Part shown: positions 1-45,628 of the stretch, one piece after another
Numbering within the stretch: the stretch's first letter is position 1
How the letters are laid out: each line of letters starts with the position of its first letter
Origin: an uncultured Alphaproteobacteria bacterium
GTDB taxonomy: Bacteria > Pseudomonadota > Alphaproteobacteria > CAAHEQ01 > UBA3637
Direction of reading: 5' to 3'
DNA: 45,628 nucleotides
NCBI GenBank assembly: GCA_944392795.1
Contig: CALXXX010000014.1
Location: 1-45,628 of the forward strand
Position numbers and translations under genes: made by a program
Notes under the pieces: model-generated
Seen by the model: the letters and a program-made list of their open reading frames with translations, nothing else
Databases searched by the model: none
What the model was told of the DNA's origin: nothing

Positions 1-598
1 ACTTGTACACAAATGAATGTCTCTCAACATCCATCCGTCTCGCACTTCCGGCCACTGACCGTCATATAATAACAACCAGACGCCATCCGTGCATCTATTC
101 CTTACTCAATTCACTCCTCTAACAACTTGCCCTTTTCATCGGGCATGGGACAAGATTATATTGAACCTTTTTTTACTTGTCAACAACTTTTTTTATTTTT
201 TTCTCTTTAGCAAAAAATCATGTTCAAAAATGTCTATTGCACTTTAATTTATCTGATTCGCTCTTCCTTGTCAATAAAAAATTAATATTCTATTAACTTT
301 TTTTAGAATGCAACTACTTTCCCAAAATAACGCGCCCTTAAATTCCTCTATATAATTTACTTTCTTTGCAAAAAAGATAATAAGACATCCTTGCTTTATG
401 GCTCCTATTATATAAGACATATCTTTCAGAACAGTTCTTCTCTTCCATGCACCATGTTTCAAAACCTTTTTCTTTTATTAAAGGCTTCTTTCTCTTTACT
501 CAAAATCCACTTTTCCGTTATTTCATTTTTTCTTGACTTTTTTCTTTTTTTACTTTACTTAAAATGAAAACGGTTAAACTTTTAAGAAGGAATATGCC
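1..598. other. AT-rich intergenic region at left edge
   Basis: The first ~170 bases are less A+T-rich than the rest and may hold the end of a neighbouring gene. One + frame is open from base 1 to a TAA TAA at 67-72; one - frame is also open from about 100 back to base 1. Neither can be identified. A small inverted repeat (TGCCC/GGGCA around 128-146) lies just after. From ~170 to 530 the sequence is low-complexity poly-T/A with no gene I can support. A 63-codon - frame at 271-462 has no recognisable features and is probably chance. Confidence 0.4.
533..561 (+). promoter_or_regulatory. Candidate sigma70 promoter for dksA-like operon
   Basis: TTGACT (533-538) and TACTTA (556-561) are separated by 17 bases, placing a start near 568, about 30 bases before the ATG at 599. 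A Shine-Dalgarno AAGAAGGA lies at 585-592. The -10 box is weak, and the surrounding poly-T makes chance matches likely. Confidence 0.4.
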
Positions 599-1024
599 AT
601 GCCAAATATCATCTTACCTCCAGATTACAAACCTTCTAAAAATGAAGAATACATGAACCCTATGCAATTAGAATATTTCCGTCAAAAGCTTATTAATTGG
701 AAAGAAGAGCTTTTGCACGAATCGGGAATTACCATAGAAGATTTAAAAGAAGGCGGATTGAATGAGCCAGACTTAAATGATCGCGCTTCCAATGAAACAG
801 AAAAAGCTTTAGAATTAAGAACACGAGATCGCATGCGTAAGCTTATCAAAAAAATCAATCAAGCTCTGGCGCGTATTGATGAAGGAACTTACGGCTACTG
901 TGAAGAAACTGGTGACCCTATTGGGATTGAACGATTAGAAGCTCGGCCTGTCACAACTTTGACAATCGAGGCGCAAGAACGCCATGAAAGATTGGAAAAA
1001 ACACATACTGACGACACTGAATAA
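599..1024 (+). CDS. dksA: DksA/TraR-family RNA polymerase-binding regulator
   Basis: A DksA-type transcription factor of 141 aa, close to the family's ~150. DksA binds the RNA polymerase secondary channel and works with ppGpp in stringent control. The coiled-coil tip motif DxxDxA is present (DLNDRA, about residues 58-63), so the functional tip is intact. The C-terminal finger keeps only the first of the four zinc cysteines: YGYCEETGDP replaces CxxC, and the second pair is TIEA. This single-Cys form is common in alphaproteobacterial DksA. A strong SD (AAGAAGG) precedes the ATG. The stop TAA abuts the ATG of the RNase G-like gene, so the two are probably co-transcribed. Confidence 0.9.
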   Translation: MPNIILPPDYKPSKNEEYMNPMQLEYFRQKLINWKEELLHESGITIEDLKEGGLNEPDLNDRASNETEKALELRTRDRMRKLIKKINQALARIDEGTYGYCEETGDPIGIERLEARPVTTLTIEAQERHERLEKTHTDDTE

Positions 1025-1990
1025 ATGTTTTTTGCTAAAAATATTTTTTTAGATCAAACAAAGGTTGCTTTTCTAAATGAGGAAAAGCAGCCTTTTGCTT
1101 TTGTTTTGACTCGAGGAAGCGATATCAATTATGGAGACATCTATCAAGCTAGAGTTTTAAAAAAGATGCCAAAACTTAAAGCCTATTTCTTAGATATCAA
1201 TCGCTCTGAATCTGTTTTTTTACCTTCAGCCCAAGAACTGGAAGAAGGACAAAGTATTACTGTGGAAATAACAGCTGAAGCTCGTCCTGGAAAAACAGCA
1301 GCTTGTCGCTTATGCGCCCAACAAATGGAAGGATTACCAAGATTATTACAAAAAGGCCTTATTGAAACAAATGGAACGGAGCTTCCTTGGAACGAAACTT
1401 ATGACGAATCCTTTGAACAAGCTCTTCATCCTATTTTTACCTTTGCTGATGGAGCTGAAATCATCTTTGAACGAACAACAGCATTTTGGAGTATTGACGT
1501 TGATAGTGCAAAAAGTGATCTTCCTCTTTCTCAAATCAACTTGCACGCGGCAACAGTTATTGGAAAGGAAATTATTCTACGCAATTTAAGTGGTAATTTA
1601 ATCATTGATTTTATCGGAAAAAAAAGAAAAAATGAGTTAACTAAATTACTGAACATTCTTCGTTTTGAATTAGATAAAAGTCCTATTCCGTTTCAAATAA
1701 TGGGAATTTCTCCCATGGGAAATGTTGAAATACGGAGAGATCGGCATCGTGCAACTCTTATTGATAGTGCCTCTACGTTATCAGCCACAGCCTATCGATT
1801 ACTTGAAGAAGCATTAAAAACCCCCTCTTATCAACTTCAAATAAATGTTTCGCCTGAACTTTACAAATGCTTACGAACAGATTTAATCGATACATTAGCT
1901 ATAGCAGAGGCAAAAAAAGGAACAAAATTTTCTTTTTGCATAGATACACAAGAACAAACTTATCAAATAAAGGAAATAAAAAATGGATAA
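1025..1990 (+). CDS. rng: Ribonuclease E/G-family protein, short form
   Basis: A 321-aa RNase E/G-family endoribonuclease, short beside E. coli RNase G (489 aa). The N-terminal third reads as the S1-like RNA-binding part (GDIYQARVLKK onward). The two metal-binding aspartates of the DNase I-like catalytic region appear conserved in SIDVDSA and LIIDFIG. The chain ends before the CPxCxG zinc-link that joins subunits in RNase E, and the small C-terminal domain is missing. It could be a processing nuclease with different oligomerisation. It starts directly after the dksA-like stop and overlaps yacG by 8 bases (ATGGATAA), so translation is likely coupled. Short rng-yacG pairs are frequent in alphaproteobacteria. 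Confidence 0.85.
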   Translation: MFFAKNIFLDQTKVAFLNEEKQPFAFVLTRGSDINYGDIYQARVLKKMPKLKAYFLDINRSESVFLPSAQELEEGQSITVEITAEARPGKTAACRLCAQQMEGLPRLLQKGLIETNGTELPWNETYDESFEQALHPIFTFADGAEIIFERTTAFWSIDVDSAKSDLPLSQINLHAATVIGKEIILRNLSGNLIIDFIGKKRKNELTKLLNILRFELDKSPIPFQIMGISPMGNVEIRRDRHRATLIDSASTLSATAYRLLEEALKTPSYQLQINVSPELYKCLRTDLIDTLAIAEAKKGTKFSFCIDTQEQTYQIKEIKNG

Positions 1991-2171
1991 AGTCCCTGTA
2001 AACAGTCAAAAATGTCCTATTTGTGGGAAAGTAACAGATTTAAAATATAAACCTTTTTGCTCTAAAAGATGTGCAGATATAGATTTAAATCGTTGGTTAA
2101 GCGGTGTTTATCGAATCGAAACGGATGAAACACCGGAAGATGTTCCAAGCTCTTCCAAAGATGAAGAATAA
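1983..2171 (+). CDS. yacG: DNA gyrase inhibitor YacG (zinc-binding)
   Basis: A 62-aa YacG-family protein with one treble-clef zinc site: CPICGK near residue 11 and CSKRC near residue 27, then the family signature ADIDLNRWL. In E. coli YacG binds GyrB and inhibits gyrase; this role is inferred by family. The last ~15 residues are acidic and Ser-rich. It overlaps the preceding RNase gene by 8 bases and ends 130 bases before parE, so a gyrase inhibitor here neighbours a topoisomerase gene. Confidence 0.9.
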   Translation: MDKVPVNSQKCPICGKVTDLKYKPFCSKRCADIDLNRWLSGVYRIETDETPEDVPSSSKDEE

Positions 2172-2263
2172 GCTCTAAAAAATACAAAAAATTAAAACAA
2201 AGGCACTCTTTTTATTTTTCTTCATAACCTATTTTATGAAATCATTTTTAGATAAAAAAGAAC

Positions 2264-2292
2264 TTGCTTTTTAGGCTAAAACTCCATATACT
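2264..2292 (+). promoter_or_regulatory. Promoter for parE, predicting a near-leaderless mRNA
   Basis: TTGCTT (2264-2269) and TATACT (2287-2292) with an ideal 17-base spacer. The -10 box ends only 9 bases before the parE ATG at 2302, so transcription would begin at about 2298-2300. There is no Shine-Dalgarno between the two. Confidence 0.55.
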
Positions 2293-2301
2293 CCAAGCAT
2301 T

Positions 2302-4290
2302 ATGGCAGATTTATTTAATGAAACAGAAACAAGGGCTGATTATTCAGCAAAAGATATTGAAGTTCTGGAAGGCTTAGAACCTGTTCGGCGTCGTCCCGGC
2401 ATGTATATCGGTGGAATAGATGAACGCGCTTATCATCATTTAGCAGCAGAAATTATCGACAACTCTATGGATGAGGCCGTTGCAGGATATGCAAGTGTTA
2501 TTACTGTAGAATTACTCGCTGATGGCAAAATATCTGTCACAGATAACGGTCGTGGTATCCCTGTTGATCCGCATCCCAAATATCCTGATAAATCTGCATT
2601 GGAAGTGATTACGACAACGCTTCATTCCGGTGGAAAGTTTGGCGGAAAAGCATATGCTGTTTCCGGAGGATTGCATGGTGTCGGATTATCTGTTGTTAAT
2701 GCTTTATCTTCCGAAATGACCATTGATGTTGCCCGAGATAAGAAGCTTTATAGACAAAGTTATACACGAGGCATCCCTTTGGCTCCCGTAGAGTGCATTG
2801 GTTCTGTTAGCAATCGCCGAGGAACAACTGTCACATTTTTACCAGATACAGAAATTTTTGGTGAAGTAACAAGATTTAAGCCTTCCACTATTTTTAAGAT
2901 GGTCAAATCAAAAGCTTTCTTATTTCGCGGTGTTGAATTACGGTGGATTTGTGCCCCTTCTTTGATTGTAGAGGGAGATACAACCCCGACAGAAGCCATT
3001 TTAAAATATCCAAACGGAATTGAAGATTATTTAGCTGTCTTAACGAAAAATACACCTTTAATTACACCCAGACCTTTTACAGGACAGGCCGAACTAGCTG
3101 ATCACATGGGACACATTGAGTGGGCTATTACTTGGCCGGAAGAAGGATATGATCCTTTCCTATATTCTTATTGTAACACAATACCAACACCGCAAGGCGG
3201 AACACACGAAACCGGTTTACGTGCCGGATTAACCAAAAGTTTACGTGCTTATGCGGAAATGGTCGGAAATCGAAAAGCAGCTGAAATTACTGCTGATGAT
3301 ATTGTCGGCTCCGCCGGTATTATGCTTTCTTTATTCATCCGCGATCCGCAGTTCCAAGGGCAAACCAAAGAAAAATTAGCGTCTTCTGATGCTATTCGTC
3401 TTGTCGAAAATGCGATAAAAGATCCTTTTGACCATTGGTTATCCGGAGATACGAAAACAGCAAACATTTTGCTGAATTACATTATGGAAAAAGTCGAGGA
3501 TCGTAAACGTAAGAAAAAAACGCAAGAAACAGCACGCGCTTCTGCAACGAAAAGACTTCGTTTGCCCGGAAAATTAGCTGATTGCTCTCACAAATCCACA
3601 GAAGGAACAGAAATTTTCATCGTAGAAGGTGATTCGGCCGGCGGCTCCGCAAAACAAGCTCGACAACGAGAAACTCAAGCTATTTTGCCTTTGAGAGGAA
3701 AAATTCTAAATGTCGCCAGTGCCTCTCGTGATAAAATTTTAGCAAATGAAGAAATCAACAATATTACTGAAGCTTTGGGATGCGGTGTTAAAGATAAATA
3801 TAATGAAGACGCCTTACGTTATGAAAAAATTATTATTATGACAGATGCCGATGTGGATGGTGCTCATATTGCTTCTTTATTGATGACATTTTTCTATCAA
3901 GAAATGCCAGGCTTGATTCGAGGCGGACATTTATATTTAGCTATGCCGCCATTATTCCGCTTAACACAAGGAGATAAGTCAATTTATGCTTTTGATGATG
4001 AGGATAAAGAGCGCCTTTTAAATACGCAATTCAAAAATGCTAAAAATGTTGAAATCAGCCGTTTCAAAGGATTAGGAGAAATGCCTCCCGTTCAGCTAAA
4101 AGAAACGACAATGAATCCTCGGACAAGAACTCTTTTACGTGTCGTTCTACCGGATGCAAAGAATGAACAAGAGCAAGATGAGGCTCGTTATACTTCTGAA
4201 ATCGTTAAACAGCTTATGGGAAACGATCCTGAAATGCGTTTCCGTTATATTCAGGAACATGCTAAATTTGTAGAAAATTTGGATATTTAA
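2302..4290 (+). CDS. parE: DNA topoisomerase IV subunit B
   Basis: A 662-aa type IIA topoisomerase ATPase subunit. With ParC it decatenates daughter chromosomes. The GHKL ATP-binding part holds LEPVRRRPGMYIGG, EIIDNSMDEA and the DNGRGIP loop, followed by GGLHGVG. The TOPRIM domain has EGDSAGG at 442 and the metal triad DADVD at 515-519; the C-terminal RFKGLGEM is present. Length and the YIGGIDERA variant point to ParE rather than GyrB, which is typically ~800 aa. GyrB is the main alternative. The start fits the family N-terminus and lacks an SD. The next gene begins one base after the stop. Confidence 0.92.
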   Translation: MADLFNETETRADYSAKDIEVLEGLEPVRRRPGMYIGGIDERAYHHLAAEIIDNSMDEAVAGYASVITVELLADGKISVTDNGRGIPVDPHPKYPDKSALEVITTTLHSGGKFGGKAYAVSGGLHGVGLSVVNALSSEMTIDVARDKKLYRQSYTRGIPLAPVECIGSVSNRRGTTVTFLPDTEIFGEVTRFKPSTIFKMVKSKAFLFRGVELRWICAPSLIVEGDTTPTEAILKYPNGIEDYLAVLTKNTPLITPRPFTGQAELADHMGHIEWAITWPEEGYDPFLYSYCNTIPTPQGGTHETGLRAGLTKSLRAYAEMVGNRKAAEITADDIVGSAGIMLSLFIRDPQFQGQTKEKLASSDAIRLVENAIKDPFDHWLSGDTKTANILLNYIMEKVEDRKRKKKTQETARASATKRLRLPGKLADCSHKSTEGTEIFIVEGDSAGGSAKQARQRETQAILPLRGKILNVASASRDKILANEEINNITEALGCGVKDKYNEDALRYEKIIIMTDADVDGAHIASLLMTFFYQEMPGLIRGGHLYLAMPPLFRLTQGDKSIYAFDDEDKERLLNTQFKNAKNVEISRFKGLGEMPPVQLKETTMNPRTRTLLRVVLPDAKNEQEQDEARYTSEIVKQLMGNDPEMRFRYIQEHAKFVENLDI

Positions 4291-4291
4291 A

Positions 4292-4840
4292 ATGCAATCA
4301 ATCACTATTACAGGTCACTTAGGCAGCGGAAAATCAACCATTGCTAAAATGTTAGCTCAGGAATTAAATTTGCCCCACTATTCTACCGGAGACGCACAAA
4401 GAGAAATTGCTCGACAAATGGGATTAACAACTTTAGAACTTAATCATTTAGCTGATCAGGATGCGTCTATTGACGAAAAAATCGATGGTGTTTTTAAAAA
4501 CTTAGATGCCTCTGGAAAAGCCTATGTTATAGATTCACGCTTAGCTTGGCACTTTATGCCTCGGTCGTTTAAAGTTAAATTAGAAGTTTCTCCAAAAGTA
4601 GCGGCAGAACGTATCTTTTCAGATAAGAAAAGAACAGGAGAATGTTTATATAAAACAGTTGACGAAGCTCTTAATACATTATTAGAACGCCGTAAAAGTG
4701 AAACAGAACGATTTAAAAAAACATACAATATCGATCTTGATGAAAATAAAAATTTCGATCTTGTCCTGGATACGACTTCTCAATCACCGGAAAAAGTCTT
4801 TAAAGCTATTCTGACGGCTTATCGTCAAAAGAATCCTTAA
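4292..4840 (+). CDS. Cytidylate kinase-like P-loop nucleotide kinase
   Basis: A 182-aa P-loop kinase of the cytidylate-kinase-like (archaeal-type, Cytidylate_kin2) group. It would phosphorylate a nucleoside monophosphate, probably CMP/dCMP, but the substrate is inferred. Walker A is GHLGSGKST at residues 8-16; a lid-like Arg/Lys-rich segment (SDKKRTGE, ~112-119) and a YVIDSRLAWHF segment follow. Length matches the group. It starts one base after parE and so is likely co-transcribed. Its last 35 bases overlap the end of the convergent HAD gene. A dedicated cmk of the usual ~225-aa type is not in this window. Confidence 0.7.
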   Translation: MQSITITGHLGSGKSTIAKMLAQELNLPHYSTGDAQREIARQMGLTTLELNHLADQDASIDEKIDGVFKNLDASGKAYVIDSRLAWHFMPRSFKVKLEVSPKVAAERIFSDKKRTGECLYKTVDEALNTLLERRKSETERFKKTYNIDLDENKNFDLVLDTTSQSPEKVFKAILTAYRQKNP

Positions 4841-5465
4841 TTTGTTGAAATATCTTCCAAGCCTCTTTTAAGTCTGAAGCATAGTAATCGACTAATCCTT
4901 CAGCGAATTCTTTTTCCTTTGGCACCTGTTTACGCAAAAGAACTGATATAGCACCATATTCTTTAGCCATTTTCATATCAACGACGGCATCTCCGATAAC
5001 AATCACTTTATCTATATCCAACCCGTCCAAAGCAGTTTTAAGAGCGACAATACTGGGTTTATCTTCTTTAGCATCTCCTGAACCGATAATGCGTGTTAAA
5101 TAATTGTTCAAATCAAAAGAAAGTGCTTCCCGATGAATGATATAACGCATTTTCTTACTGACAACAACAGATAAGAACCCCTCTTTCTGAGCTTTTGCCA
5201 AAATTTCTTTAGCGAATGGTTTGGGCTTAATCTGAGAAATATGAGCAGCATAACGCTCCAAATAAAAACGATATGCCTCTTGCCAATCAGCACCAAAAAC
5301 CTCTGGCATCCAATCTCGTGCTGACTTATTCATTAGTGTAAAAGCATCTGCTCGAGGTAAATCTGTTTTCTTATATACTAAAAACAAATCACGTTGAGCT
5401 TGATAGATAATTTCAGATGTATCCATCAAAGTGTTATCCCAATCCCAAACGATTGCTATTTTCAT
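4806..5465 (-). CDS. HAD-superfamily phosphatase
   Basis: A 219-aa haloacid-dehalogenase-fold hydrolase, likely acting on a small phosphorylated metabolite (phosphoglycolate phosphatase-like; substrate not determinable). All four HAD motifs are visible: DWDNT near residue 8, VVSKK (motif II Ser), the KEDKP lysine, and GDAVVDMKMA. I chose the ATG at 5465 over an upstream in-frame ATG at 5513 because GGGAGC lies 6-7 bases before it and the protein then begins MKIAIVWDWDNT, as the family does. It is convergent with the kinase gene and overlaps it by 35 bases. Confidence 0.8.
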   Translation of the reverse strand: MKIAIVWDWDNTLMDTSEIIYQAQRDLFLVYKKTDLPRADAFTLMNKSARDWMPEVFGADWQEAYRFYLERYAAHISQIKPKPFAKEILAKAQKEGFLSVVVSKKMRYIIHREALSFDLNNYLTRIIGSGDAKEDKPSIVALKTALDGLDIDKVIVIGDAVVDMKMAKEYGAISVLLRKQVPKEKEFAEGLVDYYASDLKEAWKIFQQIKDSFDDKPSE

Positions 5466-5574
5466 CAAAAGCTCCCTTGTTTTCTGCTTTTTATATTTTA
5501 CAAATGCTTTCACTAAAACACAACAAAAATTATAACAGCCTTTATTTTCTTGCCCTTTTAGAATAAATATATTT

Positions 5575-6822
5575 TTACGACATCTTAATACACTTGCGCG
5601 CCACCGATAATATCGGAAGTTGTTCTAACAGATCCTTAGGCATTGGAAAACGAACAGCCTGCCCTAAATGACCACAGGATATTGTTTCCAAACTAATTCC
5701 TTTCTCTGCATCATAGAAAGTATCAACTTGATATAAAATGGGGTTTAATTGCCCCGGCGCCAAAAAAGATAAAATGTCTCCCTTATTGATTTTATGTTTA
5801 ACCTCAAAGATCAAAGAATCATCTGTTTTCCCTTGAACCTGTCCGGCATATCTCCAATCACCTGTACTTGCCGAAAGCTCATAGTTTAAGCTTTCTGGTC
5901 CGGCATTCCCATCAAAAAAGCCTAAAGTATACCCTCGATTTTGCAGTGTCGCCAACTCTTCCAAATAGATATCTGGTCTCCATTGAGTTGGATTTTCGAA
6001 ATAATCGTCAATCGCATGACGATAAGCGCGTGCGGTTATAGCAACATAATATTCAGATTTATTACGCCCTTCTATTTTAAACGAATCTAAACCAACCTCC
6101 ATCAGCTCATTTAAGCGACTCATTAAACATAAGTCTCGTGAATTCATCACATAACTGCCATGTTCATCCTCTTCCCACAGCATAAGCTCGCCGGGACGTT
6201 TTTCTTCTTCTAAATAAACCTTATATCGCCACCGACAAGAATGAGCGCAATTTCCTTTATTAGCGCTTCGCCCCGTCATAAAATTAGATAATAAACACCG
6301 TCCCGAATAACTCACACACATCGCTCCGTGAATAAAAACTTCCAGCTTAATATCCGGACACTTCTCTCTTATTTCACGCATTTCTTTTAATGGAACTTCT
6401 CGTCCTAAAACACATAACGCAGCTCCTTGTTTTTTCCAAAAATCAACAGTTAAAGAAGAGCACACATTCGCTTGTGTCGAAATATGTCTCGGTAAACCAG
6501 GGCACATCTCGCCGATAAATGAAAAAACTCCGGGATCCGCAACTATCACCCCATCGGGACGCAATAACTTTAACATTTTTACTGCTTCTGTTAACCGCTC
6601 TAAATCACTATTATGCGTGAACAAATTGAGTGTTAAATAAACTTTCTTTCCTAACTGATGAGCAAAATCAATCCCTTCCTTTAAATCAGAGGTCGTAAAA
6701 CAACTTTTGGCGCGTAAAGAAACACTCGGTAAGCCACAATATACGGCATCTGCTCCGTATAAAAAAGCTGTTTTCAATCTTTCTAAAGAACCCGCGGGCA
6801 ATAATAACTCTGGCTTTTTCAT
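5575..6822 (-). CDS. trhP: U32-family tRNA hydroxylation protein TrhP/YegQ-like
   Basis: A 415-aa peptidase-U32-family protein (E. coli YegQ/TrhP is ~450). In E. coli TrhP acts in prephenate-dependent 5-hydroxyuridine formation in tRNA wobble positions; RlhA, acting on 23S rRNA, is a paralogue. The TIM-barrel start LLLPAGSLERLKTAF, the GADAVYCGL strand and the signature SGRCLLSNFMTGR plus NKGNCAHSCRW, carrying the Fe-S cysteines, are intact. The SD AAAGGAG overlaps the end of polA: the gap is 10 bases, so this is the distal gene of the gcrA-polA transcript. Despite the family name no protease function is implied. Confidence 0.82.
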   Translation of the reverse strand: MKKPELLLPAGSLERLKTAFLYGADAVYCGLPSVSLRAKSCFTTSDLKEGIDFAHQLGKKVYLTLNLFTHNSDLERLTEAVKMLKLLRPDGVIVADPGVFSFIGEMCPGLPRHISTQANVCSSLTVDFWKKQGAALCVLGREVPLKEMREIREKCPDIKLEVFIHGAMCVSYSGRCLLSNFMTGRSANKGNCAHSCRWRYKVYLEEEKRPGELMLWEEDEHGSYVMNSRDLCLMSRLNELMEVGLDSFKIEGRNKSEYYVAITARAYRHAIDDYFENPTQWRPDIYLEELATLQNRGYTLGFFDGNAGPESLNYELSASTGDWRYAGQVQGKTDDSLIFEVKHKINKGDILSFLAPGQLNPILYQVDTFYDAEKGISLETISCGHLGQAVRFPMPKDLLEQLPILSVARKCIKMS

Positions 6823-6832
6823 ACTTTCTCCT

Positions 6833-9625
6833 TTAGTGAGCTTCTGTCCAATTATGTCCTGTTCCTACTTCAACGACCAAAGGAACAGATAAACTAACAA
6901 TATTTTCCATAACTTCTTTAACAACTCGAGTTGTTTTTCCTACTTCATCTTCCGGCGTTTCAAAAACAAGTTCATCATGTACCTGAAGCAACATACGAGA
7001 ATGCAGCCCCTCTGCCTCTAAAGCATCTTCCATTTTATTCATCGCCATTTTAATAATATCGGCCGCTCCGCCTTGAATAGGAGCATTAATAGCTGCTCGA
7101 GATGCAAATCCTCGGGTCGAACCGTTTTCAAAACCGTTGATAAAGCACTTACGTCCAAAAGGTGTTAACACATAGGAATGCACCTTGGCAAACTCTATGG
7201 TCCGTTCCATGTATTCTTTGATCTCCGGATAACGTTTCATATAAGAATCAATATATTCTTTTGCTTCAGTCCTTGAAATATTTAACTGTCTTGCCAACCC
7301 AAATGCAGAAATGCCATATATAATGCCAAAATTAATTGCTTTTGCATTACGCCGTACCATAGGATCTATATTCTCTAAAGGAACTCCAAAAATTTGAGAT
7401 GCCGTTGCGGCATGAATATCCAAACCTTCTGAAAAAGCTTGTTTGAGACCTTTTACATCTGCCACAGCAGCTATTAAGCGTAATTCTACTTGAGAATAAT
7501 CAGCAGACAGTAAAACATATCCCGGCGTTGCAATAAAAGCTGAGCGAATTTGACGACCGGCTTCTGTTCTTATGGGAATATTTTGTAAATTCGGATTATT
7601 AGATGCCAATCTCCCTGTTGAAGTCATTGTCTGAGCAAAAGTTGTATGAACACGTTGTGTTTTAGGGTTGATTAACTCTACTAAAGCATCTGCATAAGTC
7701 GTTTTTAGCTTTGAATATTGACGATAATCTAAAATTTTTTGTGGCAGCTCTAGTCCTTCAGCAGCTAAACTTTCCATTACTTCTTGATCTGTAATCCAGT
7801 TTTGTGTCTTAGGACTCTTTTTCCCTCCTTCAATTTTCATTTTTTCAAATAAAATTTCACCCAATTTCATCGGAGAATTAATCGTAAACACCTCACCGGC
7901 TAATTCATAAATTTCTTTTTCTAAGCTCTCTATTTTCGAAGCGAAATCTTGACTAAGTGATATCAATGTACTTTTGTCTACTAAAATGCCTCGTTCTTCC
8001 ATACGCATCAAAACATTAATCAATGGCAAATCTATTTTTTCATAAACAGAAAAAACTTGGCTTTCTATTAACTTCGCCCTTAAAACTTCATACAATCGAA
8101 AAGTCATATCCGCATCTTCTGCCGCATATGAAACTGCCTTTTCCAATTCAACATATTTAAATAAAATTTGATTACGACCTTTACCACACACATCTTCATA
8201 CAATATCGTTTTATGCTTCAAAAAAATAGAAGCCAGCTCATCTAAACTTCGACCATGTGTGACACCATCTAAAACATAAGCCATAACCATTGTATCTTCT
8301 ATTGGAGAAACAGTAACTTGTTGACCAAAATTAGTTTTTAAAACTTCTATGTCATACTTGATATTATGTCCTATTTTTAAAATCTTTGTATCTGCAAATA
8401 AAGGCAAAAGATATTGCCGAATATCTTCATAAGAAACTTGAGGTATTCTCTTTTCAGATACTTTTCCTTCCGTATAATTAAATAAATCAACCGCTTTTGT
8501 TTCCTTTTGTTCTTCTGACAAAAGAACATGATTAAGAGGAATATAACAAGCTTCACCGTTCTTAACACACAATGAAATCCCTGCAATCTCCGCCCTTAAA
8601 GGGTTGAGCGAATCTGTTTCCGTATCAAAAGCAAACCGACCGGCTTTTTTGATTTTATCTACCCATTTGAGTAAACTTTGTTTATCTTGAACACATTCAT
8701 AATGTGTTTCTATTTGATCGTGTTGCATATCATGAATATGTGCAGCTCTTCGACTGATAAAATTGCTCATACGCGTCAAAAGACTTTTAAAAGAATTTTT
8801 TTCTAAAAAAGCCCGTATAACTTCTGCGTCTGGTTCATTTGAACAAAAGCTTTCTATTGGTTTAGGCAATGGAGCATGTTCATCTAACGTCACTAATTTT
8901 TTAGAAAGAAAAGCTCTATCTTTTCCCTCCAATAATAATTGTCGACGACGCACCTGAGGAATACTGTTCGCTGATGCCATTAAATTTTCAAGATTGCCAT
9001 ATTGCTGAATAAGTTCAGATGCTGTCTTAATACCAATGCCTGCCACTCCCGGAATATTATCTATACTGTCTCCGGCCAAAGCTTGAACATCTATTACCTG
9101 TTCAGGAAGAACTCCAAATTTTTTCTCCACATCTGTCTTATCCAACATTTTTTTCTTCAACGGATCATAAATGTGAACTTTTTCACGCATCAGCTGCATT
9201 AAATCCTTATCAGCAGAAACAATAATAACTTCATATCCCTGCTCAAGTGCCGCATGCGTATAACTTGCAATCAAATCATCCGCTTCATAGCCTTCCTGTT
9301 CTACAGAAGCAACATTAAATGCTTTAACAGCTTCTCGAATAATAGAAAATTGAGGTTTAAGTTCGGCCGGTACTTCTTTACGATTCGCTTTATACGCTGG
9401 ATAAATATCGTTTCTAAAATTATGGCGCTGCGCATCAAAAACAACGGCCAAATAATCTGCTTCATCCTCCCGAACAAATTGCATCAACATTGTTGTAAAA
9501 CCATAAACAGCATTGATAGGAACTTGATCTCCGGGGCGAGACATCGGCGGAATCGCATAAAAGGCTCGGTAAATATATCCCGAGCCATCAATTAAACATA
9601 ATTTCTTCTTTGCCTTTTCCATCAT
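6833..9625 (-). CDS. polA: DNA polymerase I
   Basis: A full-length 930-aa Pol I for Okazaki fragment processing and repair synthesis. Residues ~1-290 are the 5'-3' exonuclease (LIDGSGYIYRAFYA; ADKDLMQL; GVAGIGIKTA). Residues ~325-510 are the 3'-5' proofreading domain with DTE at 334-336 and YAAEDAD, so proofreading should be active. The rest is the polymerase: motif A DYSQVELRL, motif B RRNAKAINFGIIYG, motif C VHDE with His at 883. The start ATGATGG overlaps the gcrA stop by 4 bases (ATGA), indicating translational coupling. Confidence 0.97.
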   Translation of the reverse strand: MMEKAKKKLCLIDGSGYIYRAFYAIPPMSRPGDQVPINAVYGFTTMLMQFVREDEADYLAVVFDAQRHNFRNDIYPAYKANRKEVPAELKPQFSIIREAVKAFNVASVEQEGYEADDLIASYTHAALEQGYEVIIVSADKDLMQLMREKVHIYDPLKKKMLDKTDVEKKFGVLPEQVIDVQALAGDSIDNIPGVAGIGIKTASELIQQYGNLENLMASANSIPQVRRRQLLLEGKDRAFLSKKLVTLDEHAPLPKPIESFCSNEPDAEVIRAFLEKNSFKSLLTRMSNFISRRAAHIHDMQHDQIETHYECVQDKQSLLKWVDKIKKAGRFAFDTETDSLNPLRAEIAGISLCVKNGEACYIPLNHVLLSEEQKETKAVDLFNYTEGKVSEKRIPQVSYEDIRQYLLPLFADTKILKIGHNIKYDIEVLKTNFGQQVTVSPIEDTMVMAYVLDGVTHGRSLDELASIFLKHKTILYEDVCGKGRNQILFKYVELEKAVSYAAEDADMTFRLYEVLRAKLIESQVFSVYEKIDLPLINVLMRMEERGILVDKSTLISLSQDFASKIESLEKEIYELAGEVFTINSPMKLGEILFEKMKIEGGKKSPKTQNWITDQEVMESLAAEGLELPQKILDYRQYSKLKTTYADALVELINPKTQRVHTTFAQTMTSTGRLASNNPNLQNIPIRTEAGRQIRSAFIATPGYVLLSADYSQVELRLIAAVADVKGLKQAFSEGLDIHAATASQIFGVPLENIDPMVRRNAKAINFGIIYGISAFGLARQLNISRTEAKEYIDSYMKRYPEIKEYMERTIEFAKVHSYVLTPFGRKCFINGFENGSTRGFASRAAINAPIQGGAADIIKMAMNKMEDALEAEGLHSRMLLQVHDELVFETPEDEVGKTTRVVKEVMENIVSLSVPLVVEVGTGHNWTEAH

Positions 9626-10092
9626 CTGGCTTTAAAAACACCTGAATATGCAACTTGACTATGCTCTTCACAATAAGACTTACCCGGAAGAGCCTCTTTC
9701 CCGCAAAAATGAAAATCCGGATCCTTTGGATCTCCCTCCGGCCAACGACAAGAAGTAGGCTTTAAATCAACAAGCTTAACACCTTTAACTTTTCCATTTT
9801 TCTTAGATGGCTTTGACAGCTTATCCGTATTCAATTGAACAGCTTGACTTTCTTTCTCCTGCTTTTCCATAGAAACAACATGTTTCGATACGGGGGCTGT
9901 TGATTTCTTAACTTTTGGAACTTCAACTTTTTCACGTCTAATCGGCGAAGGACGAGATTCTAAGCCTAATCGATGTGCCTTACCGACAACTGCATTTTTA
10001 CTCATACCGATTAAACGACCAATTTCACCTGTCGTTAAACCTTTTTTCCAAAGTTTTTTTAAATCTTTGATTAATTCAGGGGTCCAACCCAT
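9622..10092 (-). CDS. gcrA: GcrA cell-cycle transcription regulator
   Basis: A 156-aa GcrA protein, an alphaproteobacterial regulator that binds sigma70 holoenzyme and senses GANTC methylation by CcrM to time S-phase genes. The N-terminal helix-turn-helix is canonical (MGWTPELIKDLKKLW; GRLIGMSKNAVVGKAHRLGL). A Lys-rich linker of ~60 residues follows, then the conserved sigma-interacting Cys-rich end (SCRWPEGDP, FHFCGKEALPGKSYC). A clear SD GAAGGAG precedes the ATG. It overlaps polA by ATGA. The 46-base gap to the upstream exported-protein gene holds no convincing promoter, so read-through from the envelope operon is possible. Confidence 0.95.
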   Translation of the reverse strand: MGWTPELIKDLKKLWKKGLTTGEIGRLIGMSKNAVVGKAHRLGLESRPSPIRREKVEVPKVKKSTAPVSKHVVSMEKQEKESQAVQLNTDKLSKPSKKNGKVKGVKLVDLKPTSCRWPEGDPKDPDFHFCGKEALPGKSYCEEHSQVAYSGVFKAR

Positions 10093-10139
10093 TCGCGTTC
10101 TCCTTCTAAAAAATCTTTTTTAACTTTATCGAAAAAAAC

Positions 10140-11207
10140 TTAAAAGTCAAGTAAAACCGGAGTCCCCATAATTAAAAAACGAGGATTTAAAAAAGCATCT
10201 TCCAATTCGGTTTTATAAGGCTCTAAAGCATAAACATCACCTGGTTTTGTCTTTACGCCCTGACCCAAAGCTAACCAAAGACTTTTTTTATATGCCTCTT
10301 CAGGAGGTAATAAATAGGCCTCTATTTGCATATTCCGTATTTGTCGTGCCATCGTCGGAGACAAACGAGAAACACGATATGCATTAATCACACGATCACA
10401 TAAAGCTGCATATTCTTGACGTGTTAAATTTTCCTCCTTTAATTGAATATCTAACCATTCCCCTGCACCAATTTGTGGCAACCGCTCAATTAAAGAAGCA
10501 CAGGGTGTAGCCAAAGCCTGAACCACTTTATCTGGTGTCAATAACATAATTAAATCATTCCAACGCTTTTGTCCTTCAGTTCCTTCTCCCAAGCTTTTAA
10601 TCTTGTTAAAAACACGTAATGTTGTCTGTATTTCTCCATCAGTTAAACCGCCACTGGCATCTAATCGTGGTTGACGCGGAACAATATGACGCTCACCTAA
10701 TTTATCCGGATAGTTTAAAACAGGAAATAAAGCATTCATATCCTCTTTCGAATGAATCGAATAAGTCCTGGGAATAGAAGAAATTTTCGTATCGGCCTCT
10801 TTTTTTTCATGAAAAGATGGCCATGCTTCTGGCATTAAAACCGGATAAAACGCTGGATGTAAATAGGGCAGCCATTCATCTGCATATTCCTTTAACTCTG
10901 GAGCAATCCGAGTCGGCAATTTACCTCGCCATTCAATAATTCCAGGCATTGTCCTTGTCTTTTCCGAAACTGATTTCATTTTATGCAATGCAGGAATAAC
11001 ATATTGACGATACTCAAATGGAAAAGACAATAATATCTGCACTAAAACTTCCTCACTATAACGAGGATCTTCCGCTTTTTGAAGCAATCCCATAATAGCT
11101 TCAGAAGATACTTTTTGACTTTCAATAGCTTTTATATCAGATGGAATAGCTGCCTGAATTTGAACGCTGAAAAGGCAACTTAATAATGCATAAAGTATTT
11201 TTTTCAT
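10140..11207 (-). CDS. Unknown exported protein
   Basis: A 355-aa protein I do not recognise. Residues 1-19 are a signal peptide (MKKILYALLSCLFSVQIQA), so it should be periplasmic; the LLSC at 8-11 lies too early for a lipobox. The mature part is helix-rich with many Pro and Tyr and no visible catalytic motif. The middle carries PRQPRLDASGGLTDGE and the C-terminus EDAFLNPRFLIMGTPVL. Its start overlaps the DUF4139 stop by 4 bases, so it belongs to the same operon as the DUF4139 and DUF2207 genes and probably works with them at the envelope. Confidence 0.65.
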   Translation of the reverse strand: MKKILYALLSCLFSVQIQAAIPSDIKAIESQKVSSEAIMGLLQKAEDPRYSEEVLVQILLSFPFEYRQYVIPALHKMKSVSEKTRTMPGIIEWRGKLPTRIAPELKEYADEWLPYLHPAFYPVLMPEAWPSFHEKKEADTKISSIPRTYSIHSKEDMNALFPVLNYPDKLGERHIVPRQPRLDASGGLTDGEIQTTLRVFNKIKSLGEGTEGQKRWNDLIMLLTPDKVVQALATPCASLIERLPQIGAGEWLDIQLKEENLTRQEYAALCDRVINAYRVSRLSPTMARQIRNMQIEAYLLPPEEAYKKSLWLALGQGVKTKPGDVYALEPYKTELEDAFLNPRFLIMGTPVLLDF

Positions 11208-12610
11208 TCTGTCTTAACCTGGATTTTATAAGTTAAAACTGTTTCCCCTTCTGCTGGAACAGAAACATTCCAAAAAATAGTATTGGCGTTCTCTTTTTGG
11301 CTCTTCAAACTTTCTGACAGTATCTTCCAACCGTTGGGTAAACTCTGCTCAAAACGAATAGTCACTTCTTGCGTTTTTGCATTCATCAGAGAAACCTCAA
11401 AAGAAGCTTCATATAGCCCTTTACTCAAAGTGGTATAATCAACACGTTTTCCTTTTACCGTTAAATCAAAATCTTTTCCTAATGTCAGTGTTATCTCTTG
11501 ATTCTTGGCTGTATGATTAATACTGTCTTCTCCGATAAAAATTAAACGATTTTGGCTATCCTTTTTATAAACTCGAACTGTCCCCTTTGGTAAAGGCATT
11601 CCCAAGCCATCTACTTCTGTATTTTGAACCTTTAATTGAATAAAAGGCTTCTCATCTTGGAAAGAGTAAGCACTCTTTACTGATAAAGGAGACCTATATA
11701 AATATTGCCGAACAACTTTAATCTGATCTCCGGACAACAAAGAAACTTGCTTTGTTTGATTAGACATAATATCTGTCGGACGATTTAATGTATAAAGATA
11801 ATAACCGCTAATAGCCTCTGAAGCCATATTATCCATAGTTGCTGCTTCCGCATAGATCGGAGCTTTTGCCATTGTTCGCATTACAATTGGGGTCGGCGCA
11901 GAAATATTAACATCTCCTGCAACCAGCTGGAGCGAAGCATTTTCATAGTTAACTTGTGTATTGTTCGTCAACGTCACCAAACCATTTAAATTCAGCTTAT
12001 CTTCTGTAGCATTCAATTCTGCCACATAATCTGCACTCCAACTCAGCCCTGTTGTCAAATAAGATAACTCAACATTTTCCGTAGCAGCTTTCGCGCTCAT
12101 TAAATCAAAAATAAGTGTGGGTTTTGCATGCAAAGATGCCGGCACTGTATTAAAAATAACTCGTCCGGGATATTGAGTTTCTATTTTATTCCCGATTTTT
12201 AAAACAGGTTCTCCCCCATCAAACGCCAACAACCTGGCTGTTTGTGTCGTTGCAACACCGGTTGCCGGATTAATCCATTCAACTTCTACATCTGTCCCGA
12301 CTGCTTTCTTCATCATATTGTAATGATTGAGCAAATCAAAATTAAAATTTTGCTCCAACATTAAGACACCATTTGCCTTAATTAAAACTGTTTCCGGCAT
12401 CACTTGATTGGAAATATCTAAAAAAGAAAGCGTATTTTTATCTTTTACTAAATCAACTCGGCGAACATCATTCACTAAGGCGCGACCTTGATTATAAATA
12501 GTCATTGTCAACGATGTTCTTTCAGAAACAGGAACCTCTGTTGGAGCCGCCATAACTGTTGTTGCAACCCCTCCCCAAAAAGCGACAAAAAACAAAAATA
12601 TTTTTTTCAT
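11204..12610 (-). CDS. DUF4139-family exported protein
   Basis: A 468-aa protein with a signal peptide (cleavage near VMA/AP) followed by a beta-rich DUF4139-type domain. The recognisable parts are the N-terminal MTIYNQGRALVNDVRRVDL, the central LSYLTTGLSWSADYVAEL, NYENASLQLVAGDVN, and a final immunoglobulin-like EGETVLTYKIQVKTE. The biochemical role of this family is unknown. It lacks the coiled coil found in longer mucoidy-inhibitor A relatives. SD AAGGAG precedes the ATG. It lies 10 bases after the DUF2207 gene and overlaps the next by ATGA, so three exported or membrane proteins are made together. Confidence 0.75.
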   Translation of the reverse strand: MKKIFLFFVAFWGGVATTVMAAPTEVPVSERTSLTMTIYNQGRALVNDVRRVDLVKDKNTLSFLDISNQVMPETVLIKANGVLMLEQNFNFDLLNHYNMMKKAVGTDVEVEWINPATGVATTQTARLLAFDGGEPVLKIGNKIETQYPGRVIFNTVPASLHAKPTLIFDLMSAKAATENVELSYLTTGLSWSADYVAELNATEDKLNLNGLVTLTNNTQVNYENASLQLVAGDVNISAPTPIVMRTMAKAPIYAEAATMDNMASEAISGYYLYTLNRPTDIMSNQTKQVSLLSGDQIKVVRQYLYRSPLSVKSAYSFQDEKPFIQLKVQNTEVDGLGMPLPKGTVRVYKKDSQNRLIFIGEDSINHTAKNQEITLTLGKDFDLTVKGKRVDYTTLSKGLYEASFEVSLMNAKTQEVTIRFEQSLPNGWKILSESLKSQKENANTIFWNVSVPAEGETVLTYKIQVKTE

Positions 12611-12620
12611 TTTTTTCTCC

Positions 12621-14378
12621 TTAACTCAAAGAAACTATTTTATTTAAGAACTCTTTTAAAAATAAAGTCAAGTTAAACGACTTTTCCTCACTATTAAGCC
12701 ATATCGGTTTTAAAGTATTTTCCTCTGGAAAAGTGGATAAACCTAAAGCTATTTTATAGGGCAACCGCCTTAGCAAAAAAGCCTCCAATCTAGCAACCGT
12801 CATATTTTCTGGAACTGGCTGACGCCAATATGTTTCATAGCGCTCATAAGCTTGTCTCAAAAAGGATTTGAAAGCTCCTTTATGTATCAATTTATATTGC
12901 TCCCAAAGAATAATCATCGCTAAGAAAAATAAAATAGCTACTATTTGTGTAAAAGAAGCCTCCACAAAATAAAGAGCCATCCCACATATCCCCCATAAAA
13001 ACCATCCAACATAACGATAAGAGCCTGTTAAGACAAATAATTGATGCTGTTCTTCTTTCATTAAAAGAGGCTGCAAAATTTGATGTAATATTTTTTTCAC
13101 CGAAAGTAGATTTAATACCACTACCTGTTTACGATTAGAAAAAACATAACGTAACCATGCCTTTTCTAATCGATTTAAATGCCCCTTTCCTTGACTTTTT
13201 AAAAAAACAACTTCTTTTTTCTTATATTGAATCTTTAAATATCCCTTATTGGCGATTCCAATAACCAAACTTAAAAAAGAAGACGCATCCACTTTCTTAT
13301 ATAAAGAAAAACGCATTAAAACGGGCTGATAGGAAAGGCGTAAGCTCATTTTATTTTGATATTTTTTATCCAAAACATCTGTCCTTGAAAAGTGTATCTG
13401 CAAGTGATAATAAAGCCAAATTACTATCGCGCCGACACAAGCTATCCAATATTTAAACCAACGAAAAATCCAAGAAAATAAACGATCCCATACCGTCGGC
13501 TTTTCAAATGTTCCCTTTTCAGTCCAAACCTCCATACGAACATCTGTTTGTGCTGGTAGAATTCCTTTTAATTTAAAAACAACATTTCCCTCATCATCTT
13601 TCAAAAAGCTGCCAACATTTTGAGCCGTTTGATTGTTAACTCCAAAAAAAACTCTCGCCCCTGCGATAGGAGTTAATTTCGGAAGATTTAACCAAATAAC
13701 TAGTCGTTCTGTTAAATAGGGCAAGGAACGACCTATCAAACTTAAGAAAATTTGATTTTGGCTTATATCAAAAAAAACAGCCTCAGAAAGCTGATAAGAT
13801 ATCTGATAAGTATGAACACCTGGAGTCATAGGTGTACTTTCATGAAATGTTATAATCTCTTCTTTCCGCTCATCGTTTCGGGAAAGAAGAAATGGAACAC
13901 TTTGACCATTATGCCTAGCCTCTACGAATAAACGATCAAAAGAATGTGTTCTTCCTAATTTATCTTTGCCAATCGTTTCATATTGACGTGTAAAAGATTC
14001 AACAGCCTCGCCTTCCGGTACAATCAGCTGAATATCTTCTCGAACTAAGGCCGTTCCATCTGTTAAAACTTGAACAGAAATAAAAAAATACGGAATATGT
14101 AAAATATTCGGAACAGACATACTTTCTCCGAAAGGCAAAGAAATTTGAACCTGAGGAATTTCTGGACGCCATGAAGGTTGGATAGGAACAAATTCAGGCT
14201 TCTGAGATACTTTTGTTCCAACCGTCGGACCAAAAAAAACAATAGGTTCTCCAGTATAGTTTTGTATCTGCTGCTGTTTATCTCTTTGCTTTAAAGATAA
14301 AAAAGACTCCGGTGATTGAGCCATTGCTGTACCAATCATTGTTATAAAACAAAGAATAATCCCAAAAATTCTTTTCAA
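12621..14378 (-). CDS. DUF2207-family membrane protein
   Basis: A 585-aa protein with a signal peptide (MKRIFGIILCFITMIGTAMA) and an extracytoplasmic beta domain of the DUF2207 type (DGTALVREDIQLIVPEGE near residue 107, then VRMEVWTEKG). A TM helix follows around 312-330 (WIACVGAIVIWLYYHL), then a basic cytoplasmic region and two adjacent TM helices around 450-490. This matches the exported-domain/TM plan of DUF2207 membrane proteins, whose role is unknown. The start codon is TTG, with GGGAGAAGG just upstream. It heads the operon with DUF4139 and the orphan. A perfect inverted repeat lies 11-27 bases upstream of the start. Confidence 0.72.
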   Translation of the reverse strand: MKRIFGIILCFITMIGTAMAQSPESFLSLKQRDKQQQIQNYTGEPIVFFGPTVGTKVSQKPEFVPIQPSWRPEIPQVQISLPFGESMSVPNILHIPYFFISVQVLTDGTALVREDIQLIVPEGEAVESFTRQYETIGKDKLGRTHSFDRLFVEARHNGQSVPFLLSRNDERKEEIITFHESTPMTPGVHTYQISYQLSEAVFFDISQNQIFLSLIGRSLPYLTERLVIWLNLPKLTPIAGARVFFGVNNQTAQNVGSFLKDDEGNVVFKLKGILPAQTDVRMEVWTEKGTFEKPTVWDRLFSWIFRWFKYWIACVGAIVIWLYYHLQIHFSRTDVLDKKYQNKMSLRLSYQPVLMRFSLYKKVDASSFLSLVIGIANKGYLKIQYKKKEVVFLKSQGKGHLNRLEKAWLRYVFSNRKQVVVLNLLSVKKILHQILQPLLMKEEQHQLFVLTGSYRYVGWFLWGICGMALYFVEASFTQIVAILFFLAMIILWEQYKLIHKGAFKSFLRQAYERYETYWRQPVPENMTVARLEAFLLRRLPYKIALGLSTFPEENTLKPIWLNSEEKSFNLTLFLKEFLNKIVSLS

Positions 14379-14388
14379 AGCCTTCTCC

Positions 14389-14405
14389 CTATAACAGGGT
14401 TATAG
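14389..14405. promoter_or_regulatory. Perfect 7-bp inverted repeat ahead of DUF2207 operon
   Basis: CTATAAC-AGG-GTTATAG, two perfect 7-bp arms around a 3-base spacer, 11-27 bases upstream of the TTG start of the DUF2207 gene and just after the nth stop. It could be an operator, a -10 region within a palindrome, or a small mRNA hairpin. Confidence 0.35.
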
Positions 14406-14422
14406 CACACCTTCAAAGAACC

Positions 14423-15055
14423 TTAAAGTATTTTTTCTGAATAAGGACATAAATCTCGCACTGGGCAAACATTACATTTAGGATGTGTAGCTTTACAAAT
14501 ATATCGGCCAAAAAGCACTAATAGGTGTTGTGCTATTGGCTTAAACTCTTCCGGAACAACTTTTTTTAATTTCTCTTCCACTTCCAAAGGCGTCTGACCC
14601 GGCGCAATTTTTAAACGATTTGCTAAACGAAAAACATGTGTATCTACCGCAATTAAAGGATAACCATATGCCACATTTAAAAAAACATTAGCCGTCTTTC
14701 GACCTACCCCTGGCAATTTCTGCAGCTCTTCTAAGTCCTTCGGAAATTGACCTTTGTAATCTTTTAATAAAACTTCTGTCATCCGAATAATACTACGCGT
14801 CTTATTGTTATAGTAGTTCAGACTTTTAACATATTCTCGCAACCCGTCTTCTCCTAAAGCTAACATTTGTTCCGGTGTCTGCACTTGCTTATAAAGAGCT
14901 GCCGTTGCTTTATTAACTCCCTTATCTGTTGCTTGCGCTGATAGAATAATTGACACCATTAAGGTATAAGGATTGATAAATTCAAGCTCACATTTCGGAT
15001 TAGGAAACTCTTTTAACAATCGTTCAAAAAAAATTTTGATTTCAGCTTTTTTCAT
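14423..15055 (-). CDS. nth: Endonuclease III
   Basis: A 210-aa bifunctional DNA glycosylase/AP lyase for oxidised pyrimidines. The helix-hairpin-helix LPGVGRKTANVFL contains the catalytic Lys, and AVDTHVFR contains the catalytic Asp. The 4Fe-4S loop C-x6-C-x2-C-x5-C is present near the end (CKATHPKCNVCPVRDLC). I chose the ATG at 15055 because AAAGGA precedes it and the protein then starts as the family does. An upstream in-frame start at 15157 would add 34 unrelated residues and overlap the divergent GGDEF gene. Confidence 0.95.
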   Translation of the reverse strand: MKKAEIKIFFERLLKEFPNPKCELEFINPYTLMVSIILSAQATDKGVNKATAALYKQVQTPEQMLALGEDGLREYVKSLNYYNNKTRSIIRMTEVLLKDYKGQFPKDLEELQKLPGVGRKTANVFLNVAYGYPLIAVDTHVFRLANRLKIAPGQTPLEVEEKLKKVVPEEFKPIAQHLLVLFGRYICKATHPKCNVCPVRDLCPYSEKIL

Positions 15056-15117
15056 TTTCGTGTATCCTTTATAATAAATTGTCTTTTTTTCCTTAACTAT
15101 TTTGTTTTTGTATGCTA

Positions 15118-15126
15118 TGTTATAAT
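15118..15126 (+). promoter_or_regulatory. Extended -10 promoter for membrane GGDEF gene
   Basis: TGTTATAAT is a TGN extended -10 with a perfect TATAAT at 15121-15126. No good -35 lies at 16-18 bases. Predicted start ~15133, 16 bases before the ATG. Confidence 0.5.
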
Positions 15127-15148
15127 AGAAAAAAAAGAAAGTAAAAAA

Positions 15149-16423
15149 ATGAAACAATGGGCGAGCTCTTTACTTTATTGCCTTTTATGTATTCTTGGTA
15201 TCCTGCTGAGCTCTTTTTTGCTGTCTAAAATTTTAGATGAATGGACATACAGAATTGTTTTAAAAACAGCTCTTTTTACAATCTCCGGTATTAGTTTATT
15301 CCTTTGTTTGTGGTTTAAACAAGAAAAACCTTTTTTCCTTCTTTTCCTAACAATGTTTGCCTACTTATTGATTGATTACTTTGCAACTCATCAATATGAC
15401 AATAACTATTATACTCTAGTAGCCTACCCTTTGATGTGTATTCTATATCCCATCAATTTATGCTTGTTAACAGATGTTAAAACAAATGATTTATTTCTAA
15501 AATCATTTATTCGAAAAACAATTATTTTGTTAATAGAATTTTTCTGTATTTACTTCCTGACTTATTTTTTACCTTCTCTTCTTGGTGATAGATTAAACCT
15601 TATTTTCCAGATGAATGTCTCTAAAATATTAAACTTTTCCTTTGGCTTTTTCCCATCTAAATTAGTCATACCCCCTATTAGCTTCCTGATTTTTATCGGT
15701 TACTTTACAATTTGTTCCTGGCGTTTTAAAAATGCGATGGATTATATTCATACTGCTTTTTTAAGTGTTTTTCTTTTAACTTTCATTTCCTTTTATTTTA
15801 TCTATGACAGCATGTTACCCACCATTCTTTTTCTCAGCGCAACAGGCTGTGTTTTATTAGCTTTACTTCAAACATCTCATACAATGGCTTTTCTGGACGA
15901 GTTAACAAATATTCCCGGAAGAAGAGCATTAATGAATATGCTCCGACAACTAGAAAATCAAAACTATACTTTTGCGATGATAGATATTGATTTCTTTAAA
16001 CGATTAAACGATTCCTATGGACATGAGGTCGGCGATCAGGGATTACGAATGATCTCAGCTCGTCTAACGCAACATGTCCGCTCGGGCTATTTGTTTCGAT
16101 ATGGCGGCGAAGAGTTTGTACTTCTTTACCCTCACAAACGTTTAGAAGAAGTTCTTGATGAAATAGAAGAAACACGTGAATTAATCTCTACCTCTGATTT
16201 TTTACTTCGTCCAAAAAAACGCGTTCATTTAAATAACTTGGAAAAATATCCTTATATGGCATCTATCAAAATCACACTCAGTGTTGGCGTCAGTGAAAAA
16301 ACAGACGATGAAACAGGAGAAGATGTCATGAATATTGCAGATCAAGCTCTTTATAAAGCCAAGCAAACAGGACGCAACAAGACTGTTTACAATAAAAATG
16401 GCAAATTTTATGAACTATTTTGA
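15149..16423 (+). CDS. Membrane diguanylate cyclase
   Basis: A 424-aa protein that should make c-di-GMP from two GTP. The first ~235 residues are hydrophobic, forming several TM helices (roughly seven) with no recognised sensory domain. The GGDEF domain is complete: DIDFFKRLND for metal and base binding, and GGEEF at 319-323. The product-inhibition I-site (RxxD, ending 6 residues before GGEEF) is absent: those positions read VRSG, so feedback control may be weak. The 3' end overlaps the convergent PAS-GGDEF-EAL gene by 9 bases, pairing an apparent synthase with a probable hydrolase. Confidence 0.9.
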   Translation: MKQWASSLLYCLLCILGILLSSFLLSKILDEWTYRIVLKTALFTISGISLFLCLWFKQEKPFFLLFLTMFAYLLIDYFATHQYDNNYYTLVAYPLMCILYPINLCLLTDVKTNDLFLKSFIRKTIILLIEFFCIYFLTYFLPSLLGDRLNLIFQMNVSKILNFSFGFFPSKLVIPPISFLIFIGYFTICSWRFKNAMDYIHTAFLSVFLLTFISFYFIYDSMLPTILFLSATGCVLLALLQTSHTMAFLDELTNIPGRRALMNMLRQLENQNYTFAMIDIDFFKRLNDSYGHEVGDQGLRMISARLTQHVRSGYLFRYGGEEFVLLYPHKRLEEVLDEIEETRELISTSDFLLRPKKRVHLNNLEKYPYMASIKITLSVGVSEKTDDETGEDVMNIADQALYKAKQTGRNKTVYNKNGKFYELF

Positions 16424-18895
16424 ATTTTTTTCAATAAGATAATTTGTCGCATCTTTTGCATTCATTGGTTTTCCCAAGAAAAAGCCTTGTGTTAAATCAC
16501 ACCCTAATTCTTTTAACAGATTTAACTGTTCTGCATTTTCAACCCCTTCAGCAATAACGTCCATCCCTAGAATATGTCCTAGGCTAATAATCACTTTAAC
16601 AATTTCAGCATTTTCTTTTACATGATTCATATCTTTAACAAAAGATCTATCCACTTTTAATTTATCAATAGGGAAACGACGCAGATAACTCAAAGATGAA
16701 TAACCTGTTCCGAAATCATCTATTGCAATCCGCACGCCTAAAGTTGAAAGTTCTCGTAAAATTCTATTAGCTTCTTGCGCATCTTTCATCAATAAGGATT
16801 CGGTTAACTCTAATTCCAGAGCATCTGCTCGAACTTTTGTCAGCGATAAAGTTTTTTTAATGGTTTTCACAAGATTTTTATCTTCAAACTGAGCAGAAGA
16901 CAAGTTCACAGCCATTGTCATTCCAGGATAGCCTTGTTCTTCCCATTTTTTCTGCTGACTTAAAGCTTCGCGAAGAACAAACTCGTATAGAGGCGTAATC
17001 AGACCCGTATCTTCAGCAACTGAAATAAACATATTAGGAGGAATAAGGCCACGTTCAGGATGCAACCAGCGAACTAAAGCTTCCCAACCAACGACACGTC
17101 CGCTTTCAATTTCTATTTGCGGTTGATAATTTAAAAAGAACTCATGATTATTAAAAGCCTTACGCATATCTCTTTCTAAAGAAAGGCGCTCTTCCATCTC
17201 GAGGTTCATTTGAGGCGAAAAATAAAAATATGAATTTTGACCACTTCCTTTTGCTTTAAACAAAGCCATATCTGCGTAATTCACAAGTTTTTCTGAAGTT
17301 GTCGCATCATTAGGAAACAAAGAAATGCCGACGCAACAACCACAATTGACTTCTGCCTCCTGTATTCGTAACGGTTGCTGGATCGTTCGGATTATCTGAT
17401 GAGCTTTAACACCTGCAACATCTGGACTTTCCAAATCACGCAGCAATATGCCATATTCATCTCCATCAATACGAGCAACTAAATCCTTTGCAGAAACACA
17501 AGAAACCAATCGTTCACCCATTGATTTTAAAATTTGATCACCCATAGGATGCCCTAAGGTATCATTAAAACGATTAAAGCTAGATAAATCTAAAAGCATA
17601 ACGGCAAAAGTTTCTTTTCGACGAGCTGCTCGCACAACGGCTTGACGCAATTTTTCATGAAACAAAGACCTATTTGGCAATCCTGTTAATTGATCATAAT
17701 TGGATAAGTGTAAAACTTTACCCTCTGCTGTCCGCCTCGCCGTTAAATCATCATTAACGACAACATAATTTTTAACTTTTCCTTCTTTATCTAAAATCGG
17801 TGTAATCATCTGCTCAATCGTCATTAAAGAACCATCTTTTTTACGATCAATAACTTCAGCTCGCCAACAACGTCCTGATTTGATTGTTCTCCACATCCGT
17901 TGATAAAAATCAGGTGGTTGATTTCCTGAATATAAAAAATCAGGCATCCTTCCAATAACCTGTTCCAATGTATAACCGCTCAAACGAGCAAAGGCATCAT
18001 TCGCCCAAATAATTTTACCATGTGCATCTGTAATAAAAACAGCATTCATTGCTGAAGAAATAGCTGTTCCCAATAAACGTAATGCATTTTGATCTTCTGC
18101 TATTTGTAGAATCATTCCTAATCGTAAAGCGATGTTTTCTAATCGATTAAGTTGAGCATGATTTAAATACTCTACAGGAGCTAAAACCGTTAAAACACCC
18201 CCAACACTTTTTTTAGAAAGAAAAGGAAATGCCATTATTTTATAACAACCACCTTCTTCATCGTGAACATCATCTGACTGAACTTCCATTTTTTCACAAG
18301 CGTAAACAGCCGGATGAATGATACTTTCTTGATTTGTATAAAATGTTCCCTTGGGAGCCATAGAAGATAAAGGACCCCAAGAAGATAAAACAACGACACC
18401 TTTTTCTTCACGATCATAACGACCAACCCATAAAAGCGGAAAAGGAAAAACAGTTGCTAGTTGTTCTACAATAAACGGAGCAACATTTTCTAAATTTTCT
18501 CCAATCAAAACACGACGTAAAATAACGTTTGCCAATGCTTCCAACCGCTCATGGAAAAAGCGAGCGCTATCATCTTTAATAACGCAATCATAAAATTGAC
18601 GATTTTCTTTTTTAAATGGAACGATAAAAACATCAACTGGAAAAGAAAGACCATTTTTTTTAATGCCTTTTTTATAAATCGACTCGACTTTCCCATTTAA
18701 CAATTCAAAAACGAGGCCTTCTTGGTTAGACCAATTTTGTCCTGAGGGAGGCAAGAGCTCAATAATAGGATGACCTAAAAGTTCTTCTTCCTGATAGCTA
18801 AACAAAGCAGCAGCAGCAGGATTAACTTTTACCATTATACCGGCTTCATCAATCACAATAACAGCATCCGAAACATCTTTTATTTTTTTGGCCAC
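16415..18895 (-). CDS. PAS-GGDEF-EAL c-di-GMP phosphodiesterase
   Basis: An 826-aa cytoplasmic sensor-effector. Order: PAS (~5-105; AVIVIDEAGIMVKVNPAA), a GAF-like region (~125-265), a second PAS (~275-390; AVFITDAHGKIIWANDAF), GGDEF (~400-560) and EAL (~575-820). The GGDEF signature is altered to DGDEY (477-481) and has no I-site Arg, so cyclase activity is doubtful. The EAL domain looks active: EAL at 605-607, ELTESLLM, DDFGTGYSSLSYL, KVDRSFV and AEGVE. It probably hydrolyses c-di-GMP under redox or ligand control through the PAS domains. The start is GTG with GGAG upstream. It is convergent with the membrane cyclase. Confidence 0.9.
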   Translation of the reverse strand: MAKKIKDVSDAVIVIDEAGIMVKVNPAAAALFSYQEEELLGHPIIELLPPSGQNWSNQEGLVFELLNGKVESIYKKGIKKNGLSFPVDVFIVPFKKENRQFYDCVIKDDSARFFHERLEALANVILRRVLIGENLENVAPFIVEQLATVFPFPLLWVGRYDREEKGVVVLSSWGPLSSMAPKGTFYTNQESIIHPAVYACEKMEVQSDDVHDEEGGCYKIMAFPFLSKKSVGGVLTVLAPVEYLNHAQLNRLENIALRLGMILQIAEDQNALRLLGTAISSAMNAVFITDAHGKIIWANDAFARLSGYTLEQVIGRMPDFLYSGNQPPDFYQRMWRTIKSGRCWRAEVIDRKKDGSLMTIEQMITPILDKEGKVKNYVVVNDDLTARRTAEGKVLHLSNYDQLTGLPNRSLFHEKLRQAVVRAARRKETFAVMLLDLSSFNRFNDTLGHPMGDQILKSMGERLVSCVSAKDLVARIDGDEYGILLRDLESPDVAGVKAHQIIRTIQQPLRIQEAEVNCGCCVGISLFPNDATTSEKLVNYADMALFKAKGSGQNSYFYFSPQMNLEMEERLSLERDMRKAFNNHEFFLNYQPQIEIESGRVVGWEALVRWLHPERGLIPPNMFISVAEDTGLITPLYEFVLREALSQQKKWEEQGYPGMTMAVNLSSAQFEDKNLVKTIKKTLSLTKVRADALELELTESLLMKDAQEANRILRELSTLGVRIAIDDFGTGYSSLSYLRRFPIDKLKVDRSFVKDMNHVKENAEIVKVIISLGHILGMDVIAEGVENAEQLNLLKELGCDLTQGFFLGKPMNAKDATNYLIEKNSK

Positions 18896-19000
18896 TGTTT
18901 ATTCTCCTCATAGCTTTTTCATTAATTTAGCAAATTTTAAAAAACTTTTAAAGCAAAACCTACAGCTTTGTCTAAAAAAAGTCATTATCTGGCAAACTCA

Positions 19001-19029
19001 TTGACAAAATGTGATTTTTTTGCTATTCT
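19001..19029 (+). promoter_or_regulatory. Strong sigma70-type promoter
   Basis: TTGACA (19001-19006), exact 17-base spacer, TATTCT (19024-19029). The 5' UTR would be ~14 bases with a strong AGGAGG. It drives the 445-aa orphan. Confidence 0.7.
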
Positions 19030-19049
19030 AATTAAAAAGGAGGAACGAG

Positions 19050-20387
19050 ATGACTGTCCCTTATACAACATATCGACGCCTTTATTTAAAACAACTTGAG
19101 GATACATTCTTTCAGTACTCTCGTGAAAAAGCCTCCTATGATGATGACGAATATGTTTTATTTAATATGATTCGTCAGACAATCCTTGATAATAAAGAAA
19201 AAACGAATCCTCGCAACATTGCTGGCCTGCTTTATCGCCATGCTAATCCTCGTGGCGTTGTTAACCACGTGGCAATGACAATAGATGGAAAAGGTGAAAA
19301 AGTACCTTATACATTATCAACTATGGCTATTGAATTAAAAGCTTATCAATTGTTAGATGTATTTATGCCTTATCTTAATCAAACACAAAAAAATTTATTA
19401 TTAATGACTGAAGGCACTAAAGAAGAAAGTTTTGGATGCTTTCAACCTATGGATATTGCTCGAAGGCTTATTAACGCAGGAGCTAATCCTCATGGGATCA
19501 TAGAAGTGAATGTGCCTCAAAAAGGAAAAAAAGAACTTTTCAAAAAAGGAAAAAATACCCCTTTCATGTTCTTTTTCGAACGTCATGAACAACCTAATCA
19601 TCAAAATCGTTTTGTCGAATTTAAATTCCCTTTCCCAGATAAAGATTTTATTCCTTTTGCCGAATTTTACTCTACCCCTCATTCCAAGGGAGACAAAACC
19701 TTTTTAACTCACAAAAACGAAGATGGTGAAACTCTTTTCTCTTTAATGATAAAGTATCATCGTTTTAAACAAGCTATGCTTTTACTGAATTTCTTAAAAG
19801 ACAATCCGACGAAAGCTGACTTTTATAAAGCAGTTAATTTTTCTCAAGTAAAAAAACATTTTAATATGCATTATGAGCAAAATAGACGCTTTTTCCATCG
19901 CTTTTATCAAACAAATAAACAAGAATTTATCCGCGAAAAAAAATTGCAGCTCTGGGAAGAAAAAATTTACTCTGCTATTCAACTTGCTGAAAAATATGTG
20001 TTAGAAACAGAACAAAAAAACAAGCAAAAAAAGAAAATCGAACAAGCACAACATCGAGCAGAAGAAAAGCAAATGAACAAAATTCGTGCTCTTTCTTTAA
20101 CTCAAGGAGAATTAGATTTTTCACAAAAAGAAAAACCTACTTCCGCACCATTACAACAAGGCCTTTTTGATTTTTCGCTCAAAGACAAAATTAGCTCAGA
20201 AGAAAATCATAAAACAGCTCTTCGCTATGCAACAACAGCGGCTGCATTAATCGTTGCCGGAAGTGTTGCAAGCCCATTATCAACTATTGCATCAGAACGA
20301 CCAAAGAATATAGGGCATCATTCTTTAAAGCAAAAAATAGAGCAAAAAGCAATTCAACAGCTTTTACCAGGCTTTGAAAAAGACTAA
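19050..20387 (+). CDS. Orphan protein with ankyrin-like helices
   Basis: A 445-aa protein I cannot assign. Several stretches resemble degenerate ankyrin repeats (MDIARRLINAGANPHG near 137; DGETLFSLMIKYHRFKQAMLLLNF near 230). A charged, coiled-coil-like Lys/Glu/Gln stretch follows at ~310-350. Two short copies of a motif occur: QGELDFSQKEK and QGLFDFSLKDK, about 25 residues apart, with a looser third (QQLLPGFEKD) at the end. A single hydrophobic segment near 390-410 could be a membrane helix. There is no signal peptide. It is a single-gene unit with a strong promoter and SD, and overlaps the convergent TPR gene by 4 bases. A scaffold role is a guess. Confidence 0.6.
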   Translation: MTVPYTTYRRLYLKQLEDTFFQYSREKASYDDDEYVLFNMIRQTILDNKEKTNPRNIAGLLYRHANPRGVVNHVAMTIDGKGEKVPYTLSTMAIELKAYQLLDVFMPYLNQTQKNLLLMTEGTKEESFGCFQPMDIARRLINAGANPHGIIEVNVPQKGKKELFKKGKNTPFMFFFERHEQPNHQNRFVEFKFPFPDKDFIPFAEFYSTPHSKGDKTFLTHKNEDGETLFSLMIKYHRFKQAMLLLNFLKDNPTKADFYKAVNFSQVKKHFNMHYEQNRRFFHRFYQTNKQEFIREKKLQLWEEKIYSAIQLAEKYVLETEQKNKQKKKIEQAQHRAEEKQMNKIRALSLTQGELDFSQKEKPTSAPLQQGLFDFSLKDKISSEENHKTALRYATTAAALIVAGSVASPLSTIASERPKNIGHHSLKQKIEQKAIQQLLPGFEKD

Positions 20388-22153
20388 TCTTTCTGAGGAA
20401 TTGGTGATAAGCCCTTCTCAATTTTTTCATGCAATTCTTTTTCTAATTGATGGGTTAAATCTTGTTTTAAAGTTAATGCATGCTCCCATTGAAAAACAGC
20501 CTCTCTTTTACGCCCGACACGCCAATATGCATCTCCCAAATGAGCGTTAATTAAAGCATTACTCGCTTGTACATCAACAGCTTTTTCTAAAATTTCAACA
20601 GCTTTATTATAATCTCCTCGCAAATAATATGCCCACCCTAAACTATCCAGAATACTTCCTTCATAAGGCGCTTGTTCTGCTGCTTGACTTATCATAGCAA
20701 AAGCCTCATCTAATTTTTCACCTTTTTCTAAATAACTATAGCCCAAATAATTCAAATATAAGGCATTGTCAGGATCCACTGCAATTGCGTTTAATAAAGC
20801 CTTTTCTGTACTTGGCCAATCTCCGACCTCTTGATAACAAATAGCACTGGAAAAGTATAAAGCACCAATACCGATATCATCTTTTTTAGCATATTTTAAA
20901 GCCTCTTCATATTGCTCTAAAGCCTTCTCGCACTGCCCATTTTGACGATAAACATCCCCCAACGTCATATTAAAGATAGGCAACTCCGGATAGAGTTTGA
21001 TAATTTTCTCCAAATTATGTGCAGCTTCTTTTAATTGACCTTGACGAACAAGATTAACATTTTTTCGTATTTGCATAGACAAATAAATGTCATCTCCAGG
21101 TTGAACTGTTTCATAAAGCGCATTTGCCTCGGCAAAGCGAGATAAGTTTTCGAATATTTCTCCCACAAAAAATTTAGTGATAGACGAGTTCGGGTTTAAA
21201 TAAAGAGATAACTGAGCTAAGAAAAGAGCTGTTTCCGCACTACCAAGTTCATTCACAGAACCCGCAATATCAAAGAAAACAAGTGCAATTCCCTGAATTG
21301 CTGTTTGAATTTGCTCATGGCTTTCAGATCGGGCCATAAGCTCGCGCGAAACAAAACTCTCATCACGTAATGATTGGTATAATTCAATAAAAAGCGCTTT
21401 GTTTTTTAAAGCTCCTGTCCGTTCTTCAAAATTACGAGCAATCAGCAAAGTTCGAATAGATCGTCCTTGAGGAAGTTCAAGCATAGAATCAAAAGCTTTT
21501 CCTGCCTCTTTCGGGCGGCCCAAATAATCTAAAATCAAACCTCGGTGCAGCAAATAAAGCGGTTTTAATGCTTCTTCAGAAAGCATTGGTTTTAACGCGG
21601 ATAAAGCAGCCTTTTCATCATTTTGTGCTGCCTTCACCCAAGCTTTTAACAACGGAATTAAAAATAACGCTTCACTCTTTTTTTCATCAGCTGAGAGATA
21701 TTTTTCAGCTTCACTCCAGTTTCCTTCTTTAACGACATGAGAAAAAAGAATCAAATTGGGAAGAAGTTCATCAGGATTTTTAACTAAAATATCTTTTGCA
21801 TACGGGAAAGCTTTGTCGACCTCGCCAGCTAGGACAAACAATAAATAAGAGGAGGCTTGTAATTCTGGATTAGTCGGATCTTTTTCAAGAGCTATTGCAA
21901 AATAATCTGCGGCTGTTTTAAAATCTCGTGATTGCTTAGCCATGCTACCAGCTAAATAAGCCCCAAAAGCGGCATCTGAAGGAACATCGCGAACTGGACG
22001 GCTATTAAAAAAAGCCTCTATCTGAGCTTCCTGAATTTCCTCTGGCGTCAGAACATCAGTTTCTTTTTGTATCTTCTGAGGAAGTGAAAAGTAAACACAG
22101 GCTGATAAGAAAATGCTAATCAACCCCCATAAAAAAAACGTTCTTTTTTTCAT
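20384..22153 (-). CDS. TPR-repeat lipoprotein
   Basis: A 589-aa lipoprotein: basic N-terminus, hydrophobic run and lipobox LSAC with Cys 19. The rest is tetratricopeptide helices; clear units are PTNPELQASSYLLFVLAG, MTLGDVYRQNGQCEKALEQY, NYLGYSYLEKGEKLDEA, DSLGWAYYLRGDYNKAVEI and LINAHLGDAYWRVGRKREA. The last units resemble the C-terminal TPRs of exported alphaproteobacterial proteins. Such proteins scaffold envelope complexes; the partner is unknown. I use the ATG at 22153; a GTG four codons upstream (22165) is equally possible because neither has a clear SD. Divergent from the UDG gene. Confidence 0.8.
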   Translation of the reverse strand: MKKRTFFLWGLISIFLSACVYFSLPQKIQKETDVLTPEEIQEAQIEAFFNSRPVRDVPSDAAFGAYLAGSMAKQSRDFKTAADYFAIALEKDPTNPELQASSYLLFVLAGEVDKAFPYAKDILVKNPDELLPNLILFSHVVKEGNWSEAEKYLSADEKKSEALFLIPLLKAWVKAAQNDEKAALSALKPMLSEEALKPLYLLHRGLILDYLGRPKEAGKAFDSMLELPQGRSIRTLLIARNFEERTGALKNKALFIELYQSLRDESFVSRELMARSESHEQIQTAIQGIALVFFDIAGSVNELGSAETALFLAQLSLYLNPNSSITKFFVGEIFENLSRFAEANALYETVQPGDDIYLSMQIRKNVNLVRQGQLKEAAHNLEKIIKLYPELPIFNMTLGDVYRQNGQCEKALEQYEEALKYAKKDDIGIGALYFSSAICYQEVGDWPSTEKALLNAIAVDPDNALYLNYLGYSYLEKGEKLDEAFAMISQAAEQAPYEGSILDSLGWAYYLRGDYNKAVEILEKAVDVQASNALINAHLGDAYWRVGRKREAVFQWEHALTLKQDLTHQLEKELHEKIEKGLSPIPQKD

Positions 22154-22247
22154 CTTTTTGAACACTTTTATATTTTAGACTCGCAAATTAGTTAAATTTC
22201 AGTTAGAGTATAAAAGAAAATAAATAGAAAATATAGTGTTTTTCATT

Positions 22248-23030
22248 ATGAAGACTAAAAAAGATATCTTAGAATGGTATTTAGAAGCTGGTGTTACAGA
22301 AACAATCGGCCTTTTACCTTTGAATCGTTTTAATCTTCCACAAGAACAAGTTCTTCTAAAAAAAGAAATTCAAACAGATCCTCCAATTATGACCACTTCT
22401 GCGCCACCGCCTGATAATCTGCTGAGTGACGCACTCAATCGTTCCTCAAAAGCCTTAAATGAAGAAGAATTGAAAAAATTACTTAATAGCTTTGAAGGAT
22501 GTAGTTTGAAAAAAACAGCTAAAAATACTATCTTTGGCGAAGGAGTATCTCATCCGGAAGTCTTGTTCGTCGGAGAAGCACCCGGAGCCGATGAAGATCG
22601 GACCGGTCGTCCTTTCGTCGGGGTGAGCGGAAAATTATTAGATAAAATGATGTCTGCTGTTGGTCTGTCCAGAGAAAAAAACAGCTATATTACAAATATT
22701 ATTCCCTGGCGTCCTCCCGGAAACAGAAGTCCCTCTACAGCAGAAGTTTCTTTATGTTTACCCTTTATACAAAGGCACATTGAACTTTTGGCTCCTAAAA
22801 TCCTCGTCTTCGTAGGAGGTGTTGCTTTTAACGCATTACTCAGTCGTCCAGAAACAATTACTCGAGCGCGCGGAAATTGGTATAGCTATCAAACAACCGG
22901 ATTAGCTGCTCCCATTCCCGCCATTGCTATCTTTCATCCTGCTTTTTTGTTAAGAAGCCCAGGGCAAAAGAAATTAGCTTGGAGAGATATGCTAACAATT
23001 GCAGAAAAATTAAATGAACTAAAGAAATAG
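22248..23030 (+). CDS. Family-4-type uracil-DNA glycosylase
   Basis: A 260-aa uracil-DNA glycosylase of the family-4 (UDGa) type, removing uracil from DNA. Motif A is GEAPGADEDRTGRPFVG, followed by NIIPWRPPGNRSP; the C-terminal motif is IFHPAFLLRSPG. The N-terminal ~80 residues, with a Pro-rich piece, are not part of the catalytic fold. Only one Cys (EGCSLKK) sits where the family's first CxxC iron-sulfur pair normally lies, so the cluster may be absent or rearranged. I use the ATG at 22248; a GTG at 22236 is in frame. Neither has a strong SD. Confidence 0.85.
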   Translation: MKTKKDILEWYLEAGVTETIGLLPLNRFNLPQEQVLLKKEIQTDPPIMTTSAPPPDNLLSDALNRSSKALNEEELKKLLNSFEGCSLKKTAKNTIFGEGVSHPEVLFVGEAPGADEDRTGRPFVGVSGKLLDKMMSAVGLSREKNSYITNIIPWRPPGNRSPSTAEVSLCLPFIQRHIELLAPKILVFVGGVAFNALLSRPETITRARGNWYSYQTTGLAAPIPAIAIFHPAFLLRSPGQKKLAWRDMLTIAEKLNELKK

Positions 23031-23143
23031 TTCTATTTTAAAATCACTTCTTTTGTATGTTTTGTTTGTTTGAATTGGATAAAAAATACTCAATTAAGTA
23101 TGGAATTTAATTGCCTCATAAATATAATCTTTGACTTAACTTT

Positions 23144-23590
23144 TTACGGTAAAATTTCTATTTTAGCATTAAAACTATTTTTATATGCCGACAAATATTC
23201 TAATCCTATTTCTACCTGTCCTAGCTCTATCAAATTTTTATCAATAGAATCACCATGATTTTTATAAAAAAAACCCCAATTTCCCCAAGGAACATAAATA
23301 AACATTTTGCCAGCAGAGGCTATCATACCATGAGGTACACCATGCAATAAAAGAGGTTTAGAAAAGTAAGAGATTTTTTCTTTTCCCGCATAATCAACGA
23401 ACTCAAAATTTGCCAGAAGCATTTTCAAAAATTGTTCTACGGCTAAGTTATCTGACATTCGTACAATAACTTCTTTCTGATTATCTAATGTCAGCTTAAT
23501 TCTCGTTAGATGTTTATCCTGCATGTCTTTCCCATAAGATAATGAGCTAAAAAAAACAAAAATAATTAATAAAACTCCTATTTTTTTCAT
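23144..23590 (-). CDS. Exported cyclophilin-like fold protein
   Basis: A 148-aa protein of the small bacterial cyclophilin-like fold family. The recognisable strands are RIKLTLDNQKEVIVRMSDN, the FEFVDYAGKEKISYF loop and IYVPWGNWGFFYKN. The biochemical function of the family is unclear. A signal peptide is present (MKKIGVLLIIFVFFSSLSYG), so the protein is periplasmic. I chose the ATG at 23590 because it gives this signal peptide; an upstream in-frame start at 23629 does not. The gene begins 4 bases after the stop of the carboxymuconolactone-decarboxylase-like gene, so the two form an operon. Confidence 0.75.
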   Translation of the reverse strand: MKKIGVLLIIFVFFSSLSYGKDMQDKHLTRIKLTLDNQKEVIVRMSDNLAVEQFLKMLLANFEFVDYAGKEKISYFSKPLLLHGVPHGMIASAGKMFIYVPWGNWGFFYKNHGDSIDKNLIELGQVEIGLEYLSAYKNSFNAKIEILP

Positions 23591-23594
23591 CAAA

Positions 23595-24443
23595 TTATTC
23601 TTCGTAAATAGGTTTATAATTCTCGACATTTACTTCCTTAATTAAATTAATTGTTGTCATCGCATTAGCTAATCCAATATAAGGAATAGCTTGAATCATA
23701 GCGATAAGAAGTGTTTCTTTATCGTTTCCAGCCTTTATAGCTCCAACGATATGTGCGCTTAATTGTTTTTCGGCTCCTAAGGTTGTTAAAATAACCAACG
23801 ATAATAACTCTCTTTTTTTAATATTCAGTCCCTTACGAGTATAGAAATCACCAAAACAAAAAGTAGTTAATGTATCCGGAACAACATTGTTATAATTTTG
23901 AGGAAGACTAGACATTGCCTTTTTAACTTCATCACCATATAGTTGCATTTGAATTGTATGCCCTCGTTCATATCTATTTTCCTCCGTCGTCGTCGAAGCA
24001 TTTTCAAGTGGTAGTTTAATCCCCCTTTCTTTAGCCACCTCATTAAAAACACCAATCGCATTTAACGTTCTAGGAAACCCTATAAAGGGAGCACATTGAT
24101 AAATTGCTTCTCGTATTTCAAGAGGAGTATTGCCAACGTTCAAAGCTGCATTTATATGAGCTTTCAGTTGAGGTAATGTTTGCATCGTTGTTAAAGCAAC
24201 AATCGTTATTATTTCTCTGTCTTTAGCATTTAAGTCACCAGTATAAAAAACCTCTCCGAAAATATTTCTTTGCAAAATTTCCATAAACTCTGGATCTGTT
24301 AAATCAACTGTTCGTTCTGTTTGAAATAATTCTTTATACGTTATGTCAGCTTTTTCTGCTCGTGTCATTATTTTCTCCTCCGCCCGTATTTGATATGGAA
24401 AAAGCAATAATCCTACTAAAAAAATTAAAATAAATTTTCTCAT
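23595..24443 (-). CDS. Exported double carboxymuconolactone-decarboxylase-like protein
   Basis: A 282-aa protein with two tandem CMD/AhpD-like helical domains. Copy 1: NAKDREIITIVALTTMQTL, NVGNTPLEIREAIYQCAPFIGFP. Copy 2: NIKKRELLSLVILTTLGAE, NDKETLLIAMIQAIPYIGLA. A signal peptide (cleavage near IRA/EE) sends it to the periplasm, unusual for the cytoplasmic decarboxylase. The CxxC of AhpD is missing: one Cys remains in copy 1 and none in copy 2, so peroxidase-reductase activity is unlikely. It probably acts on a small ring or lactone substrate, or only shares the fold. First gene of a two-gene operon with the cyclophilin-like protein. Confidence 0.78.
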   Translation of the reverse strand: MRKFILIFLVGLLLFPYQIRAEEKIMTRAEKADITYKELFQTERTVDLTDPEFMEILQRNIFGEVFYTGDLNAKDREIITIVALTTMQTLPQLKAHINAALNVGNTPLEIREAIYQCAPFIGFPRTLNAIGVFNEVAKERGIKLPLENASTTTEENRYERGHTIQMQLYGDEVKKAMSSLPQNYNNVVPDTLTTFCFGDFYTRKGLNIKKRELLSLVILTTLGAEKQLSAHIVGAIKAGNDKETLLIAMIQAIPYIGLANAMTTINLIKEVNVENYKPIYEE

Positions 24444-24540
24444 CTATTCCCCATAAACTTAACTGTTTATATCAACTTAACTGATTTTATTTATTATGCT
24501 TAATATGTTATAAAAGTCTAATATTATTTTTACAACATTA

Positions 24541-24780
24541 TAAATGAGATAAAATTAAAATAATTAAAAAAATCTGTTAACACAAAAAAACGCTTAAATA
24601 AGGACTTAAAAAAATATCCTTTTTCCAAACCATTTTTATAATCCTCAGGTCCTACATAAACATCATCCATTAAAGGATCTTGAATACTAAAGAGAAAAAC
24701 CTTTTTAGCAATATTTTATACGCTGGATAAATCATTAAGCCAGGAATAAAAAGCCAGCTTCTTTTGAATCTTAAGAAATA
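24541..24780 (-). pseudogene. Possible decayed coding remnant
   Basis: Between the exported CMD gene and tRNA-Ala, two - strand frames read like protein in succession. Frame one, from ~24775 to a stop near 24673, gives RSWLFIPGLMIYPAYKILL. A second frame, from ~24719 leftward, gives SIQDPLMDDVYVGPEDYKNG and then FFKSLFKRFF. Neither has a start or SD. The pattern fits a frameshifted relic of one gene, but the A+T bias makes it uncertain, and I cannot name the family. Nothing else is visible in 24444-24780. Confidence 0.3.
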
Positions 24781-24810
24781 AAAAAAGGAGTATCATATAC
24801 ACTCCTGTTA
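24781..24810 (-). terminator. Intrinsic terminator after tRNA-Ala
   Basis: On the - strand AGGAGT (24806-24801) pairs with ACTCCT (24791-24786) around a 9-base loop and is followed by a T tract. It lies 8 bases past the encoded CCA end. Confidence 0.8.
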
Positions 24811-24814
24811 AAAT

Positions 24815-24890
24815 TGGTGGAGATAAGGAGGATCGAACTCCTGACCTACGCATTGCGAACGCGTCGCTCTCCCAGCTGAGCTATATCCCC
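24815..24890 (-). tRNA. tRNA-Ala (anticodon CGC)
   Basis: A complete 76-nt tRNA reading from 24890 down to 24815, with the 3' CCA encoded (24817-24815). The acceptor stem GGGGATA/TATCTCC contains the G3-U70 wobble pair that identifies alanine tRNA. The D arm (GCTC AGCTGGGA GAGC), anticodon stem ACGCG/TGCGT with loop TTCGCAA, and T arm AGGAG TTCGATC CTCCT are regular. The anticodon CGC at 24857-24855 reads GCG codons. The gene stands alone with its own promoter and terminator. Confidence 0.97.
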
Positions 24891-24905
24891 ACGCTACAGC
24901 GCGTT

Positions 24906-24934
24906 ATTTTGACTGATTTTTTTTGATTTGTCAA
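24906..24934 (-). promoter_or_regulatory. Promoter for tRNA-Ala
   Basis: On the - strand a consensus TTGACA (24934-24929) is 17 bases from CAAAAT (24911-24906). The start falls near 24899 in a GC-rich stretch (ACGCGCTGTAGCG), like the discriminators of stringently controlled stable-RNA promoters. Confidence 0.6.
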
Positions 24935-24976
24935 CTTTATTTTAAAGAAATAATCCCTACCACATCTAAAAGAAAG

Positions 24977-26680
<1,704 letters not shown>

Positions 26681-26732
26681 TTATGCTCGTCTTAACTAAC
26701 GATACAATCTAAAATGATTTCTTTTATAAAAA

Positions 26733-26767
26733 CAAAAAAAGTGCCTGAAACAACAGACACTTTTTTA
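26733..26767 (-). terminator. Intrinsic terminator after ugd
   Basis: An 8-bp stem (AGTGTCTG/CAGGCACT, one G-U) with a 6-base loop, flanked by A and T runs on both sides. On the - strand it ends ugd transcription before pgm. Confidence 0.85.
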
Positions 26768-26784
26768 AAATTCACTATCACAAA

Positions 26785-28098
26785 CTAAAAAATCCGACCT
26801 ATACCATAATATCTGAAACCGGCAGCCTTTACATCTCGCGGTTCAAATAAATTTCTCAGATCAATTAAACAATCTCCTTTCATTAAAGATTTTGCTTTAT
26901 CTAAGTCTAATTCTTTAATTTCTTCCCATTCTGTCAAAACGACAGCAACATCTGCATCCTTTAAAGCGCCATACATATCTTCAGTCCAAGTGGCGAAATC
27001 AGCGCCAAAATGCTTTTCGGCTTCTTTTAAACCTTGAGGATCATAGACTGTTAAATCTGCACCTTCTTCTTTCAAAACTGGCAAAATTGTCAAACTCGGT
27101 GCATCGCGCATATCATCGGTGTTCGCTTTAAATGTGACGCCTAAAACAGCTATTTTTTTCCCTTTGATATTTCCCTCGCAAATATCTAAAATTCTTCGCC
27201 CCATATTCTTTTTACGAGTATCATTAACTAAAACTGTTGTTTCAATTAAATTAACTGGTCGTTCATATGAGCGTGCAGTTTTTAATAAAGCCAATGTATC
27301 CTTTGGAAAACAAGAACCACCATATCCTGGTCCAGGATTTAAAAACTTACTTCCGATACGGCTATCTAAGCCTATTCCTTTTGCGACATCTTTAACATCT
27401 GCATGACACTTTTCACACAAATCAGCAATTTCATTAATATAAGTAATTTTCATGGCTAAAAATGCATTAGCTGCATACTTAATCAACTCAGCCGTTTCAC
27501 GTGTCGTTACAATCATCGGATAGCCTTGATCAGTTAAAGGAGCATATAATTTCATCATAACTTCTTTTGCTCTATCGTTTTCCACGCCAATAGCTATTCT
27601 ATCAGGATGTGAAAAATCGCCAATAGCAGACCCCTCTCTTAAGAATTCCGGGTTAGAAACAACATCAAAATCTGCTGCAGGATTCGTTTTCTCTATAATC
27701 CCTTGCACTTCCCTTGCCGTTCCGACAGGAACCGTTGATTTATCGACAACAACAGTGTATCGTTTCATGGCTCGCCCAATTTCCTGGGCAGCAGCATATA
27801 CATAAGATAAATCCGCATGACCATTATCTTTGCGCGCAGGCGTTCCGACAGCAATAAAGACAGCATCTGCATCTGTCATAGCCTCGGCAAGATCCGTAGA
27901 AAAAGAAAGTCGTCCAGCCTTTACATTCTTTTCGATTAAAGCATCTAATCCTGGTTCATAAATAGGTAAAACACCATTTTTTAGACCTTCTATTTTTTCC
28001 TGATTTTTATCCACACACACAACAGCATGCCCAAAATCAGAAAAACATGTCCCGGTAACCAGACCAACATAGCCAGTTCCGACCATCACAACTTTCAT
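26785..28098 (-). CDS. ugd: UDP-glucose 6-dehydrogenase
   Basis: A 437-aa NAD-dependent enzyme oxidising UDP-glucose to UDP-glucuronate. The Rossmann start VVMVGTGYVGLVTGTCFSDFGH, the GPGYGGSCFPKDT active site with catalytic Cys 263, and the C-terminal YDPQG/VLTEWEE regions are intact. Length matches TuaD/Ugd. A strong SD (GAAGGGGG) precedes the ATG. It lies 27 bases after mipZ on the same strand, so the two are probably co-transcribed and end at the 26733-26767 terminator. Confidence 0.95.
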   Translation of the reverse strand: MKVVMVGTGYVGLVTGTCFSDFGHAVVCVDKNQEKIEGLKNGVLPIYEPGLDALIEKNVKAGRLSFSTDLAEAMTDADAVFIAVGTPARKDNGHADLSYVYAAAQEIGRAMKRYTVVVDKSTVPVGTAREVQGIIEKTNPAADFDVVSNPEFLREGSAIGDFSHPDRIAIGVENDRAKEVMMKLYAPLTDQGYPMIVTTRETAELIKYAANAFLAMKITYINEIADLCEKCHADVKDVAKGIGLDSRIGSKFLNPGPGYGGSCFPKDTLALLKTARSYERPVNLIETTVLVNDTRKKNMGRRILDICEGNIKGKKIAVLGVTFKANTDDMRDAPSLTILPVLKEEGADLTVYDPQGLKEAEKHFGADFATWTEDMYGALKDADVAVVLTEWEEIKELDLDKAKSLMKGDCLIDLRNLFEPRDVKAAGFRYYGIGRIF

Positions 28099-28125
28099 AT
28101 AAAACCCCCTTCTTTATTATGCTTT

Positions 28126-28890
28126 TTACAAGACAGAGTGGGCTAAAGCTCGCACTTCTTGCCTTGCCGCTATATTAGACATAGACAGCGGCATATGCAA
28201 GCCATTTTCTCGCAAATCCATCATTGTTAGTCCTTTTAAGAATAATTCACGGAAAATAACACGTTCTGTAATTCCTCCAGCAACCTTGAAATGAACACGT
28301 TCAGAAAGCCCACCCAAAAGTTCATCAATCGTTTGCCGATTCTTGTTCTTAAACGGAGACAATCTATTCCGTGTTACAATCCAATTTAAAGGACCTTTTT
28401 TCATCAAATTACGTTTTTGTCGAACAGACCATACACGTTCAGCATAATGACTGGGACCCTTAATACGCATTGTTTCTCCGTCTACTAATCCTAATACATC
28501 CAAGTCCAACAAGCTATCATTTATGGGCGTCAAAAGTGTATCTGCCTGAAATAAAGCCTCAAGTGTTAAAGCTGTATCTGCTCCCGGCGTATCCAAAACA
28601 ATCACATCATAGTCATTGCCTAACCGTTCCAGTTGAGACCGTAAAAACAAAATTTCATTTGAAACATTTTGAATACGAATATGATCAGGCATCGGTAAAG
28701 TTACGCCATTTTTCTGAGCAAAACTTTTACGATTTTCCAAATAGCGAGATAAAGTCCCTTGACGACCATCTAGGTCTAATGTTGCTACTTTTTTTCCTTC
28801 ACGCAACCATGTGACAATTAAATGCATGGCTAAAGTTGACTTTCCTGTTCCACCTTTTTCGTTTCCTAAAACAACCACTTTTGCTTTCAT
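28126..28890 (-). CDS. mipZ: Division-site positioning ATPase MipZ
   Basis: A 254-aa ParA/MinD-superfamily ATPase. In Caulobacter MipZ forms a gradient from ParB at the poles and blocks FtsZ polymerisation away from midcell; it is typical of alphaproteobacteria without MinCDE. The deviant Walker A is GNEKGGTGKST, near residues 8-18; the switch regions are DLDGRQGTLSRYLENR and VLDTPGAD. The RNLMKKGPLNWIVTRNRLSP region is characteristic of MipZ. The SD is AAGGA. A promoter lies 38 bases upstream. It heads a transcript continuing into ugd. Confidence 0.92.
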   Translation of the reverse strand: MKAKVVVLGNEKGGTGKSTLAMHLIVTWLREGKKVATLDLDGRQGTLSRYLENRKSFAQKNGVTLPMPDHIRIQNVSNEILFLRSQLERLGNDYDVIVLDTPGADTALTLEALFQADTLLTPINDSLLDLDVLGLVDGETMRIKGPSHYAERVWSVRQKRNLMKKGPLNWIVTRNRLSPFKNKNRQTIDELLGGLSERVHFKVAGGITERVIFRELFLKGLTMMDLRENGLHMPLSMSNIAARQEVRALAHSVL

Positions 28891-28927
28891 TTCTGTAATC
28901 CTTAATTATCGACAAAAAATACAAATA

Positions 28928-28955
28928 AAAATACTCTTTTTTTTTATTTTGTCAA
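28928..28955 (-). promoter_or_regulatory. Promoter for mipZ
   Basis: On the - strand TTGACA (28955-28950), 16 bases, then TATTTT (28933-28928). The predicted start is ~30 bases before the mipZ ATG. Confidence 0.55.
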
Positions 28956-29085
28956 GTTTTAAATCTGCGATCTTTGCAGCTCTTAAATTTAGCCGAAAAA
29001 CATTTTGGATAAAAAGTGAAAATGCCTCTATTTCTTTCCTTTTTATAAGCAAATTGTTTTCCCTAAAAAAGTCCTTGCCATTCCT

Positions 29086-29091
29086 TATAAT
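29086..29091 (+). promoter_or_regulatory. -10 element upstream of ppdK
   Basis: A perfect TATAAT. No good -35 at 16-18 bases. It predicts a start near 29098, giving a ~112-nt leader. The rest of 28956-29085 holds nothing recognisable. Confidence 0.5.
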
Positions 29092-29097
29092 CCGTGC

Positions 29098-29179
29098 TAG
29101 GAATCATCTGTTTTAGAAAGTAGCTATTCCTAAACACAGCCGCTTTTAAGATGAAACGCCGTGTTAGGAAGTGCTTTTT
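29098..29179 (+). promoter_or_regulatory. Structured ppdK leader with two exclusive stems
   Basis: TAGGAAT (29098-29104) can pair with ATTCCTA (29126-29132). The same ATTCCTA bases can instead pair downstream: 29127-29137 with 29161-29170 gives 10 bp and one bulged A, followed 4 bases later by TTTTT (29175-29179). The two stems cannot coexist. This looks like an attenuator or riboswitch-like leader, although the T run is short and set back. The SD is AAAGGA at 29194-29199. Confidence 0.4.
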
Positions 29180-29209
29180 AGTTTAATAGTATGAAAGGAT
29201 AATGTATCC

Positions 29210-31867
<2,658 letters not shown>

Positions 31868-31893
31868 GTCCAGTTTAACTGAACGTTTAAAAG

Positions 31894-31922
31894 TCCCCTG
31901 CTCTCAAAGCAGGGGATTTTTT
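31894..31922 (+). terminator. Strong intrinsic terminator after ppdK
   Basis: TCCCCTGCT pairs with AGCAGGGGA around a CTCAA loop, followed by TTTTTT. Confidence 0.95.
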
Positions 31923-31942
31923 GATCATCTATTTTTAACGCT

Positions 31943-32179
31943 AGACAAGATTTCTTTTGTCTGATAATCTGTAATCGTTGACATACGTTGTATGCAACAA
32001 GGGCGTAGAAAACCCTTTCCAAAACAAGTCGTTAAAGCATAACGACTTTAAATAAGTATGCCGATGTTCTGCCTTATATGGGCGGATGTCGGCGAATAAG
32101 GCTTTGGCTGAATAAACCGAGCCGTCTTTGTTTTGGAACGGTTTTCTAACATCCGCCCACCTTATCGGTGGGTTTTGTT
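31943..32179 (+). ncRNA. Candidate structured RNA, six or more hairpins
   Basis: This gap between the ppdK terminator and a lipoprotein gene folds densely. Hairpins: 31943-31950/31955-31962 with TTTC loop; 31977-31985/31991-31998. A long-range closing stem pairs 32001-32005 with 32054-32058 plus 100 (32154-32158), 32006-32014 with 32140-32148, and 32017-32027 with 32128-32138: 25 bp in all. It encloses hairpins 32028-32033/32041-32046, 32060-32073/32081-32093 (13 bp, one bulge) and 32100-32107/32117-32123. A terminator hairpin 32156-32161/32167-32172 with TTTTGTT follows. Bases 32080-32089 can also pair perfectly with 32149-32158. It could be a trans-acting RNA, a cis leader for the 32204 gene, or a C4-like antisense RNA. 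No clear promoter is seen. Confidence 0.5.
32156..32179 (+). terminator. Terminator hairpin ending the structured RNA region
   Basis: CCCACC and GGTGGG pair around TTATC, followed by TTTTGTT. It lies 25 bases before the lipoprotein ATG at 32204, so it either ends an independent RNA or acts as an attenuator. Its 5' arm overlaps bases used by two other possible pairings. Confidence 0.7.
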
Positions 32180-32203
32180 ATAACAAACAGAGGATTTTAG
32201 AAA

Positions 32204-32605
32204 ATGAAAAAAATATTATTATCTTTGATCGGAACGTCTTTCCTGATTAGTTGCACTCATTTAACATATAGAGAACAAGAAAATTTAGCTATTTTAAGAA
32301 ATAACGGCATAACAATAGATAAAGCTGGATATTATGAAGCTCCTAACTCTCCTTTAGCCGCTGGTCTCCTTAACATTTTACCGGGATTTGGTAATTTTTA
32401 TTTAGCTATGGGAGAGGGAGCTGATTCTAATCATTATGTTTTTGGTTTTATCAATCTTTTACTATGGCCTATTTCACCTCTTTGGGCCGTTCCAGAAGGT
32501 GTTATTGATGCTCAGACTATTAATAAAAGAGAAATGATTTATTTTTATAAATCAGATCCTTATGGAAAAAACGAATTAAGACAAAAAGAAATTATACTTA
32601 AGTGA
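32204..32605 (+). CDS. Small lipoprotein with Gly-rich hydrophobic core
   Basis: A 133-aa predicted lipoprotein: MKKILLSLIGTSFLISC with lipobox Cys 17. The mature part has a helical stretch, then a Gly/Pro-rich hydrophobic segment (AAGLLNILPGFGNFYLA) and a second one (FGFINLLLWPISPLWAVPE), and ends VIDAQTINKREMIYFY. The paired hydrophobic segments with an acidic loop recall small TM2-like membrane proteins, but I cannot name a family. AGAGGA at 32189-32194 serves as a distant SD. It sits just after the structured RNA. Its stop overlaps a GTG start of a 40-codon ORF (GTGA). Confidence 0.7.
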   Translation: MKKILLSLIGTSFLISCTHLTYREQENLAILRNNGITIDKAGYYEAPNSPLAAGLLNILPGFGNFYLAMGEGADSNHYVFGFINLLLWPISPLWAVPEGVIDAQTINKREMIYFYKSDPYGKNELRQKEIILK

Positions 32606-32724
32606 TTTACTATAACGCAACATATGATTTTCAAAATTGGGAGCCAGAAAAAGAAATCGATTTTTGGCAAAAACAAATTTTTGTTCGAAATTTTCTGATT
32701 CTTTATATTTTGTATTATCAATAG
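32602..32724 (+). CDS. Candidate 40-aa small protein
   Basis: A GTG-started ORF overlapping the lipoprotein stop by 4 bases (GTGA), a typical coupling arrangement, and ending at a TAG that touches the following terminator hairpin. The peptide begins MIYYNATYDFQNWEPEKEID, then FWQKQIFVRN, and ends in a short hydrophobic tail LILYILYYQ. Trp, Glu and Lys content is unlike a random A/T-rich frame. It could be a small membrane-associated partner of the lipoprotein, or a frameshifted C-terminal remnant of it. There is no independent SD. Confidence 0.45.
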   Translation: MIYYNATYDFQNWEPEKEIDFWQKQIFVRNFLILYILYYQ

Positions 32725-32757
32725 CCCTCCACTTTTTAGCAGTTGGAGGGCTCCTCT
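32723..32757 (+). terminator. Terminator after small-lipoprotein unit
   Basis: A perfect 9-bp stem AGCCCTCCA/TGGAGGGCT with a 12-base loop, followed by CCTCTTT. The T tract is weak but the stem is strong. Confidence 0.65.
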
Positions 32758-32779
32758 TTAAAAGCTTCTAATAAAAAAC

Positions 32780-32808
32780 TTGAAAAATGTTCAAAATTTT
32801 TATATTAT
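32780..32808 (+). promoter_or_regulatory. Promoter for exported 232-aa protein
   Basis: TTGAAA (32780-32785), 17 bases, TATTAT (32803-32808). The start would be ~17 bases before the ATG at 32832, preceded by the SD AAGGAGAAAG. Confidence 0.6.
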
Positions 32809-32831
32809 CTCTATAAAAAAAGGAGAAAGAG

Positions 32832-33530
32832 ATGATAAATACACATAAATTCTTACCATTAACAGCGGCCGGACTAATGGTCTTTTCAGCTCTTGCTGAC
32901 GACGCACAAAAACAGACGGAAATGAACTCAAAATCAACGTCTCAACAACAAAGAATTATCACAACTCATGTCATCTATATTAACAACACTCGTGAAAAAG
33001 ATACTTTCGTTCAAGATGCTTTCACTGACTTAAAAACATTCTCTAATGCTATTGATAGTTTTGCTGGAAGTCAAAATTCTATGACAAAAGAACAAGCCGA
33101 ACGTTCTGCCTTTGATAAATACACCGCTGATTTTAGTTTAAAAGAATGGATGGCAACAAGTTATCTAATCGCCAGTAAAACAACACAAATTGCCAATGAT
33201 TTATCCAAAGCAGCTATGGCATCTGAGACTGAAAAACCTTTTTTCCAATATAAAGCCTTATTAAAACCACTCTCTGCTCAAACGCTACATTTACCTAAAG
33301 AAATGGCTGCTTACAAGTTAACCCCGCTAGAAGAAGCTCGTGTTCGTGTTGCTTTTTGTGCCGGAATAAATCAACTTAACCGTTATGCCATGAAACAACC
33401 TGTTGCAAATTTACCAACCATTTATGTAAATGCGGCTAAAGAATGGACAAACTATTATATAACTCTACGTAATCAACAGGCAAAACAAATTCAACCTATG
33501 TTGCGTGATATCATTCAATATCAATATTAA
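32832..33530 (+). CDS. Unknown exported protein
   Basis: A 232-aa protein with a signal peptide (residues 1-22, cleavage at ALA/DD). The mature protein starts with a Gln/Ser/Thr-rich linker and then predicted helices (FTDLKTFSNAIDSF; KEWMATSYLIASKTTQIANDLSKA; EEARVRVAFCAGINQLNRY). I do not recognise a family and see no catalytic motif. It has its own promoter, a strong SD and a strong terminator 5 bases past the stop, so it is a monocistronic, probably well-expressed periplasmic protein. Confidence 0.65.
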   Translation: MINTHKFLPLTAAGLMVFSALADDAQKQTEMNSKSTSQQQRIITTHVIYINNTREKDTFVQDAFTDLKTFSNAIDSFAGSQNSMTKEQAERSAFDKYTADFSLKEWMATSYLIASKTTQIANDLSKAAMASETEKPFFQYKALLKPLSAQTLHLPKEMAAYKLTPLEEARVRVAFCAGINQLNRYAMKQPVANLPTIYVNAAKEWTNYYITLRNQQAKQIQPMLRDIIQYQY

Positions 33531-33559
33531 AAAAAGTCCCTCATAAGAGGGACTTTTTA
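33531..33559 (+). terminator. Intrinsic terminator after 232-aa protein
   Basis: AGTCCCTC and GAGGGACT around ATAA, with A's before and TTTT after. It could work in both directions. Confidence 0.9.
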
Positions 33560-33581
33560 CATTAATTCAGAGAAATCATTT

Positions 33582-34178
33582 ATGAAAGTTTCTTCTTTAC
33601 TGTTGCTCGGAACTATTGCTCTTTTATCAGGATGTCAAATAGAAAAAACAACCTCTCCTTCCTCTTCTTTCCCGCTTGAGCCAGAAACATTGTCTCAATC
33701 GATTAATGACTGGTTTCCTATTCCTAATGGGCAAGATAAAGTACTCTCATCTGTTGAAGAATTTCTGCTTTATAAAAGTTTAGCTCATTTATCTCAACAA
33801 ATGGAAAAGCAAATTTCCTCCATTATCCAAAAAAATCCACGGAAAAAAGACTGTTTAACCAAAAAAGTTATTTCTCTTTTACCTCCTGCACATCTCAATA
33901 GAGTATCTCTTCTTCCTTATCAAACACAAGATATCCAAAATAAATTGGCTTTACCAAAAGAGCGTATTCTTACTGTATCTGAAATTTATGAAACATTTCA
34001 AGCTCTTATGGCTGCAGATATTCAAGATAAAACTTTAAAAGAAAGCTTAATTTACTATAAGGAAATGCAACTTCTTTTTGAAAAAGCATCCCAAAAAATA
34101 CTCTCTCACTCAAGCAGAAACACAAATAATAAACGTTTAATCTCTTTTACAGCTCACTTAGAAAAAGTCAAAAATTAA
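33582..34178 (+). CDS. Unknown lipoprotein
   Basis: A 198-aa predicted lipoprotein: MKVSSLLLLGTIALLSGC, lipobox Cys 18. A Ser/Pro-rich stretch follows, then charged helices (SVEEFLLYKSLAHLSQQMEK; EIYETFQALMAADIQDKTLK). I cannot assign a family. It begins 22 bases after the previous terminator with no evident promoter between, so low read-through or an unrecognised promoter must drive it. The SD is poor (CAGAGAAAT). Length and helical character resemble the preceding 232-aa protein, hinting at related roles. Confidence 0.65.
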   Translation: MKVSSLLLLGTIALLSGCQIEKTTSPSSSFPLEPETLSQSINDWFPIPNGQDKVLSSVEEFLLYKSLAHLSQQMEKQISSIIQKNPRKKDCLTKKVISLLPPAHLNRVSLLPYQTQDIQNKLALPKERILTVSEIYETFQALMAADIQDKTLKESLIYYKEMQLLFEKASQKILSHSSRNTNNKRLISFTAHLEKVKN

Positions 34179-34185
34179 CAGTAAA

Positions 34186-34217
34186 CAAAAAAAGCCCCAT
34201 TAAATGGGGCTTTTATA
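34186..34217. terminator. Bidirectional terminator between lipoprotein and secF
   Basis: AGCCCCAT and ATGGGGCT around TAA, with an A run on the left and TTTT on the right. It serves the + lipoprotein gene and the - secF gene. Confidence 0.9.
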
Positions 34218-34230
34218 TGATATTTTATTT

Positions 34231-35202
34231 CTAAATTCGGCCAGCTTCTTTTGCTTTCAGCTCATATTTTGCAGCTTCAGCATAAGGTCCTTCTTCTTCA
34301 ATCTTTGTTCCGACATTGCGTAAATCGAAGAAACGCAATAATGGAACTGCGATATATAAAGAAGAATAAGTTCCAATAATAATACCTAAGAACAAACAGA
34401 CAGAGAACCCAAATAAAGTCTCTCCACCCATTAACATTAAAACGATTAACATCAGCATTGTTGTCACAGAAGTTAACAATGTTCTGGATAAAGTATCATT
34501 TAAGCTTTTGTTGAGCAATTCAGGTATCGGCATTTTACGATATAGTTTCAAATTTTCACGAATACGGTCAAAGTTAACCACTTTATCATTTGTTACATAA
34601 CCAGCCATAGATAGTAGACCGGCAACAACCGTCATATTAAAATCAAGCCCGACAACCGAGAAAAAACCAATGGTTATAATTAAATCGTGTGCCAAAGCAA
34701 TCAAACAAGCCATAGCAAACTGCCACTCGAAACGGAACCAAATATAAATGGCAATTGCTAATAAAGCAAAGACGGAAGCCCAAAAGCTTTTACGCAAAAG
34801 TTCTGCTCCAACTTTCGGACCAACAACTTCAATTCGACGATATTCAATCCCTTGTCCTAAAGTTTCTTTAATTTGAGCAATAACTTGTGCTTGTTGAGTT
34901 TTATCTGAAGTATCTACTAACACATGCAGTAACATTTCATTACCGGAAGTTCCGATTGATTGCAAACTTGTCTCACCCAAATTTAACTTACCAACCTTAT
35001 CACGCATCTCTGCCATATTTATTTGCTCTTCGGATTGGACTTCAACTAAAATACCGCCCAAAAAATCAATCCCATAATCTAATCCCTTTGTATATAAAGC
35101 CACAAAAGAACCAATAATCAACAATAAAGACGCGATAAAAGCATATTTACTTTGTTTAATAAAATTGAATTGTTTGGTTGGTTTAAAATTTGTTTTTAAC
35201 AT
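34231..35202 (-). CDS. secF: Protein translocase subunit SecF
   Basis: A 323-aa SecF, partner of SecD in proton-driven completion of Sec translocation at the inner membrane. TM1 begins YAFIASLLLIIGSFV, followed by the SecDF signature GLDYGIDFLGGILVEV and a small periplasmic domain. Five further TM helices carry LIALAHDLIITIGFF, YVTNDKVVNFDRIREN and SRTLLTSVTTML. I chose the ATG at 35202 because AAGGTGG lies 6-7 bases upstream; a GTG three codons earlier (35211) is possible. Last gene of the yajC-secD-secF operon. Confidence 0.96.
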   Translation of the reverse strand: MLKTNFKPTKQFNFIKQSKYAFIASLLLIIGSFVALYTKGLDYGIDFLGGILVEVQSEEQINMAEMRDKVGKLNLGETSLQSIGTSGNEMLLHVLVDTSDKTQQAQVIAQIKETLGQGIEYRRIEVVGPKVGAELLRKSFWASVFALLAIAIYIWFRFEWQFAMACLIALAHDLIITIGFFSVVGLDFNMTVVAGLLSMAGYVTNDKVVNFDRIRENLKLYRKMPIPELLNKSLNDTLSRTLLTSVTTMLMLIVLMLMGGETLFGFSVCLFLGIIIGTYSSLYIAVPLLRFFDLRNVGTKIEEEGPYAEAAKYELKAKEAGRI

Positions 35203-35213
35203 TTCAGCCACCT

Positions 35214-36779
35214 TTATAATTTAATTGTTTTTGGTTTTTTAATTGTATACCAAATCATAATCAAGAATTTTGTAATCATAATTGCCGTAAACAGAGAAGT
35301 AAACACACCAACTCCCAATGTCACAGCAAATCCTTTAACCGGACCAGAGCCCATAAAGAACAAGACTGCCGCTGCAAAGAATGTTGTAATTTGACTATCA
35401 ATAATCGCAGAAAAAGCATTCTCAAAACCAGCATTGATAACTTGCAATGGAGAGCGTCCTAAGGCAACTTCATCTCTCATTCTGGCATAAATCAAGACAT
35501 TCGAGTCAACAGCCATACCGATTGTTAACGCAATACCGGCCAACCCTGGTAAAGTCAATGTTGCTCCCAAAGCACTTAATATAGAAACAATTAAAAACAC
35601 GTTCACCAATAAAGCGACATTTGCAAACATACCAAACCAACCATAGACAATTAACATAAAGGCAAAAACAAGAACAGTGCCGATTAAACAAGCATAAGCA
35701 CCAGCCTTAATAGAATCCTCACCCAGTCCTGCTCCGACAACTCGCTCTTCTATGACTTCCAAAGGAGCCGGTAAAGCACCTGAACGTAATAAAAGAGCTA
35801 AATCACTGGCAGATTGAACCGTGAAATTACCTGTAATCACACCTCTGCCCCCTGTAATCGGAGAATTAATAACTGGCGCTGAAATTATCTTTCCATCTAA
35901 CACGATTGCCAAACGACGACCAACATTTTCACTGGTAGCCTTCCCAAATTTTTGAGCGCCCAAAGACTTGAATGAAAAAGCAACAACAGCTTCACCAGCT
36001 TCACCATAATCAGCCTTAGCCGTATCTAATTGTTCACCACCAACAATCACGGCTCTTTTTAAAACTAAATACCCAGTCTCATCACCGCTCATCAGCATAG
36101 AATCAGGCGGAATTTTCCCGCGACGAGCATCCATTACACTTGTCTCTTCGTCAACCAAGTGAAAAGCCATCTTAGCTGTTTTTCCTAAAATTGCTTTTAC
36201 TTGCCCTGGATCTTGAACACCCGGCAACTGTAATACGATCCGATCTGCTCCTTGACGTTGTATAGAGGGTTCCTTTGTTCCCAACTCATCGATACGACGA
36301 CGAACAATCTCTATAGACTGTGTAACAGCCTCTGTTTTCATTTTATTCAGAGCTTCTTCTGAAAATTGAACTTGCATCTCATTGCCGTCAACTTTAAAAG
36401 TTAGTCCTTCCTCCAACTTACTAATAGTTCCTTGAACATTCATAAGCTCTGTCGTATCCAATACCTTTAACTTCATCACGCCATCTTCGACGCCCAAACC
36501 TGAAAATTTAATTCGGCTTTCACGCAACGAAGAGCGTGTCCCATCGGCTAAGGAATTTAATCGCTCATTAACAAGATCGCCTATTTTTATTTCAAGCAAC
36601 AAATGAGAGCCACCTTGCAAATCTAATCCGAGGGGCATTGGACGCCACCATTCCTGCATAGATTTTGGTACTTTTTCTTGATAAATATCACTCGGAATAA
36701 AATTCGGAATACAGAAAAAAACTCCAAGCAAAGAGATGACAATTACTGTCCATGCACGCCATTTCGGATAACCAAACAT
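35214..36779 (-). CDS. secD: Protein translocase subunit SecD
   Basis: A 521-aa SecD. TM1 is AWTVIVISLLGVFFCIPNF. The DLQGGSHLLLEI signature comes next, then the large periplasmic domain with RRRIDELGTKEPSIQRQG and VQLPGVQDPGQVKAILGKTA. The C-terminal five-TM bundle holds LPGLAGIALTIGMAVDSNVL and YARMRDEVALG. The length is standard. SD GGAAAG precedes the ATG. It sits 12 bases after yajC and ends next to secF. Confidence 0.97.
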   Translation of the reverse strand: MFGYPKWRAWTVIVISLLGVFFCIPNFIPSDIYQEKVPKSMQEWWRPMPLGLDLQGGSHLLLEIKIGDLVNERLNSLADGTRSSLRESRIKFSGLGVEDGVMKLKVLDTTELMNVQGTISKLEEGLTFKVDGNEMQVQFSEEALNKMKTEAVTQSIEIVRRRIDELGTKEPSIQRQGADRIVLQLPGVQDPGQVKAILGKTAKMAFHLVDEETSVMDARRGKIPPDSMLMSGDETGYLVLKRAVIVGGEQLDTAKADYGEAGEAVVAFSFKSLGAQKFGKATSENVGRRLAIVLDGKIISAPVINSPITGGRGVITGNFTVQSASDLALLLRSGALPAPLEVIEERVVGAGLGEDSIKAGAYACLIGTVLVFAFMLIVYGWFGMFANVALLVNVFLIVSILSALGATLTLPGLAGIALTIGMAVDSNVLIYARMRDEVALGRSPLQVINAGFENAFSAIIDSQITTFFAAAVLFFMGSGPVKGFAVTLGVGVFTSLFTAIMITKFLIMIWYTIKKPKTIKL

Positions 36780-36791
36780 TCTTACTTTCCT

Positions 36792-37154
36792 TTACTTCTT
36801 TTTAGGTTGAGATTTTTCGTCCAAAATATCCATTTCGGAAACAACTTGAGAAATATACCCACGAAGTACTTTTACTTCAACTCCGTCAGCAATTTTAACA
36901 ATTAACTCACGATCATTCAGCACTTTGGAGACAGTTCCTTCTATACCGCCAACGATAACTGTTGCACCTTTTTCAATATCATTTAACATTTTTTCATGTG
37001 CTTTCATCCGCTTTTGCTGAGGACGAATGAGAAAAATATAAAAAATCACAAAAATAATAGCAAGCTGCAGAAGTACACGCATACCATTTCCTTCGCTTAC
37101 CGCAGGAGCTGTTGCCGCAGCGACTTCCTGAGCTATGGCTGAATTGATAAACAT
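36792..37154 (-). CDS. yajC: Preprotein translocase subunit YajC
   Basis: A 120-aa YajC, accessory to SecDF. A single TM helix (~27-45, VLLQLAIIFVIFYIFLIRPQ) ends in the RPQQKRMKAHEKML signature, followed by the cytoplasmic beta domain GATVIVGGIEGTVSKVLNDR and an acidic/Lys tail. The N-terminus is Ala-rich. Promoter at 37198-37225. Confidence 0.95.
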   Translation of the reverse strand: MFINSAIAQEVAAATAPAVSEGNGMRVLLQLAIIFVIFYIFLIRPQQKRMKAHEKMLNDIEKGATVIVGGIEGTVSKVLNDRELIVKIADGVEVKVLRGYISQVVSEMDILDEKSQPKKK

Positions 37155-37197
37155 GATTTTAAAAACCTCTTAATCTTTTATTAACCAAATCTTTTTC

Positions 37198-37225
37198 ACT
37201 ATACGCACTTTTAAAAAAAATGCAA
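37198..37225 (-). promoter_or_regulatory. Promoter for yajC-secD-secF
   Basis: On the - strand TTGCAT (37225-37220), 16 bases, TATAGT (37203-37198). The start is ~35-40 bases before the yajC ATG, whose AAGAGG SD is 12 bases away. Confidence 0.6.
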
Positions 37226-37249
37226 AGAAATTTTAAAGATTTTTTCTGC

Positions 37250-37624
37250 TTAAATTCCCAATGCCATTTTTAATTCATCACTGATACGGTCTAAGGTCCA
37301 AGGAGGATCCCAAACCAAACGCACATCAACAATCCCAACCCCTTCTACCTGAGAAACAGCATACGCCACCATTCCCGGCATTTCTCCGGCAATAGGACAG
37401 GTCGGAGCTGTTAAAGTCATCTCAATAGAAACATTTCCTTCTTCTGAAATATCTATTTTATAAATCAAGCCAAGCTCCCAAACATTCAACATCAGTTCTG
37501 GATCCTGAACTTGCTTTAAACCTTCTATGACCATTTCCCGTGTAGCAACAGAACTCCCCTTCGGGAGAGGCTTTCCCATTCGAGCATGTAAATCTGTCAA
37601 CTGTGCATCTAATTCTTCCGTCAT
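37250..37624 (-). CDS. sufT: SufT-like MIP18/DUF59 Fe-S assembly factor
   Basis: A 124-aa protein of the MIP18/DUF59 family. The core is VIEGLKQVQDPELMLNVWEL, YKIDISEEGNVSIEMTLTAPTCPI and VDVRLVWDPPWTLDRISDE. The Cys in APTCPI is the conserved reactive residue. SufT-type proteins help Fe-S cluster maturation or delivery. It overlaps sufS by ATGA and closes the suf operon. Confidence 0.9.
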   Translation of the reverse strand: MTEELDAQLTDLHARMGKPLPKGSSVATREMVIEGLKQVQDPELMLNVWELGLIYKIDISEEGNVSIEMTLTAPTCPIAGEMPGMVAYAVSQVEGVGIVDVRLVWDPPWTLDRISDELKMALGI

Positions 37625-38817
37625 AGTAAAATCGCCTTTGATTTTTCCAAAGCTTTAATAAAAGCTGTAATATCCTCTAAATCGTTATAAAGCCCGATAG
37701 AAGCCCGAATACTAGATGAAACACCGTATTTTTCTGTCACAGGTTCAGCGCAATGATGCCCCACACGAACGGCAACACCCTGTTTATCCAACAACATCGC
37801 TACATCTTGTGGATGTAATCCTTCAATATTAAAAGAAACAAGGCTTTTTTTCAAAGACATATCTCCTAAAGGCTTTACCCCCTTAATTGACCAAAGGCCA
37901 TCTTTTAAAGCATTCATAATCTTTTCTTCATGCTTTTCAATTTCCTCAATATCTGCTTTTTCCAAATAACGCAATGCTTCCGCAAAACCAATCGCTTCGA
38001 TAATTGCTGGAGTTCCGGCCTCAAATCGGGCTGGCGTTTCCGCAAAAGTGCTTTTTTCAAAAGTGACTGTCTTAACCATGTCCCCTCCACCTTGCCAAGG
38101 TTGTAAAGTATTCATAAGCTCTGCTTTTGCATATAAAAAGCCAATACCGGTCGGTCCATAAAGCTTATGACCAGAAGCTGCATAAAAATCACAGCCAATC
38201 TCAGATACATCAACCTTTTCATGAACAATGCCTTGACAACCATCAATCAATACCAAAGCTCCGGCCTCATGAGCTAATCTCGTAACCTCTTTAATCGGAA
38301 AAAGTGTCCCCAACACATTTGACATGTGAGTTATGCCAACTAATTTCGTTTTATCTGATAATTTAGACTTAAAATCATCAATATTTAAAGTTCCTTCTTC
38401 TGTCACTTCTGCGAACTTAACAATAATGCCCTTTTCAGAAGCTAATAATTGCCAAGGAACTAAGTTTGAATGATGTTCCGCTTCAGTTAATAAAACCTCA
38501 TCCCCCTCTTTAAGCGTACGGCCATAAGTTTGGGCTATAAGATTTAATCCTTCTGTTGCGCCGCGAACAAAAATAATATCTTTTTCTCGCGCTCCGATAA
38601 AATGCGCAACGGTTTTACGAGCATCTTCATAAGCAATCGTAGACATTTCTGATAAATAATATGCGCCTCGATGAACATTCGCATAATATGTCCTTGCCAT
38701 TTTTTCCATTGCGTTTAAAACAACATCCGGCTTTTGAGCTGACGCCGCACTATCTAAAAAAATCAAAGGATTACCATAAATTTTTTCATTAAAAATCGGA
38801 AAATCTTTCTTATTCAT
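37621..38817 (-). CDS. sufS: Cysteine desulfurase SufS
   Basis: A 398-aa PLP-dependent desulfurase supplying sulfur for the Suf system. The PLP Lys lies in AASGHKLYGPTGIG; the catalytic Cys is C356 in RVGHHCAEP. TEAEHHSNLVPWQ and RGATEGLNLIAQ are typical class II motifs. The ATG at 38817 overlaps the sufD stop by 8 bases (ATGAATAA); a start at 38856 would intrude 39 bases further into sufD. Neither SufE nor SufU, its usual sulfur acceptor, is encoded nearby. Confidence 0.96.
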   Translation of the reverse strand: MNKKDFPIFNEKIYGNPLIFLDSAASAQKPDVVLNAMEKMARTYYANVHRGAYYLSEMSTIAYEDARKTVAHFIGAREKDIIFVRGATEGLNLIAQTYGRTLKEGDEVLLTEAEHHSNLVPWQLLASEKGIIVKFAEVTEEGTLNIDDFKSKLSDKTKLVGITHMSNVLGTLFPIKEVTRLAHEAGALVLIDGCQGIVHEKVDVSEIGCDFYAASGHKLYGPTGIGFLYAKAELMNTLQPWQGGGDMVKTVTFEKSTFAETPARFEAGTPAIIEAIGFAEALRYLEKADIEEIEKHEEKIMNALKDGLWSIKGVKPLGDMSLKKSLVSFNIEGLHPQDVAMLLDKQGVAVRVGHHCAEPVTEKYGVSSSIRASIGLYNDLEDITAFIKALEKSKAILL

Positions 38818-39454
38818 GTGCGTCCATCCAATCTTCAATAAGCGATATTTTATCATCCGGCGTTATTTCGGATAAAAAACCTTTAATTAACATTTTTTGA
38901 GCTTCTGCTTGTGGAATGCCTCTTGTTCTTAAATAGAACAACTGTTCTTCATTCAAAGCACCTATAGCTGATCCATGAGAACATTTAACATCATCCGCAT
39001 AAATTTCTAATTCCGGAGTACATTTCACAGTCGCCTTATCAGACAATAAAATAGCCTGATGATTTTGACTGCCTTCACATTTTTGACTGTCAAAAGGAAT
39101 GCGAATGACTCCATCAAATTGGGCTTGACCCGTCTCGACCAATACACCTTTGATGATTTGACTGGAAAAAGTTTCAGAATGTGTATGTCGGATATCTGTC
39201 ATAATCACATTATCTGTCTCGGCTGCGGAAAGATAAACAATTTTAAGATCACAGGATGCGTTTTTCCCTTGTAATTCCACCTGAATATCAGCTTTTTGAC
39301 CTCGCATTAAGAAAAAAGCCTCATAACGCGCATTCTCTTCAACCCTAACAACAAAAGAGCCTGATATATCTATAGCCTCATGCCGTGTCAACCGACCAGT
39401 TGCCACCTGCAAATGAGTTCCTTTATTGATATCTATTTTATCGATAGCTGGCAT
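38810..39454 (-). CDS. sufD: SufD, short form
   Basis: A 214-aa SufD. With SufB and SufC it forms the Fe-S scaffold. The C-terminal half of the SufBD core is conserved: ILLSDKATVKCTPELEIYADDVKCSHG, GALNEEQLFYLRTRGI and AQKMLIKGFL. E. coli SufD is ~420 aa, so roughly the N-terminal 200 residues are missing; the gene is compact and in frame, not broken. I chose the ATG at 39454 (SD GAGAAGG); the in-frame start at 39514 lies 77 bases inside sufC. The overlap with sufC is then 17 bases. Confidence 0.85.
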   Translation of the reverse strand: MPAIDKIDINKGTHLQVATGRLTRHEAIDISGSFVVRVEENARYEAFFLMRGQKADIQVELQGKNASCDLKIVYLSAAETDNVIMTDIRHTHSETFSSQIIKGVLVETGQAQFDGVIRIPFDSQKCEGSQNHQAILLSDKATVKCTPELEIYADDVKCSHGSAIGALNEEQLFYLRTRGIPQAEAQKMLIKGFLSEITPDDKISLIEDWMDAHE

Positions 39455-40181
39455 ATCCCTTCTCTTCCAATCGGAGAGCCAATGTTTTATCTCCTGTTTC
39501 AACAATGTGACCATCTATCATAATATGGATAACATCCGGCTCGATTAACTCTAATAAACGTTGATAATGTGTAATCAACAAAAATGAACGGTGTGCTTCA
39601 CGCATAATATTGACGCCTTGTGAAACAACCTTTAAAGCATCAATATCCAAGCCCGAATCCATTTCATCTAAGATACAAAAATCCGGCTCTAAAAAACCCA
39701 TTTGTAGTGTTTCTAAACGTTTTTTTTCACCACCGGAAAAACCAACATTAACCGGACGCTTTAACATCTCGTCTGTTACACCAAGTGCTTGTGCACGCAC
39801 TTTCAAACGCTTAATAAAATGAACAGCATCTAACGGCTTCTCTCCGAAATATTTCATTTTTGATGCAAGTGCTTGCTTCAAAAATGTTGCATAAGATACG
39901 CCTGGAATTTCAACAGGATATTGAAACGCCAAAAAAACGCCTTCATTTGCACGCTCGTCCGGTGTCATCTTTAACAAATCTTTTCCTTTAAATTGAATGC
40001 TGCCGGATGTAATTTTATATGCAGGATTTCCCGCAATTACATTAGACAATGTGCTTTTCCCGGAACCATTAGGCCCCATAATTGCATGCACGCTTCCAGC
40101 CTCTATCGTTAAGGAAAAATCTTTTAAAATTTCCTTTTCTCCCACGCTAGCGCATAAATTTTTAATTTCTAATAATGCCAT
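39438..40181 (-). CDS. sufC: Fe-S assembly ATPase SufC
   Basis: A 247-aa ABC-type ATPase of the SufBCD scaffold. Walker A is GPNGSGKST near 36-44; the signature is GFSGGEKKRLE; Walker B is FCILDEMDSGLD; the switch His lies in LLITHYQRLLE. The length matches the family and there are no TM segments, as expected. SD GAGGAT precedes the ATG. It lies 48 bases after sufB. Confidence 0.97.
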   Translation of the reverse strand: MALLEIKNLCASVGEKEILKDFSLTIEAGSVHAIMGPNGSGKSTLSNVIAGNPAYKITSGSIQFKGKDLLKMTPDERANEGVFLAFQYPVEIPGVSYATFLKQALASKMKYFGEKPLDAVHFIKRLKVRAQALGVTDEMLKRPVNVGFSGGEKKRLETLQMGFLEPDFCILDEMDSGLDIDALKVVSQGVNIMREAHRSFLLITHYQRLLELIEPDVIHIMIDGHIVETGDKTLALRLEEKGYASYR

Positions 40182-40229
40182 TTTAATCCTCTAATTGAGC
40201 TTTTCTTCCTTTTTCCAACAGCTTGTCCA

Positions 40230-41681
40230 TTATCCAATACTTCCTTCTAAACTAATCCCTATCAATCTTCCGGCCTCAATTGCAAACTCCATTGGCAAAT
40301 GTTGCATGACTTCTTTACAAAAACCATTGACGATTAAAGAAACAGCCTCTTCTGAACTCAGTCCGCGACTCATACAATAGAATAACTGCTCCTCACTGAT
40401 CTTAGATGTTGTCGCTTCATGCTCAATCTGAGCACTTAGATTACCGCTTTCCATAACAGGAATTGTATGCGCCCCACATTTGTCTCCAATAAGTAGACTA
40501 TCACATCTGGAAAAATTTCGACCACCTTGAGCTTTCTTCCCCATTTTTACAAGCCCTCGATAAGTTTGATTAGAATGACCCGCTGAAATCCCCTTAGAAA
40601 CTATAGTAGAACGTGTATTACGTCCCAAATGTATCATCTTTGTACCAGTGTCGGCTTGTTGATAATTATTTGTTAAAGCCACCGAATAAAATTCACCAAT
40701 AGAATCATCTCCAGCCAAAACACAAGACGGATATTTCCATGTAATAGCAGAACCCGTTTCCACTTGTGTCCACGACAATTTCGCTCGATTGTGGCATAGG
40801 CCTCTTTTCGTCACAAAGTTATAAATACCCCCTTTTCCCTCTTTATCTCCAGGATACCAGTTTTGAACTGTGGAATACTTAACCTCTGCATCATCCAATA
40901 CGACAATTTCAACCACGGCTGCATGAAGTTGATTCTCATCCCTTTGAGGAGCTGTACACCCTTCCAAATAACTAACGTAAGCTCCTTCCTCACAGACAAT
41001 TAAAGTCCGTTCAAATTGACCAGCATTTCGAGCGTTAATTCTAAAATAGCTCGATAACTCCATTGGACTCCTTACACCCTTGGGAATAAAAACAAAAGAA
41101 CCATCAGAAAATACAGCACTATTCAAACAAGCAAAAAAATTATCTGTATAAGGAACAACTGAACCTAAATATTTTTTCACCAATTCCGGATGTTCTCGCA
41201 CCGCCTCAGACATAGAACAAAAAATAATCCCCTGCTCTGCCAATCGAGCTCGATAAGTTGTCGCGACCGAAACGCTATCAAAAACCGCATCTACAGCCAC
41301 AACACCTGCTAACATTTTTTGCTCTTGCAAAGGAATCCCTAGTTTCTCATAAGTTTCTAAAATTTTCGGATCAACTTCATCTAAGCTCTTTGGGCCTTCC
41401 TTTTGTCGAGGCGCCGCATAATAATATAAGTCTTGATAATCTATGGGAGAGTAAGAAACCTTTGCCCAATGAGGTTCTTTCATCGTCAACCAATGCTTAT
41501 ACGCCTTTAAACGAAAATCCAACAACCAATCTGGCTCGTTTTTCTTATTTGAAATAAAACGAATCACATTTTCATTAAGCCCTTTCGGAGCCGTTTCTGC
41601 AGACACGTCTGTTGTAAAACCATATTTATAGGTATCTTGTGTTATTTTTTCTAAACGTGAAATGGTCTCTTTTTTGCTCAT
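40230..41681 (-). CDS. sufB: Fe-S scaffold protein SufB
   Basis: A 483-aa SufB, the main scaffold on which Suf clusters form. The N-terminal region ([19 protein letters not shown]), the central beta-helix ([20 protein letters not shown]) and the C-terminal [20 protein letters not shown] with conserved Cys are present, as are YKYGFTTD and [15 protein letters not shown]. Full length. First gene of sufB-C-D-S-T; no iscR/rirA-like regulator or sufA/sufE lies upstream. A TTGACA at 41732-41727 could be its -35, but no good -10 follows. Confidence 0.97.
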
Positions 41682-41748
41682 CGCAGCCTCTTTTGTGACA
41701 AATAAAGTGAACTAAAAATAAAAAAATGTCAATATTTTCCGATTTTGG

Positions 41749-41777
41749 TTGCGAATTATTTTTTTATCCGTTAGTCT
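41749..41777 (+). promoter_or_regulatory. Candidate promoter for PAS-GGDEF/galM/pyk operon
   Basis: TTGCGA (41749-41754), 17 bases, TAGTCT (41772-41777). It predicts a ~37-base leader; an AGAGGA SD lies ~13 bases before the ATG at 41820. Confidence 0.4.
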
Positions 41778-41819
41778 AAAAGTAGTTTCATTTATTTTTA
41801 AAGAGGATAAGTAAAGTCG

Positions 41820-42860
41820 ATGACCTGCACTGAACCATGGATCTTAGCAACAGCTTTTGCAACGGCTACATGCCTTTTTATCTTTCTGTACGCACAGCTC
41901 AGAATCCGCCATGCTCGCATTTGTCAAAATTTGAAAAGTGCCAGCGAATCTTTTGCAAAACAAACAAAAGAACTAGAAGAACTTAAAAAATCTAAGAATG
42001 ATCTAATCGATGATTTCTCGCCTGAAACAACACGTAGTATTATTGTTGCTTTTAATCAAGATGGCGTTATTACCTATTTAAATGATTATGCTGAAGAATT
42101 TTTTGGTTTTACAAAAGAAGAATTGCTCGGTAAGCATGTAATTGGAACTATTGCTCCAGAACCTAAAAGAAAAAATCCAAACCAACCGACACTAATTGAA
42201 AAAATTCTGCTAAACCCTCAGCTTTATGTCGACGTTGAAACACGAAATATTCGTAAAAATGGAGAACAAGCTTGGATTTCTTGGACAAATCGTGTCGTGT
42301 ATGATGAAAATAACAAACCCGTTGAAATTCGTTCCGTAGGATTTGATATTACTCGCCGAAAACAACTAGAAGAAAAACTGAAATATTTAACATCAATTGA
42401 TCCACTAACCGGCGTTTTAAACAGAACCGCTTTCTTAGAAGCTGGAGATAAAGAAATTAAAAGAGCTTCTCGCTACAATCGCCAGCTATCTCTATTAGTC
42501 TTAAAATTAGACCATTTCCGTATCCTCGGGCAAGAATTCGGCTATAGTTTTGGGGATGAAGCTTTACAAAAAACAGTTCAAATTTGTAAAAACTCTATTC
42601 GTGATTCTGATTACCTGGGACGTATTGGGGATGTTGAATTTGCCATTTTACTACCAGAAACACCTCTGGAAAATGTGAAGTTCTTGGAAGAACGGCTCCG
42701 CTTAAAAATTCAAGAGCAAAACCTGAAGACTGAAATAGGCAACGCATTTATTACGACAGCTTTTGGCAGTGCCGGACGACAAGATGAAAAAGACTCTATT
42801 GATGCAATGCTGGTGCGTGCAAATCAAGAATTAAAAGAAAATGCACAAAAAGCAAAATAA
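41820..42860 (+). CDS. PAS-GGDEF protein with degenerate active site
   Basis: A 346-aa signalling protein: one N-terminal TM helix (~8-27), a short coiled coil, a PAS domain (~70-180; IIVAFNQDGVITYLNDYAEEFFG and a PAC-like GFDITRRKQLEEK) and a GGDEF-fold domain. The active site is ruined: GGDEF reads GDVEF (270-274), and the metal/substrate loop reads KLDHFRILG instead of DIDHFKxIN. The I-site RxxD is intact (RDSD, 261-264), correctly six residues before. It is therefore more likely a c-di-GMP receptor than a synthase. It precedes the epimerase and pyk genes by short gaps (11 and 5 bases), so it may be made with them. Confidence 0.85.
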   Translation: MTCTEPWILATAFATATCLFIFLYAQLRIRHARICQNLKSASESFAKQTKELEELKKSKNDLIDDFSPETTRSIIVAFNQDGVITYLNDYAEEFFGFTKEELLGKHVIGTIAPEPKRKNPNQPTLIEKILLNPQLYVDVETRNIRKNGEQAWISWTNRVVYDENNKPVEIRSVGFDITRRKQLEEKLKYLTSIDPLTGVLNRTAFLEAGDKEIKRASRYNRQLSLLVLKLDHFRILGQEFGYSFGDEALQKTVQICKNSIRDSDYLGRIGDVEFAILLPETPLENVKFLEERLRLKIQEQNLKTEIGNAFITTAFGSAGRQDEKDSIDAMLVRANQELKENAQKAK

Positions 42861-42871
42861 AGGAAGAAAAA

Positions 42872-43771
42872 ATGTCAGATAAACTTATTGTTCTATCAAA
42901 TTCGTTTTTAGAAATCGGAATTGCTCCGGAATGCGGCGGCTCTGTTGCATATTTTAGAACAAAAGGAGAAAAATTATTCGATATTTTGCGACCAGCCTCT
43001 TCAACTGCTATTCAAAAACGCGACCCCAATGGAATGGCTATGTTTCCAATGTTACCTTACACTCATCGTATCAAAGACGGAAAGTTCACTTATTGGGGAA
43101 TTACACGGCTTGTTGCTCCAAATCAAGTCGGCGTTCCAGATCCTATTCACGGAGATGGGTGGAAAACAAAGTGGGCAATAGAAAAAGCATCTGACACAGA
43201 AGTTATACTGTTTATGTCACACAACAAAGAACAAAAAGGATATCCTTTTTCTTACACAGCTCAACTCATATATCGGCTCAAAGAAAAAACATTATCTGTT
43301 GAAATTAAATTAACTAACACTGCTGTATTACCTATGCCTTGTGGTATAGGACTACACCCTTATTTTCCAAAAACGCCCAACGTTACGTTAACATTTAATA
43401 GCAAAAATGTATGGTATCATGAAAATGATCCGATAGATAGACCTTATCATACGCCCGAAGAATGGTCATTTCAAAAACCAAAAGAATTAAAAGATGCAAC
43501 ATTTGATACATGTTTTGGCGGCTTTGATGGAACAGCTCGCATCGAATGGCCTAAGTTTGGAATGGGAGTAGAAATGAAGGCGGATGAAAAATTCGGTCAT
43601 ATTGTTTTATATACGCCTTATCATAAAAATTTCTTTTGTTTAGAACCAACAACTATGGCTAACAATGCTTTTAATTTAGCTTCAGAAGGCATCATCGGAA
43701 CAGGAATTCAAAGCATCGGGCAAAATGAAACACTTGCAGGGGAAATGAGCTTTACAGTTTTGGGAATTTAG
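42872..43771 (+). CDS. Aldose 1-epimerase-family protein
   Basis: A 299-aa GalM-fold protein, which would interconvert sugar anomers. Conserved features: GGSVAYFRTKG, NGMAMFPMLPYTHRI with the Arg, HGDGW and CGIGLHPYF with the two catalytic His, and FCLEPTTMANNAFN with the catalytic Glu. The substrate (galactose, glucose, or a hexose-6-phosphate) cannot be told from the sequence. SD AAGGAAG precedes the ATG. It sits between the PAS-GGDEF gene and pyk. Confidence 0.88.
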   Translation: MSDKLIVLSNSFLEIGIAPECGGSVAYFRTKGEKLFDILRPASSTAIQKRDPNGMAMFPMLPYTHRIKDGKFTYWGITRLVAPNQVGVPDPIHGDGWKTKWAIEKASDTEVILFMSHNKEQKGYPFSYTAQLIYRLKEKTLSVEIKLTNTAVLPMPCGIGLHPYFPKTPNVTLTFNSKNVWYHENDPIDRPYHTPEEWSFQKPKELKDATFDTCFGGFDGTARIEWPKFGMGVEMKADEKFGHIVLYTPYHKNFFCLEPTTMANNAFNLASEGIIGTGIQSIGQNETLAGEMSFTVLGI

Positions 43772-43776
43772 AAAAT

Positions 43777-45192
43777 ATGCAAAAGACTTTTACAAAAATC
43801 ATTGCGACTTTAGGGCCTGCAACAGCTTCTAAAGAAAATATTTTTACTTTAGTTAAAGCAGGCACAAACCTGTTCCGCTTAAATTTCAGCCATGGTACGG
43901 TTGAAGATCACAAGTGTAATATGTCTTACATTAGGGAAGCTGAAGAAAAGTTTGGCTTTCCGATTGGAGTTATATGCGATATGCAAGGTCCAAAGCTCCG
44001 CATAGGAACTTTTAAAAAAGATAGTGTCCTTCTTCAGAATGGTTCTCTTTTTCGGTTGGATATGAACTCAGAACCAGGAGATGAGACACGTGTTAATTTA
44101 CCTCATAAAGAAATTTATCAAGCTGTAGATAAAGGCGATTATCTGTTATTAAATGATGGTAATATTCGCTTACGCGTCTTGGAAAAAGGATTAGACTTTT
44201 TAAATACGGAAGTAGTTGTTGGTGGAACTCTTTCAGCACATAAAGGTGTTAATGTTCCCGGTGTTTCTTTACCAATTTCTGCTCTTACAGAAAAAGATTT
44301 ATCAAACTTAGAAGCTGCTTTAAATATGGGAGCTGATTGGATTGCTTTATCTTTTGTTCAACGTGTTGAAGATATTTTAATGGCTCGTGAAAAGATAAAC
44401 GGTCGTGCTTGGATTATCACAAAAATCGAAAAACCTGCGGCTCTTTCAGATTTAAAAGGGATTGTGGCGGCTTCTGATGCCGTTATGGTCGCCCGCGGAG
44501 ATTTAGGTGTCGAATCTCCTCTGGAAAAATTACCGTCTTTACAAAAGAATATCGTTGCTGAATGTCGTCTACAAGGAAAGCCGGTTATCATTGCTACGCA
44601 AATGCTGGAAAGCATGATTAAGAATCCAACACCGACTCGAGCAGAAGTTTCTGATATTGCTACAGCTGTGTATGATGGCGTTGATTGTGTCATGTTGTCG
44701 GGAGAAACTGCCGTTGGAGCTTATCCAGAGTTAGCCGTTTCCATTATGCGAAAAATTATCTTAAATACGGAACAAGATGAATTATATAAGAAACTAATGG
44801 AAGTTATTCCTCTTCCAAATGATCATGAAATAGCAACTGCTATTACTTCTGCCATTGATCCCATGATTAAAGTCTTAAGAAATCCAACTTGTGTCGCCGC
44901 TTATTCCATGTCTGGAGCAACAACTCTTCGAGTAGCAAGAGAACGTCCTCCTGTTCCCATCCTAAACATGACATATGATCAATCTGTTATGCGTAGAATG
45001 ACTTTGGTTTGGGGGGTTTACTCTATTCAAACTGAACAAGTTAAGCTATTAACCGAGGTAACACCTATCGCTGAAAATGCTGCAAAAGAATTAGGATTTG
45101 CAAGACCTGGAGATGATATGATTTTAACGGCTGGTATTCCTTTTGCGGAAAAAGGAAATACAAATATTATTCATGTCTTTAAAGTCAAGTAA
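43777..45192 (+). CDS. pyk: Pyruvate kinase
   Basis: A 471-aa pyruvate kinase (PEP + ADP to pyruvate + ATP). FTKIIATLGPA and FRLNFSHG form the N-terminal site, and ITKIEKPAAL and MVARGDLGVE the Mg/PEP site. QMLESMIKNPTPTRAEVSDIATAVYDG is the family signature region, split here by length. The C-terminal allosteric domain is near full length. It begins 5 bases after the epimerase stop. It opposes ppdK at the PEP-pyruvate node. No terminator hairpin follows in the 75 bases before the prepilin gene. Confidence 0.96.
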   Translation: MQKTFTKIIATLGPATASKENIFTLVKAGTNLFRLNFSHGTVEDHKCNMSYIREAEEKFGFPIGVICDMQGPKLRIGTFKKDSVLLQNGSLFRLDMNSEPGDETRVNLPHKEIYQAVDKGDYLLLNDGNIRLRVLEKGLDFLNTEVVVGGTLSAHKGVNVPGVSLPISALTEKDLSNLEAALNMGADWIALSFVQRVEDILMAREKINGRAWIITKIEKPAALSDLKGIVAASDAVMVARGDLGVESPLEKLPSLQKNIVAECRLQGKPVIIATQMLESMIKNPTPTRAEVSDIATAVYDGVDCVMLSGETAVGAYPELAVSIMRKIILNTEQDELYKKLMEVIPLPNDHEIATAITSAIDPMIKVLRNPTCVAAYSMSGATTLRVARERPPVPILNMTYDQSVMRRMTLVWGVYSIQTEQVKLLTEVTPIAENAAKELGFARPGDDMILTAGIPFAEKGNTNIIHVFKVK

Positions 45193-45211
45193 TTTTCTAT
45201 TTACAAATTTC

Positions 45212-45240
45212 TTGCCTTAACAGAATAAATTTATTATCTT
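45212..45240 (+). promoter_or_regulatory. Promoter for prepilin gene
   Basis: TTGCCT (45212-45217), 17 bases, TATCTT (45235-45240), with AAGGAG at 45254-45259 before the ATG at 45268. Confidence 0.55.
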
Positions 45241-45267
45241 GAAAGCATCAGGAAAAGGAGAGTTAAG

Positions 45268-45628
45268 ATGTTACATTTAAGATTTTCATCTTCTTTTATT
45301 TTGCGAGGAGTTAAAGAAGGGCCAGAGCGAGGTCGAACTTTAATAGAGATGTTAGCTGTTTTGGTGATAATAGGGATTATGGTGATTGCAGGTTTAACGG
45401 GTTTATCGTTAGCGATGCGCAAGGTCAAAGTTGAGAACAACATCAAGGATATGAATCTTGTAGCTGTTGATATTTTTTCAGAGCCTGTTAATTTTTCCAG
45501 GACGAACATTGGACAAGGGATTGTTTTTCGAGGGATGAGCGGATCCAAGCAAACGGCCACGAAAACGGCTGAAGATATGTTTTCCGTCAGTATGACAAAT
45601 TTAGAGACTTCTGTCTGTGAAGATATGT
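45268..45628 (+). CDS. Type IV prepilin-like protein, truncated by window end
   Basis: An open frame of 120 codons with no stop before the window ends. After a 22-residue leader comes the prepilin peptidase site G/RTLIEML and a hydrophobic helix AVLVIIGIMVIAGLTGLSL, with the conserved Glu at mature position 5; Arg replaces the usual Phe at +1. The globular part so far (SEPVNFSRTNIGQGIVFRG) is not assignable. The leader is long and basic (HLRFSSSFILRGVKEGPERG). The strong SD AAGGAG supports the start. The codons are less A/T-rich than neighbours. The product is a pilin, minor pilin or pseudopilin. Confidence 0.85.
   Translation, partial: MLHLRFSSSFILRGVKEGPERGRTLIEMLAVLVIIGIMVIAGLTGLSLAMRKVKVENNIKDMNLVAVDIFSEPVNFSRTNIGQGIVFRGMSGSKQTATKTAEDMFSVSMTNLETSVCEDM

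Follow-up and report, generated by a model that had tools for sequence, protein, structure and literature searches.

A probable C4-type antisense switch with copy-specific addresses in the leader of an alphaproteobacterial lipoprotein gene

Architecture of the locus

We analyzed a 45,628-nucleotide stretch of DNA from an uncultured alphaproteobacterium (hereafter, the window), in which a structured segment (31943–32179) precedes the gene for a putative lipoprotein of 133 amino acids (32204–32605); the parts of the RNA and the gene are on the + strand. The protein carries a lipobox-like LISC motif, recognized by eye, and matched no Pfam family. Homologs of its gene sit behind other copies of the element (a cluster of 13). 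Just 3′ of ppdK, a GC-rich inverted repeat followed by T residues (31890–31921) is probably the ppdK terminator, separating ppdK from the RNA. A putative promoter for the RNA (31942–31970) consists of TAGACA (31942–31947) and TAATCT (31965–31970) spaced by 17 nt. Similar boxes occupy the same position in loci L003–L005, and promoter-like hexamers lie ~28 nt upstream of a1 in 39/85 copies, slightly above shuffled sequences (8.46 versus 7.76). The promoter is weakly recognizable, and a strict promoter scan did not report it; we therefore infer it from its sequence.

The RNA would then comprise a 5′ hairpin (31977–31998), an a1-like and a b1-like sense element, a spacer hairpin, a C4-type core, and a terminator. 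The 5′ hairpin varies freely in sequence among relatives, and the 26 nt upstream of a1 fold at a mean of −6.9 kcal/mol versus −1.8 for shuffles. The a1-like element, GGGCGTAGAAAACC (32001–32014), pairs with 32140–32148 and 32154–32158; its assignment rests on covariation, with variants such as TTTTCTA/TAGAAAA, TTTTCGA/TCGAAAA, and TTTCTGA/TCAGAAA. The b1-like element (32017–32027) is complementary to a barcode loop and was assigned by the own-b1 preference tests described below. In the spacer hairpin, AAGTCGTT/AACGACTT (32026–32048), double changes occur in all six counted pairs. According to the minimum-energy structure, the 5′ arm of the C4 stem is predicted to be masked by the segment at 32060–32074 when the long fold forms. 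The core itself (32080–32158) is a stem (32080–32089/32149–32158) with two inner hairpins, identified by its conserved fold and sub-threshold Rfam matches. It contains the hypervariable barcode loop (32126–32137), which covaries with b1 and takes the position of b′ in the C4 RNA of phage P1, and the antisense arm GGTTTTCTAACATCC (32140–32154), which takes that of a′ and is complementary to both a1 and the downstream ribosome-binding site (RBS). The terminator-like hairpin with its T-rich tail (32155–32179) recurs, as a hairpin, in nearly all copies listed. Beyond it lies the proposed antisense target GGATTTTAGAAAATG (32192–32206), comprising the Shine-Dalgarno sequence and start codon of the lipoprotein gene. 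Copies share the order free-sequence 5′ hairpin, GGGCGTNNAAAACCC, variable segment, spacer hairpin, core ending in GGTTTTCNAACATCCGCCC, terminator hairpin, RBS, and gene.

Competing folds

The segment has a folding energy of −89.7 kcal/mol versus −56.1 ± 4.8 for dinucleotide shuffles (z = −6.97; 0/200 as stable). An earlier note, made from the sequence alone, had described six hairpins here; the segment is structured as it proposed, but the first hairpin (31943–31962) falls in the putative promoter and is probably promoter DNA that is not transcribed. The 25-bp long-range stem of the same note is present with exact complementarity in all blocks: 32001–32005/32154–32158 (5 bp), 32006–32014/32140–32148 (9 bp), and 32017–32027/32128–32138 (11 bp). 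Equally perfect is the competing 10-bp pairing of 32080–32089 with 32149–32158, and the terminator placed after the RNA corresponds to a terminator-like hairpin with a T tail at 32155–32173. The suggestion of mutually exclusive pairings survives in part. The competing folds are real, but the 10-bp stem and the terminator do not exclude each other, overlapping only at 32156–32158, and the terminator coexists with the long stem in the lowest-energy fold. The real exclusion is therefore between a1/b1–antisense pairing, the C4 fold, and antisense–RBS pairing.

Relatives and covariation

The homolog search and covariation analysis that the earlier note had proposed yielded more than 80 distinct relatives, mostly from small-genome gut Alphaproteobacteria, with a second copy in the window's own genome (1.29 Mb, 41 contigs). 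Covariance model R1, for which 83 distinct copies served as the input, matched 35/43 genomes of the family, where the weaker matches (30–60 bits) may include diverged relatives, and 13/289 sampled genomes across the class at E 1e-5. Matches listed by an exact-pattern scan of GTDB were mostly metagenome-assembled genomes labeled Alphaproteobacteria, many named after animal gut samples. In phage and plasmid collections, one phage record and no plasmid matched, and the pattern matches in IMG/VR were weak and partial, with no full element. The phage record, MT836653.1 (L134; 9,264 bases, labeled Bacteriophage sp.), holds a full element before an autotransporter-like gene and, close by, two ORFs resembling serine recombinases; it has more the look of a piece of mobile or chromosomal DNA than of a phage.

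Across the 83 relatives, the long-range stem covaries strongly: 92.6% of cells are paired, both sides change in 19 of the 25 pairs, and 320 cells hold double changes against a shuffled mean of 103. None of 500 shuffles and no slid version approaches the observed covariation. Because this stem and the competing C4 fold, which is also kept in the 83 relatives, were derived from the same sequences, the slide control leans toward them (score of 0.394 versus 0.139 shuffled and ≤0.079 slid); the double changes at the barcode, where all four Watson-Crick pairs are in use, are independent of that bias. Conservation of the C4 fold alongside the long stem is expected if both states matter.

Genome G021 has C4-like matches arranged in tandem, two or three of them spanning a few hundred bases (C4:5739–6219, C14, and C6). 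Three genomes of genus g4 (G026, G062, and G022) have 6–13 model matches each, most of them weak (28–56 bits), which perhaps represent a diverged second branch of the family. An element lies behind ppdK in several genera (L001, L003, L004, L005, and L021), and the gene that follows it differs, encoding one of two unrelated lipoprotein types or an outer-membrane protein; the barcode loop is the same in L004 and L005, but their downstream genes differ.

Copy-specific barcodes

The barcode is a loop of 8–12 nt that pairs best with its own b1 in 72/86 copies. Within genomes (seven genomes, 2–10 sampled copies each), the best partner of an antisense half was its own a1/b1, taken together, in 40 of 41 cases. 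One genome, G115, has several nearly identical leaders that differ mainly in the matched barcode, and the paralogous genes behind them have nearly the same signal-peptide codons. The a1/b1 segment of the window has no second copy in its genome within 3 mismatches. Given a matched address of its own, each copy appears built to control its own gene alone.

Pairing with the downstream translation start

The pairing of the antisense arm with the lipoprotein RBS and start codon (32192–32206), which is the key to the proposed function, was absent from the earlier note. The arm–RBS duplex in the window has an energy of −13.3 kcal/mol. The motif GGANNTTAGAAAATG has exactly two sites in the whole genome of the window, both at the genes behind the two copies. 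Across 79 copies, the median own start region falls within the best 2% of 230 unrelated start regions, and 58 copies place theirs in the best 5%. In the remaining 21, roughly a quarter, pairing with the own RBS is weak, so these copies may have a different target or may act through termination. RBS variation tends to track arm variation, as in L080 (GGTTCTTAACATCC/GGAGTTAAGAAATG), L143 (CTGAAAATCC/GGATTTCAGAAATG), and L170. When copies were compared with each other, the own RBS was the single best partner in 2/79, because the same motif is common to many RBSs; the informative tests are those against unrelated genes, the genome-wide motif count, and the folding test. The core ends a median of 55 nt before the start codon, and as this interval is mostly terminator, it leaves little room for a second promoter. 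At L018 (1701–1732), an early stop cuts a lipoprotein-like frame, yet complementarity between its RBS and the antisense arm persists.

A switch is predicted when the leader in the window is folded under constraints. In the free RNA, the antisense is hidden in a1/b1 pairing and the RBS is open; when a1/b1 is blocked, mimicking occupation by a C4 RNA, the antisense instead pairs over the RBS and start codon. Averaged over 79 copies, antisense–RBS pairing rises from 0.19 to 0.57 upon blocking a1/b1 and is 0.18 with a control block of equal length. Pairing changed by at least 0.2 in 57/79 copies with the a1/b1 block versus none with the control. These values are folding predictions, and co-transcriptional kinetics lie outside the folding model. 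In the window, the a1/b1 stem (−31.9 kcal/mol) is much stronger than the RBS pairing, so repression in cis would depend on a1/b1 being occupied or cut off. The switch that the earlier note had suspected thus gains backing from covariation and constrained folding.

Genes behind the element

N-terminal export-like segments, called by a simple hydrophobicity rule rather than a trained predictor, occur in 72/92 downstream genes versus 64/230 control genes, or in 20/32 versus 68/272 when counted per protein cluster (p = 4e-5). Lipobox enrichment is significant per gene and not per cluster (p = 0.07). Pfam annotations include PEGA-domain lipoproteins, outer-membrane beta-barrels, beta-helix/Pmp repeats, and a pilin-like N-methylation motif, as well as glycosyltransferase, phosphotransferase, and DNA-methylase genes. 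The methylase genes, unlike the usual exported proteins, lie at L032:4248–5345 and L092:139–1311 (both EcoRI-methylase-like) and at L019:1622–2272 (N6_N4_Mtase).

Family assignment

In a search of this stretch only, the two best Rfam matches cover the same bases: RF02221 (sRNA-Xcc1) on 32080–32166 at 38.6 bits (E 2e-5; cutoff 53) and RF01695 (C4) on 32074–32164 at 32.3 bits (E 2e-4; gathering cutoff 45). The comparison with the C4 model that the earlier note had called for therefore gives a match, but a sub-threshold one. At gathering thresholds, the whole window yields a tRNA alone and no 6S, tmRNA, RNase P, SRP, or other family, in agreement with that note, which had recognized none of these four. 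The RF01695 cutoff was reached by 0/19 relatives, with the P1 control at 68.8 bits. Sub-threshold C4/sRNA-Xcc1 matches occur in 16/17 relatives, and RF02221 is the best-scoring Rfam model in the window and in 16/17 relatives (30–40 bits). The c4-a1b1 model (RF03163) has no match in the window up to E 5 and matches P1 at 51 bits; the c4 region of P1, our positive control, is recognized by RF01695 and RF03163 alike.

By design, the element resembles C4. A stem encloses two hairpins (95.7% of cells paired and 10 pairs with double changes in the 83 relatives), the antisense segments are complementary to a1/b1 in the same transcript, and complementarity extends to the region where translation of the downstream gene begins, although it is weak in roughly one copy in four. 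No phage antirepressor operon would be under its control; a putative lipoprotein gene lies downstream in a chromosomal setting. As both the family score and the antirepressor context are lacking, we class the window RNA, judged from its sequence, as C4-type, i.e., built like C4 and predicted to work like it, outside RF01695. The options raised in the earlier note of a leader of the lipoprotein gene and of a relative of the P1/P7 C4 RNAs are thus jointly right.

Proposed mechanism and alternatives

We consider it probable that the leader of the 32204 lipoprotein gene holds a self-contained C4-type antisense switch. One promoter would yield an RNA bearing the a1/b1 sense copies, the C4-fold core, and the terminator, followed by the gene; the two antisense segments of the core would be the variable barcode loop and the more constant arm. 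In a lone transcript, a1/b1 would pair in cis with these segments, keeping the antisense off the RBS, and read-through transcripts would be translatable. Once free C4-type RNA, in the form of terminated or processed copies, has built up, it would bind a1/b1 of new transcripts through the matching barcode and thereby release the antisense arm of the bound transcript onto its Shine-Dalgarno sequence and start codon, stopping translation. Free C4 RNA could also pair directly with the RBS. Owing to the barcode, each copy would answer mainly to its own RNA. Presumed parts of this scheme are transcription of the RNA, release of the C4-type RNA by RNase P or another nuclease, repression as the direction of effect (by analogy with P1), and a physiological input to the switch. 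A broader, doubtful but possible reading is that, in gut Alphaproteobacteria, an immunity RNA of the phage type has become a set of privately addressed switches, one per surface-protein gene, with barcodes that diversify along with gene duplication. Since free RNA and cis-pairing would compete, each switch could keep its own gene ON or OFF regardless of the others, as a counterpart of phase variation that leaves the DNA unaltered.

A terminator upstream of the gene and exclusive folds in the leader would also suit a cis-only attenuator or riboswitch, in which a ligand, protein, or translation signal acts through the folds to set terminator read-through and the likeness to C4 is only historical. 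Termination may carry part of the effect, but this reading as a whole is unlikely. A ligand-binding leader should keep a conserved pocket, whereas the most variable part here is the matched barcode, which differs even between paralogs of the same genome and so fits an RNA–RNA address. Moreover, the terminator coexists with the long fold and with the a1/b1-blocked fold. We regard as quite improbable an independent trans-acting sRNA with many chromosomal targets and the downstream gene as a mere neighbor. It would account for the RNA having its own terminator and for Hfq in 4/6 genomes tested, and the title of Chen et al. 2011 (cited in PMC12189769) describes sRNA-Xcc1 as trans-acting; yet the RBS match is with the adjacent gene, b1 is private to each copy, and the a1/b1 segment of the window lacks the near-identical genomic copies considered above.

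C4 is a phage immunity RNA (PMC12197685 and PMC5320573), and some related loci precede Bro-N, KilA-N, and P22_AR_N genes, as would befit a phage immunity remnant, a chromosomal C4 RNA silencing the antirepressors of incoming phages. This is very unlikely, as the closely examined copies adjoin housekeeping genes (ppdK, ssb-gyrA, and ribosomal) and precede exported-protein genes, and the sole phage-database match, MT836653, is an unverified fragment, with no full element among the IMG/VR matches. Least credible is a DNA element misread as an RNA, either a MITE or a folded recombination site of the integron attC type: several copies per genome, a long inverted repeat, and the presence of sRNA-Xcc1 in Xanthomonas integron cassettes (PMC12444791) point that way, but compensatory stem changes among divergent sequences are unlike a recently spread element, the element is linked to RBS sequences, and 0/6 genomes have an integron integrase above the TIGR02249 cutoff, and we reject both forms.

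Comparison with known systems

The prototype C4 is a 77-nt RNA that is processed by RNase P and represses in trans. The annotation of P1 (AF234172) lists the P1c4 promoter, a1, b1, C4, a2, b2, and icd. By our reading of positions, b′ would correspond to the loop in the second inner hairpin and a′ to the arm that follows; the barcode and antisense arm of the window occupy these positions. The preferred C4-type switch shares with P1/P7 the order promoter–a1–b1–C4–target gene, a stem enclosing two hairpins, antisense segments placed in the loop of the second of these and in the arm next to it, complementarity to the RBS region of the downstream gene, and specificity from loop differences (P1 versus P7). 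C4 of P1/P7 blocks translation of ant around its RBS (PMC12197685); according to PMC5320573, it is the b′ loop that covers the RBS, specificity comes from the a′ loop, and RNase P cuts the 5′ end. The RBS target in the window is the partner of the arm (a′ position), whereas in P1 the site b2 adjoins the icd start. Also unlike P1/P7, the window group scores below the Rfam cutoffs, is chromosomal with up to ~10 strong copies per genome, precedes mostly exported-protein genes and no antirepressor gene, and forms its terminator hairpin from the end of the core.

C4 and c4-a1b1 motifs were listed in Proteobacteria and phages by Weinberg et al. (PMC2864571). Acinetobacter baumannii has many chromosomal C4-like RNAs of open function, and its Group 1 C4-like sRNAs are, like the window group, multi-copy and chromosomal with a variable specificity loop, with evidence for processing at a GGW site (PMC5320573, available parts). 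Those parts leave targets open and do not describe pairing with a gene in cis, whereas gene, RBS, and barcode are matched in the window group. Translation of ant or symE is likewise blocked by small antisense RNAs, the P22 sar RNA and SymR, which have a different layout and, in the parts of the sources available, no C4 fold described. In the open-access literature searched, we found no account of this alphaproteobacterial RNA group or of per-gene matched barcodes.

The closest likeness by score is to sRNA-Xcc1, which is assigned to no clan in the Rfam version used and matches 45/349 sampled Pseudomonadota genomes; its type member was described as a trans-acting sRNA borne on an integron. Among 20 Rfam-positive loci (L175–L194) plus P1, upstream pairing averages −41.2 kcal/mol with the own locus versus −32.5 with other loci (own best in 9/21), and many RBSs match their own antisense in two blocks (e.g., L190 and L192). 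From these shared upstream sense copies and RBS matches, sRNA-Xcc1 and the window RNA appear to be variants of one C4-type design. Unlike in the window, the genes behind the examined Rfam-positive loci include those for SymE, Bro-N, KilA-N, and P22_AR_N proteins, and the matches suggest that the gene directly behind each locus is its target. Such targets (SymE toxin genes and antirepressors) would fit the question raised for Xanthomonas integrons of how sRNA-Xcc1, positioned ahead of symE, acts (PMC12444791). The window RNA, from a lineage that escapes Rfam models, would carry antisense control of the C4 type beyond phage immunity, to many surface-protein genes on the chromosomes of uncultured gut bacteria, and its matched barcodes within one genome would constitute a natural set of orthogonal RNA addresses.
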